Source of the DNA: Acidihalobacter yilgarnensis
GTDB taxonomy: Bacteria > Pseudomonadota > Gammaproteobacteria > DSM-5130 > Acidihalobacteraceae
NCBI RefSeq assembly: GCF_001753245.1
Contig: NZ_CP017415.1
Span: forward strand, 3,032,040 to 3,096,039
Reading direction: 5' to 3'
DNA length: 64,000 nucleotides
Made by a program: the position numbers and the translations under genes. The notes under the pieces were generated by a model. The model saw only the letters and a program-made list of their open reading frames with translations. It made no database searches and was not told the DNA's origin. Positions 1 through 64,000 of the stretch are shown one piece after another; the first letter of the stretch is position 1, and the number at the start of each line of letters is the position of its first letter.

Positions 1-729
1 GACGAACTGATGATCCAAACCCCAGCGTGCGGCTAAATACTCGCCCAAGGCCTGAACACCGTAACGCTCGGTCGCATGATGCCCCGCCGCCAGGTAATGC
101 ACACCGGCTTCACGAGCCGCATGCACGGTCTGTTCCGAGATTTCACCGCTCAAATAAGCCTGAGCGCCTTGTGTTGCCGCCTGCTCTAGATAGCCCTGAG
201 CGGCACCCGTGCACCAAGCGATACGTTCGATACTCGCCGGCCCTGCTGGGATGACGAGCGGTTCACGCCCCAGCACACGCGTGATATGCGCAACCAGGTC
301 GTGGAGCGTCAACGGCATTTCTGGATGCCCGATTGAACCGACACCCTCGGCGGTCAGCGGCGCCAGCGTCGTGAAGCCCAGGCGTTTGGCCAGTTGCGCG
401 TTGTTACCCAGCTCTGGATGTGCATCCAACGGCAGATGGTAGGCCATCAGGCTGAGATCGTTGGCCAGCAGAGCCTTGAGACGTCGACGTCGAGAACCGG
501 TGATTTCGGCAGGTTCACCGCGCCAGAAATAACCATGATGAACGAGTATCGCATCAGCATCGAAGTCGAGTGCGGCCTCGATCAGCGCCAATGACGCGGT
601 TACGCCACTCACCAGCTTGCGAACCTCTTCGCGGCCCTCGACCTGTAGACCATTGGGCGCATAATCGCGAAAACGCGTTACACCAAGCAGCTCATCCGCA
701 TAACGGCAAATTTCGCTCAGCTGCGCCAT
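1..729 (-). CDS. Nif3-like dinuclear metal-centre protein (YbgI family), C-terminus cut by window edge
   Basis: Reading left from an ATG at 729 the frame is open to base 1 (243 codons) and ends within a few residues of the usual family C-terminus. The N-terminal part shows the Nif3 landmarks: a DYAPNGLQVEG segment near residue 21, VHHGYFWRG with metal-ligand histidines near residue 65, and YHLPLDAHP near residue 95. The family forms toroidal hexamers with a two-metal site; its cellular role (GTP cyclohydrolase-like or metal-chaperone proposals) is unsettled. It follows hisD by about 45 bases on the same strand and probably belongs to that transcript. The stop codon is outside the window. Confidence 0.85.
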   Translation of the reverse strand, partial: MAQLSEICRYADELLGVTRFRDYAPNGLQVEGREEVRKLVSGVTASLALIEAALDFDADAILVHHGYFWRGEPAEITGSRRRRLKALLANDLSLMAYHLPLDAHPELGNNAQLAKRLGFTTLAPLTAEGVGSIGHPEMPLTLHDLVAHITRVLGREPLVIPAGPASIERIAWCTGAAQGYLEQAATQGAQAYLSGEISEQTVHAAREAGVHYLAAGHHATERYGVQALGEYLAARWGLDHQFV

Positions 730-773
730 CGAGATTTTCGACTCCTACATGCGAGCATGACGATTCACGCGAT

Positions 774-2084
774 TCAGTCCGACGCGTCTGACACCCGGTA
801 TTCGGCCGAGCGTGCGTGTGCGATCAGCCCTTCGCCACGCGCAAGCACCGATGCGGTTCGCCCGAGTGAGCGAGACCCTTCCGCGGAACAATGGATGATG
901 CTGGCGCGCTTCTGAAAGTCGTAGACACCCAGCGGCGAGGAAAACCGGGCCGTACGCGAGGTTGGCAGCACGTGATTCGGGCCGGCACAATAATCACCCA
1001 GGGCTTCGGCGGTATGCCGCCCGAGAAACATGGCGCCGGCATGGTGAATGCGGGCCGCTAACACCCCCGGATCGGCGACTGACAGCTCCAGGTGTTCAGG
1101 CGCAATGTGGTTGGCAAGACTGACTGCCTCGTCCAGATCACGCACAAGGATCAATGCACCGCGTGCGCGCAGCGAGGTTCGAATGATGTCTGCACGCGGC
1201 ATATCCGTGAGCAGCGCATCCATCGCCTCAGCGACCTGATCAATATAAGCCAGATCCGGGCACAACAGTATGGCTTGCGCGTCCTCGTCGTGCTCCGCCT
1301 GCGAAAAGAGATCGGCCGCAATCCAGCGCGGATCGGTCAACCCGTCGCAGACTACCAGTATCTCGGATGGGCCGGCGATCATATCGATACCGACGGTGCC
1401 ATAGACCTGCCGCTTGGCGGCGGCCACATAGATATTGCCGGGACCAACGATCTTGTCGACTGCGGGCACGGTTTCAGTGCCATAGGCCAATGCAGCCACC
1501 GCTTGCGCACCACCGATGGTAAAGACCCGATCCACGCCGGCCACCGCCGCGGCGGCGAGCACCAGTTCGTTGAATTCACCGCCGGGCGTGGGCACCACCA
1601 TGATCAGCTCACCAACCTCCGCGACTTTTGCCGGGATCGCGTTCATGAGCACAGACGAGGGATACGCCGCCTTGCCGCCGGGGACATAGAGGCCCACACG
1701 ATCCAATGGGCTCACCTGCTGACCCAGTACGGTCCCGTCCGCTTCGGTGTACACCCACGACTCCACGCGCTGGCGCTCGGCGTACGCACGAATGCGCTCA
1801 GCCGCTGTGCGCAAGGCCTCTCGCTGCGGCGCTGGAATACGCTCCAAGGCGAGTGACAAACGCTCGGCAGGAATTTCAAGGTCGGCGCCATGCTCACGAC
1901 TCAGCCGGTCAAAACGCGCCGTGTATTCGAGCAACGCTGCGTCCTTACGTGTGCGGACACCTTCCAGAATTTCATTGACCGTAGCGATGACAGCCCCATC
2001 CGCCACACTCTCCCACGCCAGCAAGGCATCCAGGCGTGCAGCAAAATCACGGTCACGGGTATCGAGTCTATGGATATCGGGCAT
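774..2084 (-). CDS. hisD: Histidinol dehydrogenase HisD
   Basis: This 436-residue protein has the usual HisD length. It catalyses the last two steps of histidine synthesis (L-histidinol to L-histidine, NAD- and zinc-dependent) in the cytoplasm. Family landmarks are [34 protein letters not shown], the metal-site region [22 protein letters not shown], and HIAPEHLEL carrying the catalytic Glu-His pair. It is expected just after hisG, but here a DAHP synthase gene sits between them. The ATG at 2084 is 66 bases after the stop of that gene. No hisC follows; the next gene is the Nif3-like one. Confidence 0.97.
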
Positions 2085-2150
2085 ATTCGAGGCCTCGAGC
2101 TAGATGAACGGGATGGAGATAGGGCTACACCGTCGATCGGCTTATCTAGA

Positions 2151-3233
2151 TCAGCCCAATTGCTGTTGTCGGCGATGGTTTTCCCGGCGCGCGCTCACGG
2201 CTTCCGCGAGCCTGCGCAATAGCTGCTCGGTTTCGTCCCACCCCAGACAGGCATCGGTGATACTTTGCCCATAGATCAAAGGCTGGCCCGGTACCACGTC
2301 CTGCCTGCCCGCCACCAAATGGCTTTCTATCATCACCCCGATGATAGATTCACTGCCCGCCGCAAGCTGCTCGCCAAGCACCCGCGCGACCTCAACCTGA
2401 CGATCAGCCTGCTTACGGCTGTTGGCGTGACTGCAATCGATCATCAGACGCGGCGGCAAGCCCACCTGGAGCAAACGCTCTGCAACCGTCTGCACGCTTT
2501 CGGCATCGTAGTTCGGGCCGCGCGAACCACCACGCAGGATGAGGTGACAATCCTCATTCCCGTTAGTCGTGTAGATCGCGGAGCGTCCAGCCTTGGTCAG
2601 CGACAGAAAGTGATGTGGTTGCGAAGCTGAGCGGATGGCATCGATCGCGATCTGCACCCCACCATCAGTTCCATTCTTGAAACCAACTGGACAGGAAAGG
2701 CCCGAGGCCAGTTCGCGGTGCACCTGGCTCTCGGTCGTACGCGCCCCGATGGCCCCCCAACTCACCAGGTCGGAAATGTATTGCGGGCTGATGATGTCGA
2801 GATACTCGGTCGCTGCTGGAATACCCATCTCGGCCAGTTCCAGCAACAACCGACGCGCCACGCGCAGGCCACGGTCGATCTGGAAGCTATTGTCGAGGTT
2901 TGGGTCGTTGATCAGCCCCTTCCAACCAACCGTCGTCCGCGGCTTTTCAAAGTACACGCGCATGACCACGAGCAAATCGTCGCTGAGCGATTCTCGGACG
3001 CGCAGCAAACGCTCAGCATAATCCTTGGCTGCGACAGGGTCGTGAATCGAGCAGGGGCCGACGACCACCAGCACACGATCGTCGCTGCCGGTCAGCAAGT
3101 CGTGGATCTGTCGGCGAGTATCGTGAACGAGGCGAGCACTCTCGTCGGTCAACGGCAGTTCTTCACGAACCGTCGCCGGGGTGCTCACCTCATGGATCGC
3201 CTTTATCCGTAGATCTTCAGTCTGGTAACGCAT
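2151..3233 (-). CDS. Class I 3-deoxy-7-phosphoheptulonate (DAHP) synthase
   Basis: The enzyme condenses phosphoenolpyruvate and erythrose 4-phosphate, the entry step to aromatic amino acids. From the ATG at 3233 it has 360 residues, close to the 350 of AroG/AroF/AroH. Class I signatures are VVVGPCSIHDP, KPRTTVGWKGLINDP, GARTTESQVHRELASGLS, GFKNGTDGG and MIDCSHANSRK, which hold the PEP-binding and metal residues. An in-frame GTG at 3284 would add 17 unconserved residues, so I prefer the ATG, which has a GGAAAG just upstream. I cannot tell from sequence alone which amino acid inhibits it, so no isozyme symbol is given. Its position between hisG and hisD is unusual. Confidence 0.95.
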   Translation of the reverse strand: MRYQTEDLRIKAIHEVSTPATVREELPLTDESARLVHDTRRQIHDLLTGSDDRVLVVVGPCSIHDPVAAKDYAERLLRVRESLSDDLLVVMRVYFEKPRTTVGWKGLINDPNLDNSFQIDRGLRVARRLLLELAEMGIPAATEYLDIISPQYISDLVSWGAIGARTTESQVHRELASGLSCPVGFKNGTDGGVQIAIDAIRSASQPHHFLSLTKAGRSAIYTTNGNEDCHLILRGGSRGPNYDAESVQTVAERLLQVGLPPRLMIDCSHANSRKQADRQVEVARVLGEQLAAGSESIIGVMIESHLVAGRQDVVPGQPLIYGQSITDACLGWDETEQLLRRLAEAVSARRENHRRQQQLG

Positions 3234-3353
3234 GTCTTTCCAGATGCCCGTACCCGGCAGGGCAGGCGGCTCGCCGGTCCGCACCTTTCGAGTGCCATTT
3301 TCGATCAGAGAGTAACATGAATATGCGCCTCAAGGCTCCACGCCGCGGCGCCA

Positions 3354-3989
3354 TCAGCCCCCATCGACCGCACGCCGCAACTGCTCGATAATGCGCTGTA
3401 CGCGTCGATGCTTCATTTTCATCGAGGCCTTATTCACAATCAGCCTGGAGCTGATATCCGCGATATCTTCCCACGGCACCAAACCGTTGGCACGCAACGT
3501 GTTACCCGTATCCACGAGGTCAACGATGCAATCCGCCAGACCAACCAACGGGGCAAGCTCCATCGAGCCGTAAAGCTTGATGACCTCGACTTGGCGTCCC
3601 TGAGCGGCAAAATGCGCACGCGCCGCGTTCACGAACTTGGTCGCCACTCGCAACCGACGGGCGCCCTCGTAGCCACCGGGTAGACCCGCGACCATCAGGC
3701 GGCAACGCGCAATACGCAGGTCCAATGGCTCGTATATTCCTTCGCCACCATTTTCCATCAGCACATCCTTACCGGCGACGCCCAGGTCCGCGGCGCCGTA
3801 GCGCACATAGGTCGGGACATCGGTTGCACGGATGATGACCAGCTTGATCGTCGGGTCGTTGGTATCGAGAATGAGCTTGCGACTGGTTTCGGGATCATCG
3901 ACCGGCACGATATCGGCGGCGGCCAACAGGGGCAGCGTATCTTTGAATATCCGCCCCTTGGACAACGCAATGGTCAACGTCTCGCTCAT
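3354..3989 (-). CDS. hisG: ATP phosphoribosyltransferase, short form HisG
   Basis: HisG catalyses the first, feedback-controlled step of histidine synthesis (ATP + PRPP). The start is the ATG at 3989, giving [19 protein letters not shown], 5 bases after the murA stop and preceded by a GGGGTGA Shine-Dalgarno inside the murA end. At 211 residues it is the short form, lacking the C-terminal regulatory domain of the E. coli 299-residue type. Motifs include [10 protein letters not shown] and the PRPP-loop region [19 protein letters not shown]. Short HisG enzymes work in a complex with HisZ, which is not in this window. The murA-hisG order is common in Beta- and Gammaproteobacteria. Confidence 0.96.
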
Positions 3990-3994
3990 GCCGA

Positions 3995-5290
<1,296 letters not shown>

Positions 5291-5338
5291 TCAACAAAAA
5301 AGGGGCTGATCTTACCGCATCGTCGCCTCGGGGGGCAG

Positions 5339-5644
5339 TCAGGCGGACCCAGCACGGGATTCAAACAGATCCCCGAGATCACTGACTTCGACGATGACCC
5401 GCATCGATTCGGGCATATCAGTGAAGCGAACTCGCCCGCGAGCGGCGCGCGAGCAGGCCACCAGGCAGGCGACTGCGGCGCTATCTGCTTGAGTCACGCC
5501 ACCCAAGGACAGGTCGAAATCGGCGGTATCGCGCACGGCGCGCTCCAAAACCGGCCACAACGCGGGTACGGTAGCGACCGTCATCGGACCGTTCACGCGA
5601 TAACGGCCTTCGCCATCGCGATCCAGGCTGGCGGGCACACTCAT
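5339..5644 (-). CDS. mlaB: MlaB-like STAS-domain protein
   Basis: This 101-residue cytosolic STAS-domain protein is the small partner of the MlaFE ABC transporter, which moves phospholipids between inner and outer membrane via MlaD and MlaC. The core DFDLSLGGVTQADSAAVACL resembles the anti-sigma-antagonist fold with the conserved D-S pair. It overlaps the end of mlaC by 4 bases, which indicates translational coupling, and it closes the mlaFEDCB order. Sequence conservation in this family is low, so the assignment rests on the fold motif plus position. Confidence 0.88.
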   Translation of the reverse strand: MSVPASLDRDGEGRYRVNGPMTVATVPALWPVLERAVRDTADFDLSLGGVTQADSAAVACLVACSRAARGRVRFTDMPESMRVIVEVSDLGDLFESRAGSA

Positions 5645-6282
5645 GAGGATGCGGAGCCTTGGTTGTTGGCTTCGTTCTGCTTGGCCAGCCGCTTGATTAG
5701 AGCCTCAAGGCTGGTCTGCGCAATCTCCTGACTGAAAGTGGTGCGATAGTTTGTCACCAGACTCAGGCCGGAAATAGTGATGTCATAGACCTTCCAGCCT
5801 GCCTCTGTCTTGATCAGGCTGTAATCGACCGCCAACGGCTGCTGGCTGCTGCGCTGCACCTGGGTATATATGGTCGCGAAGGGTGCGTTCACCGTATCCC
5901 GATTCGTCAGGAAGCGAACTTTGCTATCGGTATACTCGGTCAGCGACTTCGCGTAGGTATGGATCAAGAGTAGCTTGAACTGCTCGACGAACGCGCTGCG
6001 CTGGGCAGGGGTCGCGGTGCGCCAATAACGCCCAAGTACCAACCTTGCGGACGCCTCGACATCCACCGCCGGCAAGATGATGCTGGACACCATCTGATTG
6101 ACATATTTCGGTGATGACAGCTGCGCCTTGGTATGCGTGTGTAACGCCTGCAAGGTCTGGTCCACCGCCGTCTGCACCACCTTCAACGGAGCCTGGGCAC
6201 CGGTGTCTGCCGAGGCCGCCTGCCCCGTAGCAAACAACATCAGGCAAGTCATGGCGAACAGTTTGAGGATTCGTTCGATCAT
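5641..6282 (-). CDS. mlaC: Periplasmic phospholipid-binding protein MlaC
   Basis: MlaC (Ttg2D) shuttles phospholipids across the periplasm between the outer-membrane MlaA complex and MlaFEDB. The 213-residue product opens with a Sec signal peptide (about residues 1-26, ending TGQAASA). The mature part has the family segments ILPAVDVEASARLVLGRYW, FKLLLIHTYAKSL and VYDITISGLSLVTNYRTTF. It lies between mlaD (30 bases upstream) and mlaB (4-base overlap). Confidence 0.94.
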   Translation of the reverse strand: MIERILKLFAMTCLMLFATGQAASADTGAQAPLKVVQTAVDQTLQALHTHTKAQLSSPKYVNQMVSSIILPAVDVEASARLVLGRYWRTATPAQRSAFVEQFKLLLIHTYAKSLTEYTDSKVRFLTNRDTVNAPFATIYTQVQRSSQQPLAVDYSLIKTEAGWKVYDITISGLSLVTNYRTTFSQEIAQTSLEALIKRLAKQNEANNQGSASS

Positions 6283-6312
6283 GCGCGTATCTCCGCTTCG
6301 ATTCGATTCGAC

Positions 6313-6771
6313 TTACTTTGAGGTCAACTTGACCATCAGTTGCCCGATGATCTTCTCCAGCACGACGGCAGACTGCGTGTACTGGATTCGACTCCCGCTC
6401 TTGAGCGATTGTTCCGAAGCCCCCGGCGACAAGGCGATGTACTGCGCGCCCAGCAAACCCGCGGTATAGATGCTCGCTGAACTATCGACCGGGAAATCGT
6501 GGTACTGATCCTTGATGCTCATCACCACCTTGGCCTCAAAGTTCTTGGAGTCGTATTGAATCGAATCGACCCGCCCGACCTGGACACCCGCGGCAGTTAC
6601 CGGGGCATTGATCTTCAACCCGCCGATGTCGTTGAAATAGGCATAGACCTGATAGCCGTTGCCACCGCTGAAATCGGTCAGGTTGCTCACCTTCATGGCC
6701 AGCACCAGTAGTGCCGCGCAACCGGCCGCAATGAACAGACCGACAAGGATTTCGATGGAGCGCGTAGTCAT
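6313..6771 (-). CDS. mlaD: MlaD, MCE-domain membrane protein
   Basis: MlaD is an inner-membrane-anchored hexameric MCE-domain protein that passes lipids between MlaC and the MlaFE transporter. The 152-residue product has an N-terminal transmembrane helix (about 8-28, ILVGLFIAAGCAALLVLAM). An MCE domain follows, with the conserved FNDIGGLKINAPVTAAGVQVG segment and AGLLGAQYIALSPG near residue 105. Length matches the family (E. coli 183, others about 150). It is 16 bases after the mlaE stop. Confidence 0.95.
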   Translation of the reverse strand: MTTRSIEILVGLFIAAGCAALLVLAMKVSNLTDFSGGNGYQVYAYFNDIGGLKINAPVTAAGVQVGRVDSIQYDSKNFEAKVVMSIKDQYHDFPVDSSASIYTAGLLGAQYIALSPGASEQSLKSGSRIQYTQSAVVLEKIIGQLMVKLTSK

Positions 6772-6787
6772 CGTGGGACTCCGAGGC

Positions 6788-7570
6788 TTAATGACCGCTG
6801 AACATAAGGGCGGTCAGGATAAAATCCAGACCGAGTACGGCCAGCGAGGTATTGACGACGGTACGAGTGGTCGCACGGCTGACACCGGCTGAGGTCGGGA
6901 CGGCATCGTAACCCTCGAATACCGCAATCCAACTGGCGACGATCCCGAAGACAAAGGTCTTGATCACGCCGTTGAGAATATCATGGGTAAAACTCACGTT
7001 GCCCTGCATCTGTGACCAGAAGGCGCCGTCGTTGACCCCCAGCAGGCTGACCCCCACCAGATAACCACCAAACACACCGATCGCGCTAAACAATGCGGCC
7101 AGTAACGGCATCGCAATGATGCCCGCGATAAACCGGGGGGCGATCACCCGCCGAAAGGGGTCGACCGCCATCATTTCCATCGCGGAGAGCTGCTCGGTGG
7201 CCTTCATCAACCCGATCTCCGCCGTCAACGCCGAACCCGCACGGCCAGCGAACAGCAACGCCGTCACCACCGGGCCCAACTCACGCACCAGCGACAGCGC
7301 CACGACCACGCCCAGCGATTCCGTCGCATTGAACTTGACCAGGGTCGTATAACCTTGCAAACCCAGAACCATGCCGACGAACAGCCCGGAAACCGTGATG
7401 ATCAGAAACGACAGCACCCCGACCGAATAAATCTCGCGCACAATCAGGATCGGGCGACTCAAGGGCGTCGGCAACGCCGAGAGCACGCGTAACAGAAACA
7501 GCCCGGAACGTCCGAGACGCCCCAGCACACCCAATGCCCAACGCCCCATGCCTCCAATCGCGTCCAACAC
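6788..7570 (-). CDS. mlaE: ABC transporter permease MlaE
   Basis: MlaE is the permease of the Mla phospholipid ABC transporter. I place the start at the GTG at 7570, one base after the mlaF stop and about 9 bases after a GGGAG. This gives 260 residues, the E. coli length, and an N-terminus [20 protein letters not shown] that lines up with the E. coli protein; longer versions add non-homologous sequence from inside mlaF. Conserved stretches include [38 protein letters not shown] and the helix [18 protein letters not shown]. About five or six membrane helices are visible. Confidence 0.95.
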
Positions 7571-7571
7571 G

Positions 7572-8384
7572 TCAGCGCACTCCCAGCAGGTCGTCGGCGT
7601 AGTCGGGCGCCGGGTAATGGAACGGTACCGGTCCGTCCGGCAGCCCCTGCAGAAATTGCGTGGCCCAGGCCGATTCGGTCTCGCGCAGGGCCACCGGCGC
7701 GCCCGACTCGACCACCTTGCCATCGGCGATAAGATAAATCAGGTCGGCAATACTCGACGTCTCTGGCACGTCGTGCGACACCACGATGCTAGTCAACCCA
7801 AGGCCGTCGTTAATGCGTTTGATCAGCGTTACGATGGTGCCTAGGGTAATCGGATCGAGCCCGGTAAAGGGTTCGTCGTACATGATCATCATGGGGTCGA
7901 GTATGATCGCGCGCGCCAGCGCCACCCGCCTCGCCATGCCACCCGACAGCTCACTGGGCATCAGCTCACGAGCGCCACGTAGCCCGACCGCCTGCAGCTT
8001 CATCAGCACCAGCGGGCGAATGATCGCCTCGGGCAGACGGGTATTTTCGCGTAGCGGGAAGGCCACGTTCTCGAAGGCATTGAGGTCGGTCAGCAATGCG
8101 CCGCTTTGAAACAGCATGCCCATACGCTGCCGCAGACGATACAGATCGCTGCGAGCGAGACGGTGCACATCCTGTCCGTCTATCAGCACGCGGCCTCGGG
8201 ACGGCCTGAGCTGCCCGCCGATGATCTTGAGCAAGGTGGTCTTGCCGGTGCCGCTCGGCCCCATGATGGCGGTCACACGGCCTCGCGGCACCACGATATT
8301 CAACCCATCAAAGATGACACGACCGCCGCGGCGAAAGGCCAGATCCTGAACCTCAATCAGCGGCTTAGCGTTTTGGTCCAGCAT
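7572..8384 (-). CDS. mlaF: ABC transporter ATP-binding protein MlaF
   Basis: This is the ATPase of the Mla lipid transporter. From the ATG at 8384 it has 270 residues (E. coli 269). It shows Walker [11 protein letters not shown]-loop [23 protein letters not shown] signature [15 protein letters not shown], Walker [14 protein letters not shown] and the H-loop VVSHDVPE. A second in-frame ATG at 8405 would add seven residues but has no ribosome-binding site; GGGG precedes the chosen start closely. It is the first gene of the mla-murA-his run, so a promoter is expected in 8385-8467. Confidence 0.93.
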
Positions 8385-8467
8385 GGCACCCCAAACCGCA
8401 TCCATTGCGGAAAACGTAGCAGTCTCAAAGAGTCCGCCCGAACTGTCAACCTTCCACCGGGCAAGGC

Positions 8468-9072
8468 CTACAAACCCAGCATCACACACAGCGCCCGGCA
8501 TTCATCCACGATGGTGGGCGGGCCATCGACCAACAGGCAGCGCTCCACCGGGCCTGGCACGGTAGCAAAAGATTCGAGAAGTGCGCGACGCTTACGCACG
8601 TCGTCGCCCGGCATCGGTCGGTAAATACCCAGTGCGGCAGGCCGGTCGGCGCGCTCTGCGCGCCAGGGCGCCCCGACGCCGGGGAGGGGGGGTCGGCCGC
8701 GTAGCCAGCCGACGGCACGGTTCGCCGCAGCACATTCATCAATTCACGAGCCGCTGCGGGCTCGACCGCCTCGAAACAGATGCCGGCAAGCTGCCGACCA
8801 AGCGCCTTCAAAACGCCAGCCAGGTCCTGGCTGGCCAGCTGACCCGGTCCGCAGCCAAGCCAATAGACCAATGTCTCACCCGTCTCTTCCGACCACCGCG
8901 ACAGATCGGCTGGCGTCCAGCTGCTAGCCGGCAAGCCAACACAAGCATAGTCGTTGGCATAATAGGCCGGACGCCAGTCAACCGGCAGATCCGAGGGGTA
9001 ATAAGCCATCAGCCAATCCGGCCGCAGCCAGTCCCACACGCCGATTTCCACACGGGTCACACGACACCTCAT
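8468..9072 (-). pseudogene. Hypothetical protein gene with a frameshift at a C7 tract
   Basis: I do not recognise the family. From an ATG at 9072 (GTGs at 9060 and 9051 are alternatives) the protein begins RVEIGVWDWLRPDWLMAYYP and continues as credible coding sequence (WLGCGPGQLASQDLAGVLKAL) to about residue 125. Near 8692-8686 the minus strand has seven C. Past it the original frame turns into implausible sequence, while the neighbouring frame carries a convincing C-terminus (ALGIYRPMPGDDVRKRRALL, then VERCLLVDGPPTIVDECRAL) ending at TAG 8470-8468. Adding one C joins the halves. It is either a sequencing slip, a slippage-prone tract, or a new pseudogene. It diverges from the oxidoreductase gene to its right. 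Confidence 0.65.
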
Positions 9073-9152
9073 CCGATGCTTGATTGTTCGGCGCCATTCT
9101 ATATCCCAGCACACAAGCCGTGACCGGACAGAATGACGGCCCAAGCGATAGA

Positions 9153-10241
9153 ATGCAGGTCATGCATTTCGATCTATTCAACGAACTATCCGTGCCGACC
9201 CTAGGCAATCGCGACGAGCGCGAGGTATTCGAGGACACTCTGGCGCAATGGGTTCTGGCCGAGGATCTCGGATTCACCACCGGCTGGCTCGTCGAGCATC
9301 ATTTTATGCCGGAATATTCACACAGCACGGCCCCAGAGCTATTTCTGGCTGCCGCCTCGCAGCGCACGCAGCGCCTGCGTCTCGGCCACGCCATCGTCCC
9401 GCTGCCCTACCACCACCCGATACGGGTCGCCGAACGTCTGGCCACACTCGATATCCTCTCTGGAGGCCGTGTCGAATTCGGTTTCGGGCGGGGATTTTCG
9501 CCACAGGAATACCAGGCCTTTGGCCGCGAGATGCGCGACAGTCGCAGCTATACCGAAGAGTCCCTCGCCGTAATCCGGCAGGCCTTTGCCAAAGGCCAAG
9601 TCGACTTCCACGGCCAACATTTCGACTTCACTGAACTTGCCGTACTACCGCACCCCCTCCAGAAACCGCACCCGCCGATTTGGACCGCCGCAGTCAGCCC
9701 GGAGAGCTTCGAACTCGCCGCACGACAAGGCGTCGGCGTGCTGGTCGGCCCATTCAAACCCTGGTTCATGGTCCGCGAAGACATCCGCCATTACCGTGAA
9801 GCCTGGCAGCGAGAGCACGGCACAGCACCAGGGGGCGCCCACCTCAACCCGCGCGTTGCCATGACCATCGGCATCCACTGTCATCCCGACCACCACACCG
9901 CGCGCAATCAAGCACGCGAGGGCCTCGTCTGGTTCTACCGTCAACTACTGGGGCAGACCCGCGGCGTACTAGAACATCTCTACGAGGGCTACGAGTATTA
10001 CCGCCGCTTCGGCGCCTTCCGCGGACTCATGGGCAAGGCGCTCACCCTCGGTGCGCTGGAAACCCTGGGCATGACCGTGGTCGGCAACCCGGCGCATTGC
10101 ATCGAGAGACTGACTGCCCTCAAGAACGCAGGCGTGGATCACGTACTCCTGGCCTTCGGAGCAGGCGTGCTGCCACAAGCACAGACCACCGACGCGATGC
10201 GACTGTTTGCCGAGCATGTGATGCCGGCGCTCAGCGACTGA
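9153..10241 (+). CDS. LLM-class (luciferase-like) flavin-dependent monooxygenase
   Basis: This is a bacterial-luciferase-fold TIM-barrel protein of about 362 residues that uses reduced FMN or F420; the substrate is unknown. The N-terminus MHFDLFNELSVPTLGNRDER, the EHHFMPEYSHSTAPELFLAA segment, LGHAIVPLPYHHPIRVAERL and DILSGGRVEFGFGRGFSPQE are typical of the family. The start could be the ATG at 9153 or 9162; neither has a strong ribosome-binding site. The stop TGA shares its last base with the ATG of the following epimerase gene, so the two are probably co-translated. Confidence 0.87.
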   Translation: MQVMHFDLFNELSVPTLGNRDEREVFEDTLAQWVLAEDLGFTTGWLVEHHFMPEYSHSTAPELFLAAASQRTQRLRLGHAIVPLPYHHPIRVAERLATLDILSGGRVEFGFGRGFSPQEYQAFGREMRDSRSYTEESLAVIRQAFAKGQVDFHGQHFDFTELAVLPHPLQKPHPPIWTAAVSPESFELAARQGVGVLVGPFKPWFMVREDIRHYREAWQREHGTAPGGAHLNPRVAMTIGIHCHPDHHTARNQAREGLVWFYRQLLGQTRGVLEHLYEGYEYYRRFGAFRGLMGKALTLGALETLGMTVVGNPAHCIERLTALKNAGVDHVLLAFGAGVLPQAQTTDAMRLFAEHVMPALSD

Positions 10242-11188
10242 TGCACGTCGTCGTCACCGGTAGCGCCGGGCGACTCGGACGCGTACTCGTGCCTTACCTT
10301 CTGGCCTCGGGAGTGGCCGATGCGGTCACCGGGATAGACACTCATCCAGCACCCTTCGCCGACCCTCGCTATCGACACCACCTAGCCGATGTGCGCGCCC
10401 TAGGGACAGGCGCCGTGTTCGAAGGCGCCGACGCGCTGGTGCACTTGGCCTTCGTGCTCATGGGCGGCGGCCTCGGTCGGCAACGGCACGACCGCGCAAC
10501 GATACGCAGCGTCAACATCGACGGCACTCACCGGGCCTTCGAGGCTGCGGCGCACGCCGGACTACGTCAGGCGATTTTCGTGTCCAGCGCCGCCGTCTAC
10601 GGGGCCTGGCCGGACAACCCGCCCCGCCTGACGGAGTCCGCGCCGCTACGCGCCATGCCCGGCTTCGCCTATGCCGAGGACAAAATCGCGGTCGAGCACT
10701 GGCTGGCTGCGTTTGCAGCGATGCACCCACACCTGTCTATGACTCGCCTACGGCCACACGCCATCGTGGGTGCGCACGCACACCCGCTACTCAACAGCGT
10801 CCTGCGCCAACCCATCTATCCCTTCGCCCACCCTGCGCCGCTGACCCAATGTATCTGGGAACAAGATGTGGCCCATGCCATCGCGCAAGCGCTGGTGCGA
10901 CGTGCAGCAGGCATCTTCAACCTCGCCGCCGATCCACCGATGAGCCTACGCGACATGCTCGGCCTAGTGCGCCGTATACGGCTGCCGGTACCGCCTGCGA
11001 TCTTGGGCGGACTGCATCGACTGGCTTGGCGGCTGACGCCCGCGGCCGGCGAGCCCGGCTGGGTGCAGGGACTCCGCTATTCGCTCGTGCTCGACACCCG
11101 GCAGGCGCAACGGGCGTTAGACTTCACGCCGAGCTGCGACATAGCCGAGTGCGTACGACGTGCCGCAAACGGTTGGCATGCAAGCTAA
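10241..11188 (+). CDS. NAD-dependent epimerase/dehydratase (extended SDR)
   Basis: This 315-residue Rossmann-fold protein begins MHVVVTGSAGRLGRVLVPYL, containing the TGxxGxxG dinucleotide motif at residues 6-13. The catalytic YxxxK appears as YAEDK after MPGFA, with an upstream FVSSAAVYG strand supplying the catalytic serine. Such enzymes act on nucleotide sugars or similar substrates; nothing here fixes the substrate. The start ATG overlaps the stop of the flavin monooxygenase gene by one base, which implies the two act together. Confidence 0.87.
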   Translation: MHVVVTGSAGRLGRVLVPYLLASGVADAVTGIDTHPAPFADPRYRHHLADVRALGTGAVFEGADALVHLAFVLMGGGLGRQRHDRATIRSVNIDGTHRAFEAAAHAGLRQAIFVSSAAVYGAWPDNPPRLTESAPLRAMPGFAYAEDKIAVEHWLAAFAAMHPHLSMTRLRPHAIVGAHAHPLLNSVLRQPIYPFAHPAPLTQCIWEQDVAHAIAQALVRRAAGIFNLAADPPMSLRDMLGLVRRIRLPVPPAILGGLHRLAWRLTPAAGEPGWVQGLRYSLVLDTRQAQRALDFTPSCDIAECVRRAANGWHAS

Positions 11189-11266
11189 GGCAGGAATGGC
11201 CAACACGCTTCATGCCATACAGGCACCCCACCGGATGCTGGCGACGGCTTTTCATGGCCCCCCATG

Positions 11267-11272
11267 TATAAT
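11267..11272 (+). promoter_or_regulatory. Candidate -10 box for the yrbG-kds-lpt-rpoN run
   Basis: A consensus TATAAT, directly preceded by TG, lies 49 bases before the yrbG GTG in the only sizeable gap (11189-11320) ahead of the long plus-strand run. No good -35 hexamer is seen at 16-18 bases, so the -10 carries most of the weight. Confidence 0.35.
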
Positions 11273-11320
11273 TTCGCGTTCCTGCCCATTTAACCGGGCC
11301 TCGCAAGGAAGTCATCGAGC

Positions 11321-12280
11321 GTGCTGCTAGCCGTCCTCGCCATCATCGCCGGCTTCGCCCTCCTGATCTGGAGCGCGGATCGCTTCGTGCTCGGAGCCGC
11401 GGCCCTAGCCCGCAACTTCGGTGTACCACCGCTGGTCATCGGCCTGACCATCGTTGGCATGGGCACCTCTGCGCCAGAATTACTCGTCTCCGCAATGGCT
11501 GCCTGGGACGGCAATGCCGGTCTTGGTATCGGCAACGCCATCGGCTCGAACATCACCAACATCGGTCTGGTGCTGGGCGCGACCGCGCTAATCGCCCCGC
11601 TCACCGTCAATTCGAAACTACTCAAACGCGAATTGCCGCTGCTGCTGGTGGTCATGTTGCTCGGCTATGCCCTGCTCGCCGACGGGCGCCTCGCGCGACC
11701 GGAGGGCAGCGCGCTGCTGCTGGGACTGGTCATGCTACTGGTCTGGATGGTCTGGTCGGCACGCCGGGCGCGCGCCGACGACGCGCTCGCCGAGGAAATA
11801 CTCGACGAGCAACCGCCACCAATGTCCACGTCTGCCGCACTGGGCTGGTTCGCGCTGGGCATTGCCGTATTGCTCGGCGGCGCCAAACTGCTGGTCTGGG
11901 GCGCCGTAGCCATCGCCCACACTCTGGGTGTGAGCGATCTCGTGATCGGCCTGACCGTGGTCGCCATCGGCACCAGCCTGCCTGAACTGGCCACCACCAT
12001 ACTCAGCGCGCGCCGCGGCGAACCCGACATCGCACTGGGCAATGTCATCGGTTCCAATTTATTCAACATCCTAGGAGTACTCGGCCTCCCCGGACTAATC
12101 GCACCAGGCCCGGTGCCACATGAGGTGCTGACACGCGACTACCCTCTGATGCTGGGCTTCACCGCCTTGCTCTTCCTATTCGCCTACGGCCGCCAGCCCA
12201 GACGCATCAATCGCGTCGAAGGCGGCGTCCTGCTCGGCGCCTTCATCGGCTACGAATGCTGGCTCTACTGGACCGCGTAA
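11321..12280 (+). CDS. yrbG: Calcium/sodium antiporter, YrbG family
   Basis: This inner-membrane cation/Ca2+ exchanger (CaCA superfamily, K+-dependent NCX type) has 319 residues and about ten helices. The two inverted alpha repeats are plain: GLTIVGMGTSAPELLVSA followed by GNAIGSNITNIGLVLGA, and GLTVVAIGTSLPELATTI followed by GNVIGSNLFNILGVLGL. The acidic residues in the GTSxPEL motifs form the ion-binding site. The start is GTG at 11321 with AAGGAAG about 10 bases upstream. As in E. coli it heads the kdsD-kdsC-lptCAB-rpoN locus. Confidence 0.94.
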   Translation: MLLAVLAIIAGFALLIWSADRFVLGAAALARNFGVPPLVIGLTIVGMGTSAPELLVSAMAAWDGNAGLGIGNAIGSNITNIGLVLGATALIAPLTVNSKLLKRELPLLLVVMLLGYALLADGRLARPEGSALLLGLVMLLVWMVWSARRARADDALAEEILDEQPPPMSTSAALGWFALGIAVLLGGAKLLVWGAVAIAHTLGVSDLVIGLTVVAIGTSLPELATTILSARRGEPDIALGNVIGSNLFNILGVLGLPGLIAPGPVPHEVLTRDYPLMLGFTALLFLFAYGRQPRRINRVEGGVLLGAFIGYECWLYWTA

Positions 12281-12285
12281 CCCCC

Positions 12286-13260
12286 ATGCCCCTCGACGAC
12301 CAACAACTCATCACTCTCGGCCTCGCCGTGATCCGCACCGAAAGCGAGGCGGTCGCCGCCCTGTCCGAACGGATAGACGGCGCCTTCGTCCGCGCCTGCC
12401 ATCACCTACACGCCTGCGAGGGACGCATCGTCGTCCTCGGCATGGGCAAATCGGGACACATCGGCGGCAAAATCGCCGCGACGCTGGCCAGCACCGGCAC
12501 GCCGGCCTTTTTCGTCCACCCCGGTGAGGCCAGCCACGGCGACCTAGGCATGGTCACCGCGCACGACGTCGTACTGGCCCTGTCAAACTCAGGCGAAACC
12601 GATGAAATCCTCACTATCCTGCCGATCATCCGCCGCTTGGGCATCCCGCTGATTGCGCTTACCGGACGTCCTGAATCCAGCCTCGCGCGGGAGGCGACCG
12701 TGCACATCGACGTCAGCGTGGCCCGTGAGGCCTGCCCACTGGGTCTGGCGCCGACATCGAGCACCACGGCCACGTTGGCGATGGGTGATGCGTTGGCCAT
12801 CGCCCTACTCGAAGCCCGCGGCTTCACCGCCGAGGATTTCGCACGCTCACACCCCGGCGGCCGCCTCGGCCGCCGCCTACTGCTGCATGTGGCCGACGTC
12901 ATGCGCCAGGGCGACGACATCCCCATGGTTCGCCCCGACACCATCCTCAGCCAGGCACTGTTGGAAATCACGCGCAAAGGCCTCGGCATGACCGCTGTCG
13001 TAATGGCGGGGCGCGTGGTCGGCGTGTACACCGATGGCGACCTGCGGCGCACCCTGGATGCGGCGCTCGACATTCACCGCACACCGATCAGCGAAGTAAT
13101 GACAGCGGATTGCAAGACTGCGCGGCCCGAAATGCTCGCCGCCGAGATCGTCAAGCTGATGGAGGATCACCGCATTCAGGCGCTGCCCGTCGTCGACGAG
13201 GATGGCAGCCTCGTCGGTGCACTGAATATGCACGACCTGATGCGCGCGGGGGTCGTTTAA
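12286..13260 (+). CDS. kdsD: Arabinose-5-phosphate isomerase KdsD
   Basis: KdsD converts D-ribulose 5-phosphate to D-arabinose 5-phosphate, the first step toward Kdo of LPS. The 324-residue protein (E. coli 328) has an SIS domain (about 40-185) with GMGKSGHIGGKIAATLASTG and LALSNSGETDEI. Two CBS domains follow, the second pair including YTDGDLRRTLD and HRIQALPVVDEDGSLVGALN. It starts 5 bases after yrbG, and its TAA overlaps the kdsC ATG by one base. Confidence 0.96.
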   Translation: MPLDDQQLITLGLAVIRTESEAVAALSERIDGAFVRACHHLHACEGRIVVLGMGKSGHIGGKIAATLASTGTPAFFVHPGEASHGDLGMVTAHDVVLALSNSGETDEILTILPIIRRLGIPLIALTGRPESSLAREATVHIDVSVAREACPLGLAPTSSTTATLAMGDALAIALLEARGFTAEDFARSHPGGRLGRRLLLHVADVMRQGDDIPMVRPDTILSQALLEITRKGLGMTAVVMAGRVVGVYTDGDLRRTLDAALDIHRTPISEVMTADCKTARPEMLAAEIVKLMEDHRIQALPVVDEDGSLVGALNMHDLMRAGVV

Positions 13261-13817
13261 TGAACACACCAACGAACAGGGCAGCGGCCGTATCCGACGA
13301 TGTACTCGAACGCGCACGCGCCGTGCGCCTTATGGTTTTCGACGTCGACGGCGTGCTCACCGACGGCCGCCTGTTTCTCGGCGACGACGGACAGGAATAC
13401 AAGTCCTTCAACTCGCGTGACGGACACGGTATGCGCATGCTCAAGGACAGCGGCGTAACCCTGGCAATACTCACCGGGCGCCGCTCGCAGGTGGTCAGTC
13501 GCCGCGCCGCCGACCTGGACATCGAACACGTCATCCAGGGTCGCCGCGACAAACTGCCGGCCTTCGAGGATCTGCTATCGACGCTGGCGCTGCCACCCTC
13601 GGCTGCGGCCTTCGTCGGCGACGACCTCGTCGACTTGCCGGTCATGCGACGCGCGGGACTCGGCATCGCGGTCGCCGACGCCGCACCGGAGGTCCTGGCA
13701 CATGCGCACTGGGTCACCACACGCGCCGGCGGGCAGGGCGCCGCGCGCGAAGCCTGCGAGCTGATCATGCGGGCCCAGGGGCAATACGAACGCCTGATCG
13801 CGGCTTATCTCACATGA
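13260..13817 (+). CDS. kdsC: 3-deoxy-D-manno-octulosonate 8-phosphate phosphatase KdsC
   Basis: KdsC is a HAD-superfamily phosphatase that releases free Kdo. The 185-residue product shows motif I VFDVDGVLTDG with the nucleophile Asp, motif II LTGRRS, and motif IV FVGDDLVDLPVMRRAGLG. This is the short C0-type HAD without a cap, active as a tetramer. The start is the ATG at 13260 overlapping the kdsD stop; the C-terminus overlaps lptC by 4 bases. Confidence 0.96.
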   Translation: MNTPTNRAAAVSDDVLERARAVRLMVFDVDGVLTDGRLFLGDDGQEYKSFNSRDGHGMRMLKDSGVTLAILTGRRSQVVSRRAADLDIEHVIQGRRDKLPAFEDLLSTLALPPSAAAFVGDDLVDLPVMRRAGLGIAVADAAPEVLAHAHWVTTRAGGQGAAREACELIMRAQGQYERLIAAYLT

Positions 13818-14383
13818 GCCTACAGCGCCTGCTCACAGGCGCCGCGCTGGCCCTTACCCTCATGCTCGGTTACTGGCTCGCGCGACATTCGCTGCCGCCG
13901 CCGCTCAAAATGGAGCCTCTGACACACGGCACGGACTACGCCGCAGAGGGCGTGACACTGACCCAGTGGCGCAGCAACGGGCACCGCCGCTATCGCCTGC
14001 AGGCAGTACACCTTACACATACCCTACCGGACCGACTCACCCGGCTGACCGATCCGGTGTTGGTGGTATATCCTGAGCGCGGTCCGCCGGTAACGCTACG
14101 CTCGCCCAGCGCCATCCTGCTGCCCGGCGACACCATCGTGCAGATGCCAGAGCGTGTGCTCATCACAAGACAGAACACGCAGGGACAGACGATTCACGTG
14201 ATTTCCAGTAACGTGACGGTCGATACCCGTCAACAGACCGCGACGAGCCCGGCCCCCACCCGCATCGAGGGTCCTGGGTATGTCACGCAAGGCATTGGCC
14301 TGAGTGCAAATTTCAAGCAGCAGTTCATCGACCTCCTAAAGGACGTGCACAGTGTTTACACACGCCCAACGACATCCCACTGA
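13814..14383 (+). CDS. lptC: LPS export protein LptC
   Basis: LptC is the bitopic inner-membrane protein that relays LPS from the LptB2FG transporter to LptA. The 189-residue product has one N-terminal transmembrane helix (about 8-22, GAALALTLMLGYWLA) and a periplasmic beta-jellyroll, with the segment YRLQAVHLTHTLPDRLTRL and repeated beta strands. It overlaps kdsC by 4 bases (ATGA) and lptA by 32 bases. Confidence 0.93.
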   Translation: MSLQRLLTGAALALTLMLGYWLARHSLPPPLKMEPLTHGTDYAAEGVTLTQWRSNGHRRYRLQAVHLTHTLPDRLTRLTDPVLVVYPERGPPVTLRSPSAILLPGDTIVQMPERVLITRQNTQGQTIHVISSNVTVDTRQQTATSPAPTRIEGPGYVTQGIGLSANFKQQFIDLLKDVHSVYTRPTTSH

Positions 14384-14924
14384 TTCACGGGCCGCCAGCG
14401 GTCGACGTACACGGGCACGCCGATTCTGGCTGATAGCGGCATTCGCCCTATCGTTGCCCCTGAACGCCTGGTGTGCGCCCCCCGTTTCGCGTAACGCCCC
14501 TGTTCACATCAGCGCAGACCGATTCCATTTCGATCAGAAAACCGGCATAGGCATCTACACCGGGCACGTCCACGTGACGCAGAACGCGCTGACGATTGAT
14601 GGTGAACGCCTGACCGTAATTGCACCACCCAAGGGCCCGGTCGAACGGCTGACGATGGATGGGGCTCCCGCCAGCTTCAGCGATGTCACGCCCAAGGGCA
14701 AACCGGTGAAGGGACACGCCACGCACATGCTGTATCTGCCCGGCAACCAGGAAATCCACCTCGACGGACAGGCCAAACTGATCCAGGAACGCAACACCTT
14801 CAGCAGCGCGCGCATCGTCTACGATACGAAGAGCGGTGTCGTCACCGCTGGCGCGCCCGGCAATCGCGTTAAGGCAACTTTGGTCCCCGGCGGCCAAGGC
14901 GGCGCGGAGAAATCCACGCCATGA
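14352..14924 (+). CDS. lptA: LPS transport periplasmic protein LptA
   Basis: LptA forms the periplasmic bridge for LPS transport. It starts at a GTG (14352) inside the end of lptC, with AAAGGAC about 8 bases upstream; no later ATG would keep the signal peptide. Residues 22-41 form the hydrophobic signal sequence, with likely cleavage after AWCA. The mature part has the OstA/LptA core, [20 protein letters not shown] and [20 protein letters not shown]. The length of 190 matches the family (E. coli 185). The stop overlaps the lptB ATG by 4 bases. Confidence 0.93.
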
Positions 14925-15646
14925 GCGTACTCAGCGTCACGGATCTCACCAAACGCTATCGCGGCCGCGACGTCCTTGGCGGGGTGTCGCTTGACGTGGG
15001 CAGCGGTGAGATCGTCGGCTTGCTCGGCCCCAACGGCGCGGGTAAAACCACCTGCTTTTACATCATCGTGGGCCTGATCCAGCCAGATTCTGGCCATATT
15101 CGCCTCAATGATCAGGACATCACCCGATTCCCCATGCATGCGCGCGCGCGCATGGGCGTCGGCTATCTGCCTCAGGAAGCCTCGGTATTCCGCCGCCTCA
15201 GCGTCGAAGACAATATCCGCGCGGTACTCGAACTGCGTGACAATTTCGACCCCAAGGCACAGAATGAAACCCTGGAAAGTCTGCTGGATGAACTGCAGAT
15301 CGGGCATATTCGCAGCAGTCGCGGATTCAGCCTCTCCGGTGGTGAACGACGGCGTGTGGAGATTGCCCGTGCCTTGGCAGCCGAGCCCGCATTCATCCTG
15401 CTAGACGAACCCTTTGCCGGTGTCGATCCCATCTCGGTGCTCGATATTCAGCGCATCGTGCGACATTTGAGCGACCGGGATATTGGCGTCTTGATTACCG
15501 ACCATAACGTACGTGAGACCCTCGGCATCTGTCAGCGCGCCTATATATTGAGCGACGGGCATGTGCTTGCCGAAGGCACCCCGGAAGATATCCTGGACAA
15601 CCAGAAGGCCCGCGAGGTCTATCTGGGTCAGGACTTCCGCCTGTAA
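14921..15646 (+). CDS. lptB: LPS export ABC transporter ATP-binding protein LptB
   Basis: This is the cytoplasmic ATPase of the LptB2FGC complex, which extracts LPS from the inner membrane. The 241 residues (E. coli 241) contain Walker [13 protein letters not shown], the LptB-specific [21 protein letters not shown]-loop region, signature [15 protein letters not shown], Walker [14 protein letters not shown] and H-loop [11 protein letters not shown]. lptF and lptG are not in the window. Confidence 0.97.
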
Positions 15647-15719
15647 GCAACCCGAGATACCCAAGAGTCCGACGATGACCATTGCGTTAAACGCGAATTC
15701 AAGATAAACATCAAACGCG

Positions 15720-17180
15720 ATGATCAAGCCTTCACTTCAACTCCGGCTGGGGCAATCCCTGGCGATGACGCCTCAACTGCAGCAGGCCATACGCCTATTG
15801 CAGTACTCGACACTCGAGCTACAGACACATATTCAGGAAGTCCTGGAAACCAACCCGATGCTCGAGGTCGACGAGGATTCCGGGCGAGTTGAGGGCGCGG
15901 ATGGCGAGCAAATCAACGGCGAATCTCGCGAAGGCGCCGCCGAAGACAACCCATCCCAAGACACCATCCCAGACGAATTGCCGGTCGACAGTGCCTGGGA
16001 CGATATTTACGAGCCGCCAACCGCAGCGGGCTCCGGCTCGTCCGAAGCCGATGACCGCGACCCCTACGAATCACAAAGCGGCGATGGCGAGTCGCTGATC
16101 GATCATCTGCTCTGGCAAGTGCACTTGGCACCCATGAACGAGCAGGATCGCCTGATCGCCATGACCCTGATCGACTCGATCGGCGGTGACGGTTATCTTC
16201 AGGAGGATATCGAGAACATCCGTGGATCACTCGCCGCGCAATTGCAGGCCGATCTCGAAATCGAGGACATCGAGGCCGTCCTCCATCTCGTGCAACGGCT
16301 AGATCCTCCAGGTTGCGGCGCCCGCAATCTGGCGGAATGCCTCGACATACAACTTTCTGAGATGCCACAAGATATACCGTGGTTGATACAGGCGCGGCGC
16401 TTGGTGCAATCCCATATCGACCTGCTCGGGAATCACGATCTCAAGGCACTGATGCGCCACCTGGAACTGGACGAGGCTGGCCTGCAGGAAACCATCGCAC
16501 TGATCCAGTCGCTCAATCCGCGGCCTGGTGCACAGATCAGCAATAGCCGACCCGAATATATCGTCCCCGACGTGACGGTCCGCAAACAGGGTCAGCGCTG
16601 GCGCGTGGAGCTCAACTCTGAAGTTGCGCCGCGCCTACGCTTGAATTCCACCTACGCATCAATGGTACGGCGCGCAGACAGCAGCGTTGACAACACCTAC
16701 ATGAAAAATCAGCTGCAGGAAGCGCGCTGGTTCATCAAAAGCCTGCAAAGCCGTAACGAAACCTTGCTACGTGTCGCCACTGCCATCGTCGAGCAGCAGA
16801 GGGGGTTTCTCGAATATGGCGAGGAGGCGATGAAGCCCCTGGTCCTGCGCGACATTGCGGAACAGGTCGAAATGCACGAATCGACCATCTCTCGCGTCAC
16901 TACCCAGAAATACATGTACACGCCCCGCGGCATCTTCGAATTCAAGTACTTCTTCTCCAGCCACGTCGGTACCGCCGATGGCGGTGAATGCTCCGCAGTC
17001 GCGATTCGCGCCATGATCCGCAAACTGGTCGAATCCGAACCCGGCGACAAACCTTTGTCGGACAGCAAGATCGCAGATCTGCTCAGCGAGAAGGGGATAC
17101 AGGTTGCGCGCCGCACGGTCGCCAAATACCGAGAGGGCATGAACATTCCGTCCTCCAGCGATCGCAAACGACTCAACTAG
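15720..17180 (+). CDS. rpoN: RNA polymerase sigma-54 factor RpoN
   Basis: Sigma-54 directs RNA polymerase to -24/-12 promoters and needs AAA+ activators. The 486-residue protein has the Gln/Leu-rich activator region I ([20 protein letters not shown]), an acidic region II (about 45-120), the core-binding domain and the C-terminal DNA-binding domain. The RpoN box [10 protein letters not shown], near residue 470, is intact. It follows lptB by 73 bases, as in E. coli, and precedes hpf-ptsN, whose products also link to nitrogen-type PTS control. Confidence 0.97.
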
Positions 17181-17416
17181 ACTCAAATCATGGAGATCTC
17201 ACAAAATTCTTCGACTTGGCGCAATACGGACCGACACCCGCATTCCGGCCGTGACCAGGGAGCACAGTCGGGCGCCAGCGTCGAAACCCGGCGGTGGGAG
17301 ATGTTACCCGCCGTCCACGCCCCGCACAGGGAACCGCGGACGGCGAGCAACGTCGGCCATGATGGCACCGCCCCCAAATGGGCAGTTAAGACACAGCCCT
17401 CAACGAGGAGTATCGT

Positions 17417-17737
17417 ATGCAAATCAACCTGTCTGGGCACCACGTAGAGTTGACCGATGCACTACGCGACTACGTAAGCGACAAATTCCAGCGTCTCGAA
17501 CGACACTTCGACAATATGATCGATGTCCACGTAATTCTTTCCGTAGAGAAATTGCGTCAGAAGGCCGAAGCCAGTCTGAACCTCAGCGGCAACCAACTCT
17601 TCGCAGATGCCGTCGACGAAGACATGTATGCCGCTATCGACTCGCTCGTCGACAAGCTCGACCGGCAGGTGATCAAGCACAAGGAAAAGACCAAAGACCA
17701 TCACAAGGCCGAAGCGACCAAACGCACGGCCATCTGA
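17417..17737 (+). CDS. hpf: Ribosome hibernation promoting factor, short form
   Basis: This HPF/YfiA (RaiA)-family protein of 106 residues binds the decoding region of 30S subunits and promotes ribosome dimerisation in slow growth. It begins MQINLSGHHVELTDALRDYV and has the ridge KLRQKAEASLNLSGNQLFAD typical of the beta-alpha-beta fold, with a basic C-terminal tail. GAGGAG lies 6 bases before the ATG. The 236 bases between rpoN and this gene (17181-17416) contain no convincing gene and probably hold a promoter. Confidence 0.95.
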   Translation: MQINLSGHHVELTDALRDYVSDKFQRLERHFDNMIDVHVILSVEKLRQKAEASLNLSGNQLFADAVDEDMYAAIDSLVDKLDRQVIKHKEKTKDHHKAEATKRTAI

Positions 17738-17760
17738 AACACACAGGCGACACCTGAACC

Positions 17761-18225
17761 ATGCAGATAGGCGAATTACTCACGACCGAACGCATCCTCA
17801 ACGATGCGGACATCCACAGTAAAAAGCGGGCACTGGAGGCACTAAGCGAACTCCTGGCCAAGGGTGGACAGGTTTCCTCCAATGAGGTCTTCGATACCCT
17901 GCTCGCACGCGAGCGCCTGGGCAGTACCGGCTTGGGACATGGCGTAGCGATACCGCACGGCCGCATGGCTGGCCTCAAGGAAACCCAGGCCGCCTTCATC
18001 AAATTGAACGGGGGCATCGATTTCGATGCCCCCGACCAGGCGCCGGTTGATCTTCTGTTCGCCCTGGTGGTCCCCGAGGAGTGCACCAGCGAACACCTGG
18101 ACACGCTCTCAAGACTGGCTCAGTTGTTCAGCGACCCGATCACCGTGCAACAACTACGGGGTGCCCACGACAGCGAGTCCGCCCTGGGACTGCTCAATGA
18201 CTGGGATGCCAGGCACGCCGCCTAG
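17761..18225 (+). CDS. ptsN: Nitrogen-regulatory PTS protein EIIA-Ntr (PtsN)
   Basis: PtsN is the terminal phosphoacceptor of the PTS-Ntr chain and regulates potassium transport and other targets. The 154-residue product has GSTGLGHGVAIPHGRM; His66 in the IPHG motif is the expected phosphorylation site. It lies 23 bases after hpf and 8 bases before hprK, in the usual rpoN-hpf-ptsN-(hprK)-rapZ order. Confidence 0.95.
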   Translation: MQIGELLTTERILNDADIHSKKRALEALSELLAKGGQVSSNEVFDTLLARERLGSTGLGHGVAIPHGRMAGLKETQAAFIKLNGGIDFDAPDQAPVDLLFALVVPEECTSEHLDTLSRLAQLFSDPITVQQLRGAHDSESALGLLNDWDARHAA

Positions 18226-18233
18226 GCGACGTC

Positions 18234-19178
18234 ATGGACGCCACGCTCTCCGCTGAAACCCTCTATCAAGCCCTCGGCAAACGCCTCGAACTTTCCTGGG
18301 TGGCGGGACGTTCGAGCGGAGGGCAGCGTCTGTCTGCGGCCGATACTCACTGGGGCGGCGCCACCCTGGTAGGCCATCTCAACCTGATACACCCGCACTG
18401 CGTACAGGTACTGGGTAGCCGCGAATTCGCCTATCTGCAGCAACTCGACACCACCACCCGCGAGCACGCCCTGTCACAACTGCTCAACGGCGAGAGCGTC
18501 GTGATCGTCGTCGGTGGCGGAGAATCTCCGGACACCCGGATGATCGAACTTGCCGAGCATGCGGGTATCGCGCTGCTCGTTTCCCCCCTGGCCACGCACG
18601 AACTCATCAGCACATTACGCTATTTCCTCAGCGAGGCACTCGCCGAGACTACCACCACACATGGCGTGTTCATGGAAGTGCTCGGCACTGGCCTGCTGCT
18701 CACCGGTGACAGCAATGTGGGCAAAAGCGAATTGGCACTGGAATTGATCACCCGAGGTCATCGCCTGGTCGCGGACGACGCACCCGAGTTCGCCCGCATC
18801 ACGCCGGATATCCTGCAGGGACGCTGCCCACACGTCCTGCAGGATATGCTGGAGGTACGCGGGCTCGGCATACTCAATGTGCGCGCCATGTACGGTGACA
18901 ATGCAATCAAACTGAACAAATATCTCAGGCTAATCATAGACCTGCGCCACAGCCACAGCACCCGTCACGAGGACGAGCATCGACTGTACGGGATCACGCG
19001 CATCCGACGCCTGCTCGGGGTTGAGATACCCGTCATCGAAATCCCCGTCGCGCCCAGCCGTAACCTGGCGGTCCTGGTCGAAGCCTCTGTACGCAAACAC
19101 CTGTTGCTGCAATCCGGTTATGATGCAGCGGACGACCTGATTCAGCGACAGCAACAACGCCTCGAGAGCGAATCGTGA
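18234..19178 (+). CDS. hprK: HPr kinase/phosphorylase HprK
   Basis: HprK phosphorylates HPr on Ser46 using ATP or pyrophosphate and removes the phosphate with Pi. The 314 residues comprise an N-terminal MurF-like domain and a C-terminal kinase with Walker A GDSNVGKS (158-165), the preceding His143 in THGVFMEVLG, and the HprK signature EVRGLGILNVRAMYG. The matching HPr gene (20486-20755) retains Ser46. E. coli lacks this enzyme; it occurs in many Betaproteobacteria and some Gammaproteobacteria. Its stop overlaps the rapZ start by 4 bases. Confidence 0.95.
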   Translation: MDATLSAETLYQALGKRLELSWVAGRSSGGQRLSAADTHWGGATLVGHLNLIHPHCVQVLGSREFAYLQQLDTTTREHALSQLLNGESVVIVVGGGESPDTRMIELAEHAGIALLVSPLATHELISTLRYFLSEALAETTTTHGVFMEVLGTGLLLTGDSNVGKSELALELITRGHRLVADDAPEFARITPDILQGRCPHVLQDMLEVRGLGILNVRAMYGDNAIKLNKYLRLIIDLRHSHSTRHEDEHRLYGITRIRRLLGVEIPVIEIPVAPSRNLAVLVEASVRKHLLLQSGYDAADDLIQRQQQRLESES

Positions 19179-20035
19179 GACTGATCATCATCAGCGGCCT
19201 TTCGGGCTCCGGCAAGACCGTTGCCTTGCATGCCCTCGAGGACGAGGGTCTGTATTGCATAGACAATTTGCACCTCGGCCTGCTCCCGGCCTTCGTCGAC
19301 AACCTGCTCAGCCCCAAAGTGAAACTCTACGACGAGGCGGCCGTCGGCATCGATGCGCGTAGCGGCATCGAAGAACTGCGCGGCTTCAAGGAAGTGCTTC
19401 AAGACATCCGTTCGCGGGGCGTTCAACTTGAAATCATCTACCTGCAGGCCGAGATTGACACGCTGATCAAGCGCTTCAGCGAAACCCGCCGCAAGCATCC
19501 CTTATCACGTAAAGGGCTCCCCCTGATCGAGGCGATACACCTGGAGCGCTCGCTGCTCGCGGTCATTGCCGAACACGCCGATCTGACCATCGACACGACG
19601 CGCAGCAACGTTCATCAGCTAAGCGCCCAGATCCGCGAGCGCATCGGACGCAGCCATGTCGGTTCGCTATCGCTGCAGTTCCAGTCCTTTGGTTTCAAGC
19701 ACGGCGTGCCAGGAGACTCCGATTTCATTTTCGACGTCCGCTGCCTGCCCAATCCCCACTGGGAACCGCGCCTGCGTAACCAGACTGGGCTTGACCCTTC
19801 TGTACAGCAGTATCTTTCTTCCCACCCGATGGTCGAAGACATGTACCACGACATCCAGCGCTTTCTGCAAACATGGATCCCGCGCTTCGAGGCCGAAAAT
19901 CGCAGCTACCTGACGGTTTCCATCGGCTGCACCGGCGGACAGCACCGCTCGGTCTATCTCGTACAAAGGCTCGGCGACGCCTTCCGAGACGAACGCGGTA
20001 CCGAAATCACGATCCGTCACCGGGAGCTTGGCTGA
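19175..20035 (+). CDS. rapZ: RNase adapter protein RapZ (YvcJ family)
   Basis: RapZ is an RNA-binding P-loop protein. In Enterobacteria it delivers the sRNA GlmZ to RNase E and so tunes glucosamine-6-phosphate synthase; in other bacteria the target is less clear. The start here is GTG at 19175, giving MRLIIISGLSGSGKTVALHA with Walker A at 8-15. The C-terminal domain has SIGCTGGQHRSVYLVQRLG, the conserved Cys/His cluster of the family. The length is 286 residues (E. coli 284). Confidence 0.96.
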   Translation: MRLIIISGLSGSGKTVALHALEDEGLYCIDNLHLGLLPAFVDNLLSPKVKLYDEAAVGIDARSGIEELRGFKEVLQDIRSRGVQLEIIYLQAEIDTLIKRFSETRRKHPLSRKGLPLIEAIHLERSLLAVIAEHADLTIDTTRSNVHQLSAQIRERIGRSHVGSLSLQFQSFGFKHGVPGDSDFIFDVRCLPNPHWEPRLRNQTGLDPSVQQYLSSHPMVEDMYHDIQRFLQTWIPRFEAENRSYLTVSIGCTGGQHRSVYLVQRLGDAFRDERGTEITIRHRELG

Positions 20036-20085
20036 TGCCCGATCCCCATCCATTGCCACCCGTTACCGCATAGGCACGTCGCACC

Positions 20086-20499
20086 ATGTCCGTGGGAATT
20101 TTACTCATCACGCATAACCGCCTCGGCGCGGACCTCATGGAAACGGCACGCAGCATGCTACGTGCGACACCGCTTACCGTTGCCAACCTCGCGGTTTCCC
20201 CCGCCTCAGACCCTGATGAGATTCTCAAACGCGCCCGTGAGCTGTGCGACCGGCTCGACGCCGGTAGCGGCATCCTGGTGCTCACCGACATGTTTGGTTC
20301 CACGCCCAGCAACATCGCCTGCCGTCTTTGCGACGACAACCACCAGGTTCGTATCCTTGCAGGGCTCAACCTGCCGATGTTGATCCGGATTTTCAACTAT
20401 CCGACGCTGAGCCTCGACGCCCTCAAAGACAAGGCATTGAGCGGCGGACACGATGGCGTTCTCAATTGTCAGGAGGTGAGTACGCATGGCGCAGACTGA
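20086..20499 (+). CDS. PTS EIIA component, mannose family (ManX/PTS-EIIA-Man type)
   Basis: This stand-alone 137-residue EIIA domain begins MSVGILLITHNRLGADLMET, with His10 at the usual phosphorylation position, and contains VLTDMFGSTPSNIACRL. There is no EIIB, EIIC or EIID gene nearby, so it is likely regulatory rather than part of a sugar permease. Its end overlaps the HPr gene start by 14 bases, which suggests coupling. Confidence 0.92.
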   Translation: MSVGILLITHNRLGADLMETARSMLRATPLTVANLAVSPASDPDEILKRARELCDRLDAGSGILVLTDMFGSTPSNIACRLCDDNHQVRILAGLNLPMLIRIFNYPTLSLDALKDKALSGGHDGVLNCQEVSTHGAD

Positions 20500-20755
20500 A
20501 GTCAGCATCGTCAACCGCCTCGGGCTACATGCCCGTGCCGCTGCCCGCCTGGTCAGCCTCGCCAGCCGCTTCAACGCGCACATCGAACTCGAACGTAATG
20601 GCCGGCGGGTGAACGGCAAGAGCATCATGGGAGTCATGATGCTCGCCGCCGCTCAGGGCAGCACGCTGACTCTCCATGCAGAAGGTATCGACGCAGAACA
20701 GGCCCTCGTGGAGATATCCGCGTTGATCGCCGACCGCTTCGGTGAGGGAAGCTGA
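20486..20755 (+). CDS. ptsH: Phosphocarrier protein HPr (NPr type)
   Basis: This 89-residue phosphocarrier has VNRLGLHARAAARLVSLASR with His15, the site phosphorylated by enzyme I, and GKSIMGVMMLAAAQG with Ser46, the site for HprK encoded 1.3 kb upstream. The start ATG at 20486 is preceded by a strong CAGGAGGTGAG. Both regulatory residues being present means PEP-dependent and ATP-dependent inputs can meet here. Confidence 0.95.
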   Translation: MAQTEVSIVNRLGLHARAAARLVSLASRFNAHIELERNGRRVNGKSIMGVMMLAAAQGSTLTLHAEGIDAEQALVEISALIADRFGEGS

Positions 20756-20872
20756 CGAGCGGCCCCACCCGGCTTGGTGCTATAAACGAGATTCAAGAGC
20801 GCCGTATAAGCGGGTTCCATCCGGTTTGATGCCCGCCTCCACCTCCGCTCGCAAGCCAAGGAAAGCTCCACA

Positions 20873-22615
20873 ATGAGCCTGTTGCTCAACGGCATCGGTG
20901 TCTCCCGCGGCATCGCCATCGGTCGCGCATATCGCTATGCGCAGGAAGCGCCAGAGGTTACCGAACGACGACTACCGGCAGATGCCCTGCCCAATGAAGT
21001 CAAGCGCTTTCGTCATGCGCTACGGCGTGCCAAGGCCGAGCTCAAGGCCGTTCGTGCCCGCATCCCGGCGCACGCGCCTGCCGATGTCGGCACCTTTATC
21101 GACACCCATCTGCTGATGCTGGAAGACAACCTGCTCGCGCGCGAACCGATTCAGCATATCCGCCGGTTGCGTTGCAATGCGGAATGGGCGCTCAAGCTCC
21201 AGCACGATGAACTGGTGGCGGCCTTCGATGCTATGGAGGACCCGTATCTACGCACGCGTCGGGATGACGTTGCCCACGTCATCGGCCGCATCCAACGTCT
21301 GCTCGCTGGCAAGGAAACGGCCGTCATGCCGGTAACTCGCGGCGATATCGTGGTTGCCGATGACCTCTCTCCCGCCGACATCGCCAGTCTTCACCAAGCG
21401 CGTGTCGCGGGTGTGATCACCGAATTTGGCGGCCCCCTCTCACACACCGCAATCCTGTTGCGCAGTCTTGAACTACCTGCCGTGGTCGGCACACATGCTG
21501 CACTTCGCCTACTAAGCAATGGCGAAATGCTGATCATCGACGGTGATGCCGGGCTCGTGCTGGCAGACGGTGCCATCTCGCTAAAACGCCACTTTCGCGA
21601 GCGCCTGCGTAACGAACGCGCGCGCCGGGCAACACTGGCCAAGGCGATACGCCTGCCAAGCATCACGCGAGATGGGGCAGCAGTCACCCTGCAGGCCAAC
21701 ATCGAACTCGACACAGACCTCCCCGCACTGCGACGACTCGGACCAACCGGCGTCGGCCTGTACCGGACCGAGTTCCTCTACATCAACCGCAAAACCCCGC
21801 CAGACGAAGAGGAGCAATTACGGGCCTATCGCCGAGCACTGCGCGCCCTGGGTGGCGAGACGCTGACGATCCGCACCTACGACCTCGGCGGCGATAAGCT
21901 TTTCGACGCCGATCAACGAGACGGGCCGATATCGCCCAACCCGGCCCTGGGGCTACGTGCCGTTCGCCTGAGCCTGCGCGAGCCGACGCTGTTCGCCCCC
22001 CAGATCCGCGCAATCCTGCGCGCCTCTGCCCATGGCCCGGTGCGCCTGATGCTACCGATGCTGACCGATCTGTCCGAACTCGATCAATGTCTGAACCTGA
22101 TCGAGGAGCAGCGCGCACTATTACGCCGGAGCGGGCGCCCCTTCGATCCCACTCTGGGTATCGGCGCCATGATCGAGGTCCCCGCCGCGGCACTGACCGC
22201 CGAAAGTTTCGCGCGACGCCTCGACTTTCTATCGATCGGCACCAACGACCTGATTCAATACACGTTAGCCATCGACCGCACCGACGAGACGGTCAATCAT
22301 CTTTATGACCCACTGCATCCAGCGGTCCTCCAACTGATCCGCCTGACCCTGGAAGGCGGCGCGCGCGCCGGCATTCCGGTCGCCATGTGCGGCGAGATGG
22401 CTGGCGACGTGCGCTACACCCGGCTACTCCTCGGCATGGGATTGCGCGAATTCAGTGTGCCGGTCAATCGACTCGCCGAAATCCGTCACGTCATCCGTCA
22501 CTCCGACGCGTACACCCTGAGTGCAGCGGCCGATGCACTGATTGCGACGGCGGGGCGCTCCGCGCGCGCTGAACTGCTCGACGGCATCAATCAAGACCTC
22601 GCTGTGGCCCCATAA
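20873..22615 (+). CDS. ptsI: Phosphoenolpyruvate-protein phosphotransferase (enzyme I)
   Basis: Enzyme I passes phosphate from PEP to HPr. The 580-residue protein has the N-terminal HPr-binding domain, the swivelling domain with GGPLSHTAILL (His191 as active site), the PEP-binding barrel with [12 protein letters not shown] and FLSIGTNDLIQYTLAIDR, and the C-terminal CGEMAGD cysteine. It lacks a GAF domain, unlike the second enzyme I paralogue at 24670-26997. It follows ptsH after 117 bases; SDs are not obvious. Confidence 0.94.
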   Translation: MSLLLNGIGVSRGIAIGRAYRYAQEAPEVTERRLPADALPNEVKRFRHALRRAKAELKAVRARIPAHAPADVGTFIDTHLLMLEDNLLAREPIQHIRRLRCNAEWALKLQHDELVAAFDAMEDPYLRTRRDDVAHVIGRIQRLLAGKETAVMPVTRGDIVVADDLSPADIASLHQARVAGVITEFGGPLSHTAILLRSLELPAVVGTHAALRLLSNGEMLIIDGDAGLVLADGAISLKRHFRERLRNERARRATLAKAIRLPSITRDGAAVTLQANIELDTDLPALRRLGPTGVGLYRTEFLYINRKTPPDEEEQLRAYRRALRALGGETLTIRTYDLGGDKLFDADQRDGPISPNPALGLRAVRLSLREPTLFAPQIRAILRASAHGPVRLMLPMLTDLSELDQCLNLIEEQRALLRRSGRPFDPTLGIGAMIEVPAAALTAESFARRLDFLSIGTNDLIQYTLAIDRTDETVNHLYDPLHPAVLQLIRLTLEGGARAGIPVAMCGEMAGDVRYTRLLLGMGLREFSVPVNRLAEIRHVIRHSDAYTLSAAADALIATAGRSARAELLDGINQDLAVAP

Positions 22616-22687
22616 GCCCGCCGCACCCCCGATTCCGGCGACTGTTACACTGCAAACGTCCGCCTACATCAAACACGAGCACGCGCC

Positions 22688-24052
22688 ATGGCCGACCCGG
22701 AACCGACTAGACGCATCGCCAGCAATCTCGAACTCATTTCCGCGACCCTGCAAACAGGCACCATGCAGCAGGCCAGACGCATGCTCAATGCGCTGCATCC
22801 GGCGGAAATTGCCCACCTCCTCGAATCCATGCCACCGGCGCAACGCGAGCTCGTCTGGGAGCTAGTCGATCCCGAATACGACGGCGAAGTGCTGTTGCAT
22901 CTGGGCGATGAAGTCCGGCAAAGCCTGATCCAAGGCATGGATGCCGAGGAGCTCATCCAGGCCGCCCACAGCCTGGATGTCGACGACCTCGCCGACCTAA
23001 TTCAGGACCTGCCCCATGCGGTACTCCAGGAAACCCTGGAGGGTATGGACAAGCAACGCCGGCAACGCCTGGAGGCGATCCTCTCCTATCCGGAGGACAG
23101 CGCCGGCGGCCTGATGGACACCGACACCGTCACCGTGCGCGCGGACGTGACCTTGGACGTAGTGCTGCGTTATCTGCGCTTGCGCGGCGCGCTACCGGAC
23201 CTGACCGACAAGCTGATCGTGGTCAATCGTTATGACAAATTTCTCGGTCTGCTCGCGCTGTCCGCTCTGCTCACACAGGACCCGGAACACACCGTCGCCG
23301 AGGTCATGGACGGGGCCAGTGCCGGCATCCCCGCGGAAACCCCGGCACACGAAGTCGCCAAGATGTTCGAGGATCACGATCTGATCTCCGCGCCGGTCGT
23401 CAACGACGCCGGCGTGCTGCTCGGGCGCATCACCATCGATGACGTCGTCGACGTCATCCGCGAGCAGGCGGACCACTCGGTCATGGGCCGCGCCGGTCTG
23501 AGCGAGGATGAGGACATCTTCGCGCCAGTGATACGCAGCTCACGTCGACGGGCGGTCTGGTTGGGCATCAACCTCGCCACCGCCTTTCTCGCCTCCTGGG
23601 TGATCGGTCTGTTCGAGTACACCATCCAACGCTCGGTAGCCCTCGCCGTACTCATGCCCATCGTCGCCAGCATGGGCGGCATCGCCGGCAGCCAGACGCT
23701 GACCCTGGTCGTGCGCGGACTCGCCCTTGATCAAGTCAATCGCGGCAACCTGCGCTGGATCTTCAGCAAGGAAATCGCCGTCGGCGCGATCAACGGCCTG
23801 CTCTGGGCGCTCGTGGTCGCACTGATCGCGCTGATCTGGTTCGACAGCCTGCGTATCGGTGTCATCATCGCCGTGGCCATGATCATCAACCTGTTCGCGG
23901 CTGCCGTCGTTGGCGTCACGTTGCCGCCGCTGCTGCGCCGCTTCGGTGTCGATCCCGCAATCGCCGGCAGCGTGATACTGACCACCTTCACCGACGTGAT
24001 CGGTTACGCCTCGTTCCTGGGCTTGGCCACCGTGGTCTTGTTCGGCCTGTGA
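22688..24052 (+). CDS. mgtE: Magnesium transporter MgtE
   Basis: MgtE is a Mg2+-gated Mg2+ channel. The 454-residue protein has the N-terminal superhelical domain (RRMLNALHPAEIAHLLESM; YPEDSAGGLMDTDTVTV), a pair of CBS domains (about 135-255, e.g. VVNRYDKFLGLLALSALL and LGRITIDDVVDVIREQAD) and five C-terminal transmembrane helices. These include the pore region MPIVASMGGIAGSQTLTLVV. Length and domain order are standard. It sits 72 bases after ptsI. Confidence 0.96.
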   Translation: MADPEPTRRIASNLELISATLQTGTMQQARRMLNALHPAEIAHLLESMPPAQRELVWELVDPEYDGEVLLHLGDEVRQSLIQGMDAEELIQAAHSLDVDDLADLIQDLPHAVLQETLEGMDKQRRQRLEAILSYPEDSAGGLMDTDTVTVRADVTLDVVLRYLRLRGALPDLTDKLIVVNRYDKFLGLLALSALLTQDPEHTVAEVMDGASAGIPAETPAHEVAKMFEDHDLISAPVVNDAGVLLGRITIDDVVDVIREQADHSVMGRAGLSEDEDIFAPVIRSSRRRAVWLGINLATAFLASWVIGLFEYTIQRSVALAVLMPIVASMGGIAGSQTLTLVVRGLALDQVNRGNLRWIFSKEIAVGAINGLLWALVVALIALIWFDSLRIGVIIAVAMIINLFAAAVVGVTLPPLLRRFGVDPAIAGSVILTTFTDVIGYASFLGLATVVLFGL

Positions 24053-24135
24053 CCCTGTAGGCACCTTCCCTCGCATGCGACAGGGGGCTAAGCTAATGCG
24101 GCTTCGAGCCGCTATCGACCGACAGGATTGCCACC

Positions 24136-24654
24136 ATGAAGATGAAGACCCGGGACTTTGCCATCGGACTCGCCGCCCTCGTGCTGATCGCGCTCGCCGG
24201 CTGGCTCTGGCTGGCGCCGGCCGGCAATACCGCACCCAATGTGCGCATGACCCTGCTGGACGGCAAGACCATCGACCTGCACGCCCTGCGCGGCCATCCC
24301 GTGCTGATCAATTTCTGGGCGACCAGTTGTCCCGGTTGCGTAGCAGAAATCCCACATTTGGCCCAACTGTATAACAAGCTTTCCCCGCAGGGTTTTGAAA
24401 TTATTGGCGTGGCGATGTCCTACGACGTCCCCTCGCAGGTCCGCACCATGCAACGCGACCGGCACATCCCCTATCCAATCACCATCGACCGCACCGACGC
24501 GATCTCCAAGGCCTTCGGCACCATCCGACTAACGCCTACCTCCTTCCTGATCGACCCGCAGGGCCGTGTGGTCTACCAGAAGATCGGCAACGTGAACATC
24601 GACAAGCTGGCTGCGCGCGTCAAGCGCATGCTGCCAAAGCAAGGCAACAGTTAA
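24136..24654 (+). CDS. TlpA-like membrane-anchored thiol-disulfide oxidoreductase
   Basis: This 172-residue thioredoxin-fold protein has an N-terminal signal-anchor (about 8-27) and the active site NFWATSCPGCVAEIPHLAQL (Cys65, Cys68). The cis-proline region follows as RLTPTSFLIDPQGRVVYQ. It is expected in the periplasm facing side of the inner membrane, reducing target cysteines, for example in cytochrome c or copper-site assembly. It converges with ptsP, with only 15 bases between the stops. Confidence 0.9.
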   Translation: MKMKTRDFAIGLAALVLIALAGWLWLAPAGNTAPNVRMTLLDGKTIDLHALRGHPVLINFWATSCPGCVAEIPHLAQLYNKLSPQGFEIIGVAMSYDVPSQVRTMQRDRHIPYPITIDRTDAISKAFGTIRLTPTSFLIDPQGRVVYQKIGNVNIDKLAARVKRMLPKQGNS

Positions 24655-24669
24655 ACCCTGTGTCCGCGA

Positions 24670-26997
24670 TCAACGCTTACCGGGTCGGACCAGCCCGCCG
24701 AGACCAGCATCCACGAGCGCGCCGTTGAGTAGCTCGCGCACATGATCCGGGTCTTCCAGGGTCAGTGCTTCATCCGTCAGGGCACGGGCAGCATCCATCG
24801 TGAAGCTACGTACCACCCACTTCACCCGCGTTAGGCCCGCCACGCTGACGCTGAGGCCGTCGTAGTCCATACCCATGAGCAGAATCACAGCCGCCGGATC
24901 GCTGGCCATTTCGCCACATACGTATATCGGCTTGCCCGCCCGACGCGCACCTTCCCTCGCCTGACGTAAGGCCTGGAGTACCGCCGGGTGTAGAGGCCGG
25001 TAGAGATCCGCCACGCGGCTATTGTTCCGATCCACTGCAAGCAAATACTGGACCAGATCGTTGGTACCCACGCTCAGATAATCCACCCGCCGCGCGAGTG
25101 ACTCGGCCAGATAGACCGCCGAAGGCACTTCGATCATCACCCCCACCTGCAGAGACGACATCACCAAACCCTCTTCGCGCAGCTCATCGGCCGCACGACC
25201 AAGCAGCCGACAAGCCTCATCCAACTCGCTGACGGCACTGATCATGGGGAACATCACGCGGAGGTTGCCGAGCCCGACGTTGGCTCGCAGCATCGCTCTG
25301 ATCTGGGTCAGGAAAATTTCCGGGTGATCAAGGGTAACGCGTATCCCGCGCCACCCGAGGAACGGATTGTCCTCGCTCACCGGGAAGTAGGGCAAAGGCT
25401 TGTCGCCCCCGATATCCAGGGTACGCAGGGTAACCGGGCGCGGGTAAAAGGCGGCTAACATTTGTCGGTAAGTCGGCACTTGCGCTTCTTCCGAGGGGAA
25501 GCGATCGCGCACCATGAAGGGGAATTCCGTGCGATAGAGTCCCACGCCCTCGGCGCCGCACTTGAGCGCCGGTTCAACGTCTGCAAGCAAGCCGGTATTC
25601 ACGTAGATCGGCATCAATCGCCCGTCGGGCGTCAACGCCGGTTCCTGGGCCAGCGCATTCAGCCCCTCGGACAGCTCGCGCTCCTCACGCGCCAGCCGCT
25701 CGAATTCGCGGCGTACCTGAGGACCCGGCTGGATGAACAGCCGGCCCTGGTAGCCATCGACCACCAATTCCCGTCCCTCCAGGCGACCGACCGGCAGATT
25801 CTCAGCCCCCATAACGGCAGGAATACCCAACGCGCGCGCGAGAATCGCCACGTGCGAAGAGCTAGACCCACGCGCCGACACGACCCCGACGAGACAACCC
25901 GGTGGAATCTCGGCCAGCTGCGCGGCGGACACATCCTCACCGATCAGCACCGTACGCTCGGGCATCGGCGATTCGCTGCGAACCTGACTGAGCAGCTGCG
26001 CCAAGATACGCCGGCCAAGATCACGGATGTCGCTGGCCCGTTCGCGCAAGTAGGCGTCGTCCATCTCCTCGAAGGCGCGCGCGTATTGCCGTACGGTGTC
26101 ACGCAGCGCCGCCGGCGCCCAGCTACCGCTTTCGATACGTCCCACCGTGCCCTCGATGAGATGCTCACTCGCCAACATCATCGTGTAGGCATCGAACAGC
26201 GCCTGCTCCTCGGCGGGCAGCACGTCCACCATGCGCGCGCGGATATTCGCCATCTCCCCCCGCACCGCTTCCACCGCTTGCCGGAAGGCCAAGACCTCCG
26301 CCGCGATATCGCTCGCCGGGCGGTCCGGAATGCGCTCAAGATCGGATTGGGAATAGGCCACGCGGCCCACGCCGATGCCGACGCCGGGCGAACCACCCAA
26401 CCCGGTAATGATCAAGTCGGTAGGCAACTCACCACGCAGTAGCCGCAGGATTTCACCCGACAGCTCGGCTTGCCGGATAGCCACCGCAATCTGTACCGCG
26501 AGGGTCGATAGCAGGGCAACCGCACCGTCGTCGAAGCTGCGACTCACACGCTGCTGCACCACCAAGACACCGAGGACACGGCGGCGATGAATGATGGGTA
26601 CGCCGAGAAAGGCGTGATAACGCTGTTCACCCGTTTCTGGGAAGAATTTGTAGCGGGGGTGATCCGGCGCCTCGTCCAGATTGACCGGCTCGGCCCTTTG
26701 CGCCACCAGTCCGACCAAACCCTCGTCAAAATCCAGCTGCACCTGCCCGACCGCGGCCTGATTCAGACCTTCGGTGGCCATCAATACCAGGCGCTCACGT
26801 CCAGGCATCACCAGGTACATTGAGCTGACATCAACCTCGAGCGCGGCTCGTACGCGCGCAACCAGTACACGCAGGGCTTCGCCCGTCGATTCCGCCGCAC
26901 CGACGGCCTCGACGATCCGCTGCAAGGTCTTCAGCAACGGTTGTTGCAAGGACTCGTCTCCCGGCGTCACCGTGGCATGATCGTCATCAGGACACAC
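24670..26997 (-). CDS. ptsP: PtsP, GAF-domain enzyme I of the nitrogen PTS
   Basis: This 775-residue protein carries a GAF sensor domain (about 20-165) followed by a complete enzyme I: N-terminal domain, phospho-His loop [21 protein letters not shown]-binding barrel with [12 protein letters not shown] and [18 protein letters not shown], and CGEMASDP. It feeds phosphate into NPr and PtsN. The GTG at 26997 overlaps the end of rppH by 11 bases; a downstream TTG near 26950 would match the shorter N-terminus of other PtsP proteins. The rppH-ptsP pairing is widespread in Gammaproteobacteria. Confidence 0.95.
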
Positions 26998-27517
26998 GAC
27001 GTGCCGGCCCTTGCACCAAAAGCGGTAGCGGCTCGTCCGTCTCGGTGCCGAACAGAAGTGGCGACAGCTCGTTCAGGGCACGTCGATAGACTTTGCGCTT
27101 GAAGAACACGACTTCCTCCATCGGCTGCCAGTAATCCACCCAACGCCAACCATCGAATTCAGGTTTGGTCGAGGCCGCCAGATCGAAACAGCTTTCGTCA
27201 CAGTCGAGACTGAGCAGAAACCATACCTGTTTCTGACCGATACAACGTGGCGACGCATGACGTCTCACCAAATTTTTGGGTAGGCGGTAGCGTAACCAAC
27301 CACGTGTACGGCCGACGAGGCTGACATGCCTAGCCTCAAGCCCAGTCTCCTCCCAAAGCTCGCGATACATCGCCTGCTCGGGGGACTCGTCCGCGCGAAT
27401 ACCGCCCTGCGGAAACTGCCAGGCACACTGACCGATACGTTTACCCCAGAAGACGCGCCCCTCGGCGTTGCTCAGGATGATCCCAACGTTATGCCTAAAT
27501 CCGTCCGAATCAATCAC
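26987..27517 (-). CDS. rppH: RNA pyrophosphohydrolase RppH
   Basis: This Nudix hydrolase removes pyrophosphate from mRNA 5' ends and so triggers RNase E decay. The start is GTG at 27517 ([17 protein letters not shown]), which aligns with the family start MIDSDGFRPNVGII and gives 176 residues, the E. coli length. The Nudix box is complete: [20 protein letters not shown] followed by TGL. ptsP follows with an 11-base overlap. Confidence 0.96.
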
Positions 27518-27641
27518 TTGCAAACCCCAGTAGCGACCTGAACCCACGGGCCATTTTTCCATAAGCGCGGACATTCGGCAAATGACGGCATAAGCGGCAA
27601 CCGCTACAATGAAAATGCCTTCATCCACGCTTGGGAAAATC

Positions 27642-28331
27642 ATGGGACTTGCCCTTTTCGACCTCGACCACACCCTGCTCAACGGCGACAGCGACCACGA
27701 ATGGGCGCGCTTCCTGATGGACGAAGGTATCGTCGATCGCGAGGCCAGCAACCGGATCAATGAGCAATTCTATGCCGACTATGCCGCCGGCACACTGGAC
27801 ATCCACGCCTTCGCGCGCTTTGCCTTCGCGCCCCTGGCAGCGCATCCGATCGAAATGCTGAAATCCTGGCGGGCACGCTATCTGCGCGAACGCATCGAAC
27901 CCATGATCACTGATGCGGCCCGCGCGCTGGTGAAGCGCCATCGAGATAGCGGCGATACGCTGGTCCTGATCACGGCCACCAACAGCTTCGTCACCCGACC
28001 GATTGCGGAGTTGTTTGCCATCGAACACCTAATCGCCACCGAGCCGCGCAGGGTCGATGACCGGTATGTCGCCGAGATCGAAGGCATCCCCGCCTTTCGC
28101 GAGGGCAAGGTCGCTCGCCTGGACGAATGGCTGTCGTCAAGACCGGCTTTGGCGGAGGCCGAGTCGTGGTTCTACAGCGATTCGCACAACGACCTACCAC
28201 TGCTCGAACGCGTCGACCACCCTGTGGCCGTCAACCCTGACGACAAGCTGATTGCCGCCGCCAATGCCCGTGGCTGGCCGATACTCGATCTACGTGCCAC
28301 CGCTCAGCCGAAACTTTCAGCCAACGCCTGA
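27642..28331 (+). CDS. HAD-superfamily IB phosphatase (SerB-like)
   Basis: Residues [20 protein letters not shown] start at the ATG 27642, after a GGGAAA; an upstream in-frame ATG at 27609 adds unconserved residues. Motif I is FDLDHTLL, motif [13 protein letters not shown], and motif [15 protein letters not shown]. The length is 229 residues. The HAD-IB subfamily (IIB cap-less, helical cap after motif I) includes phosphoserine phosphatase and CicA-type enzymes; the substrate cannot be read from sequence. It diverges from rppH, an arrangement seen in relatives. Confidence 0.9.
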
Positions 28332-28744
28332 AGCTCAAGTCCCGCGGAACTCTGCGCCTTGCCGGCGGCGACAACGGCCGCCATATAGCCTTGAAAGAAC
28401 GCGGGCAGCGTCTTGACCAGCTGTTGTTTGCGCAGGCGGCCCACACCGTAAATCGGCCACATCGGGCGCAAGCCGCCGTTGGGCAGGGCATCGCAGACCT
28501 TCAAACCCCAGCCAGAATGGGCAACATCCCACACATGGTGACGTACCACGAGCCTGAAGACGTGCTCCGCATCCATGTCCTGCATACCGATGCCTGGCCC
28601 CAGATATTCCACCTCCAGCGCCGCGCTCAAGGCCTCGATACGCCGATCCAGGCCGCGCAAAGCGGCTTCCAGCGCCTCGTTCACGACCACCTTCGGCGTA
28701 GCGGCCTGTGCGGCAAGCAATACGATCATCTCATCCATTGCCAT
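28304..28744 (-). CDS. Conserved hypothetical protein
   Basis: I do not recognise this family. From the ATG at 28744 (or 28738, both close to GGAGAGGGAAGG) it has about 146 residues. There is an Ala-rich amphipathic start (AAQAATPKVVVNEALEAALR), then HVFRLVVRHHVWDVAHSGWG, and a tail with LRKQQLVKTLPAFFQGYMAA. No membrane helix or signal peptide is evident. It follows rubredoxin by 47 bases on the same strand and overlaps the end of the convergent HAD gene by 28 bases. Confidence 0.6.
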   Translation of the reverse strand: MAMDEMIVLLAAQAATPKVVVNEALEAALRGLDRRIEALSAALEVEYLGPGIGMQDMDAEHVFRLVVRHHVWDVAHSGWGLKVCDALPNGGLRPMWPIYGVGRLRKQQLVKTLPAFFQGYMAAVVAAGKAQSSAGLELQALAESFG

Positions 28745-28791
28745 CCTTCCCTCTCCGCACGCGCCGCATGCGGATATCTGCATCAATGGCC

Positions 28792-28956
28792 TTAAACCTC
28801 GACCATCTCGAAGTCTTCCTTGCTCGCGCCGCATTCCGGGCAGGTCCAGGTCAATGGGACATCATCCCAGCGCGTCCCAGGCGCGATGCCCTCCTCGGGC
28901 AGCCCCTTCGCCTCATCATAGATAAAGCCGCAGATCACACACATGTACGTCTTCAC
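28792..28956 (-). CDS. Rubredoxin
   Basis: This 54-residue one-iron electron carrier contains [13 protein letters not shown] and [18 protein letters not shown], which supply the four Cys ligands. The start is GTG at 28956 ([10 protein letters not shown]), with a strong AGGAGG 7 bases upstream. It diverges from thiD. Rubredoxins serve oxygen- or hydrocarbon-related redox enzymes; the partner is not evident here. Confidence 0.95.
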
Positions 28957-29051
28957 ACGCAGCCTCCTAGGCTTGCAAGACAAAAGCGCGATATTCTCCA
29001 CTCTTACATGCTTGGACGTAACCCCCTCTGAGGATACGTAGCGGACCTGAT

Positions 29052-29861
29052 ATGAACGGTAATCAACTCCCTCCCATCGTCCTGTGCATCGCGGGGATCG
29101 ACCCGACCGGCGGTGCTGGCCTTGCGGCCGATATCGCAACGGTACTGAGCCTCGGCGGGCACCCCGCGCCGGTGGTCACGGCCGTCACCGTACAAGACAC
29201 CCGCCGCGTCCACGATTACCACGCTCTGCCCGCCACGCTAATCGTCGAGCAAGCCCGCGCGATACTCGACGACATGCCTGTCGGCGCCATCAAGCTCGGC
29301 ATGCTCGGCGAAGTCGACATCATTGAAGCCGTACATACTCTGCTACGAGACCACCCCCGTATACCGGTTGTACTCGACCCCGTGCTGCAGGCCGGCGGCG
29401 GCGGCGAACTCGCCGGGCACGGCGCCCTTGACGCCCTGCGCGAACTGCTGCTGCCACTGTGCACTCTGGTCACTCCGAACGTGCCGGAGGCTTATCGGCT
29501 CGCGCCCGGCGCGGACTCCATCGACGCCGGAGGCATGGCGTTGCTTGAGGCTGGCGTCGAGTATGCCTTGATCACCGGCACCCACGCGCGAAGCGAGGCC
29601 GTGATCAATCGGCTCTATGGCAACCACGGCCTGATCGAACGTTATGAATGGCCGCGCCTGCCGGGCGAATACCACGGCTCGGGCTGCACCCTCGCCTCCG
29701 CCTGCGCCGCACTGATCGCGCAGGGCGAATCACCCGCCGCCGCCGTCAGGCGAGCACAGTCCTACACCTGGCGCAGCCTGCAGGGTGCGCATGCGCTGGG
29801 CAGCGGACAGGCAATTCCTGACCGACTGTTCTGGGCACGTGACGGAGGCGGCGGTCATTAG
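29052..29861 (+). CDS. thiD: Hydroxymethylpyrimidine/phosphomethylpyrimidine kinase ThiD
   Basis: ThiD phosphorylates HMP and HMP-P for thiamine synthesis. The 269-residue ribokinase-fold protein begins with [20 protein letters not shown] (GGAG substrate loop). It has [32 protein letters not shown] and the anion hole / catalytic segment [19 protein letters not shown] with the conserved GSGCT. It overlaps thiE by 23 bases. Confidence 0.95.
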
Positions 29862-30498
29862 CGCCAGCAGACATCGGCCACCTCTCGGCGGCCTCTACGT
29901 CATCACCGACGCCCACCTGACTCCGGGTAACCGGCTCATTGAGGCTGCGGGCGAAGCCCTGGCAGGTGGCGCGCGCTGGCTGCAATACCGCGACAAAGGC
30001 GACGACGAGACGCGCCGCCTCGCTGAGGCACGCGCCCTGCAGCGTCTTTGCCACGAACAAGGGGCCGGCTTTATCGTCAACGACGACCTCGACCTCGCCG
30101 TCGCCTGCGGCGCAGACGGGCTGCACATCGGCGCGGACGATGCGCCTTTGGCCGAGGCACGCGCGCGGCTCGGCCCCGAGGCCGTGATCGGCATATCCTG
30201 CTACAACCGCCTCGACCTCGCCCGCGAAGCCGCGGCGGCGGGCGCCGATTACCTCGCCTTCGGCAGCCTTTACCCATCGCAGACCAAGCCCGAGGCCGTA
30301 GCCGCCGGGCTGGCGCTGATCCACGACGCCCGCACGTTCGGCCGCCCGGTTTGCGCCATCGGCGGGATCGACGCCGGCAACGCCGCGGCCGTGATCGCCG
30401 CCGGCGCCAACCTGATCGCAGTCGTCAGTGCAGTGTTCGGGGTTGCGGACATTCGCACCGCCGCACGGCGCCTGTCCATGCTGTTCAAAACCGGCTGA
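29839..30498 (+). CDS. thiE: Thiamine-phosphate synthase ThiE
   Basis: ThiE joins HMP-PP and thiazole phosphate into thiamine phosphate. From the GTG at 29839, inside the end of thiD, it has 219 residues (typical 210-220). Motifs are LYVITDAHL, WLQYRDKGDDETRRL with the pyrophosphate-binding Arg/Lys, FIVNDDLDLAVACGADGLHI, YLAFGSLYPSQTKPEA and CAIGGIDAGNAAAVIAAGAN. The start is chosen because the next usable in-frame start would remove core strands. Thiamine gene order thiD-thiE then hemL is common in Gammaproteobacteria. No TPP riboswitch was identified upstream of thiD. Confidence 0.93.
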   Translation: MTEAAVISASRHRPPLGGLYVITDAHLTPGNRLIEAAGEALAGGARWLQYRDKGDDETRRLAEARALQRLCHEQGAGFIVNDDLDLAVACGADGLHIGADDAPLAEARARLGPEAVIGISCYNRLDLAREAAAAGADYLAFGSLYPSQTKPEAVAAGLALIHDARTFGRPVCAIGGIDAGNAAAVIAAGANLIAVVSAVFGVADIRTAARRLSMLFKTG

Positions 30499-30564
30499 TC
30501 CGCCACCATCTTACGGCCATCGGGTACACTGCCGCCTTTGGCGACATGCACGAGGACCGAACCC

Positions 30565-31847
30565 ATGAGCGACACCCACGCACGCTTTGACCGCGCCCAG
30601 CGCCACATTCCCGGTGGCGTCAATTCGCCGGTACGCGCCTTCAAGGGTGTCGGCGGCGAACCTCTGTTCATCGAGCGTGCCGAGGGTGCCTATCTGCACG
30701 CCACCGACGGTCGCCGTTACATCGACTACGTGGGCTCGTGGGGCCCATGATCCTCGGTCATGCACACCCAGAGGTCGTCGCTGTCGTGCAGGAAGCGGCC
30801 GCCCACGGTCTGTCCTTTGGTGCGCCGACCGAACTAGAAACCGAGATGGCCGAGCGCGTCTGCGAACTCGTGCCGTCGATGGATATGGTGCGCATGGTCA
30901 ACTCGGGTACCGAGGCGACCATGAGCGCGATCCGGCTCGCACGGGGCTTCACCGGCCGCGACAAGATCGTCAAATTTCAAGGCTGCTACCACGGCCATGC
31001 TGACAGCTTGCTGGTCAAGGCTGGCTCCGGTGCGCTCACGCTCGGTGTGCCGGATTCACCCGGCGTACCCGCTGCGCTCGCCGAACATACCCTGACGCTG
31101 CCCTATAACGATCTTGACGCCACCGCCGAGGCCTTCTCCCATGTCGGCGGGCAAATTGCCTGCATCATCGTCGAGCCGGTTGCCGGCAACATGGGCTGCA
31201 TCCCTCCCGTGCCTGGCTTCCTGGAGGGGCTGCGCACCCTATGCGACCGCTACGGCGCCCTGCTGATCTTCGATGAGGTAATGACCGGCTTCCGCGTCGC
31301 CCTCGGCGGCGCACAGGCGCTCTACGGTATCCAACCGGACCTGACCACACTCGGCAAGATCATCGGCGGCGGTATGCCCGTAGGTGCCTTCGGCGGTCGC
31401 CGCAAGATCATGGAACAGCTCGCGCCCCTCGGCCCCGTGTATCAGGCCGGCACACTATCGGGCAATCCACTGGCGATGGCCGCGGGTCTCAAGACCCTGG
31501 AGTTGATCTCGGTACCCGGCTTCCACGAACATTTGACACACACCACCCGGCATCTGATTGAAGGACTCGAGGTCGCCGCGACCGAGGCCGGCGTAGCGCT
31601 GCGGATCAACCAAGTCGGCGCCATGTTCGGACTGTTCTTCACCGATGCGCCGGCGGTCACCCGCTTTTCGGACGTCATGGCCTGCGACGCCGACCGCTTC
31701 CGCCTGTTCTTCCACGGCATGCTCGACGAAGGCATCTACCTCGCACCTTCGGCTTACGAGTCCGGCTTCGTTTCCAGCGCCCACGGCAAGGACGAAATCC
31801 AAGCCACGCTGGCCTCGGCGCAGCAGGCCTTCGCCGCAATGAGCTGA
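30565..31847 (+). CDS. hemL: Glutamate-1-semialdehyde 2,1-aminomutase HemL, with an apparent -1 frameshift
   Basis: HemL is the PLP enzyme that makes 5-aminolevulinate for heme by the C5 route. The first part ([20 protein letters not shown] to DYVGSWGP) ends at TGA 30748-30750. The neighbouring frame continues seamlessly with [20 protein letters not shown], then [18 protein letters not shown] and [17 protein letters not shown] with the PLP lysine, to 31847. One base is missing in the run TGGGGCCCATG at about 30733-30740; one extra G or C restores a normal protein of about 427 residues. As the enzyme is normally essential, a base-calling error is more likely than a true break. GAGGA lies upstream of the ATG. 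Confidence 0.85.
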
Positions 31848-31868
31848 ATGCAGAGACAACCCGGGTTC

Positions 31869-32756
31869 TCAAGCCAACTCGCGCAGCACCCTGAAACCAA
31901 GATTGGTGTCGAGTTCGTCGGCCAGCCGCGGTCGCCGGGCGGCGCTGCGTGCGAGCACCGCCGGGTCAAACCAGGATCCGCCGCGTGTAACCCATCGCGT
32001 TGACGAACCCGGCGGCGGGTGAGCGTGCCCGTCGGGTTCCGCACCAGTATGGTCCTCACTCCATGGACTGGCGGTCAGCTCCCATATGTTGCCGTGCATT
32101 TCGTGCAAACCCCACAGATTCGCTGGCAGACTGCCGGTCTCGCGCAAGCGAGCGGCCGACGCACAGCCCGCCACGTGCCAACGCCGCGTGCCGGGGGGGT
32201 AGGGAAAGGCCGGATTGAAGCAGACCTGCCGGCAATCGACCTGCTCGCCGAAGGCGAACGGTGTACGGCTACCGGCACGCGCGGCGTACTCCCACTCACC
32301 CTCTGTTGGTAGTCGATAATATTCCCCAGTCTCTGTCGACAGCCAGGCCAGATAAGCCGTAACCTCTCGCGGGCGGAGGTTGATCATCGGCTGCCGCCCC
32401 TGTGTGCGAATCAGTTCAGCCCGTGGTCGCCAGCCACTGGCTCGCGCGTAACGCGCGAAATCGTCCGCAGTCACCGCACAACGGCCCAACGCATAGGCCC
32501 GACGCAACCTTAGATAGCGCACCGGTCCTTCCTCCGGTCCTCGACCTGGTTCGGTTTGGGGCGAGCCCATCTCGAAGCTGCCCGGTGGGATCACGATCAA
32601 TTCGGGTCCCGCACCACCGTCCGCAAGTTCATCTGCGAAGCAAACCGGCCGACCGACCGTCGCCGCGGCGACGACTTGCCAGTCTCTTCGCGACTGGGGC
32701 TCCAGATCGTGCATGAAGGGCTCATGCTCCTGTGCCGGGCTGTCAGAATCCGCCAT
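31869..32756 (-). CDS. Formylglycine-generating-enzyme-fold (SUMF1/FGE) protein lacking the catalytic cysteines
   Basis: The product of about 295 residues has the C-type-lectin-like FGE fold: ELIVIPPGSFEMGSPQTEPG, the RLPTEGEWEYAARAG core, LWGLHEMHGNIWELTASPW and the closing RWVTRGGSWFDPAVLARSAA, then NLGFRVLREL. True formylglycine enzymes have two cysteines in the segment after RGGS; here none is present, so sulfatase activation is unlikely. Related folds include EgtB-like, PvdO and regulatory domains. I chose ATG 32756, with GAGGA 5 bases upstream; ATG 32762 is an alternative. It converges with hemL. Confidence 0.82.
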   Translation of the reverse strand: MADSDSPAQEHEPFMHDLEPQSRRDWQVVAAATVGRPVCFADELADGGAGPELIVIPPGSFEMGSPQTEPGRGPEEGPVRYLRLRRAYALGRCAVTADDFARYARASGWRPRAELIRTQGRQPMINLRPREVTAYLAWLSTETGEYYRLPTEGEWEYAARAGSRTPFAFGEQVDCRQVCFNPAFPYPPGTRRWHVAGCASAARLRETGSLPANLWGLHEMHGNIWELTASPWSEDHTGAEPDGHAHPPPGSSTRWVTRGGSWFDPAVLARSAARRPRLADELDTNLGFRVLRELA

Positions 32757-32913
32757 CTCCATCCTCACCGGCCGTCGCCCAGGCAAGATGCCCGGCGACG
32801 GCTGCGCTATGGTATACGCGACAGGCATCGACGGTACGGGGGAACCCTCGCCGCCAGCGCATGGTCCTAATCAATAGAAGGATGGCACACACACGTAAGC
32901 ACGGAGGTCCAAG

Positions 32914-33141
32914 ATGAACGTGACCCGGCTGGACGATGGCCACTTTTCCATCGAAATCGACATCCTTTCCGCTGAAAAACTCTATCAGGCCATTAACAAG
33001 CACGCAGTGGACCTGACCAATGGCGCGCTCGAATTCGCCAGCCTGCTACAGGAGGCCTATTACGATGCCTCCCATACCTTCCGGCAGCCGCCGCATGCCT
33101 TCGACGAGCATCACCCGCGGCACCCGGTTTCGGAGGACTAA
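32914..33141 (+). CDS. Small hypothetical protein (75 residues)
   Basis: I do not recognise the family. It is preceded by a strong GGAGGTCCAAG ribosome-binding site before ATG 32914. It reads MNVTRLDDGHFSIEIDILSA, has a helical middle (AEKLYQAINKHAVDLTNGAL) and a His/Pro-rich tail (HHPRHPVSED). It is soluble, with no signal peptide. It is the first of three small same-strand genes; the next begins 4 bases after its stop. Confidence 0.65.
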   Translation: MNVTRLDDGHFSIEIDILSAEKLYQAINKHAVDLTNGALEFASLLQEAYYDASHTFRQPPHAFDEHHPRHPVSED

Positions 33142-33145
33142 GATT

Positions 33146-33352
33146 ATGCGCATTGTAAAACAGGACAAGAAATCCGTTACCGTTACGCTCAATGCATCCA
33201 AGGCACAAGACCTGCTTGACGGCCTGTTGGCGCACCCAGAGCTGGGAGATTTGGCAACCGACTTGAGTGCCAAATTGCAGGCAGCCGGCGTGGAGCCACA
33301 ACCTTCGGACGCCCCTATCCGCTACGAGCACGCCCCACCGCTACAGCACTAA
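33146..33352 (+). CDS. Small hypothetical protein (68 residues)
   Basis: From ATG 33146, with CGGAGGAC 11 bases upstream inside the previous gene's end, the product begins MRIVKQDKKSVTVTLNASKA and ends APIRYEHAPPLQH. It looks soluble and mostly helical with a beta start. A longer frame from 33020 overlaps the previous gene and lacks a good start. I assign no function. Confidence 0.6.
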   Translation: MRIVKQDKKSVTVTLNASKAQDLLDGLLAHPELGDLATDLSAKLQAAGVEPQPSDAPIRYEHAPPLQH

Positions 33353-33382
33353 AAACGGCATAACGGCAAGGAGCGCCAGTAT

Positions 33383-33730
33383 ATGGAAGTACGCCATTTA
33401 CTTGATCGCTGGTCGCAGGAAAGCCGCCAGCGTGATCGGCTACGTACGATTCAATTGCGTCTAGACGCCGTCACAGTAGCGCAGTTACACGCGCTGGAGG
33501 ACATGTACCCAGGACACTCGCTTGGGCATATTGCAAACGATCTGTTGCGGGCGGCACTCGCAGATCTGGAAGCCACGCTCCCCTACGAACCCGGTCCACG
33601 CATCCTGCGCGAGGACGAATTTGGCGACCCGGTGTACGAGGATATCGGGCCCACGCCGCGTTTTCTCGCGCTGACTCAGCAGTACCTGAAGACGCTAGAC
33701 CAACAGAAAGAAGCCGATCCACCCGCGTAA
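33383..33730 (+). CDS. Small conserved protein resembling proteins annotated as pilin assembly / type 1 pili tip component
   Basis: The 115-residue product begins MEVRHLLDRWSQESRQRDRL, has a ribbon-helix-helix-like middle (TIQLRLDAVTVAQLHALEDM, then HIANDLLRAALADLEATLPY) and a characteristic tail with EDEFGDPVYEDIGPTPRFLA. I recall the EDEFGDPxYEDxGxTPRFL tail from small proteins annotated as type 1 pili tip component, but that label has little support; the middle suggests a DNA-binding or dimerisation fold. AAGGAG precedes the ATG. Confidence 0.65.
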   Translation: MEVRHLLDRWSQESRQRDRLRTIQLRLDAVTVAQLHALEDMYPGHSLGHIANDLLRAALADLEATLPYEPGPRILREDEFGDPVYEDIGPTPRFLALTQQYLKTLDQQKEADPPA

Positions 33731-33763
33731 AGCGGCGCGGTGAAACGGCGCCGGCCGCCCAAT

Positions 33764-35614
33764 TCAATCGATCAACGGTGCTTCAGGACCCGGCATGGCC
33801 TTGCATTCGTTGAATATGCGGCGATTGCAGTGTCGGCAAATGTCGTGATCAAGTTTGCGGCGCACGATATCGGCGATGGCCTCGCCCTTGTTCAGATAGA
33901 CGTTGTCCCAGCCAATTTTGTCGAGATAGTCGCCTCGTCTGAGCGTATTCCAAGGCTCCTCCTTGAGCCGGTAAAGCGACAGACTGCCACCCGCGGCGCG
34001 GCGGCTGGTAGCCTCGCGGGTGATGAACTCGGCACCGGCGACATCCACAAAATTGACGCCGGAAGCGATGAGCAACAGGTGTTTCTGTCGCGGCTCATGC
34101 TCGGTGAATTCGCGCAGCCGCTCGGCGACGTAATTCACCGCACCGAAAAACAGCGAGCCGTCGACGCGTACGATCTTGAGCTGCGGGCATTCGGGCAGCG
34201 CCGAGTCGCTGTTGAATTTGCGGTTGGGCAGTCTCGGATCGGGTACGCGCACGCGCACGCTGGGCCGCGAGGTACGATTCAGATACACCAGCAACGAGGC
34301 AATGATGCCGACCATGATCGCAAACTCCAGTTCCATCAGGAGCGTGGAGAAAAAGGTCACGGCGAGTACGGCAGCCTCGGTTCGGCTGGTCTTGAAGATC
34401 AGCGAAATGTGGTGGAAATCGATCAAGCCCCAGGCCACCAGCATCAGAATGCCAGCCATCGCCGCATTGGGCAGGTACGTCGCGAGCGGCGCCACCAGCA
34501 GCACGACGATCATCAACAACAGACCAGCAAAGACCGCCGCCAGCGGCGTACGCGCGCCAGCGGCATAATTCACGCCGCTGCGGTTGAAGGAACCCGTGGC
34601 AACATAGGCCGAGAAAAAGCTGCCGATCATGTTGGACAGCCCTTGCCCGATGAACTCCTGGTTACCGTCCACGTGCTGACCGGAGCGGACCGCAAGCGAA
34701 CGCGAGATCGATACGGCCTCAGTGAGTGCAAACAAAGTCACGGCAATGGCACCCGGCAGCAGGTGCTTGATCGTCTCCGGCGAAAAATCCGGCATGGAAA
34801 GTGGGGGCAGTGCCGCTGGCAAAGCACCCACGGTCTTGATACCCGTGACGGCCTGTCCCAGCGACGAATTCAGCAGGTAGGCAACCACGCTACCGAGAAT
34901 CATCGCGGCGATCATGTACGGGAACTTGGGCAGGAAACGTTTGAACAGCAGACCCGAGACCAGCGTCGCGACGCTCACCGCCACAACGTAAGGATTCACC
35001 TCGATGATGTGCGCTCCGATATGCAGCAGCACCTCGTGGGGATGCAGGCCGCGCGGAATATCCATGCCCAGGAAGTGTTTGAGCTGGCTGGCCGCGATCA
35101 GAATCGCCGCGCCGGCGGTGAAGCCGATCACTACCGAGTGCGAGATGAAGTTCACCAGGGTGCCGAGGCGCGCGAAACCCAGGCCCAACTCGATTACGCC
35201 CACCATGAACGTCAGCGTAAGCGCCAGGGCGACATAGTGGGCCGTACCCGGCTCTGCATAGGCGGAGAGTACCGAGAACAACACGATGGAGCCGGCCGTG
35301 GTCGGCCCCGATACCAGATGCCAGGAGGAACCGAACAGCGCTGCGATGATAGCCGGTACCATGGCAGCATAGAGACCGTATTCCAGTGGCATGCCCGCGA
35401 TCGCCGCGAAGGCCACGCCCTGCGGCAGCACCACCACGGCGCCGGTCAGTCCGGCCATCAGGTCGGTGCGGAAACTGCGGCGATCCACGTTCGGCAGCCA
35501 AGCCATGAACGGAAACAGCGTTTTTACCCAAACGGGGACACTACGGCGGGCACCGGCTTCCAAGTCTGACCTCCTGCGAGAACGGGCTTGAAAGCCCATA
35601 CAAAAAACGAACAT
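33764..35614 (-). CDS. SulP-family anion transporter with STAS domain
   Basis: This 616-residue SLC26/SulP protein transports an anion such as sulfate or bicarbonate. It has the family motif GLTGAVVVLPQGVAFAAIAG, the conserved FGSSWHLVSGPTTAGSIVLF in the first helices, about 12 transmembrane segments (about 50-445) and a C-terminal STAS domain (about 470-575). The tail CRHCNRRIFNEC, near residues 593-604, is a small cysteine cluster. The ATG at 35614 has GAAGG 6 bases upstream; ATG 35599 is possible. It diverges from the P-type ATPase over 54 bases. Confidence 0.92.
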   Translation of the reverse strand: MFVFCMGFQARSRRRSDLEAGARRSVPVWVKTLFPFMAWLPNVDRRSFRTDLMAGLTGAVVVLPQGVAFAAIAGMPLEYGLYAAMVPAIIAALFGSSWHLVSGPTTAGSIVLFSVLSAYAEPGTAHYVALALTLTFMVGVIELGLGFARLGTLVNFISHSVVIGFTAGAAILIAASQLKHFLGMDIPRGLHPHEVLLHIGAHIIEVNPYVVAVSVATLVSGLLFKRFLPKFPYMIAAMILGSVVAYLLNSSLGQAVTGIKTVGALPAALPPLSMPDFSPETIKHLLPGAIAVTLFALTEAVSISRSLAVRSGQHVDGNQEFIGQGLSNMIGSFFSAYVATGSFNRSGVNYAAGARTPLAAVFAGLLLMIVVLLVAPLATYLPNAAMAGILMLVAWGLIDFHHISLIFKTSRTEAAVLAVTFFSTLLMELEFAIMVGIIASLLVYLNRTSRPSVRVRVPDPRLPNRKFNSDSALPECPQLKIVRVDGSLFFGAVNYVAERLREFTEHEPRQKHLLLIASGVNFVDVAGAEFITREATSRRAAGGSLSLYRLKEEPWNTLRRGDYLDKIGWDNVYLNKGEAIADIVRRKLDHDICRHCNRRIFNECKAMPGPEAPLID

Positions 35615-35668
35615 TATACGCCTTCATCGGATTCGATCCGAGCAGGCAGTAATATACTGATATAGACG

Positions 35669-38377
35669 ATGCCAGAGCACAGCGACAGTGTACCGGCTTG
35701 GCATGCCCTGCTGGCCGAAGCGATACATGAACGGCTCGATAGCCCGCCTGGCGGGCTTGACCCCGCCAATGCGGACGAACGTCTGCGTCAGCATGGCCCC
35801 AATCGCCTACCCGCCCCCGCCCAACGCGGCCCGTTGCGACGTTTCCTGGCCCAATTCCACAATCTGCTGATCTACGTGTTATTGGCAGCCGGCGGCATCA
35901 CGCTGCTGCTGCGGCACTGGGTAGATGCCGGAGTGATACTCGGCGTAGTCGTGATCAATGCCCTGATCGGCTTTCTGCAGGAGGGGCGAGCCGAGCATGC
36001 CATGGCTGCCATCCGCGCAATGCTCTCACCCAAAGCCACCGTCATGCGCGGCGGCGTGCTGCATCAGGTTGATGCGCAGGCACTGGTTCCCGGCGACATT
36101 GTCCGTCTTGAGGCGGGCGACCGCGTACCCGCCGATTTACGCCTGCTGCACACCCGAAACCTGCGTGTCGACGAATCCAATCTGACCGGCGAATCGCTGC
36201 CGGCCGATAAGCAAGTCGCGCCTTTAGCACCCGATACCCCGCTTGCCGACCGCCGCAACATGGCCTATTCGGGCACGTTGGTCGTCGGTGGACAGGCCAC
36301 CGGCGTCGTCATCGCCACCGCGGGCGACACCGAACTTGGGCGCATCAACGCCCTGCTTGCCGATATCGAACCACTGACCACACCGCTGCTACTTCAGATA
36401 CAGGGGCTCGCCCGACTACTGACGCTCGGCATCCTCGCCCTGGCCACGCTCACATTCGCCTTTGGCGTCTGGCTGCACCAACAAGACATGCTCGACATGT
36501 TCCTCGCCGCTGTCGCCTTTGCGGTGGCTGCCATTCCTGAAGGCCTGCCGGCGATCATCACCATCACGCTGGCGATCGGCGTGCGGCGCATGGCCGAGCG
36601 TCACGTCATCATTCGACGACTACCGGCGGTCGAGACGCTCGGTGCGGTCAGCGTCATCTGCAGCGACAAGACCGGCACACTGACGCGTAACGAAATGACC
36701 GTGGTCTCCCTGCTGACGGCCAGCGCCTACTATTGGGTCGAAGGCGTCGGCTATTCGCCAGAGGGTCGGATCAAGACCGTGGATGGGTCCGCCTCGACAC
36801 CCAATCCCGGCGATCTCACGGAGCTGCTACGGAGCGGCCTGCTGTGCAACGATGGCGGCATCGAACAGCTCAACAATCAGTGGTCTGCCGTGGGCGACCC
36901 CATTGACGCCGCGCTGGTCGCGGTGGCGCGCAAGCAGGGACTGGACCTCGCCGTCGAGACCGAGGCTTGGCCGCGGATTGATGCCATTCCCTTCGATGCC
37001 GGTCTGCAAATGATGGCGACACTTCATCACGACCGTCAGGCACATCTCTTCATCGCACTCAAGGGCGCCCCCGAACGCGTGCTCGCACGCTGTACGTCGC
37101 AACGCCGCGACGGCGTCGACGAGCCGATTGACCCGGATTACTGGCAGACGCACTTGGAATCGTTGGCGGATACCGGCCAGCGCATATTGGCCTTGGCCGT
37201 GCGCACCATGCCGCCTTCAACCGACTCGCTGAGTCACGCGGCGCTCGAAGGTGGCTTCAGTCTGCTCGGTTTTGCCGGATTCATCGACCCACCGCGGGAG
37301 GAGGCCGCTGCCGCCGTGGCGCACGCCGCCAGTGCCGGCGTCAGCGTGAAGATGATCACCGGCGACCATGTACGCACCGCCGCAGCCATCGCGGCGAGCC
37401 TGGGCATCAGCGGCGCACGGCCGCCACTCACGGGTAGCGCGCTGGATGCCCTCAACGAGGCCGCGCTGGCCGGCATCGTGCGCGACACCGCGGTATTCGC
37501 GCGCATGGCTCCCGAGCACAAGCTGCGCCTGATCCAGGCACTGCAACAGGATGGCCACGTGATCGCGATGACCGGCGACGGCGTCAACGACACACCGGCA
37601 CTCAAGCGCGCCGATGTCGGGGTCGCCATGGGGCGCAAAGGCACCGAGGCCGCCAAGGAGGCCGCCGAAATCGTGCTTACCGACGACAACTTCGCGGGGA
37701 TCGTGGCCGGCATCGAGGAGGGCCGCACGGCCTACGACAACATCCGCAAATCGATCCTGTTCATCCTGCCGACCAACGGTGCCGAGGCACTGGTCATCAT
37801 GTCTGCGGTCGGGACCAATGCCTTACTGCCAATCACAGCGGTGCAAATTCTCTGGATCAATATGATCACCGCCGTCACGTTGTCCCTGGCGCTGGCCTTC
37901 GAGCGTCCGGAGGCCGGGGTCATGCGTCGCCCACCGCGCCAGCCGCGCACCCCTCTGATTTCACCGCTGCTGCTCTGGCGCATCGCCCTAGTGTCGGTCC
38001 TTCTGCTCGCCGCAGTCGACCTGGTCTTCTACGGCACCCTCCGCCTCGGTGCCGATCTCGATGTCGCGCGCACAGCCGCCGTCAACATGTTGGTACTCGG
38101 CGAAATGGCCTATCTGCTCAACGCCCGCTATCTGAGCGCCTCGACCATCAGCCGAGACGGCCTGAGCGGTAATCCCTGGGTGCTGCTCGCGCTGGCGCTC
38201 ACCGCCGTCATCCAGCTGCTGTTTACTTACGCACCCCCAATGCAGGCCCTGTTCTCCACCCAAGCGCTACCCTGGTACGCCTGGCCACCCATGATTGCGC
38301 TGGCGCTGATCGTTTACTTGCTGGTGGAGCTGGAAAAGCACCAGATCCGGCGGCGAGGCCTTGATCAGGGGCGCTAG
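35669..38377 (+). CDS. P-type cation ATPase, P2 (Ca2+/H+-type)
   Basis: The 902-residue protein has the N-terminal cation-ATPase domain, the actuator motif ESNLTGESLPADK, membrane helix M4 AAIPEGLPAIITITLAIG (PEGL marks P2-type Ca2+ or Na+/K+-like pumps), phosphorylation site CSDKTGTLTRNEM (Asp333), nucleotide-binding KGAPERVLARC and hinge MTGDGVNDTPALKRADVGVA, then six C-terminal helices. The ion is probably Ca2+ or a related cation; it has no heavy-metal-binding domain or CPC motif, so it is not a copper pump. It has no clear ribosome-binding site. Confidence 0.92.
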   Translation: MPEHSDSVPAWHALLAEAIHERLDSPPGGLDPANADERLRQHGPNRLPAPAQRGPLRRFLAQFHNLLIYVLLAAGGITLLLRHWVDAGVILGVVVINALIGFLQEGRAEHAMAAIRAMLSPKATVMRGGVLHQVDAQALVPGDIVRLEAGDRVPADLRLLHTRNLRVDESNLTGESLPADKQVAPLAPDTPLADRRNMAYSGTLVVGGQATGVVIATAGDTELGRINALLADIEPLTTPLLLQIQGLARLLTLGILALATLTFAFGVWLHQQDMLDMFLAAVAFAVAAIPEGLPAIITITLAIGVRRMAERHVIIRRLPAVETLGAVSVICSDKTGTLTRNEMTVVSLLTASAYYWVEGVGYSPEGRIKTVDGSASTPNPGDLTELLRSGLLCNDGGIEQLNNQWSAVGDPIDAALVAVARKQGLDLAVETEAWPRIDAIPFDAGLQMMATLHHDRQAHLFIALKGAPERVLARCTSQRRDGVDEPIDPDYWQTHLESLADTGQRILALAVRTMPPSTDSLSHAALEGGFSLLGFAGFIDPPREEAAAAVAHAASAGVSVKMITGDHVRTAAAIAASLGISGARPPLTGSALDALNEAALAGIVRDTAVFARMAPEHKLRLIQALQQDGHVIAMTGDGVNDTPALKRADVGVAMGRKGTEAAKEAAEIVLTDDNFAGIVAGIEEGRTAYDNIRKSILFILPTNGAEALVIMSAVGTNALLPITAVQILWINMITAVTLSLALAFERPEAGVMRRPPRQPRTPLISPLLLWRIALVSVLLLAAVDLVFYGTLRLGADLDVARTAAVNMLVLGEMAYLLNARYLSASTISRDGLSGNPWVLLALALTAVIQLLFTYAPPMQALFSTQALPWYAWPPMIALALIVYLLVELEKHQIRRRGLDQGR

Positions 38378-38414
38378 CTCGAGCATCCTCAAGCGTTTAA
38401 TCACGAGCCCGTAG

Positions 38415-39281
<867 letters not shown>

Positions 39282-39283
39282 GG

Positions 39284-39667
39284 ATGCCAGCCCCCAATAT
39301 GCACCCGAGAGCCCGGCTGCACAGCATGGGGCATGCCTGGCGCGGCCTGCGCTGGATGTTGCGTACTCAAGCCAACGCCCGCCTGCACCTGGCGGCGACA
39401 CTCATCGTCATCGCCGCGGGTCTTGCGCTACATCTCGCTGCAGGCGAGTGGACTCTGCTGGCGCTGACTATCGCACTGGTGTGGGTTGCTGAGGCCGTCA
39501 ACACCGCCATCGAGTGCCTTGCCGATGCCCTGCACCCCGAGCACCACCCCTTGATCGGGCGAGCCAAAGACGTTGCGGCGGCTGGCGTGCTGCTCGCGTC
39601 TATTGGCGCCATGACCGTGGCCACACTGATTCTGCTGCAACATGTCCTCTGGGGATCTTTGCCCTGA
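39284..39667 (+). CDS. Diacylglycerol kinase / undecaprenol kinase family protein
   Basis: This small trimeric integral-membrane kinase family member has 127 residues and three predicted helices. Conserved residues appear in ANARLHLAATLIVIAAG and in the catalytic helix EAVNTAIECLADALHPE, followed by GRAKDVAAAGVLL. The spelling is closer to the undecaprenol kinase branch than to E. coli DgkA. It starts 2 bases after nadC; ATG 39299 is an alternative start. Confidence 0.85.
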   Translation: MPAPNMHPRARLHSMGHAWRGLRWMLRTQANARLHLAATLIVIAAGLALHLAAGEWTLLALTIALVWVAEAVNTAIECLADALHPEHHPLIGRAKDVAAAGVLLASIGAMTVATLILLQHVLWGSLP

Positions 39668-39686
39668 GTACACTGGCAAACCCGTG

Positions 39687-40415
39687 CTACCACCATTTCT
39701 CGTAGATCAACTGCGTCGGCGACAACCCGCCGTGCTGCAGATCCCGCGCCATGTCGTCGACGAAGCCCGGCGGCCCGCAAAAATAGTACAAGGCGTCACA
39801 ATCGACCCCCGCCTCATCGAGTAATACGCGATTGATACGCCCCTCGAATCCGCTCCAGTCACGATTGAGCGGCTGGGTCACTGTGTAGAAACAGCGGATA
39901 TTGTCGCGGGCCGCACTCATCGCATCGAGTTCCTCTCGGAACAGGATGTCCTGTGGGTCGCTGACGCTGTAGATCAAGGTCGCCGACACGCCCGCCGCCG
40001 ACGCATATACGTATCGCAGAATGCTCAGCAGGGGGGTCACGCCGATCCCGCCAGCCAGCAGCACTAGGCGGTCGCCCATCGCACGCTCATAACGGAAAAC
40101 ACCCTGCCCGCCGGAAATACCGACCACGTCGCCGACGCGCGCGCTGCTGTGCAGGTAGTGGGTGACCGCGTGGGTCGCGGAGTCCTTGACGGCCAGTTGC
40201 AGGCGCCCCCGCACCCCCGGTTCGGAGACGATGGAGTACCCCCCCACCTCAACCCGGTCCCCGACGCGGGCATATAAATCGATCCACTGACCCGGCAGAA
40301 AGCCCACCGGTTGTTCGCCGTAATCCAACCAAAAAGACTTGATGGTCGGCGATTCGCGCCGGATTTCCACGATTTCCGCAGAAAAATCGCCGGCCGCGAG
40401 CGGCGCATGCGACAC
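39687..40415 (-). CDS. Ferredoxin-NADP reductase-like flavoprotein
   Basis: This FAD/NAD(P)-binding reductase of 242 residues lacks an iron-sulfur domain. FAD binding is seen in GQWIDLYARV and GGYSIVSEPG (a variant of RxYS with Gly for Arg). NAD(P) binding is seen in LLAGGIGVTPLLSILRYV and the C-terminal YYFCGPPGFVDDMARDL. The start GTG at 40415 keeps it clear of the upstream porin gene; longer in-frame starts overlap that gene and add unconserved sequence. Physiological partner unknown. Confidence 0.82.
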   Translation of the reverse strand: MSHAPLAAGDFSAEIVEIRRESPTIKSFWLDYGEQPVGFLPGQWIDLYARVGDRVEVGGYSIVSEPGVRGRLQLAVKDSATHAVTHYLHSSARVGDVVGISGGQGVFRYERAMGDRLVLLAGGIGVTPLLSILRYVYASAAGVSATLIYSVSDPQDILFREELDAMSAARDNIRCFYTVTQPLNRDWSGFEGRINRVLLDEAGVDCDALYYFCGPPGFVDDMARDLQHGGLSPTQLIYEKWW

Positions 40416-40434
40416 CGCCCGCGAGCCTTGCGGA

Positions 40435-41001
40435 TCAGAAATGGAGTCGGATGCCGACGTGCAGGGCGTTGTCGAGCTTGTATTCCCCATAATTCTTCAG
40501 GTTCGCCTGCAAGACGCGATAGCCGACATAGGCCGTCGCGCCAGGAGTCACCTCGATCTGGTAATCCAGGCTGAGGTCAGATAAGGACTTGCCCTGACCG
40601 AAGGTCGTGATATTGGGCGCGTAATAGCCCTCTAACACCACGGCCATGGGCATGCGGTAGGGAATAGTGTATTTGACCAGGCCACCCAGTGCGATAGCCC
40701 CCACATTGACATTGGGTTTGTCGATAGACCCTGCATAGGCCTTGACGCCGAGGCCGAAGCTCAGGGGAGTTTGTCCGGCGGCCAGTCCCTCAACCTTGAC
40801 GCTGGCATTGCCGATCACGTCGTGGCGACTGTTGACGAAACCACCGAAACCCACCTCGCCCCCGCTATAGCCTAGGGCACTCGACCCGGTGTAGAACTCA
40901 AGCTGGGCGGTATTATTGCCGAGTTGAAAATCCAGGCCATTGGCCATTGCCGCGGAACTCGCCGCCAGCAGACCGGCTCCAAGCACAGTCACAATGCGCA
41001 T
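40435..41001 (-). CDS. YfaZ-family outer membrane protein
   Basis: This 188-residue beta-barrel protein has a signal peptide (about 1-20, ending AMA) and alternating amphipathic strands. It ends in Phe (GIRLHF), the outer-membrane insertion signal. The pattern GLDFQLGNNTAQLEFYTGS and VLEGYYAPN fits the YfaZ family, whose function is unknown. The reductase gene lies 19 bases downstream. Confidence 0.82.
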   Translation of the reverse strand: MRIVTVLGAGLLAASSAAMANGLDFQLGNNTAQLEFYTGSSALGYSGGEVGFGGFVNSRHDVIGNASVKVEGLAAGQTPLSFGLGVKAYAGSIDKPNVNVGAIALGGLVKYTIPYRMPMAVVLEGYYAPNITTFGQGKSLSDLSLDYQIEVTPGATAYVGYRVLQANLKNYGEYKLDNALHVGIRLHF

Positions 41002-41128
41002 AGTGTCACCTTAAAAACAGTTGGTTGGACGGGCCCCGGAATCGCCGGGGAAGCGGCGGAGAGCAAGTCTAACATCCCTGGCGCAAGCCCCGTCCACCGT
41101 CGCCATTCAACGACGTGGAGCGCTTAAC

Positions 41129-41290
41129 ATGATGCGACTGGCAACGATGGGAGGGGCCACCCTCGGCAGTTGGCTCGGCTGGGATCTTGGACAGCCCGAT
41201 GGTACCGGGCTCGCCATCGCGCTCAGCAGCGTGGGCACGGTGGCCGGCGTGATTCTGGGTTGGTGGCTGGTCCGCCGCTACCTGGAGTAA
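41129..41290 (+). CDS. Small single-pass or hairpin membrane protein (53 residues)
   Basis: From ATG 41129 (ATG 41132 also possible), with GTGGAG 10 bases upstream, the protein reads MMRLATMGGATLGSWLGWDL, then a Gly-rich hydrophobic helix (GLAIALSSVGTVAGVILGWW) and a basic end LVRRYLE. Glycine-zipper-like spacing is visible. No family recognised. It lies between a divergent porin and the LysR gene. Confidence 0.6.
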   Translation: MMRLATMGGATLGSWLGWDLGQPDGTGLAIALSSVGTVAGVILGWWLVRRYLE

Positions 41291-41352
41291 TGTGGACCCG
41301 CCCAGCAAGCGATAGGCCTATAATCGCTGCGAATCACCGCTGGAACCTCACC

Positions 41353-42255
41353 ATGCGCATCACTCTGGATGCCCTCAATGTGCTCGATGCCATCGATCGC
41401 AAGGGCAGTTTCGCCGCCGCGGCCGAGACCCTGCATCGCGTACCCTCGGCTGTGACCTATACGGTACAAAAGCTAGAGCAGGATCTGGATCTGGCGCTGT
41501 TCGACCGCAGCGGCCACCGTGCGCGACTGACGCCTGCGGGGCGCAAACTGGTACAGGAAGGCCGGCACCTGCTGCGCGCCGCAGACGATCTCGAATCCCT
41601 GGTCAAACGGGTTGCCACCGGCTGGGAAACAGAGCTGCGCATCGCCATCAGCGACCTCATCCCGGTCGCACGGCTCTACGCCATCCTGGGCGAATTCTAC
41701 GACGCTGGACATGCCACCCGACTGCGCCTGAGCGAAGAAACCTTCGGCGGCAATTGGGATGCGCTGATGAGCGGGCGCGCGGACCTCATCGTCGGTGCCC
41801 CCGGCGACGGCCCACCGGAGGGTGGCTACAACGTGCGGCCGCTGGGCGAGGTCAGCTTCGTCTTCGTGGTAGCGCCGCAGCACCCGCTGGCACGCGTCGA
41901 GGAGCCGATACCGGAGTCGATAATTCGCCAGCATCGCGTCATCGTGGCGGCCGACTCCTCTCGCCATCTGCCGCCCCGCAGTTCCGGTATCGCCGGCACG
42001 CAAGACATACTCACCTTACCCAGCATGGAGGCCAAACGCGAGGCACACTGCCGCGGCCTGGGCATTGGCTACATGCCACGCCATCTGGTCGCACGAGATC
42101 TTGCCAGCGGGCGATTACTCGCCCGCAAGGTCGCCACGGACATAGCGCACCCCCGCTTGGCCCTCGCCTGGCGCGAAAACACCGAAGGCCTCGCGCTGGA
42201 CTGGTTCCTCTCCCGACTCTCCCGGCTCGACTGGGTCGAGGGCATCATCGATTAA
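41353..42255 (+). CDS. LysR-family transcriptional regulator
   Basis: The 300-residue LTTR has an N-terminal winged helix-turn-helix (about 1-60: LNVLDAIDRKGSFAAAAETL, VPSAVTYTVQKLEQDL, LFDRSGHRARLTPAG) and a two-lobed effector domain. The start ATG 41353 fits the usual N-terminus; there is a 61-base gap from the small membrane protein. It converges with the pirin gene, overlapping it by 4 bases. Its target is unknown. Confidence 0.93.
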   Translation: MRITLDALNVLDAIDRKGSFAAAAETLHRVPSAVTYTVQKLEQDLDLALFDRSGHRARLTPAGRKLVQEGRHLLRAADDLESLVKRVATGWETELRIAISDLIPVARLYAILGEFYDAGHATRLRLSEETFGGNWDALMSGRADLIVGAPGDGPPEGGYNVRPLGEVSFVFVVAPQHPLARVEEPIPESIIRQHRVIVAADSSRHLPPRSSGIAGTQDILTLPSMEAKREAHCRGLGIGYMPRHLVARDLASGRLLARKVATDIAHPRLALAWRENTEGLALDWFLSRLSRLDWVEGIID

Positions 42256-42977
42256 CCCACCGCCCCGCCCAACTGCGGCAGATCGAAGAGCAACGCCTCG
42301 ATCTCCCCAGTGGCCGTCAGCCGCAAGACCTCCTGCGCATCGGCCTCGACCGCATCGCCGGGACTCAAAGACAGGCCGTTGAGTTCCCCCGTACCACGGG
42401 CAATGAACAAGTACGCCACTCGCGCCGATGCCGGCACAAATTCGACTACCTCACCAGCCGGCAGCAGGGTCGCGTACAAGGCCATATCCTGATGCACCCG
42501 CACGGAACCTTCGCGGCCATCCCCGGAGGCAACCAGGCGCCAGCGCGCCGTCCGCTCGGCGGTCGAATAGGCGCGTTGTTCGTAGCTTGGCTCAAGCCCC
42601 GCCGTATCGGGCAGCACCCATATCTGCAGAAAGTGCACCGGCAGCGTATCCGAGGCATTGTATTCACTGTGGCTGACGCCAGTACCCGCGCTCATGCGCT
42701 GCACCTCGCCGGGTTGGATCAGTGCGCGGTTACCCAAGTTATCGCGATGCTCCAACGCCCCCTCAAGCACGTAACTCACGATTTCCATGTCCCGGTGCGC
42801 GTGCGTGGCGAATCCTGCGCCAGGCGCGACCCGATCCTCATTGATCACACGCAGATACGAAACACCCATATGGCTCGGATCGTGATAGCCGGCGAACGAG
42901 AAACTATGGTGGCTGTTCAACCAGCCATGACTGCCTCGACCGCGTTCCTCGCTCTTGCGTAGCTTGAGCATTTCCAT
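42252..42977 (-). CDS. Pirin-family bicupin protein
   Basis: This 241-residue protein belongs to the YhhW/pirin quercetinase-like family. The metal site lies in FATHAHRDMEIVSYVLEG and GTGVSHSEYN (His-x-His, His, Glu). Starting residues MEMLKLRKSEERGRGSHGWL and HSFSFAGYHDPSHMGVSYLR are typical. It may act as a quercetin-type dioxygenase or redox-responsive cofactor. A LysR gene next to pirin is a frequent pairing. Confidence 0.92.
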   Translation of the reverse strand: MEMLKLRKSEERGRGSHGWLNSHHSFSFAGYHDPSHMGVSYLRVINEDRVAPGAGFATHAHRDMEIVSYVLEGALEHRDNLGNRALIQPGEVQRMSAGTGVSHSEYNASDTLPVHFLQIWVLPDTAGLEPSYEQRAYSTAERTARWRLVASGDGREGSVRVHQDMALYATLLPAGEVVEFVPASARVAYLFIARGTGELNGLSLSPGDAVEADAQEVLRLTATGEIEALLFDLPQLGGAVG

Positions 42978-43148
42978 GCCTCCGGCGTGGCCTGTAAAAT
43001 ACGAATGAATGAACTGATCCTAACCCGCGCCCGCCTCCTGTCAGCTGAAGGTTTTTGCACAAGTTCTTCAGGAATTTCGAGCGCACGTGATTGCACCGTG
43101 CGATCATGCCCCCCATATCAGCCCGCATAGCCATTACCTTCGACACCC

Positions 43149-43487
43149 ATGGACAAATCACGTATTTATCGCATCGTTTTCCACAACCAAGGGAGCCTGT
43201 ACGAGCTGCACGCACGCAAGATCGCGCAGAGCAGCATGTACGCCTTTCTCGAAGTTGAGGACATCGTCTTCGGCGAACGCTCCGCGGTCCTCGTCGACCC
43301 CGCAGAAGAGCGTCTCAAGGCCGAGTTCGCGGGCGTCAAGCGCAGCTATATTCCATTGCAGTCGGTGGTGCGCATCGACGAGGTCGAAAAGGCCGGTACC
43401 AATCGCATCCTCGCCGAGGCCGGCACGCAGGCCGGCGGCAAGATCGCCGCCTTTCCCTACCCAACACCGCCACGCCCAGCCGAATAG
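43149..43487 (+). CDS. DUF1820-family protein
   Basis: This 112-residue protein begins MDKSRIYRIVFHNQGSLYEL and has the conserved DIVFGERSAVLVDPAEERLK and RSYIPLQSVVRIDEVEKAGT of DUF1820, a small cytosolic family of unknown function in Gammaproteobacteria. It is a single gene between divergent pirin and the convergent oxidoreductase. Confidence 0.88.
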   Translation: MDKSRIYRIVFHNQGSLYELHARKIAQSSMYAFLEVEDIVFGERSAVLVDPAEERLKAEFAGVKRSYIPLQSVVRIDEVEKAGTNRILAEAGTQAGGKIAAFPYPTPPRPAE

Positions 43488-43500
43488 CCCGGCGTCCCCG

Positions 43501-44496
43501 TCAGGGCAGCAGCACGAGCTTGCCTTGTACCCGTCCTCCCTCGATTTGCGTATGCGCTGCCGCCGCTTCGGCGAGCACATAGCGGTGGCTGACGTGCAGG
43601 CGTAGGCATCCCTGATCGATGAGTTCGGCGCAGCGATCCAGAATCTCGCCCTGATGCGCCCGCGCCTCCGGAAGATCACGCATCAACGGCGTCAGCATCA
43701 GCTCAAAACCAATCTTGAGATTACGCGTACGCGCCTCTCTCCAAACCGTGCCGGCGGCGGGCTCGAGCAACGTAATCAGACTGCCGTAATGGGCCGTGGC
43801 GTCGATGCTGCGCGTGAAGGTTTCGCCGCCGACCGTATCGAAGCACACATCCACACCCCGTCCGTCGGTCCACTTTGCGATCGCCTCAACGAAATCCTCA
43901 CGCCGATAATCGATCACGTGGTCCGCCCCCAACGCGCGGACGAAGGCCGCCTTCTCGGCCGTCCCAACGGTGGTCACCACGCGCGCGCCAGCCCATTTGG
44001 CCAGTTGGATCGCAACGTGGCCAACGCCACCGGCCCCTGCATGCACGAGCACCGTCTGCCCAGCCTGCAAAGCGGCGCGATCGAACAATCCTTCCCAGGC
44101 CGTCAGCAGAACCAACGGCCCGGCCGCGGCCTCCGCAAAATCGATCGATTTGGGTTTTCGCCGCGCGAGGGATGCCTCCAGCACGACATATTCGGCGTAA
44201 CTGCCCGGCTCTCGGCCCAGACCGCCGTTGCAATACCAAACCTCATCGCCGGGTTTGAATGCGTTCACACCCGCGCCGACTTCGCAGATCACGCCGGCGC
44301 CATCGAGCCCGAGAATGGCCGGCAATGCATCCGGAAAAAACAGACCGCGGCTGCGCAGTTTGGTATCGATCGGATTGACCCCGGCGGCATGTACACGCAC
44401 CTTGACCTGGCCGGCCCCGTCTATAGCCGGTTCCGCCACCTCGGCAAGCTGCAACACCTCCGGACCACCCGCCGCCAACATCTGAATCGCCTTCAT
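43501..44496 (-). CDS. MDR-family NADPH:quinone oxidoreductase
   Basis: The 331-residue medium-chain dehydrogenase/reductase starts at ATG 44496 (MKAIQMLAAGGPEVLQLAEV), 8 bases after AGGAGG. It has a GroES-like domain with VHAAGVNPIDTKLRSRG and LGLDGAGVICEVG, and a Rossmann domain with VLVHAGAGGVGHVAIQLAKW. It lacks the zinc-site cysteines of alcohol dehydrogenases, so it fits the zeta-crystallin/quinone-reductase group. Confidence 0.9.
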   Translation of the reverse strand: MKAIQMLAAGGPEVLQLAEVAEPAIDGAGQVKVRVHAAGVNPIDTKLRSRGLFFPDALPAILGLDGAGVICEVGAGVNAFKPGDEVWYCNGGLGREPGSYAEYVVLEASLARRKPKSIDFAEAAAGPLVLLTAWEGLFDRAALQAGQTVLVHAGAGGVGHVAIQLAKWAGARVVTTVGTAEKAAFVRALGADHVIDYRREDFVEAIAKWTDGRGVDVCFDTVGGETFTRSIDATAHYGSLITLLEPAAGTVWREARTRNLKIGFELMLTPLMRDLPEARAHQGEILDRCAELIDQGCLRLHVSHRYVLAEAAAAHTQIEGGRVQGKLVLLP

Positions 44497-44593
44497 GGCC
44501 ATACCTCCTGTATCACTGCATGGCACTCACGCGAGCGCCGGATTAGGAGGTTTGACGATAACGCATTCGCCGTCGCGAATCGGTTCACCAGAA

Positions 44594-44622
44594 TAAAAAA
44601 GGTCCGGCACAAAGGCCGGACC
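44594..44622 (-). terminator. Rho-independent terminator
   Basis: On the minus strand an 8-base-pair perfect stem (GGTCCGGC / GCCGGACC, six-base loop) is directly followed by six T. It lies about 150 bases beyond the sulfurtransferase stop and can end either that transcript or the candidate small RNA that reaches it. Confidence 0.75.
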
Positions 44623-44703
44623 CAATGGAGAACATCTGCAGACCTCAAGTCGGGCCGGGGGATGACGCTACCACTCCCCGGCTGGAGGGAGATGACTTAA
44701 GGC
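44595..44703 (-). ncRNA. Candidate small RNA (about 109 nt)
   Basis: In a 279-base gap, the minus strand shows a promoter-like pair (see 44710-44738). A long hairpin follows: outer stem CCTTAAGTC/GACTTGAGG at 44702-44694 and 44651-44643, inner stem GCCGGGG/CCCCGGC at 44682-44676... and 44660-44654. The rho-independent terminator comes next. The internal bulge contains ATCTCCCTCC, which is anti-Shine-Dalgarno in character. No open reading frame fits. I recognise no known family (not 6S, SRP or tmRNA). Expression is untested. Confidence 0.4.
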
Positions 44704-44709
44704 ACCATA

Positions 44710-44738
44710 AGTTTAGACAATCGAAATGATTACAACAA
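44710..44738 (-). promoter_or_regulatory. Candidate promoter of the small RNA
   Basis: On the minus strand TTGTTG (44738-44733) and TAAACT (44715-44710) are separated by exactly 17 bases, placing a start site near 44703, at the foot of the hairpin. Matches to consensus are 3/6 and 4/6, so this is suggestive only. Confidence 0.35.
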
Positions 44739-44775
44739 GCCTGAGTTATGCGGGCATAAGCACAAATCCATACCC

Positions 44776-45615
44776 CTAGGCGATCGGGCGTGTCGGGTCC
44801 CGAATCCACTCGCTCCACGACCCCGGATACAGTCGCCCGCCGGGCAAACCGGCATGCGTCATGGCCAGCAGCAAGTGGCAGGCGGTTACGCCCGATCCGC
44901 ACATGGCGACGACCGTCTCGGCGGGCGCACCCGATAGCAGCGATTCAATCTGCTCACGTAGCGCTGCGGCAGGCAAAAAATGTCCACGTTCATCCAGCAA
45001 GTGGGTGAAGGGATGGTTCACCGCACCGGGCACATGCCCCGCCACCGGGTCGATGGGTTCGACCTCCCCCCTGTAGCGCGCGGCGGCCCGCACATCGATC
45101 AGGCAACATCGGCGATCCGCCAGTGCGGTCTGCAGCGCCTCCACCCCCAGGCTAAGGTCTACGCGCGGCGTGCCGGTGAAGCTTCGTGGCGTCGGCACCG
45201 ATGACTGCGTCTCCAGTGCATGGCCAGCGGCCAACCAGGCCTGCACGCCACCATCGAGTACGCAGACATCGGCGTGGCCGAGCCAGCGCAGCAGCCACCA
45301 TAACCGTGCCGCATAGACACCACCGGCGTCGTCGTAGGCAACCACACGCACCCCGGGGCAGATCCCCCACTCGCCGCAACGCGCGCCGAACGCCTCAGGC
45401 GTCGGCAGCGGATGACGCCCCGTATCTGGTCCAAGATGTCCGGAAAGCGCCTCATCGAGATGCGCATACACCGCACCGGGCAGATGCCCGGCCAGATAGG
45501 CCTGTCGCCCCGCGTTCGGGTGTGCGAGATCGAAACGACAGTCGACCAAGACTATCGACGCGTGCGCGTTCAGCGCACGCGCGAGGGCATCGGCATCGAT
45601 CAGGCAATCCGACAT
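44776..45615 (-). CDS. sseA: 3-mercaptopyruvate/thiosulfate sulfurtransferase (two rhodanese domains)
   Basis: The 279-residue protein has two rhodanese domains. The N-terminal one is inactive (LVDCRFDLAHPNAGRQAYLA). The C-terminal one has the active-site loop MCGSGVTACHLLLAM; CGSGVT is the form typical of mercaptopyruvate sulfurtransferases, while thiosulfate enzymes have CRxGxR. ATG 45615 is preceded by AGAGGA. It starts 2 bases after the msrA stop, so the two form an operon. Confidence 0.9.
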   Translation of the reverse strand: MSDCLIDADALARALNAHASIVLVDCRFDLAHPNAGRQAYLAGHLPGAVYAHLDEALSGHLGPDTGRHPLPTPEAFGARCGEWGICPGVRVVAYDDAGGVYAARLWWLLRWLGHADVCVLDGGVQAWLAAGHALETQSSVPTPRSFTGTPRVDLSLGVEALQTALADRRCCLIDVRAAARYRGEVEPIDPVAGHVPGAVNHPFTHLLDERGHFLPAAALREQIESLLSGAPAETVVAMCGSGVTACHLLLAMTHAGLPGGRLYPGSWSEWIRDPTRPIA

Positions 45616-45617
45616 CT

Positions 45618-46286
45618 TCAATCCTCTTTCGCGCGGCCCATCGGGGTCAGCGACGGGCACGCCACGCGGGTTCCGCCAAGGCCGCAATAACCAGCCGGGT
45701 GCTGGGCCAGGTATTGCTGGTGATAATCCTCCGCCAGATAGAAGGTTTCCATGAGACCGATCTCGGTGGTGATCTCCCCACAACCGGCAGCACTCAAAGC
45801 CGTCTGGTAGGCCGTGCGCGAAGCCTCGGCGATTGCCAGCGAGGCTGCATCGTGAGCAAGAATAAGCGAGCGGTACTGGGTGCCGACGTCATTACCCTGG
45901 CGCATGCCCTGCGTCGGATCGTGACTCTCCCAGAAACAGCACAACAGCTCGGCATAGGTAATCGCGTCAGGATCGTAGACCACACGCACCACCTCGGCAT
46001 GCCCGGTCAAGCCCGAACAAACTTCATCATAAGTGGGATTTCGCGTATATCCACCGGCATAACCGACGGCAGTCACCCAAACGCCCGGCACTTGCCAGAA
46101 GCGTCGCTCCGCGCCCCAGAAACAACCCAGACCGAAGGTCGCCAAATGCGATGTTGCGGGATAAGGCGGCAGCAAACTACGCCCCGTCACTCTATGGGGT
46201 GCCGGCAACGGCAACGGCTCATTGCGGCCAGGCAAGGCCTGCTCCGCGCCCGGCAAGGCGCTTGTTTCGTGATTTGACCAGAACAT
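45618..46286 (-). CDS. msrA: Peptide-methionine (S)-S-oxide reductase MsrA
   Basis: MsrA repairs methionine-S-sulfoxide. From ATG 46286, with AGGA 9 bases upstream, it has 222 residues. [19 protein letters not shown] carries the catalytic Cys55. [50 protein letters not shown] and the C-terminal resolving region [16 protein letters not shown] match the long E. coli type. ATG 46301 is an alternative. Confidence 0.96.
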
Positions 46287-46326
46287 CGGCGCTATCCTCA
46301 TTCAAGGTTTCGTTCGGTGGCATGAC

Positions 46327-47175
46327 TCAATCTTCCTGGGTATAGGCGCGGATAATGTAACCCCCTGATTTCTCATCATGCTCAAGCACCAACAGCCCCC
46401 TAGTCTGAGCCTCCTCCAACAAGGTACTGAAGGTACGGAAACCATAATAGGACTCGCTGAAACCTGGCTTGCGACGCTTGAGCGCCTGCTTGACCATCGA
46501 ACCCCAGACCTTCTCCTCCTCGCCTCGTTCCTCGAACAGATCCTCCACCGTCGCCATCAGCTGCTCCAGCCCCTCCTGGCGGCGAGTCTCGCCATCGGCT
46601 TCGGCCTGATCGGCCTCGATCTCCCCGCTGCCCGGCGCGTTCTTGCGCGTCGCCTGGGCCTTGGGTGCGGGCTTCTTGGGCGTGGTACGACGCGGCTTGG
46701 CGGTCGCCCGCACAAGGTCGTCGTAATAGATAAACTCGTCGCAATTGGCGATCAACAGGTCCGAGGTCGATTCCTTGACACCCACCCCGATCACGACCTT
46801 GTTGTTCTCTCGCAACTTGCTGACCAGCGGCGAAAAATCCGAGTCACCGCTAACGATCACGAAGGTATCGAGGTGCGCCTTGGTGTAACACAGATCCAGT
46901 GCGTCCACGACCATGCGGATGTCGGCCGAATTCTTGCCCGACTGGCGCACATGCGGTATCTCGATCAGTTCGAAGGCCGCCTCGTGCATGGCTGCCTTGT
47001 ATTCCTTGTAGCGCTCCCAGTCGCAGTAAGCCTTCTTGACCACGATATTCCCCTTGAGCAGCAGGCGCTCCAGGATCTTCTGCATGTCGAAACGCGCGTA
47101 ACGCGCGTCGCGCACACCAAGCGCCACGTTCTCGAAATCGCAGAAAACGGCCATATTCTGAGTGGCGTTAACCAT
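46327..47175 (-). CDS. NYN-domain (PIN-like) nuclease with C-terminal OST-HTH/LOTUS-like domain
   Basis: This 282-residue LabA/DUF88-type protein has an NYN domain (about 8-155) with acidic residues in VFCDFENVALG, SADIRMVVDALDL and FVIVSGDSDFSPLVSKLREN, expected to hold Mg2+ for RNA cleavage. A basic Pro/Lys linker (RTTPKKPAPKAQATRK) follows, and a C-terminal domain (about 205-275) of OST-HTH/LOTUS character that ends with GYIIRAYTQED. It likely processes RNA; the target is unknown. Confidence 0.88.
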   Translation of the reverse strand: MVNATQNMAVFCDFENVALGVRDARYARFDMQKILERLLLKGNIVVKKAYCDWERYKEYKAAMHEAAFELIEIPHVRQSGKNSADIRMVVDALDLCYTKAHLDTFVIVSGDSDFSPLVSKLRENNKVVIGVGVKESTSDLLIANCDEFIYYDDLVRATAKPRRTTPKKPAPKAQATRKNAPGSGEIEADQAEADGETRRQEGLEQLMATVEDLFEERGEEEKVWGSMVKQALKRRKPGFSESYYGFRTFSTLLEEAQTRGLLVLEHDEKSGGYIIRAYTQED

Positions 47176-47267
47176 GCAGCGCGCCTCGCCTCATTCGCGT
47201 GCCGCCCGCATGCGCCAGCCGCCATCGGCGGGTGTAAGCTGCGGATTCGTTCACTCTGGTCCACGTC

Positions 47268-47702
47268 ATGTCCATCGCATCCTATTTAATCCCAACGGTC
47301 ATCGTCGGCTATCTCGCCTGGCAGTGGCGACCCCTGTGGCGCGCGCGCCGGCAACGCGGACAAGCCGCCCTCGGGCTGGAGCGCGTATTTCCGGCAGGCG
47401 TGCCCGACAAGGCTGCAGTCTACTTCTGGAGCAGCCACTGCGTCATGTGCCGGGGCATGACCCCGATCATCGAGCGCTTGGCGCAGGAACGCGGCGACAT
47501 CGCCTGCCTCGACGCCGAACGTGAGGTGACGCTGGCCAAGGGACTTGGCGTCATGGCAACGCCAAGTCTGGTCGTAATACGCGGGGGACACATTGCACGC
47601 ATCGTGGTCGGTGCGCAGTCGGAACCGCGCATTCGCCGATTGCTCGATGAAACGCCTTCCGACCCGGATGCGCCGGGGGATTCGAACGGTTCGCGCGGCT
47701 AG
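47268..47702 (+). CDS. Membrane-anchored thioredoxin-family protein
   Basis: The 144-residue protein has an N-terminal membrane segment (SYLIPTVIVGYLAWQW) followed by a thioredoxin fold. The active site is SSHCVMCRGMTPIIERLAQE (CVMC) and the cis-Pro region is GVMATPSLVVIRGG. It converges with copD, overlapping it by 4 bases. Its proximity to the copper genes suggests, but does not prove, a role in metal-site thiol chemistry. Confidence 0.85.
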   Translation: MSIASYLIPTVIVGYLAWQWRPLWRARRQRGQAALGLERVFPAGVPDKAAVYFWSSHCVMCRGMTPIIERLAQERGDIACLDAEREVTLAKGLGVMATPSLVVIRGGHIARIVVGAQSEPRIRRLLDETPSDPDAPGDSNGSRG

Positions 47703-48748
47703 GCCTGCGAACCCTGCCGCACGAAGGGGACAACAACCGCGACGGCAGGCGCAGGCGCAAATCCCATGTGGCGCATGTCTGCCGGGGGCATACCGTGATG
47801 CAGCACTGACGCTGCCGCCAGCACCAGCACACCCAGAACGCTCTCGATATGAACGGCACGGGCGCAGCGCGACAGCAGGTGGGCCCCACCAGGCGCGGTA
47901 GAGAGTGGCTGCCAGCCGGGTACGCGTGCCCAGAATGATGACCGGCCGACGGGCAAACCGACCCAGCGGCGAAGCGCTGGAAGCTTGTGGTAGCGATTGT
48001 GGCCACCGAGATAGACCATCCATGCGACCAGTATCACCTTGAATGACAACACCTGTCCGTACCGGCTCTGCCACAGGTCGTCCACCCGCTCCAAGCCACC
48101 CCAGGCGTTGTACACCCCAGAAACCACAATCGCGATCAATGCAATCGTGGCGACGCTCGACAGACGGGCGAACACCTCGACCGAGAGCATGCGCTCGACA
48201 TCCACCTGTCTCATCAGCGCCGGGAACACAAGCAACGACATGGCAAACAGCCCACCCACCCAGATACCGCTGGACAGCACATGCACACAGTCGACCCAGA
48301 CACCGATTGAGTAGATACCCTGATCGCCGGCATGCCCGGTTGCGCTGCGTGAAAACACCACCACCAGCAATACGACCATCGCCAGCCACGCAGCGGCACC
48401 GCGCCAGCCGCGCACGAATCCCACCAACCAACACACCCACAGGATGGCCACCGCGACCATACGCGTCTGCCAGATGAGACCGAAGTGCGTCTTATGCACG
48501 ACCAGCGGCAGATAAGTCGGCAAGGCGGAGAACGCAGCACCGCTGAATTCGAGTGTACGCGAGGCCAACAATACGCCGCTGGCCACGGTCAGCAGCGCCA
48601 GCGCGATCCCCAAACCCGCCCAGAGTCGCGCATGAAAATACCCCGGCGCGTGCCGGGGTATCACCCAAATCGCGCAGGCCAACACACCGGCGCATGCCGA
48701 GATGGCCATGACGTCCAGCCAGGTCGCCAGAACGAAGAAGGATTCCAT
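47699..48748 (-). CDS. copD: Copper resistance protein CopD
   Basis: CopD-family inner-membrane proteins act in copper import together with CopC. The 349-residue product has about eight helices. It carries family landmarks VHKTHFGLIWQTRM, CVHVLSSGIWVGGLFAMSLL and KVILVAWMVYLGGHNRYHKL, with histidines that can bind Cu. It starts 9 bases after the copC stop and ends the copper operon. Confidence 0.92.
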   Translation of the reverse strand: MESFFVLATWLDVMAISACAGVLACAIWVIPRHAPGYFHARLWAGLGIALALLTVASGVLLASRTLEFSGAAFSALPTYLPLVVHKTHFGLIWQTRMVAVAILWVCWLVGFVRGWRGAAAWLAMVVLLVVVFSRSATGHAGDQGIYSIGVWVDCVHVLSSGIWVGGLFAMSLLVFPALMRQVDVERMLSVEVFARLSSVATIALIAIVVSGVYNAWGGLERVDDLWQSRYGQVLSFKVILVAWMVYLGGHNRYHKLPALRRWVGLPVGRSSFWARVPGWQPLSTAPGGAHLLSRCARAVHIESVLGVLVLAAASVLHHGMPPADMRHMGFAPAPAVAVVVPFVRQGSQA

Positions 48749-48757
48749 CGCGCCCGC

Positions 48758-49129
48758 CTATTTCACATTGAACGGGAACTTGCCCTCTGTATGGTGGCCA
48801 TCGCGCGCGACGACGCTCCACTGTACCCAGTACTGGCCTGGTGCCAGTGGCTTGAGGTTCGTCTCAAGCAATCTCGGGTTGCTAGCCGGCACCTGGCTGC
48901 CGCCGGTGTTGACGACCTGCCCGGCGCCGCTCTCGACGGTAATCTTCGAAAACAAGGCATTGAGATCGGCATCGAACCAGATGCGAACCTGTTTGGGTGC
49001 GCTCGCTTCCGTAGCCCCCACCTGAGGCGAGGACTTCACCGGGAAGGCGTGTGCCCACGCCGGTGCCGCCATGGAGAAACCGGCCAGCAGGCCGAAAACG
49101 ATCCCGAACTGCTTCACGCTACGCAACAT
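48758..49129 (-). CDS. copC: Periplasmic copper-binding protein CopC
   Basis: This 123-residue protein has a signal peptide ending AWA, so the mature protein begins HAFPVKSSPQVGA. An N-terminal His at the mature end is a Cu(II) ligand in this family (His1 of the His-brace). The C-terminal VVARDGHHTEGKFPFNVK supplies the other His/Asp ligands. Met-rich Cu(I) loop is absent. It lies 66 bases after the outer-membrane gene and 9 bases before copD. Confidence 0.94.
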   Translation of the reverse strand: MLRSVKQFGIVFGLLAGFSMAAPAWAHAFPVKSSPQVGATEASAPKQVRIWFDADLNALFSKITVESGAGQVVNTGGSQVPASNPRLLETNLKPLAPGQYWVQWSVVARDGHHTEGKFPFNVK

Positions 49130-49195
49130 CTAACTACTCCTGTTGATATGGGTCGCCCCCTGCCCGCCGGCTCAAGGCCGGTCTTGGTCTCCGGC

Positions 49196-50101
49196 TCAAC
49201 CGAAGATCGGCGCACCGAGGCTATGCGGCAACACGTCGTCGAGGTATACATCGATACCGACCAGGATACCGACATGATTGCCCGAGGCGCGAGTCGCCGG
49301 GATCTGCGCCTCGATGCCCAGCTGATAATACTTGCCGACCCAGATCACGCCCGGATTTACCGAGCCGGTGGCATCGAGATTACCGCTGTTCTGGCACACC
49401 GAGTAGTTGCCTGCGCAACGCGACATGGTGTACTCCACGATGGGCACCATGTTGTTGAACGGCGCCTTCAGGCCCGCGTATTTCACAAAGCTCTGCAGGT
49501 ACGGAATGCTGTACTGCAACGACACGCCGACGTTGAGCATGCGCGGCTGGGTCGCATCGGAAGGCATGTCCATCGAGATCGCGCCCGAGACCGCCAGCGG
49601 GCGCAAATAGCGCATCGACCAGGGCAAATCACCCATGCCCTTGCCGAAGGCGAATTCGGGGGAAACCGTCGAATAATTGCTATCCATCCCACCACTGCCG
49701 CTATTGGCCAGGGTATCGCTCAAGGCCAACATGCCTATCGCCTCATGCGGACCGTTGACGAACAACTGGTAAGCAGCCCCGACGGTAATGTTGTCCCAAC
49801 CGCTCTGATTCGGCGTGCCGGGCTGACTGATCCAGTTGTAGTCCGAGGCCACACTCAGGCCAAAGCGCTTGGTGATCGTCTTGGAATATGCCAAACCCAG
49901 GTTCTTGGTGGTCACACCGTCGGCCTTGGTTTGGCTGTAATTGGTGGAAAATTCGTTGGCAACCCCCGGGTCGTCGAAGCTCATGGTCGCCGGAAACACG
50001 CGCATGCCAGCCACCGCGTGTGCCCATGACGCCACAGGCGCGGCCAATGCCGCCGACACCACGATACCGACGCCCAAGCGCTTGAGTTTATTCTGTCGCA
50101 T
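49196..50101 (-). CDS. Copper-operon outer-membrane protein (transporter/Phenol_MetA_deg-like barrel)
   Basis: The 301-residue product has a signal peptide (about 1-28, ending ASWAHA) and beta-barrel-like strands with alternating residues, e.g. SLQYSIPYLQSFVKYAG and VGKYYQLGIEAQIPATRA. The start is ATG 50101 with AGGAGAGGG upstream. I recognise it only as an outer-membrane transporter-like barrel; a copper role is inferred from being first in an operon with copC-copD. The mature N-terminus begins HAVAGM, like CopC. A RegA-type palindrome lies 69-93 bases upstream. Confidence 0.8.
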   Translation of the reverse strand: MRQNKLKRLGVGIVVSAALAAPVASWAHAVAGMRVFPATMSFDDPGVANEFSTNYSQTKADGVTTKNLGLAYSKTITKRFGLSVASDYNWISQPGTPNQSGWDNITVGAAYQLFVNGPHEAIGMLALSDTLANSGSGGMDSNYSTVSPEFAFGKGMGDLPWSMRYLRPLAVSGAISMDMPSDATQPRMLNVGVSLQYSIPYLQSFVKYAGLKAPFNNMVPIVEYTMSRCAGNYSVCQNSGNLDATGSVNPGVIWVGKYYQLGIEAQIPATRASGNHVGILVGIDVYLDDVLPHSLGAPIFG

Positions 50102-50169
50102 CCTGACCCTCTCCTGAAAATATAATGGTTTCTGATAAGGGTGGATTATCATCACAAAAACAATCTTCT

Positions 50170-50194
50170 GTCCTGCGACACATCGTCGCAGGAC
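50170..50194. promoter_or_regulatory. 25-bp palindrome, RegA/PrrA-type operator candidate
   Basis: GTCCTGCGAC-ACATC-GTCGCAGGAC has perfect 10-base arms. It contains the half-sites GCGAC and GTCGC, which match the published RegA/PrrA/ActR half-sites as I remember them. It is located between the copper operon start (50101) and regB start (50325). The core CTGCGAC-N5-GTCGCAG recurs at 61423-61441. Confidence 0.65.
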
Positions 50195-50324
50195 ACTCGC
50201 GTTGTCATAAACCAGATGATTTGCGGTAGAAAATGGAACTATCATCGCCCTTCACGGCTCGAAACAGCCAAGCATAAATCCCGGCATCAGCGCTTCAGAT
50301 CGGGAAAGCCATCAGGGGAAAAGC

Positions 50325-51614
50325 ATGAACGCTGAAGCCAGCGTAGACGCGCGCAGCCCGGGACGCCCCGGCAAGGTCAACCTCCAGCGCCTGTACGTGA
50401 TGCGCAATCTCGCCGTCGCGGCTCAGTTGGGCGCGATCATTGTCGCGCGCGAAATCTACCGCATTCACCTCCCCCTCGACCCACTGTTGCAGATCATCGG
50501 TGGCCTGGCCGTCATCAACGTGCTGACCTGGCTGCGGCTGCAAAGCGCCCGTGACTGCGGCGAGCGCGAGTTCCTGTTCCAGTTGCTGCTGGATATCGGC
50601 GCGCTCACTGGTGTGTTGTATTTCACAGGCGGTGCGACCAACCCCTTCGTCGGGCTCTTCCTGCTACCGCTGACCATCGCAGCCACCGTGCTGCGGCCCT
50701 ATTACACCTGGCTGCTTGCCGGCATCACCGTGGTCGCCTACAGCTGGTTGATGACGCATTTCGTGCCCATGCCACCCTCCCTCGGCGATGTGGCTACCGG
50801 CTTCGACCCCATGGTGACCGGCATGTGGTTGCGCTTCGTGATCAATTCCGCGCTGATCGCGTACTTCGTGGTCGGCATGGCCGAGACCCTGCGCCAACGC
50901 GAGCGCACCCTGGCGCTGGCGCGCGAGGAGACCCTGCGCAACGAGCGCCTGGTCGCACTGGGCATGCTCTCAGCCGGCGCCGCACATGAACTCGGTACGC
51001 CACTGGCCACCCTGGCCACGCTGACCGGCGAACTACGTCGACGCTATCGGGGGCCTGAATACGAAGAACTGCAGGAAAGCCTTGGACTAATGCGTGGGCA
51101 AATCGACCGCTGCAAGGAGGCACTCGGCGAAATATCCGCGTCGGCCGGCGGCCAGCAGGCCCAGGCCGGGCACGTCGTGCCCGTTCGCGGCTACCTACTC
51201 GACACCCTGGAGCAATGGACCCGCATGCGCCCCGGCGTGGCGGTCACGCCGCGTCTCGACGGCCCGGAATCCCTGCCCAGAATCCTCACTGAACGCACCC
51301 TGTCGCAAGCCATTATCACCATGCTCAACAATGCTGCGGACGCTTCACCGCAGGCAGTCGAGCTGAATGCGGAATGGGACAGCGAACACCTGATACTGGA
51401 GGTCTGCGACCGTGGCGCGGGATTGGCGCCGGCGGCCTCCGCCACGGTCGGACAGTCGCCCTTCTCCACCAAGGAGCAGGGCTTGGGTCTCGGCCTCTAC
51501 CTGGCCCACGCCGCCATCAAGCGTGTCGGCGGCCAGGTCTCCTTGCTCGACCGTCCGGGTGGCGGCACCTGCGCCCGGGTCGAGCTGCCACTCAACCGAC
51601 TCTCAGCGACCTGA
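50325..51614 (+). CDS. regB: Redox-sensing histidine kinase RegB (PrrB/ActS family)
   Basis: The 429-residue protein has six N-terminal helices (about 25-190) with the family's quinone-site heptapeptide GGATNPF (102-108). The H-box is GAAHELGTPLATLATL (phosphorylated His221), the redox-active cysteine is MRGQIDRCKEAL (Cys263, equal to RegB Cys265), and the HATPase domain has LNNAADASP and GLGLGLYLAHA. RegB responds to ubiquinone redox state and respiration. AGGGGAAAAGC precedes the ATG, and regA follows after 4 bases. Confidence 0.95.
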   Translation: MNAEASVDARSPGRPGKVNLQRLYVMRNLAVAAQLGAIIVAREIYRIHLPLDPLLQIIGGLAVINVLTWLRLQSARDCGEREFLFQLLLDIGALTGVLYFTGGATNPFVGLFLLPLTIAATVLRPYYTWLLAGITVVAYSWLMTHFVPMPPSLGDVATGFDPMVTGMWLRFVINSALIAYFVVGMAETLRQRERTLALAREETLRNERLVALGMLSAGAAHELGTPLATLATLTGELRRRYRGPEYEELQESLGLMRGQIDRCKEALGEISASAGGQQAQAGHVVPVRGYLLDTLEQWTRMRPGVAVTPRLDGPESLPRILTERTLSQAIITMLNNAADASPQAVELNAEWDSEHLILEVCDRGAGLAPAASATVGQSPFSTKEQGLGLGLYLAHAAIKRVGGQVSLLDRPGGGTCARVELPLNRLSAT

Positions 51615-51618
51615 AACC

Positions 51619-52182
51619 ATGAACCACACCGCCTTGAAAACACGCAATGATCCTCACCCGTCACTGCTGCTGGCCGAGGATGACGAAATTTTTCGTCATG
51701 TGCTCTCTCGGGCACTCGCCGAGCGGGGCTACGACGTGATCGCTGCCCGCGATCTGGCCGACGCCGAACGCCTCGCGGAGGATCACCGACCTTCCTATGC
51801 CGTGGTAGACCTGCGCCTGGGCGACGATTCCGGCCTTGAGCTGATCGACCGCCTGACCCGCATCTCGCCCGGCATCCGGGCCGTCATTCTCACCGGCTAT
51901 GCGAGCATCGCCACCGCCGTCGAGGCCATCAAGCTCGGCGCCACGTACTACCTGACCAAGCCGGTCGATGCTGACGAAGTCGTCGCCGCCTTGCATCGAG
52001 ATGAAGGCAACCCCGGCATCAGCCCGGCCGAACGGCCCTGCTCAGTCAAACGCCTGGAATGGGAACACATCCAGCAAGTCCTGCAGCAGTGTCAGGGCAA
52101 CATCTCGGAGACTGCGCGCAAGCTGGGCATGCATCGTCGAACGCTGCAACGAAAGCTTCAGAAGCGCCCGGTACGTCACTAA
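51619..52182 (+). CDS. regA: Response regulator RegA (PrrA/ActR family)
   Basis: The 187-residue protein has a receiver domain (about 14-130, LLLAEDDEIFRHVLSRALAE, phospho-acceptor Asp64 in AVVDLRLGDDSGLELI, Lys in YYLTKPVDADE). A Fis-type helix-turn-helix tail reads QCQGNISETARKLGMHRRTL then QRKLQKR, almost the family consensus. RegA controls respiration, nitrogen and carbon genes in other bacteria. It overlaps the convergent SLOG gene by 4 bases. Confidence 0.96.
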   Translation: MNHTALKTRNDPHPSLLLAEDDEIFRHVLSRALAERGYDVIAARDLADAERLAEDHRPSYAVVDLRLGDDSGLELIDRLTRISPGIRAVILTGYASIATAVEAIKLGATYYLTKPVDADEVVAALHRDEGNPGISPAERPCSVKRLEWEHIQQVLQQCQGNISETARKLGMHRRTLQRKLQKRPVRH

Positions 52183-52553
52183 ACCCCGCCGACCGCCCCA
52201 GCCGGCCGCCGCAGGTCTAGCACCGGCAGGCCCAAGGTGCGGGCGCGCTCCACCAGATCCGGCGTGCCTCTGCCGCCCGGAAAGGCCACCACGAAATCCG
52301 GGCAACCCTGCTCGAACATGCGCCGATGGCTGGCCGGGCCGGCCGCAAACCCCTGCCCGCGCCAATCCGCTGCGAATACCTCGGTGGGAATGCCCTGCTG
52401 CTTGGCCCAGGCCTCGGCCAGATGATCGGTTTCACTGTGCCCGCCATGAATGACGCAACCGATGGACCAGCGCTCATGCACGGTGTAAAGGGCATGATAG
52501 ATCCGGGAATGTGCATTGTCGGAAGCCCCGCCGGCCACCAGCACACGCCTCAC
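52179..52553 (-). CDS. SLOG-fold DUF2493 protein
   Basis: The 124-residue protein begins VRRVLVAGGASDNAHSRIYH at GTG 52553, which overlaps the Sel1 stop as GTGA and has AGAGGTG upstream. The features GCVIHGGHSETDHLAEAWAK, EVFAADW and FVVAFPGGRGTPDLVERA are those of the SLOG (YAcAr/DUF2493) family of nucleotide-sensing domains. Such proteins are often in conflict or stress systems; here it closes a redox operon. Confidence 0.8.
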   Translation of the reverse strand: MRRVLVAGGASDNAHSRIYHALYTVHERWSIGCVIHGGHSETDHLAEAWAKQQGIPTEVFAADWRGQGFAAGPASHRRMFEQGCPDFVVAFPGGRGTPDLVERARTLGLPVLDLRRPAGAVGGV

Positions 52554-53131
52554 GGCCGCACCTCTCGCGCCGTCAGCCAAGCGCGGGCGGCATCCTTTGC
52601 GCGGGCCGTGGCGCTTGGACCGATCTCAGCCGCCAACGCACCCAAAACCGACCGCCACTGCGGCGAGCGGCGCGCCGCCAGCCAATACCAACGATATGCC
52701 TGCGTCCGATCCTGGCGCACCCCCTGGCCAAGGTAATAGGCATTGCCCAATTCCGCCAAGGCATGGGCGCTGCCCAGCTGTGCCGCGCGCCGATACCAGA
52801 CCACCGCCTGCGCAGGGTTCTCCGGCACACCCCGACCGAAGCGATAGAGATATCCCAGATTGAGCGCCGCCGTGCGATTACCGGACGTCGCCGCACGCAG
52901 ATAGTCGCTGCGCGCGCGCAGTGGATCGCCGGCACTTTCCCAGTAGGCACCCAGCCAGTTCATCGCCACCGCATCGCCCGCGTGGGCAGCCACGTCGAGC
53001 CGGAGATAAGCCTTGACGTCATGCCCCAGCGCCATCACCGCCAATCGATGCCCCTGTGTCGGACTCATGTCCGCCCAGGCAGCCAACGGCAACAGCGCCA
53101 TCAGACCAATCGCCACCCGCCATCTCGCCAT
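52550..53131 (-). CDS. Sel1-repeat protein with signal peptide
   Basis: The product of about 193 residues has a signal peptide (about 1-20, ending AAWA) and four or five Sel1-like TPR units, e.g. AALNLGYLYRFGRGVPENPA and ALAELGNAYYLGQGVRQDRT. It is probably a periplasmic protein-protein scaffold. ATG 53131 is spaced properly from AGGA; ATG 53140 overlaps the b561 stop and is possible. Operon neighbours are cytochrome b561 upstream and the SLOG gene downstream. Confidence 0.82.
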   Translation of the reverse strand: MARWRVAIGLMALLPLAAWADMSPTQGHRLAVMALGHDVKAYLRLDVAAHAGDAVAMNWLGAYWESAGDPLRARSDYLRAATSGNRTAALNLGYLYRFGRGVPENPAQAVVWYRRAAQLGSAHALAELGNAYYLGQGVRQDRTQAYRWYWLAARRSPQWRSVLGALAAEIGPSATARAKDAARAWLTAREVRP

Positions 53132-53136
53132 CCCGA

Positions 53137-53730
53137 TCATTCCTGACGCACTCGTCGTGGCCAGAACATCGACGACACCACCGGTTGGCGCGACAGCTGG
53201 TGTATCAACACGATGCCGACATGCCCCAGCCAGTAGGCCCAGGCAAGATAGGAAATGAGGTTATGCATCTCGGAAACTGCCGTGAACATCGCGGCCCCGT
53301 GCATGCCCTTGAAGGAAGGCCTGAGCAGCAGATTGAGCACCCCGGTCAAACCCATCCCCGTCATGATCAGAAAGCCGAGGCCGTGGACATAACTCGGCAG
53401 TCCCACGCGCGGACCCGATTCTGGCAGTTGCCCGCGCAACAGGCCGCGCAGGTCGGCCAGCACCGCGCGCCGACCGCTCGGATACCACGGGAACAGCTGG
53501 TTCAGATACCACCCCTGGCGATAACGCACGATCCACACCCAGTGCGCCGTGACCAGGCAAGCGGCGGTAACTCCGATGATCTGATGCATCAAAAACACAT
53601 CAGCGGTCTGCGGAGTGGACATGTCGAGGCTACTAAACAGCTGGAAGGTAATCGTCAGGGCCATCCCCAGGTGCAACCAGCGGATCGCCGGGTCCCAGGA
53701 GCGGCCAGGAGCGGGCGCACGCATCGTCAT
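53137..53730 (-). CDS. Cytochrome b561-type di-heme membrane protein
   Basis: The 197-residue protein has four helices with histidines for two b hemes: AIRWLHLGMALTITFQLF, FLMHQIIGVTAACLVTAHWV, SYVHGLGFLIMTGMGLTGVL and MHNLISYLAWAYWLGHVGIV. It resembles the prokaryotic b561/Ni-Fe hydrogenase b-subunit fold, which moves electrons between quinones and periplasmic carriers. ATG 53730 has GGAGGC 8 bases upstream. The stop overlaps the possible Sel1 start. Confidence 0.88.
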   Translation of the reverse strand: MTMRAPAPGRSWDPAIRWLHLGMALTITFQLFSSLDMSTPQTADVFLMHQIIGVTAACLVTAHWVWIVRYRQGWYLNQLFPWYPSGRRAVLADLRGLLRGQLPESGPRVGLPSYVHGLGFLIMTGMGLTGVLNLLLRPSFKGMHGAAMFTAVSEMHNLISYLAWAYWLGHVGIVLIHQLSRQPVVSSMFWPRRVRQE

Positions 53731-53969
53731 GATATCGCCTCCGGTGGCTCGATCTCGCCACGCACCCGACACGGATGCGCGGTTCCACACGAATGCAATG
53801 CACAGCCCGCGCCAATCCCCCACCAGGTGCCACCCAGGCCGGCACGCGGGCCGCTGCGCCTTGCCCGATGCGCGTTAACGCCCGTAGCGGGACAGGCCGC
53901 TACGTCAACGACCGTGCGCGAAGCTGCATCAAGCTGAGTCTTGCATGAAGCAAAACGAGTCTGCCGACG

Positions 53970-54335
53970 TCAGTCCACCAAATGGAGAATCAGCTTGGCC
54001 AGTACGGGGGCTTGTGCGGCGCTGGCCATACCCGGGGGCATGGGCGGATACCCGGACCATAAACCGGTACTGCCGTTGGCAATGGCCTTGCTCACATCTG
54101 CTTCGGCATTCGATTTGCCGTGGTAGCGCAATGCCACGTCCGCCCAGGCGGGGCCGATCACGCGATGATCGACCGCGTGGCAACTCATGCAGGCAAGACC
54201 ATTGGACTGAACGTACGCAAGCAACTTGGTGGCGTCGGCCTGATTGACCTTTGGCGATGCGAGCACCGGGGCCGACAGACCCGCAAGTATCAAAGCAAGA
54301 CCGGCGAGACGTAATGACTGTGCGGTTTTTTTCAT
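53970..54335 (-). CDS. Class I c-type cytochrome
   Basis: The 121-residue protein has a signal peptide ending VLA and one heme site CMSCH (Cys49, Cys52, His53). The axial Met is likely in PPMPPGMAS, near residue 100. The mature length of about 95 fits cytochrome c-551/552-type electron carriers. The 239-base gap between it and the b561 start (53731-53969) holds no gene I can support. Confidence 0.93.
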   Translation of the reverse strand: MKKTAQSLRLAGLALILAGLSAPVLASPKVNQADATKLLAYVQSNGLACMSCHAVDHRVIGPAWADVALRYHGKSNAEADVSKAIANGSTGLWSGYPPMPPGMASAAQAPVLAKLILHLVD

Positions 54336-54582
54336 AGATGGACACTCCCTTTGTGCAATAGCCCACCGTGTTGGGTGGGACGACCATCACTCTAGCCCCA
54401 GCTCACCATGCCCCCCTTGACCCGGATCACGAAATGCGCGGATCGGCCAAACAAGCACTTTGCCGCATCTTTGGATACACTTCCAATTAAATTTGGCGAT
54501 AAGCATCCCTATTCGCGAGTTGGGCCGCGCAAACCGCCATACAGCCCATACATCAGCACAAGTTCTTTAACTGGCCCCCCCC

Positions 54583-57153
54583 ATGACTTACATACATACC
54601 GCCTACAACATGCCGCTGGTCGTTCTGTCCTTCGTGGTCGCCACGATGGCCTCGTTCACCGCACTGGAACTTGCCCGCCGCGTGACCAATCAAGAAGCGG
54701 GCAGGCGTGCGGATATCTGGCTGGTCACCGGCGCCGTGGTCATGGGGCTTGGCATCTGGTCGATGCACTTCATCGGCATGCTGGCCTATGAAACCGGTAT
54801 GCACATTCACTACAACATCCCGCTGACGGCGCTCTCGATGCTGGTCGCCATCGCGTCCTCGGGCTTCGCCCTGCATATTGCCACTCGCAGCCAACTCGGC
54901 ACCCTCCGGCTAGGCCTTAGCGGCCTGCTGATGGGCGCGGGCATTGCGGCCATGCATTACATCGGCATGGCGGCAATGATCATGCCGGCACGCCCGCATT
55001 ACGACCTGACGATCCTGGGCATCTCGATTCTGATCGCGGTGGTCGCCGCCACGGCGGCGCTGTGGATGACCTACCATCTCGCGCGCCGGGCAGGATTCGA
55101 CATCCCCCCGATGCGCCTGCGCCTAGCGGCCTCGCTGGCCATGGGCATCGCCATCTGCGGCATGCACTACACCGGTATGGCTGCGGTTGGATACACCCCG
55201 ATCAGCCCCCAGGCGCTTGGCACCATCAACCTCGCTACCGACGGCAACGACCTCGGGCGCTTCTGGATCGCGGTAGCCCTCGGCGGCGTGACCGTCATCC
55301 TGCTGGCGGCCACTTTGCTGATCGTGCTGATCGAAACGCGCCTGGCCGACCGCGAACACATCGAGCGCGTGCTCAAGCACCGTATCGCAGATACCTCCCG
55401 CGCCCTGCATCACGAACAGATTCGCGGGCAAGTAACGCTCGACGCCATTGCCGACGGCGTGATCACCACCGACCTTGATGGTCACGTGATCCACCTCAAC
55501 CCGATGGCCGAAAAAATGACCGGCTGGCTCACCGAGGCCGCGCTGAACCAGCCCGTGGCGAACATTCTGGCCATTCTCCACGAAACCACCCGCCGGCCAG
55601 TCACGTTGCCCATGGACGCGGTATTCGAGGAGCACCGTACCTCGCGACTGCCCTCGGTCAACCTGATCAACGCGGACGACAACAACGAAATCGCCGTAGA
55701 CCTGATGGCCTCCCCCATCCGCGACGACGACGGCAGCCTGATCGGCGCGGTCATCGTCTTCCGCGACATCAGCCAGCGCCAGGAACTGACGCGCAAACTC
55801 AACTATCAGGCCCGTCATGACGCACTGACCGGACTGTACAACCGCACCGAGTTCGACGAACGCCTGCGCGAGGCCATCCATTCCTGCCAGGAAGACGAAC
55901 GCGAGCATGCACTGGTCTATTTCGACCTCGACCACTTCAAGCTGGTCAACGACACCAGCGGCCATATCGCCGGCGACGAATTGCTCAAACAGCTGAGTTT
56001 GCTGCTACGCAGCTGCTTCCGTGAGGCCGACGCCATCGCCCGACTCGGTGGCGACGAATTCGGCGTGATCATGCGCGACTGCCCGCCGGTGATGGCCAAA
56101 CGCCTTGCCGAAAAACTCCGTGAGACGGTCGAGCATTTCCGCTTTTCCTGGAAGGACCGCACCTTCAGCATCGGGATCAGCGCCGGGCTGGTCAGCATCA
56201 ACGCCTTCGGTGGCGACATCACGCGCCTGCTCAGCGCCGTGGATGCCGCCTGCTATCTCGCCAAGGACAACGGCCGCAACCGCATCGAGGTCTACGACGA
56301 GAAAGCCAGTCAACTGGCGCTCAGGGGTCAGGAAATGGAATGGGCCAATCGCATCCGCGAAGCCCTGGAACACGATCACTTCGTACTCTACTGCCAAAGT
56401 ATCAGTGCCTTGAACCCAGATGCCCAACCGGCCCACTGCGAGGTGCTGCTGCGTTACCGCGACGAACACGGCCATATCTCTCCGCCGATGAGCTTCATCC
56501 CCACCGCGGAACGCTATTTCCTGATGCCCTCGATCGATCGCTGGGTGATCCGCAATGTGCTCGATCTGCTCTCCCGCCAGCAAGCGCAACCCGGCAGCGA
56601 GGCGCACACCTACTCCATCAACCTCTCGGGACAGAGCCTCGGCGACGCCAGCCTCGCCGACTTCATCATCGAGCGCATCGAGGCCACCGGCGTGAACCCC
56701 GCCAGCCTGTGCTTCGAAATCACCGAGACCGCGGCGATCACCAACCTGAGCCATGCGCGGCTGTTCATCCATACCCTCAAGGCGCGAGGCGTGCGTTTTT
56801 CGCTCGACGATTTCGGCAGCGGCATGTCCTCCTTCGCCTACCTCAAGGACCTGCCGGTCGATTACATCAAGATCGACGGGTGCTTCATCCGCGACCTGCT
56901 CGACGACAATCTCGACCACGCCATCGTCACCTCGATCTGCGACATCGGCCGCGTACTCGGCATCAAGACCGTCGCCGAATATGTGGAAACGGAATCCGTC
57001 ATCGAGCGTTTGCGCGAGATCGGCATCGACTACGCGCAGGGGTTCTGGATCGGCAAACCCCAGCCGATCCCCGACGCACAGCCCGTGCCGCTGATCCTCG
57101 AAACCGCCACCGAAACCACGCTCGCGGTCAATACCCCAGGCCTGATCAGCTAG
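54583..57153 (+). CDS. MHYT-PAS-GGDEF-EAL cyclic-di-GMP signalling protein
   Basis: The 856-residue membrane protein starts with an MHYT sensor of seven helices carrying three MHYT-type motifs: SMHFIGML (61), AMHYIGMA (124) and GMHYTGMA (194). A PAS domain (about 275-400), a GGDEF domain with intact RLGGDEF (487-493) and an EAL domain follow. EAL-motif residues read CEVLLRY (Glu620-Val-Leu), and the FEITET, DDFGSG, KIDGCF and TVAEYVE motifs are kept, so phosphodiesterase activity is likely. The MHYT domain is proposed to bind copper and sense O2/NO/CO. The ATG follows an eight-C run with no Shine-Dalgarno. Confidence 0.93.
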   Translation: MTYIHTAYNMPLVVLSFVVATMASFTALELARRVTNQEAGRRADIWLVTGAVVMGLGIWSMHFIGMLAYETGMHIHYNIPLTALSMLVAIASSGFALHIATRSQLGTLRLGLSGLLMGAGIAAMHYIGMAAMIMPARPHYDLTILGISILIAVVAATAALWMTYHLARRAGFDIPPMRLRLAASLAMGIAICGMHYTGMAAVGYTPISPQALGTINLATDGNDLGRFWIAVALGGVTVILLAATLLIVLIETRLADREHIERVLKHRIADTSRALHHEQIRGQVTLDAIADGVITTDLDGHVIHLNPMAEKMTGWLTEAALNQPVANILAILHETTRRPVTLPMDAVFEEHRTSRLPSVNLINADDNNEIAVDLMASPIRDDDGSLIGAVIVFRDISQRQELTRKLNYQARHDALTGLYNRTEFDERLREAIHSCQEDEREHALVYFDLDHFKLVNDTSGHIAGDELLKQLSLLLRSCFREADAIARLGGDEFGVIMRDCPPVMAKRLAEKLRETVEHFRFSWKDRTFSIGISAGLVSINAFGGDITRLLSAVDAACYLAKDNGRNRIEVYDEKASQLALRGQEMEWANRIREALEHDHFVLYCQSISALNPDAQPAHCEVLLRYRDEHGHISPPMSFIPTAERYFLMPSIDRWVIRNVLDLLSRQQAQPGSEAHTYSINLSGQSLGDASLADFIIERIEATGVNPASLCFEITETAAITNLSHARLFIHTLKARGVRFSLDDFGSGMSSFAYLKDLPVDYIKIDGCFIRDLLDDNLDHAIVTSICDIGRVLGIKTVAEYVETESVIERLREIGIDYAQGFWIGKPQPIPDAQPVPLILETATETTLAVNTPGLIS

Positions 57154-57169
57154 CGAGTCGGCACTCCCG

Positions 57170-57460
57170 TTATCGCCTGCCAACGTACGCTGGTAGATGC
57201 CCATCAGATCCGCTTCCGCGATCACCTGCCCGCGCGCATCGCGGCGAGCAAGGTATCGCGCTCCGGCGGCACGGCGAACTCAAGCACCGCGCCCAGCGCG
57301 TACAACCGGAAGAAATAGCGATGCCGCCCAATCGGCGGGCAGGAACCACCGTAACTCGCGCGCCTCCATCTGCTGAGTCCATCGTGCGCACCGCACGGTG
57401 GCGACTGCAACCCTTCGCCAAGATGTCGCACCAGCGGCGGTAGGTCATACAGCACCCAGT
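57170..57460 (-). pseudogene. PEBP/YbhB-family gene remnant
   Basis: The minus strand encodes HWVLYDLPP, then RASYGGSCPPIGRHRYFFRL and YALGAVLEFAVPPERDTLLA, clear C-terminal half of a phosphatidylethanolamine-binding (YbhB/Raf-kinase-inhibitor) protein. The N-terminal half is missing past 57460. Near 57240 the frame shifts by two bases before VIAEADLMGIYQR, and the stop is lost. It is non-functional debris. Confidence 0.7.
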
Positions 57461-57988
57461 GGCGCGTTGATACGCTCTGTCGACCTCATTGGGGCACACA
57501 CCTCGAATGGTCTGCTCTCGCAGTTGCTCGTCGATATGCCCGCTGGATATCGGCTCTATCATCCCGACGGACCCGATCATGTACACACCTGGGCCAATCT
57601 GCCCGACGTCGCAAACGCGACCGGCCGGCTACTCGACCACGATAGCGCCTTGCCCATCTACGCGGTATTCGACTTTCCGGGATATCGACTCAGCTTCGCT
57701 GATTTGGCCGACACCGTACGCCGTGCCAGCGGCCGGCCGGTGAAACTCCGCCCCTTCGGCGTGCATACGACGCATCCGTTTGCGGGCTTCGCCCTGCATC
57801 TTCGCGCGTTGCGCCGTGCACATCCCAGTGACACAGCGACCCTGCCACCGCTCGACGGCGAGCCGCTACGCGTAACCCTCGGCGGTTCATTACCGTTCAC
57901 GCAGCTGCCTGCGGCCCTGATCGCGGCCGGTCTGATCGACAGCGTCGACCAGCGAGAACTGCATTGGTCCTACGTGGAGTCGCCATAA
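57461..57988 (+). pseudogene. NAD-dependent epimerase/SDR gene remnant (N-terminus missing)
   Basis: The plus strand encodes LIRSVDLIGAHTSNGLLSQL, then HVHTWANLPDVANATGRLLD, LPIYAVFDFPGYRLSFADLA and RASGRPVKLRPFGVH, which is the substrate-binding half of an atypical SDR. The first 150 or so residues with the TGxxGxxG motif are absent; the sequence before 57460 belongs to the reversed PEBP remnant. A join of two broken genes is the simplest reading. Confidence 0.65.
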
Positions 57989-58278
57989 CGTCGGCGCAGG
58001 TATTGATCCCATGCTTCGTGGACACACTGCGGGCGCCCGAGCCGGCCGCCATGTGCGCATCGAGGCATCGCCGAGCCACTGCTGACGGCGATGCCGCATG
58101 GATCGCCGGGGACGCCGTGTGGCCGGCACGCGGATATCGTAATGGCGCACGGTGCGTTCTCCCACAGACCGGCAGCCGCACGCGTTTCCTGTTAGGCTCC
58201 GCCAGCGAAAGCCGGCGCGACGAAATTGAACGACACGCGACCCGCCCGAGCGAACCACCCTCACTCAAGAGCTGCCCC

Positions 58279-58893
58279 ATGACCCGCGATACGAACACGG
58301 CCCATCCACGGCCGGAGCCCGCCAACGCCGTAGCCCAAACCCGCAGCTGGCTGGCGCGCGTGGTCATCGCCCACGACCTGTGCCCGTTCGCGCGAGGCCC
58401 CTTCGAAACCCAGCGCATTCGCTATGTCGCTTCCGGCGCCGACCGGGCCGAAGACCTGCTGACGGAGCTGCGCGACGAATTGTTGAAACTGCGCGACACA
58501 CCGCGCGAGGTAATCGAAACCACGCTGCTGATCCACCCCGGCGTGTTGCAGGATTTTCTCGATTACAACGATTTTCTCGATCTTGCTGACGCGCTCATCG
58601 AAGACCTGGGCCATGGCGAGGATTTCCAGATCGCCAGCTTTCACCCCGACTACCAGTTCGCCGACACCCAGCCCGAAGACGCGGAAAATTATACCAACCG
58701 CTCCCCTCACCCCATGCTGCACCTGTTGCGTCAAAGCAGCCTGAACGCGGCTCTGGAACATTACCCGGACCCCGAGGCCATCCCTCAACGCAACATCGAC
58801 GCGCTCAGGGCGCTCGGCAGCGAACGCCTGCGCTCGGAACTCGCGGTCTGCCTGAATGCGGATAGCGCGGAAATCGGCAACGACCAAACCTGA
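58279..58893 (+). CDS. DUF1415-family protein
   Basis: The 204-residue protein starts at ATG 58279 and has the family core HDLCPFARGPFETQRIRYVA, FLDYNDFLDLADALIEDLG, FQIASFHPDYQFADTQPEDA and YTNRSPHPMLHLLRQSSL, then DPEAIPQRNIDALRALG. DUF1415 is a cytosolic family of unknown function. The preceding 290 bases (57989-58278) hold no recognisable gene. Confidence 0.9.
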   Translation: MTRDTNTAHPRPEPANAVAQTRSWLARVVIAHDLCPFARGPFETQRIRYVASGADRAEDLLTELRDELLKLRDTPREVIETTLLIHPGVLQDFLDYNDFLDLADALIEDLGHGEDFQIASFHPDYQFADTQPEDAENYTNRSPHPMLHLLRQSSLNAALEHYPDPEAIPQRNIDALRALGSERLRSELAVCLNADSAEIGNDQT

Positions 58894-58944
58894 CACCCGG
58901 CAGGGCGGGATGCGCGACCTCTCCACGCATCCCGCAAACCCGCA

Positions 58945-61194
58945 CTACGCAAAGCGCGCGTCGAAGCCGATATCAAACGAACGGCCGGGGCCAGGCACCG
59001 TAATGCCAGCGGGCACGCCGTTGAGCATCATGGTCATACCCTGGCCGACATAGACGCCGTCCTGCGGGTTGTAATACAGCCGGTTGAACAGGTTATCGAT
59101 GCCAGCGCGAACCGTCACGTTGCCCTGCGTATAGGTCGCGTGCAGATTCACGATCGCGTAGGCACCCGTCTTCGGTTCGCTTTGAATTTGCGAAACATTT
59201 GTTTTCGCGCCGACAAATTGCACCGCGACGGCATTGTTCCAGTGCACTGTGCTCTGGCTGAGTTCAACATCCCCCTGCCAGGGTGCGATGCCGAAAAGAC
59301 CCTGGTGCGTGCTCGTGTTGCGAGCGTGTATGTAGCTGATTTTACCGTTCAGAAAAAACTCGCCTGCCGCCTGCGTCTGCGCCACGCTCACCTTGCCCAT
59401 CAAGTCGGCGCCAGCCATGCGAGCCTGCTGATTGGTGTACTGTAGAATATTGAATTTTCCAGCATGACAGGTAGTGCCGGGAGCGCACTGCTCACCGATA
59501 TAATCGTGTATCTGCGTCAGATACGCATCGGCATTAACGACCCACGGATGCTCTTGCGTGTTGGCCCATTGGCCACTGATATCAGCGGTGTAGGCAACCT
59601 CGGGTTTCAAATTCAGATTACCCACATAACCGTTACCGTCACCGACCATATTATTCATCACCGCGATCATCGGCATCGAGGACCAGGTGTAGCGCTGATA
59701 CAAATTCGGCGAACGTTCCTGTCGCATCACACCGAAGGTGTATTTCTGCATATCGCTCGGTTTGAATTTGGCGATCGCACTCCAGTCCCAGTCGTGATCG
59801 GTTTTTTGATGAGACTGCGCATTGAACGTCGCCGCCTGCGTGTTGTACATCATGTTGTAGCCATGTACATCGCCTGCATTCTGCTCGACCGTATCGCCGC
59901 GCACGCCCACCAGCGTCGTCCAGCGCGGTGCCCACTGGCGATGCCACTCGAGATACGCATCGTAGCGGTTGCTATGCCCGTCATTGATATTATTGAACGT
60001 ATTCGGCGCCATCATCCCAGTGCCCGAGGGCGGCCAGTAATCGTTCAGCCGGAATGAATGAAGCAGCAGGCCTGCGCGCAGAAAATCGCCGTGATCCAGG
60101 TGGATCATGCCGTCGAGCTTGACGCCGTCGATATGGCCGTGCGACTTCATCGGCATGCCCGGCGTGGTGCCGTACTGATATTGCTTGTCGCTGCCGAGAT
60201 TCATCGTATGGCGTACGTCCTGGTGATACACGTGCAGCTTGATATTGCCCCAGTCGAAGCGATCACGATAATTGAAATGGATCAGGGTGCTCTTATTCGC
60301 CACCATGTCCATCCGCTGGTTCGGATAATACTCATGGGGAATATTCTGCCAATTAACCGACAGACTGGTCAGTTGCGTGCCGTGTCGATAGGCGAACTCC
60401 AGCATCTGATTATTGGTGCTGTAGGCAGACGATCCCACCACGTCCGCGCCGATCGAGCCCCGTCCCATAGCCGCCGGGCCCGCCGCATGGAAATCACCGC
60501 CAGCTTTGTAGTCCGAGGCATGCGCTACATCGCCGCTGTATTTCATGCTGAAGGCGTCGTTGGCGATGGTCGCGGCCAGATGCGCGCCCGTCGCGTCGCC
60601 GTTGGTATGGTAATACCCACCGATTTCTCCACTGGACAGGGTCTTGCCCGGCATCGCGAATTTCGGCGGCGCGGGATGCACGATGACCGAAGCACCGATA
60701 CTATCGCCATCCGCACTCACCGGCACGATACCGGTATAGGCCGTCATCCCGCCGAGCTGGCTCGGAAAGAGATAAGAAAGAATCGGATTCATGTGATTCG
60801 GGCAGGCGGAATTGAGCTGCATGCCGGCGAACGACAAATGCAGTTGATCATCCATCAGGCCATGCACGACCGGAAATCCAGACACGCCACCCGTCTTGAA
60901 CACGCTGCCACCGAGAATGCTGTTCAACATATCGGCCGTATTACTGGTTTTCATTCCATAATTTTTTACCGCCGCGGGCGACAACACCTGCGCGCCCATC
61001 TCCGCTTCCCACGAAGTGGCAGTATTGATGGTCACCACCGGGACATGTATGGCCGTTGTCTCGGCAAATGCGGCATACGGAAAACCACAGGCAGCGGATG
61101 CAATCGACACCGCCAGCATTTTTTTGGCAAAAGGGGCAAGACCCTGGTTACGACATATCACTCCTGCAAGCGTGGGAAGCTTGTTTTTCATCAT
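58945..61194 (-). CDS. TonB-dependent copper receptor (OprC/NosA-like)
   Basis: The 749-residue outer-membrane receptor has a long signal peptide (to about residue 44, AAFA), a plug domain and a 22-strand barrel rich in Met and His. The plug contains LNSACPNHMNPILSYLFPSQ; CPNxM (Cys131, Met135) equals the Cu-binding CxxxM of P. aeruginosa OprC. RMDMVANKSTLIHFNY and the C-terminal RAGIDNLFNRLYYNPQDGVY also fit the TonB-copper family. Three RegA-like inverted repeats lie upstream. The start ATG 61194 is followed by a second ATG. Confidence 0.85.
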   Translation of the reverse strand: MMKNKLPTLAGVICRNQGLAPFAKKMLAVSIASAACGFPYAAFAETTAIHVPVVTINTATSWEAEMGAQVLSPAAVKNYGMKTSNTADMLNSILGGSVFKTGGVSGFPVVHGLMDDQLHLSFAGMQLNSACPNHMNPILSYLFPSQLGGMTAYTGIVPVSADGDSIGASVIVHPAPPKFAMPGKTLSSGEIGGYYHTNGDATGAHLAATIANDAFSMKYSGDVAHASDYKAGGDFHAAGPAAMGRGSIGADVVGSSAYSTNNQMLEFAYRHGTQLTSLSVNWQNIPHEYYPNQRMDMVANKSTLIHFNYRDRFDWGNIKLHVYHQDVRHTMNLGSDKQYQYGTTPGMPMKSHGHIDGVKLDGMIHLDHGDFLRAGLLLHSFRLNDYWPPSGTGMMAPNTFNNINDGHSNRYDAYLEWHRQWAPRWTTLVGVRGDTVEQNAGDVHGYNMMYNTQAATFNAQSHQKTDHDWDWSAIAKFKPSDMQKYTFGVMRQERSPNLYQRYTWSSMPMIAVMNNMVGDGNGYVGNLNLKPEVAYTADISGQWANTQEHPWVVNADAYLTQIHDYIGEQCAPGTTCHAGKFNILQYTNQQARMAGADLMGKVSVAQTQAAGEFFLNGKISYIHARNTSTHQGLFGIAPWQGDVELSQSTVHWNNAVAVQFVGAKTNVSQIQSEPKTGAYAIVNLHATYTQGNVTVRAGIDNLFNRLYYNPQDGVYVGQGMTMMLNGVPAGITVPGPGRSFDIGFDARFA

Positions 61195-61219
61195 TATCCT
61201 CTCGAATGAAGGCGGCTAC

Positions 61220-61240
61220 GCGACCAAATCCCTGTCGCAG
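61220..61240. promoter_or_regulatory. Weak RegA-type half-site pair
   Basis: GCGAC-N9-GTCGCAG, 26 bases before the receptor ATG. The same half-sites as the palindromes upstream, but with a nine-base spacer, so it is weaker evidence. Confidence 0.3.
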
Positions 61241-61380
61241 AATTAATCTCAATCGACACCTGGCGGACAGGCGAATGGCCATGACTCCGGCTGTCGATTG
61301 CGATATCGAATCCCTGAAATACAGATAAGCGCGCACACCCTATTCGATACCTTCACAAGGTCCAATAGCCAGACTGGTTT

Positions 61381-61399
61381 CTGCGACGATATGTCGCGA
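61381..61399. promoter_or_regulatory. RegA-type operator candidate 1 upstream of the copper receptor
   Basis: CTGCGAC-GATAT-GTCGCGA has six of seven arm bases paired. It lies 187-205 bases upstream of the receptor ATG and 42 bases (four helical turns) from the second copy. Confidence 0.55.
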
Positions 61400-61422
61400 C
61401 TTTCAGAGGTATTTACGGCGAT

Positions 61423-61441
61423 CTGCGACGATATGTCGCAG
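61423..61441. promoter_or_regulatory. RegA-type operator candidate 2 upstream of the copper receptor
   Basis: CTGCGAC-GATAT-GTCGCAG is a perfect seven-base-arm palindrome. The minus-strand reading of 50173-50191 is identical except for one spacer base (GATGT). Confidence 0.6.
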
Positions 61442-62089
61442 AGAACAACACGATTAATACAGATGGTTATTTTGTCTTGTCGATAACCGAATAATTATCC
61501 AGACAAACAATCTGGAAATGCGTCGCGCTCCACGCGATTTGCGGAGCGGTGCCCGACCGCTCGCGCTCATTCGCCGAACTCAGGAAAAACATACCCATGC
61601 ATGCCGGCCATACGACGGCAACCTCGCGCCTGCGTCGCCCCCCCAGCCGCGCATGCACGAGGCTGGCCCCGTTATTGCCCGTTCACACCCGGCGTGGCCG
61701 ACACCGCATCCGTCATACAGCCGCAATAGCCGCTCCGGAATCCAGCCATGCCGGCCGCCTTTTCCGCACAGCTGTTGCGCATCTCGCGCAGTAAGGGTTA
61801 GTTAGGGAAATCATGCTTCACGCCCGCTTCGGCGAATGTTGCCTGACACGCGTAGAGCGGATCGGACAGGGCATTGCGGCTGCCGCACCGACCGCTGAGA
61901 AGCTGCTTAGCACCAACAGGAAAGACCGGATGGCGCGAGGACCGACAAGACAAATTCGCCGCATGACAAGACCTCCCCGGAAAGTCATCGCGATACGAAT
62001 AAAGTGGTTTTTATCGATAATTCAGACCCCCACGCGGCACGATTGTTCGATTACTTTGACCTATCCCGCCCTGCGGGCAATCAATCAGC
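61442..62089. other. Non-coding or unrecognised region
   Basis: I find no convincing gene between the operator pair and the DMT permease end. Short frames exist (for example 61467-61658 on the minus strand) but have no homology I know and no ribosome-binding site. The stretch 61880-62080 is relatively A-rich compared with its surroundings. Confidence 0.4.
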
Positions 62090-62995
62090 CTATTCCCTGG
62101 CGCGCACACCCTGCACGAACAGGCCGGACAGGATCAGCGCACCGCCGGCAACCGTCCAGGCCGTTGGCTGCTGCGCAAGGAAGGCCCAGCCGAAACCGGT
62201 CGCGAACAGCGGGGTCGTCAGCCGGATCAGGGTGTTGAGGAACGCAGGCAGACGGCTGGAAGCCACGGCGACCGCCACGGTGGGCAGCGCCGTCGACACA
62301 ATGCCAAGACCAATCACCGCGATCACGGGCAATATCTCCAGCGGCAGCACACGGACGCTCGGCCCATGCAACCAGGCCACAGCCAGCAACGCCGCGCCCA
62401 GCGGTGCGAAGGCCGTGCGGCCGATCTCGGCACCGCTGGGCGCACGCTGCCGCAGGGCCAGTCGCCGGTGCAGCGTCGCATAAGCCGCCGTCAGCGCGGC
62501 GGCCACCAGCGCCACCAGCAATCCCGACCACATCCGCGCCACGCCCGTGCCAAGCAGCCCAGGCCAAACCATCACGACAAGACCCGCCAGCGTCAACGCC
62601 ACCGCCACAATCTCGCGCCACGTCGGCCACCGGCCGATCAGCGCCTGATACAGCAACACGAACAGCGGCGCGCAGCCGATGCACAGGGCCACCTCGCCCA
62701 CCGGTGCGTGCTGAAACGCGAACACCGCAGCCAGGTAATACGCCACCAACATCGCGCCCAGCCCCCAAGCCTGCAGCCCGAAGCCGCGCCGCACGCGGGG
62801 GAACAGCAGCCAGAACAGCGCCGCCGCCAGCAACAGCCGCCACGCGACCAGCGCCAGCGGCGACAGCGCGGGCGCAAGATTCACCCACACCCCGGTCGCG
62901 GCCCAAGACATGGAAGTCACCACCGCACCCATCACGCCGCGCCGGTCGATGTCTCGATCCAGGGTATCGCTTGTCCGTACAGTCATCTCCGGCAT
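62090..62995 (-). CDS. DMT-superfamily (EamA) permease
   Basis: The 301-residue protein has ten helices arranged as two EamA repeats, e.g. GAVVTSMSWAATGVWVNLAP and AWRLLLAAALFWLLFPRVRR, then VIGLGIVSTALPTVAVAVAS and AGGALILSGLFVQGVRARE. Such permeases export metabolites or amino acids; the substrate is unknown. ATG 62995 and 62986 are both possible. Confidence 0.87.
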   Translation of the reverse strand: MPEMTVRTSDTLDRDIDRRGVMGAVVTSMSWAATGVWVNLAPALSPLALVAWRLLLAAALFWLLFPRVRRGFGLQAWGLGAMLVAYYLAAVFAFQHAPVGEVALCIGCAPLFVLLYQALIGRWPTWREIVAVALTLAGLVVMVWPGLLGTGVARMWSGLLVALVAAALTAAYATLHRRLALRQRAPSGAEIGRTAFAPLGAALLAVAWLHGPSVRVLPLEILPVIAVIGLGIVSTALPTVAVAVASSRLPAFLNTLIRLTTPLFATGFGWAFLAQQPTAWTVAGGALILSGLFVQGVRARE

Positions 62996-63135
62996 CGGCT
63001 CGTATCAGGAAGCAGCGACGATGATATCGGCTGGCGCGGGCTGCGTCTGCGAATGGCGCGGAGCCAGACAGTCGCGCAGGCCCTGCACGATGGCGACATC
63101 ACTTGCGAAGCAGTCGTGGCGTGGCCACCGACGCC

Positions 63136-63543
63136 TTACCAGGCTACGCACTCATCCGGCCCGCCGAATTGCGGGGCGATAGCCCGATAGTGCGGCAGCC
63201 CGTCCTGGATGGGTTGCCGGGCAAACCGGCACTGCATGTGATATTCAGGCCGAAACGCCCCGGCCGGCAGCATGTATCCATTCACGCCCCGCAGCCGCAG
63301 CGCGGTGACCTCGATGAACAAGCGCGTGCCGCAGTCGCGGCAAAACGCGCGCGGATTGCGCTCCAGCGCCCACGCCGCCGGCTCGCCCTTGACGACCATC
63401 ACCTCATCGGCGCGATAGACCGACTCGGGCACGTACGCCGCGCCATGCGCGGCCTGGCAGTCGTCGCAATGACAGAAAAACTGGGCCATCGGCTCGGCTG
63501 ATATTTCCAGCTCGACGTTTCCGCAACTACATTGCACGCGCAT
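63136..63543 (-). CDS. GFA-family (CENP-V/Gfa) zinc-binding protein
   Basis: The 135-residue protein has the zinc cysteines of the glutathione-dependent formaldehyde-activating family: MRVQCSCGNVELEIS, FFCHCDDCQAAHGAAY and FCRDCGTRLFIEVTAL. Family members are mostly of unknown substrate. The stop at 63136 lies in the 140-base gap before the DMT permease start. Confidence 0.88.
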   Translation of the reverse strand: MRVQCSCGNVELEISAEPMAQFFCHCDDCQAAHGAAYVPESVYRADEVMVVKGEPAAWALERNPRAFCRDCGTRLFIEVTALRLRGVNGYMLPAGAFRPEYHMQCRFARQPIQDGLPHYRAIAPQFGGPDECVAW

Positions 63544-63700
63544 GTGATTCTCTCCGTTGATGGTCAGCCGCCGTCCGGCGAGGACCAGGCAAGGTCATAA
63601 CTGCTGATGCGGCCGCCCGCTGCGTGACGGTCAGTCGGGATGTTGCCAAATCTAGTCCATCTACGCCGGCATAGCGCTTCCGCCCACGGATGGATACCTG

Positions 63701-63729
63701 TGAGCCGAATAAGGACGTTATTCGGCTCA
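63701..63729. repeat. Perfect 12-bp inverted repeat
   Basis: TGAGCCGAATAA-GGACG-TTATTCGGCTCA. The stem could form in RNA, but no T-run follows directly on either strand, so a classical terminator is not shown. It could be an operator or a mobile-element end. Confidence 0.6.
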
Positions 63730-63749
63730 AGGGAAAATATGGGAGGAGA

Positions 63750-63763
63750 GTTTCACACGCTTT
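63750..63763 (+). repeat. Direct repeat GTTTCACACGCTTT, copy 1
   Basis: The same 14-base word recurs at 63813-63826, 63 bases later (six helical turns). The first copy also opens a 7-bp hairpin CACGCTT-TGAGCG-AAGCGTG. Confidence 0.5.
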
Positions 63764-63812
63764 GAGCGAAGCGTGAAGTGGTTAGAAGCAGTGAGTAGAA
63801 AGCGGCGAGATG

Positions 63813-63826
63813 GTTTCACACGCTTT
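63813..63826 (+). repeat. Direct repeat GTTTCACACGCTTT, copy 2
   Basis: Second copy, followed by a CCGC and seven T (63837-63843). AAAGCGG at 63799-63805 can pair with CCGCTTT at 63833-63839, a loose terminator-like structure. Confidence 0.5.
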
Positions 63827-63871
63827 CAACGACCGCTTTTTTTAATGGCTCCGGTGCGGGCGGGCGTGCGA

Positions 63872-63903
63872 GTAACTTTCTTTGGACGAACAAAGAAAGT
63901 TAC
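63872..63903. repeat. Intergenic hairpin repeat GTAACTTTCTTT-N8-AAAGAAAGTTAC
   Basis: Perfect 12-base arms with an eight-base loop, followed by CCAAGAAA. The word closely resembles a hairpin repeat that I recall as dispersed between genes in many proteobacterial genomes. Only one copy is in this window. Confidence 0.6.
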
Positions 63904-64000
63904 CCAAGAAATTCGCCCCGGATCGCCTGGGCCCCACGGGCGACCTCGTGTGAATCCATCTGGCCGGGGTCGCAGCCAAGCGCCATCCAGGCGCAGGCTG

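Follow-up and report, generated by a model that had tools for sequence, protein, structure and literature searches.

A palindrome shared by two distant promoters

In Acidihalobacter yilgarnensis, one palindrome lies between the divergent regBA and copper operons and recurs, some 11 kb away, before the gene for a copper receptor. This arrangement raises the question of whether the palindrome is an operator and, if so, whether RegA would use it to control copper uptake. The sequence CTGCGAC-N5-GTCGCAG has exact copies at just two places in the whole 3.57-Mb genome, at positions 50173-50191 and 61423-61441 of the window (i.e., the entire 64,000-nt stretch of DNA that was analysed), and neither the remainder of the window nor the genome beyond it contains a further exact copy. 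A third site, at 61381-61399, has 2 mismatches, both at the outermost positions, while its 15-bp core, GCGACGATATGTCGC, is identical. The three sites are as follows:

50173..50191: putative RegA box 1, CTGCGAC-ACATC-GTCGCAG, in the intergene that separates OMP-copCD from the divergent regBA operon
61423..61441: putative RegA box 2, CTGCGAC-GATAT-GTCGCAG, before the gene for the copper receptor
61381..61399: putative RegA box 3, located 42 bp from box 2, with the core GCGACGATATGTCGC at 61383-61397

The original prediction, made from sequence alone, had listed the two exact palindromes, the near-perfect third copy, a difference of one spacer base between the minus strand of box 1 and the plus strand of box 2, and the absence from the window of any other copy with the same spacing. 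All of these claims held, the last for the exact 19-mer. It had also assigned arms of 10 bases to the 50-kb palindrome, which is corrected here to 11-base arms (50169-50195); the palindromy of the outer four bases is not retained in congener G002. The scan of the whole genome with the 19-bp motif, which it had proposed, returned only the two exact copies, both flanking copper genes.

Such sites might be chance palindromes in a GC-rich genome, and the counts within this genome are compatible with that explanation. The exact 12 arm bases occur twice in the whole genome, as does the reversed control (2). With up to 2 mismatches the genome contains 33 matches vs 65 for the reversed pattern, and with up to 3 mismatches the window contains 9 matches vs 7.9 in shuffles. 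Single-genome counts therefore prove nothing; motif counts with mismatches, which show no excess over the reversed control, were dropped as evidence. The case for a motif above chance rests on position, on arms that stay conserved in three species while their spacers drift, and on co-occurrence with RegA across 369 genomes. Together with the spacing of the twin boxes before the receptor gene, these observations all but exclude the chance explanation. At least 17 GCGAC-N5-GTCGC cores exist in this genome outside the window; all 17 that were examined are located inside an ORF of at least 134 aa, and the three checked with Pfam correspond to the start of a LysR gene, a CheW gene, and an unknown ORF.

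Genes and promoters beside the boxes

The following genes and promoter-like elements surround the boxes:

50325..51614, plus strand: regB, redox sensor kinase with the GGATNPF quinone motif, an H-box (HELGTPL) and a Cys residue within DRCKE
51619..52182, plus strand: regA, response regulator with a Fis-type HTH and a Cys that aligns with the one preceding the HTH in PrrA
49196..50101, minus strand: OMP gene, first in the divergent operon, of an undescribed outer-membrane beta-barrel family
48758..49129, minus strand: copC (PF04234, 70.5 bits, cut-off 23.3)
47699..48748, minus strand: copD (PF05425, 69.7 bits, cut-off 32.1)
58945..61194, minus strand: TonB-dependent receptor related to OprC, with CxxxM (CPNHM) and HxM (HTM)
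50145..50174, minus strand: promoter-like AGGACA-18-GATAAT for the OMP-copCD operon, a consensus match only, whose -35 overlaps box 1
50217..50245, plus strand: conserved block TGATTT-17-TATCAT, seen by alignment and a possible regB promoter by inference

The best family of the regB product is ActS/PrrB/RegB and that of the regA product is ActR/PrrA/RegA, both by far; the scores are below the curated NCBIfam cut-offs NF033791 (202.8 of 250) and NF033792 (236.8 of 350), respectively. RegB includes GGATNPF at position 102, which fits the GGxxNPF quinone motif defined previously (PMC8191878), HELGTPL at position 221, and the Cys in DRCKE, which may be the equivalent of the redox residue Cys265. 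RegA consists of a receiver and a Fis-type HTH, the HTH being near-identical to that of PrrA, and carries the recognition helix MHRRTLQR, identical to that of PrrA (PDB: 1umq); its aligned Cys may be compared with Cys156.

CopC and CopD exceed the Pfam gathering scores and miss the NCBIfam equivalog cut-offs. The OMP family has no Pfam or NCBIfam match, and a His residue after the signal peptide is nearly invariant within it. The best PDB match of the receptor is OprC (6z8s), with CPNHM at position 131 aligned to the CxxxM of OprC; HTM is present at position 329, by motif alone. The CxxxM and HxM motifs are the copper ligands of OprC. The receptor shares these features with the OprC-type TonB copper receptors, but it represents a subfamily separate from TIGR01778, scoring 66.8 of the 472.45 bits required by that equivalog. 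The claim that copper genes and regB-regA stand beside the boxes thus held in outline, by virtue of the copC and copD Pfam matches, the best families of RegB and RegA, and the relation of the receptor to OprC.

The GATAAT block of the OMP-copCD promoter-like element is kept in three species, and box 1 would lie near -44 of this predicted promoter, which is an activator position. The TGATTT-17-TATCAT block is absent from the promoter scan output.

Conservation of the boxes in the genus

An order-level search, comprising five genomes in all from congeners and the sister genus, identified regB and the receptor each in 3/3 congeners and in 0/2 sister-genus genomes. In the regB/OMP intergene the box arms are invariant and the spacer varies in all three congeners. 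Twin boxes 42 bp apart precede the copper receptor gene, again in 3/3, and they are retained even in congener G001, where the receptor is far from regBA. The box arms are mostly fixed, and the observed changes are confined to one arm.

Alternatively, the palindrome might function in the leaders as an RNA hairpin, either an attenuator or a terminator. In support of this, folding of the 50-kb region is stronger than that of shuffled sequence on either strand (z -4.4 and -3.2). Against it, the folding of the receptor region is unremarkable (z -1.65), a terminator scan gives no match at the boxes, box 1 would be upstream of the start points implied by the predicted promoters, and the few changes in the arms affect one arm only. 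We consider a hairpin function very unlikely.

Agreement with published RegA and RegR sites

The cores match the RegA consensus of R. capsulatus at 14-15 of 15 positions and the RegR consensus of B. japonicum at 13-14 of 15, so that the claimed fit of the half-sites to the RegA/PrrA consensus held. Agreement with the R. capsulatus consensus carries little weight, given how loose it is, and no exact match to the RegR consensus was found in the window. The R. capsulatus RegA ChIP site at ccoNOQP, GCGACCGTTCGTCGC, has half-sites and spacing as in the window boxes. The RegA/PrrA/RegR operators of alphaproteobacteria, whose regulators have a near-identical HTH, likewise have GCGAC...GTCGC half-sites, and the spacing of 5 is shared with the RegR consensus and the ccoNOQP site. 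However, the published alphaproteobacterial sites are degenerate, whereas the window boxes, which belong to a member of the Gammaproteobacteria, form a nearly perfect 12-14-base palindrome of fixed spacing. In At. ferrooxidans, no RegA motif could be found (PMC5506826).

Co-occurrence with RegA across the class

Among 369 genomes of the class, TGCGACRNNNYGTCGCA is present in 48/122 with RegA and 9/247 without (p=4e-18), the 48 spanning 36 families. When genomes having a regB promoter as their sole box are removed, the contrast is 38/122 vs 9/247 (p=6e-13). The reversed control motif gives 23/122 vs 24/247 (p=0.012), a weak contrast that presumably reflects differences in the size or composition of the genomes. 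The RegA search scored no more than 9 candidates per genome, and the RegA-negative labels may partly be wrong; in one of the nine motif-bearing genomes without detected RegA (G090), the motif is 63 bp before a TonB receptor gene. Copies scattered at random across related genomes would have refuted the original prediction, and this was not observed.

With the Burkholderiaceae excluded, a box precedes the OMP-copC-copD operon in 9/10 RegA-positive vs 3/37 RegA-negative genomes, where shuffles lead one to expect 3-6%; the ten include three congeners and so are not independent. In RegA-positive Burkholderiaceae a box precedes the OMP genes in just 1/13 (with 2 mismatches), and with this family included the contrast becomes 10/23 vs 3/37 (p=0.002). 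The 80 named loci are the best of 287; RegA was tested in 50, and the other 30 are titled Burkholderia, Paraburkholderia, Trinickia or Caballeronia. In G212 and in the genome of locus L125, regA is on a different contig from the OMP operon. A box precedes the receptor gene in 9/12 RegA-positive vs 1/7 RegA-negative genomes. At most 2 receptor candidates were taken per genome, which makes absences soft, and the RegA-negative labels used here share the limit of the RegA search and may be wrong. No box was found before the OMP or the receptor gene in RegA-positive G140, where a candidate promoter box was rejected as a match inside the OMP gene, or before the receptor gene in RegA-positive G348 and G203.

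The neighbours of 66 of the 80 exact sites found class-wide were read, using ORF-based gene calls and groups derived from BLAST linkage plus partial Pfam; these figures lack a matched control. Ten of the 66 sites are regB promoters and seven lie before OprC-like receptors, one of which scores 563.8 against the TonB-copper cut-off of 472.45. Others are before Met-rich OMPs, with which the OMP family of the window has no detectable homology (profile comparison, probability 0.9%), or before 8 other TonB receptors, nqrA (2), Tll0287-like proteins (2), and further genes. These data show that the sites exist and are conserved, that they are tied to RegA in many genomes, and that they recur beside the same copper gene families.

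It might be argued that some other regulator travelling with regBA binds the palindrome. The nine RegA-negative genomes with the motif and the RegA-positive Burkholderiaceae without a box at the OMP gene favour this view. Against it are the match of the boxes to both the RegA and RegR consensuses and to the ChIP site at cco, and the regB promoters among the exact sites, as autoregulation predicts. We regard another regulator as unlikely, albeit without a systematic search for co-occurring regulators.

Because boxes are also found before genes with no evident copper role, the box regulon is not purely copper. The RegA site might be real and copper incidental, with RegA acting globally in the redox control of respiration and of nutrient uptake at the outer membrane, copper genes being simply some of its targets. 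The non-OprC TonB receptors, nqrA and Tll0287-like proteins behind exact boxes support this, as does the finding that in Methylomonas the expression of feo, a TonB receptor and tonB requires RegA, which binds directly only at feo (PMC13274454). On the other hand, both exact boxes of the present genome flank copper genes, and boxes elsewhere are found repeatedly beside OprC-type receptors, OMP-copCD and Met-rich OMPs. On balance we lean, by no wide margin, against the view that copper is incidental.

Proposed role of RegA in copper uptake

The explanation that we favour, and consider likely, is that the palindrome is a RegA operator controlling copper-uptake genes. The original prediction that RegA runs a regulon of copper uptake and handling is well supported by inference from sequence, without binding or expression data and with the direction of control unknown; the binding of RegA, the sign of its control, and the import of copper to supply cuproenzymes, heme-copper oxidases among them, are all inferred. 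Through the box that separates regBA from the divergent OMP-copC-copD operon, RegA would control its own synthesis plus an outer-membrane/CopC/CopD copper pathway. The two receptor boxes, four helical turns apart, would permit co-operative RegA on one face of the DNA, controlling the TonB-dependent copper receptor. In the likeliest model, RegB would sense the quinone pool and RegA would raise copper import when respiratory demand for copper is high.

A link between RegA and copper has precedents. In B. japonicum, RegR controls copCAB (PMC4064962), likewise a RegA orthologue acting over a cop operon, although the setting there is denitrification and no receptor or OMP is found in the relevant passages; binding of purified RegR is named at norC, nosR, bll3466 and bll4130, not at copC (PMC4064962). 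The RegA of R. capsulatus binds copper, with binding shown at ccoN (PMC9147068), and the RegA of the window has kept the Cys that precedes the HTH; the relevant passages of that work make no claim on copper-import genes. The CrtA TonB copper transporters of Bordetella similarly connect outer-membrane copper import with respiratory oxidases, but are regulated via the upstream ORF CruR, RegA being unmentioned in the main text (PMC12914433). The Methylomonas system is likewise one of a gammaproteobacterial RegA driving metal uptake, but of iron, not copper, and the words motif and consensus are absent from the main text (PMC13274454).

A bolder reading, no more than possible, is that in this lineage RegA itself senses copper and that this copper-import regulon is an ancestral task of gammaproteobacterial RegA. 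Copper-driven oxidation at the Cys before the HTH would then alter the grip of RegA on the palindromes, and RegBA would merge the quinone signal with copper status, closing a feedback loop that acts on both the copper receptor and the OMP-CopC-CopD pathway.

Copper acquisition by bacteria has been called poorly characterised (PMC12914433). As a RegA operator, the palindrome would link the supply of copper to the control of respiration in a form open to direct testing, and would offer a physiological setting for the report of copper binding by RegA (PMC9147068). Its crispness makes it a searchable operator, where RegA sites had been too degenerate to predict in At. ferrooxidans (PMC5506826). 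Both the undescribed OMP family at the head of the copCD operon and the Met-rich OMPs emerge as new candidates for the passage of copper across the outer membrane.

The palindrome and the genes beside it

The palindrome CTGCGAC-N5-GTCGCAG lies where the original prediction had placed it. A scan of the window located exact copies at 50173-50191 and 61423-61441, while the site at 61381-61399 has a 15-bp core identical to that of the exact copies; only the arms of the first palindrome had been misjudged, being of 11 bases rather than 10. The features concerned are:

49196-50101, minus strand: outer-membrane protein (OMP) gene, heading an operon with copC and copD
50173-50191: box 1, between regB-regA (plus strand) and the OMP, copC, copD operon (minus strand)
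58945-61194: TonB-dependent receptor
61381-61399: box 3, upstream of the receptor
61423-61441: box 2, upstream of the receptor

A whole-genome scan for the motif had also been proposed, and no third exact copy was found in the 3,566,941 bases (one contig). The motif counts by themselves carry no evidential weight, because with mismatches allowed the motif is no commoner in the window than in shuffled sequence, numbers 33 in the genome vs 65 for the reversed pattern used as a control, and its exact 12 arm bases occur as often as those of the control (2 vs 2).

Of 15 positions, the box cores share 14-15 with the loose R. capsulatus RegA consensus and 13-14 with that of RegR, both consensuses as quoted in PMC5506826, where no RegA motif was predictable for At. 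ferrooxidans. The R. capsulatus RegA ChIP sites at ccoNOQP and cydA are GCGACCGTTCGTCGC and GTGACAATTTGTCCC, respectively (PMC5359404).

The best families for RegB and RegA are ActS/PrrB/RegB (score 236.8) and ActR/PrrA/RegA (202.8), each below its curated cut-off (350 and 250, respectively). The GGATNPF of RegB corresponds to the quinone motif GGxxNPF, the RegA helix MHRRTLQR is the same as in PrrA, and the Cys preceding the RegA HTH aligns with the PrrA Cys. The copC and copD products pass their Pfam cut-offs. The nearest PDB relative of the receptor is OprC, with whose ACPNRM its ACPNHM is aligned, and an HxM motif is also present (HTM, 329). Since it scores 66.8 of the required 472.45 against TIGR01778, the receptor is a relative of that equivalog and not a member.

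No Pfam or NCBIfam model exists for the OMP family. The OMP is predicted by structure modelling to be a beta-barrel (mean pLDDT 77.4) nearest to FapF, with the COG4313 channel a weaker match. At the end of its signal peptide is a His that is conserved almost without exception and might bind copper. In beta- and gammaproteobacteria, members of the family are encoded by the first gene of copC-copD operons. Related stretches in named genomes numbered 287, of which the best 80 were kept, and 78 of these 80 had a CopC relative on the fetched stretch.

Conservation within the genus

Only five genomes represent the family Acidihalobacteraceae, three from the genus itself and two from a sister genus; RegB and the receptor are found in 3/3 and 0/2, respectively. 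In all three species the box arms in the regB/OMP intergene are unchanged and the spacers differ (ACATC, GAAGT, ACAGT). Upstream of the receptor, twin boxes are present in 3/3 species, with at most one mismatch each in 12 arm bases and a start-to-start distance of exactly 42 bp, about four helical turns. In one congener (G001) a distance of 2.46 Mb separates regBA from the receptor, on a contig of 3.36 Mb, so gene order does not explain the shared box.

Association with RegA across the class

In 369 genomes drawn evenly from the class, RegA was called in 122 (E<=1e-25) and TGCGACRNNNYGTCGCA was present in 57. Motif copies scattered at random across related genomes would have refuted the original prediction; instead they concentrate in RegA-positive genomes (48/122 vs 9/247 RegA-negative; Fisher p=4e-18), those 48 spanning 36 families in a table read by eye. 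The reversed control gave 23/122 vs 24/247 (p=0.012). Excluding ten genomes whose sole box is at the regB promoter leaves 38/122 vs 9/247 (p=6e-13). At most nine candidates were scored per genome, so some RegA-negative labels may be wrong.

For the OMP operon, 63 loci minus three duplicates were compared, with up to two mismatches allowed. The box was present in 9/10 RegA-positive genomes outside the Burkholderiaceae (three of the ten being congeners), always 37-93 bp upstream of the extrapolated start, vs 1/13 RegA-positive Burkholderiaceae and 3/37 RegA-negative genomes; shuffles predict 3-6%. In G212 and the genome of locus L125, regA and the OMP operon are on different contigs. The receptor box was found in 9/12 RegA-positive vs 1/7 RegA-negative genomes (p=0.017). 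No box was present upstream of the G140 OMP, though that genome is RegA-positive, or upstream of the receptors in G140, G348 and G203.

The thirteen Burkholderiaceae loci (L104-L107, L109, L111-L113, L116-L118, L121, L148) all keep both RegA and the OMP gene, and L118 alone has an OMP box, with two mismatches. Because the other 12 lack even such a box despite RegA, we infer, from sequence alone, that the OMP gene is wired differently there. At L317 (G090) an exact box lies 63 bp upstream of a TonB receptor, with no RegA detected in the genome.

Other genes behind exact boxes

A class-wide survey of sixty fetched loci gave 66 exact sites, three of them in RegA-negative genomes, and ORFs reading away from the sites were grouped. 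Box-to-start distances were mostly 30-125 bp. Thirty of the 66 sites adjoin regB (10 sites), a TonB receptor or a beta-barrel OMP, the last divergent from regB at five sites, as in the window. Seven receptors are OprC-like (HxM in 7/7, CxxxM in 3/7); one exceeds the TonB-copper cut-off (563.8 of 472.45), and TIGR01778 is best but sub-threshold for five and third-ranked for one. Eight other TonB receptors were all confirmed by Pfam, one being in a RegA-negative genome. Among twelve beta-barrel OMPs, PF13557 matched 7 of 10 tested, and six are very Met-rich. For several targets no part in copper handling is evident, so the label copper regulon suits this genome and is too narrow for the class.

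Met-rich, partly His-rich beta-barrel OMPs stand right behind exact boxes at L273, L290 and L299 (also L263, L285, L289); three of these genes and regB are transcribed away from each other, the arrangement also seen for the OMP gene of the window, to which no homology was detectable. Exact boxes precede nqrA at two sites (L302, L303), that of L303 also facing an OprC-like receptor; the Methylomonas Na+-NQR operon is reported to be RegA-independent (PMC13274454). Boxes also lie upstream of a PepSY_TM protein (L272; sub-threshold match), two Tll0287-like proteins (L274, L295; one confirmed) and, opposite a TonB copper receptor, a DUF3450 gene (L278, right side). Six and three exact boxes cluster within 6-10 kb at L260 (G177:C18) and L261 (G325), near proteins with a possible mature N-terminal His (AHTG, AHTR, AHGG) and, at L260, a DUF3570 protein.

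Proposed regulation

Control of copper genes by a RegA orthologue has a precedent in B. japonicum, where copCAB is under RegR control (PMC4064962), and a gammaproteobacterial RegA acts on metal uptake, the metal being iron (PMC13274454). In the open-licence literature searched we found no report of RegA control of a TonB copper receptor or of the fixed palindrome, and RegA is unmentioned in PMC12914433 on copper TonB transporters.

The sites, their conservation and their association with RegA are established; binding of RegA to them is an inference without binding data. RegA on box 1 would sit at about -44 of the predicted OMP promoter, whose GATAAT block is conserved, overlapping its -35, and also at about -70 of a conserved regB block; on the twin receptor boxes it may bind co-operatively. 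Judged by box position, activation appears likelier than repression. RegB would report the state of the quinone pool, and copper is a possible second input to RegA, given that the R. capsulatus protein is copper-binding and undergoes oxidation at Cys156, its dimer binding ccoN (PMC9147068).
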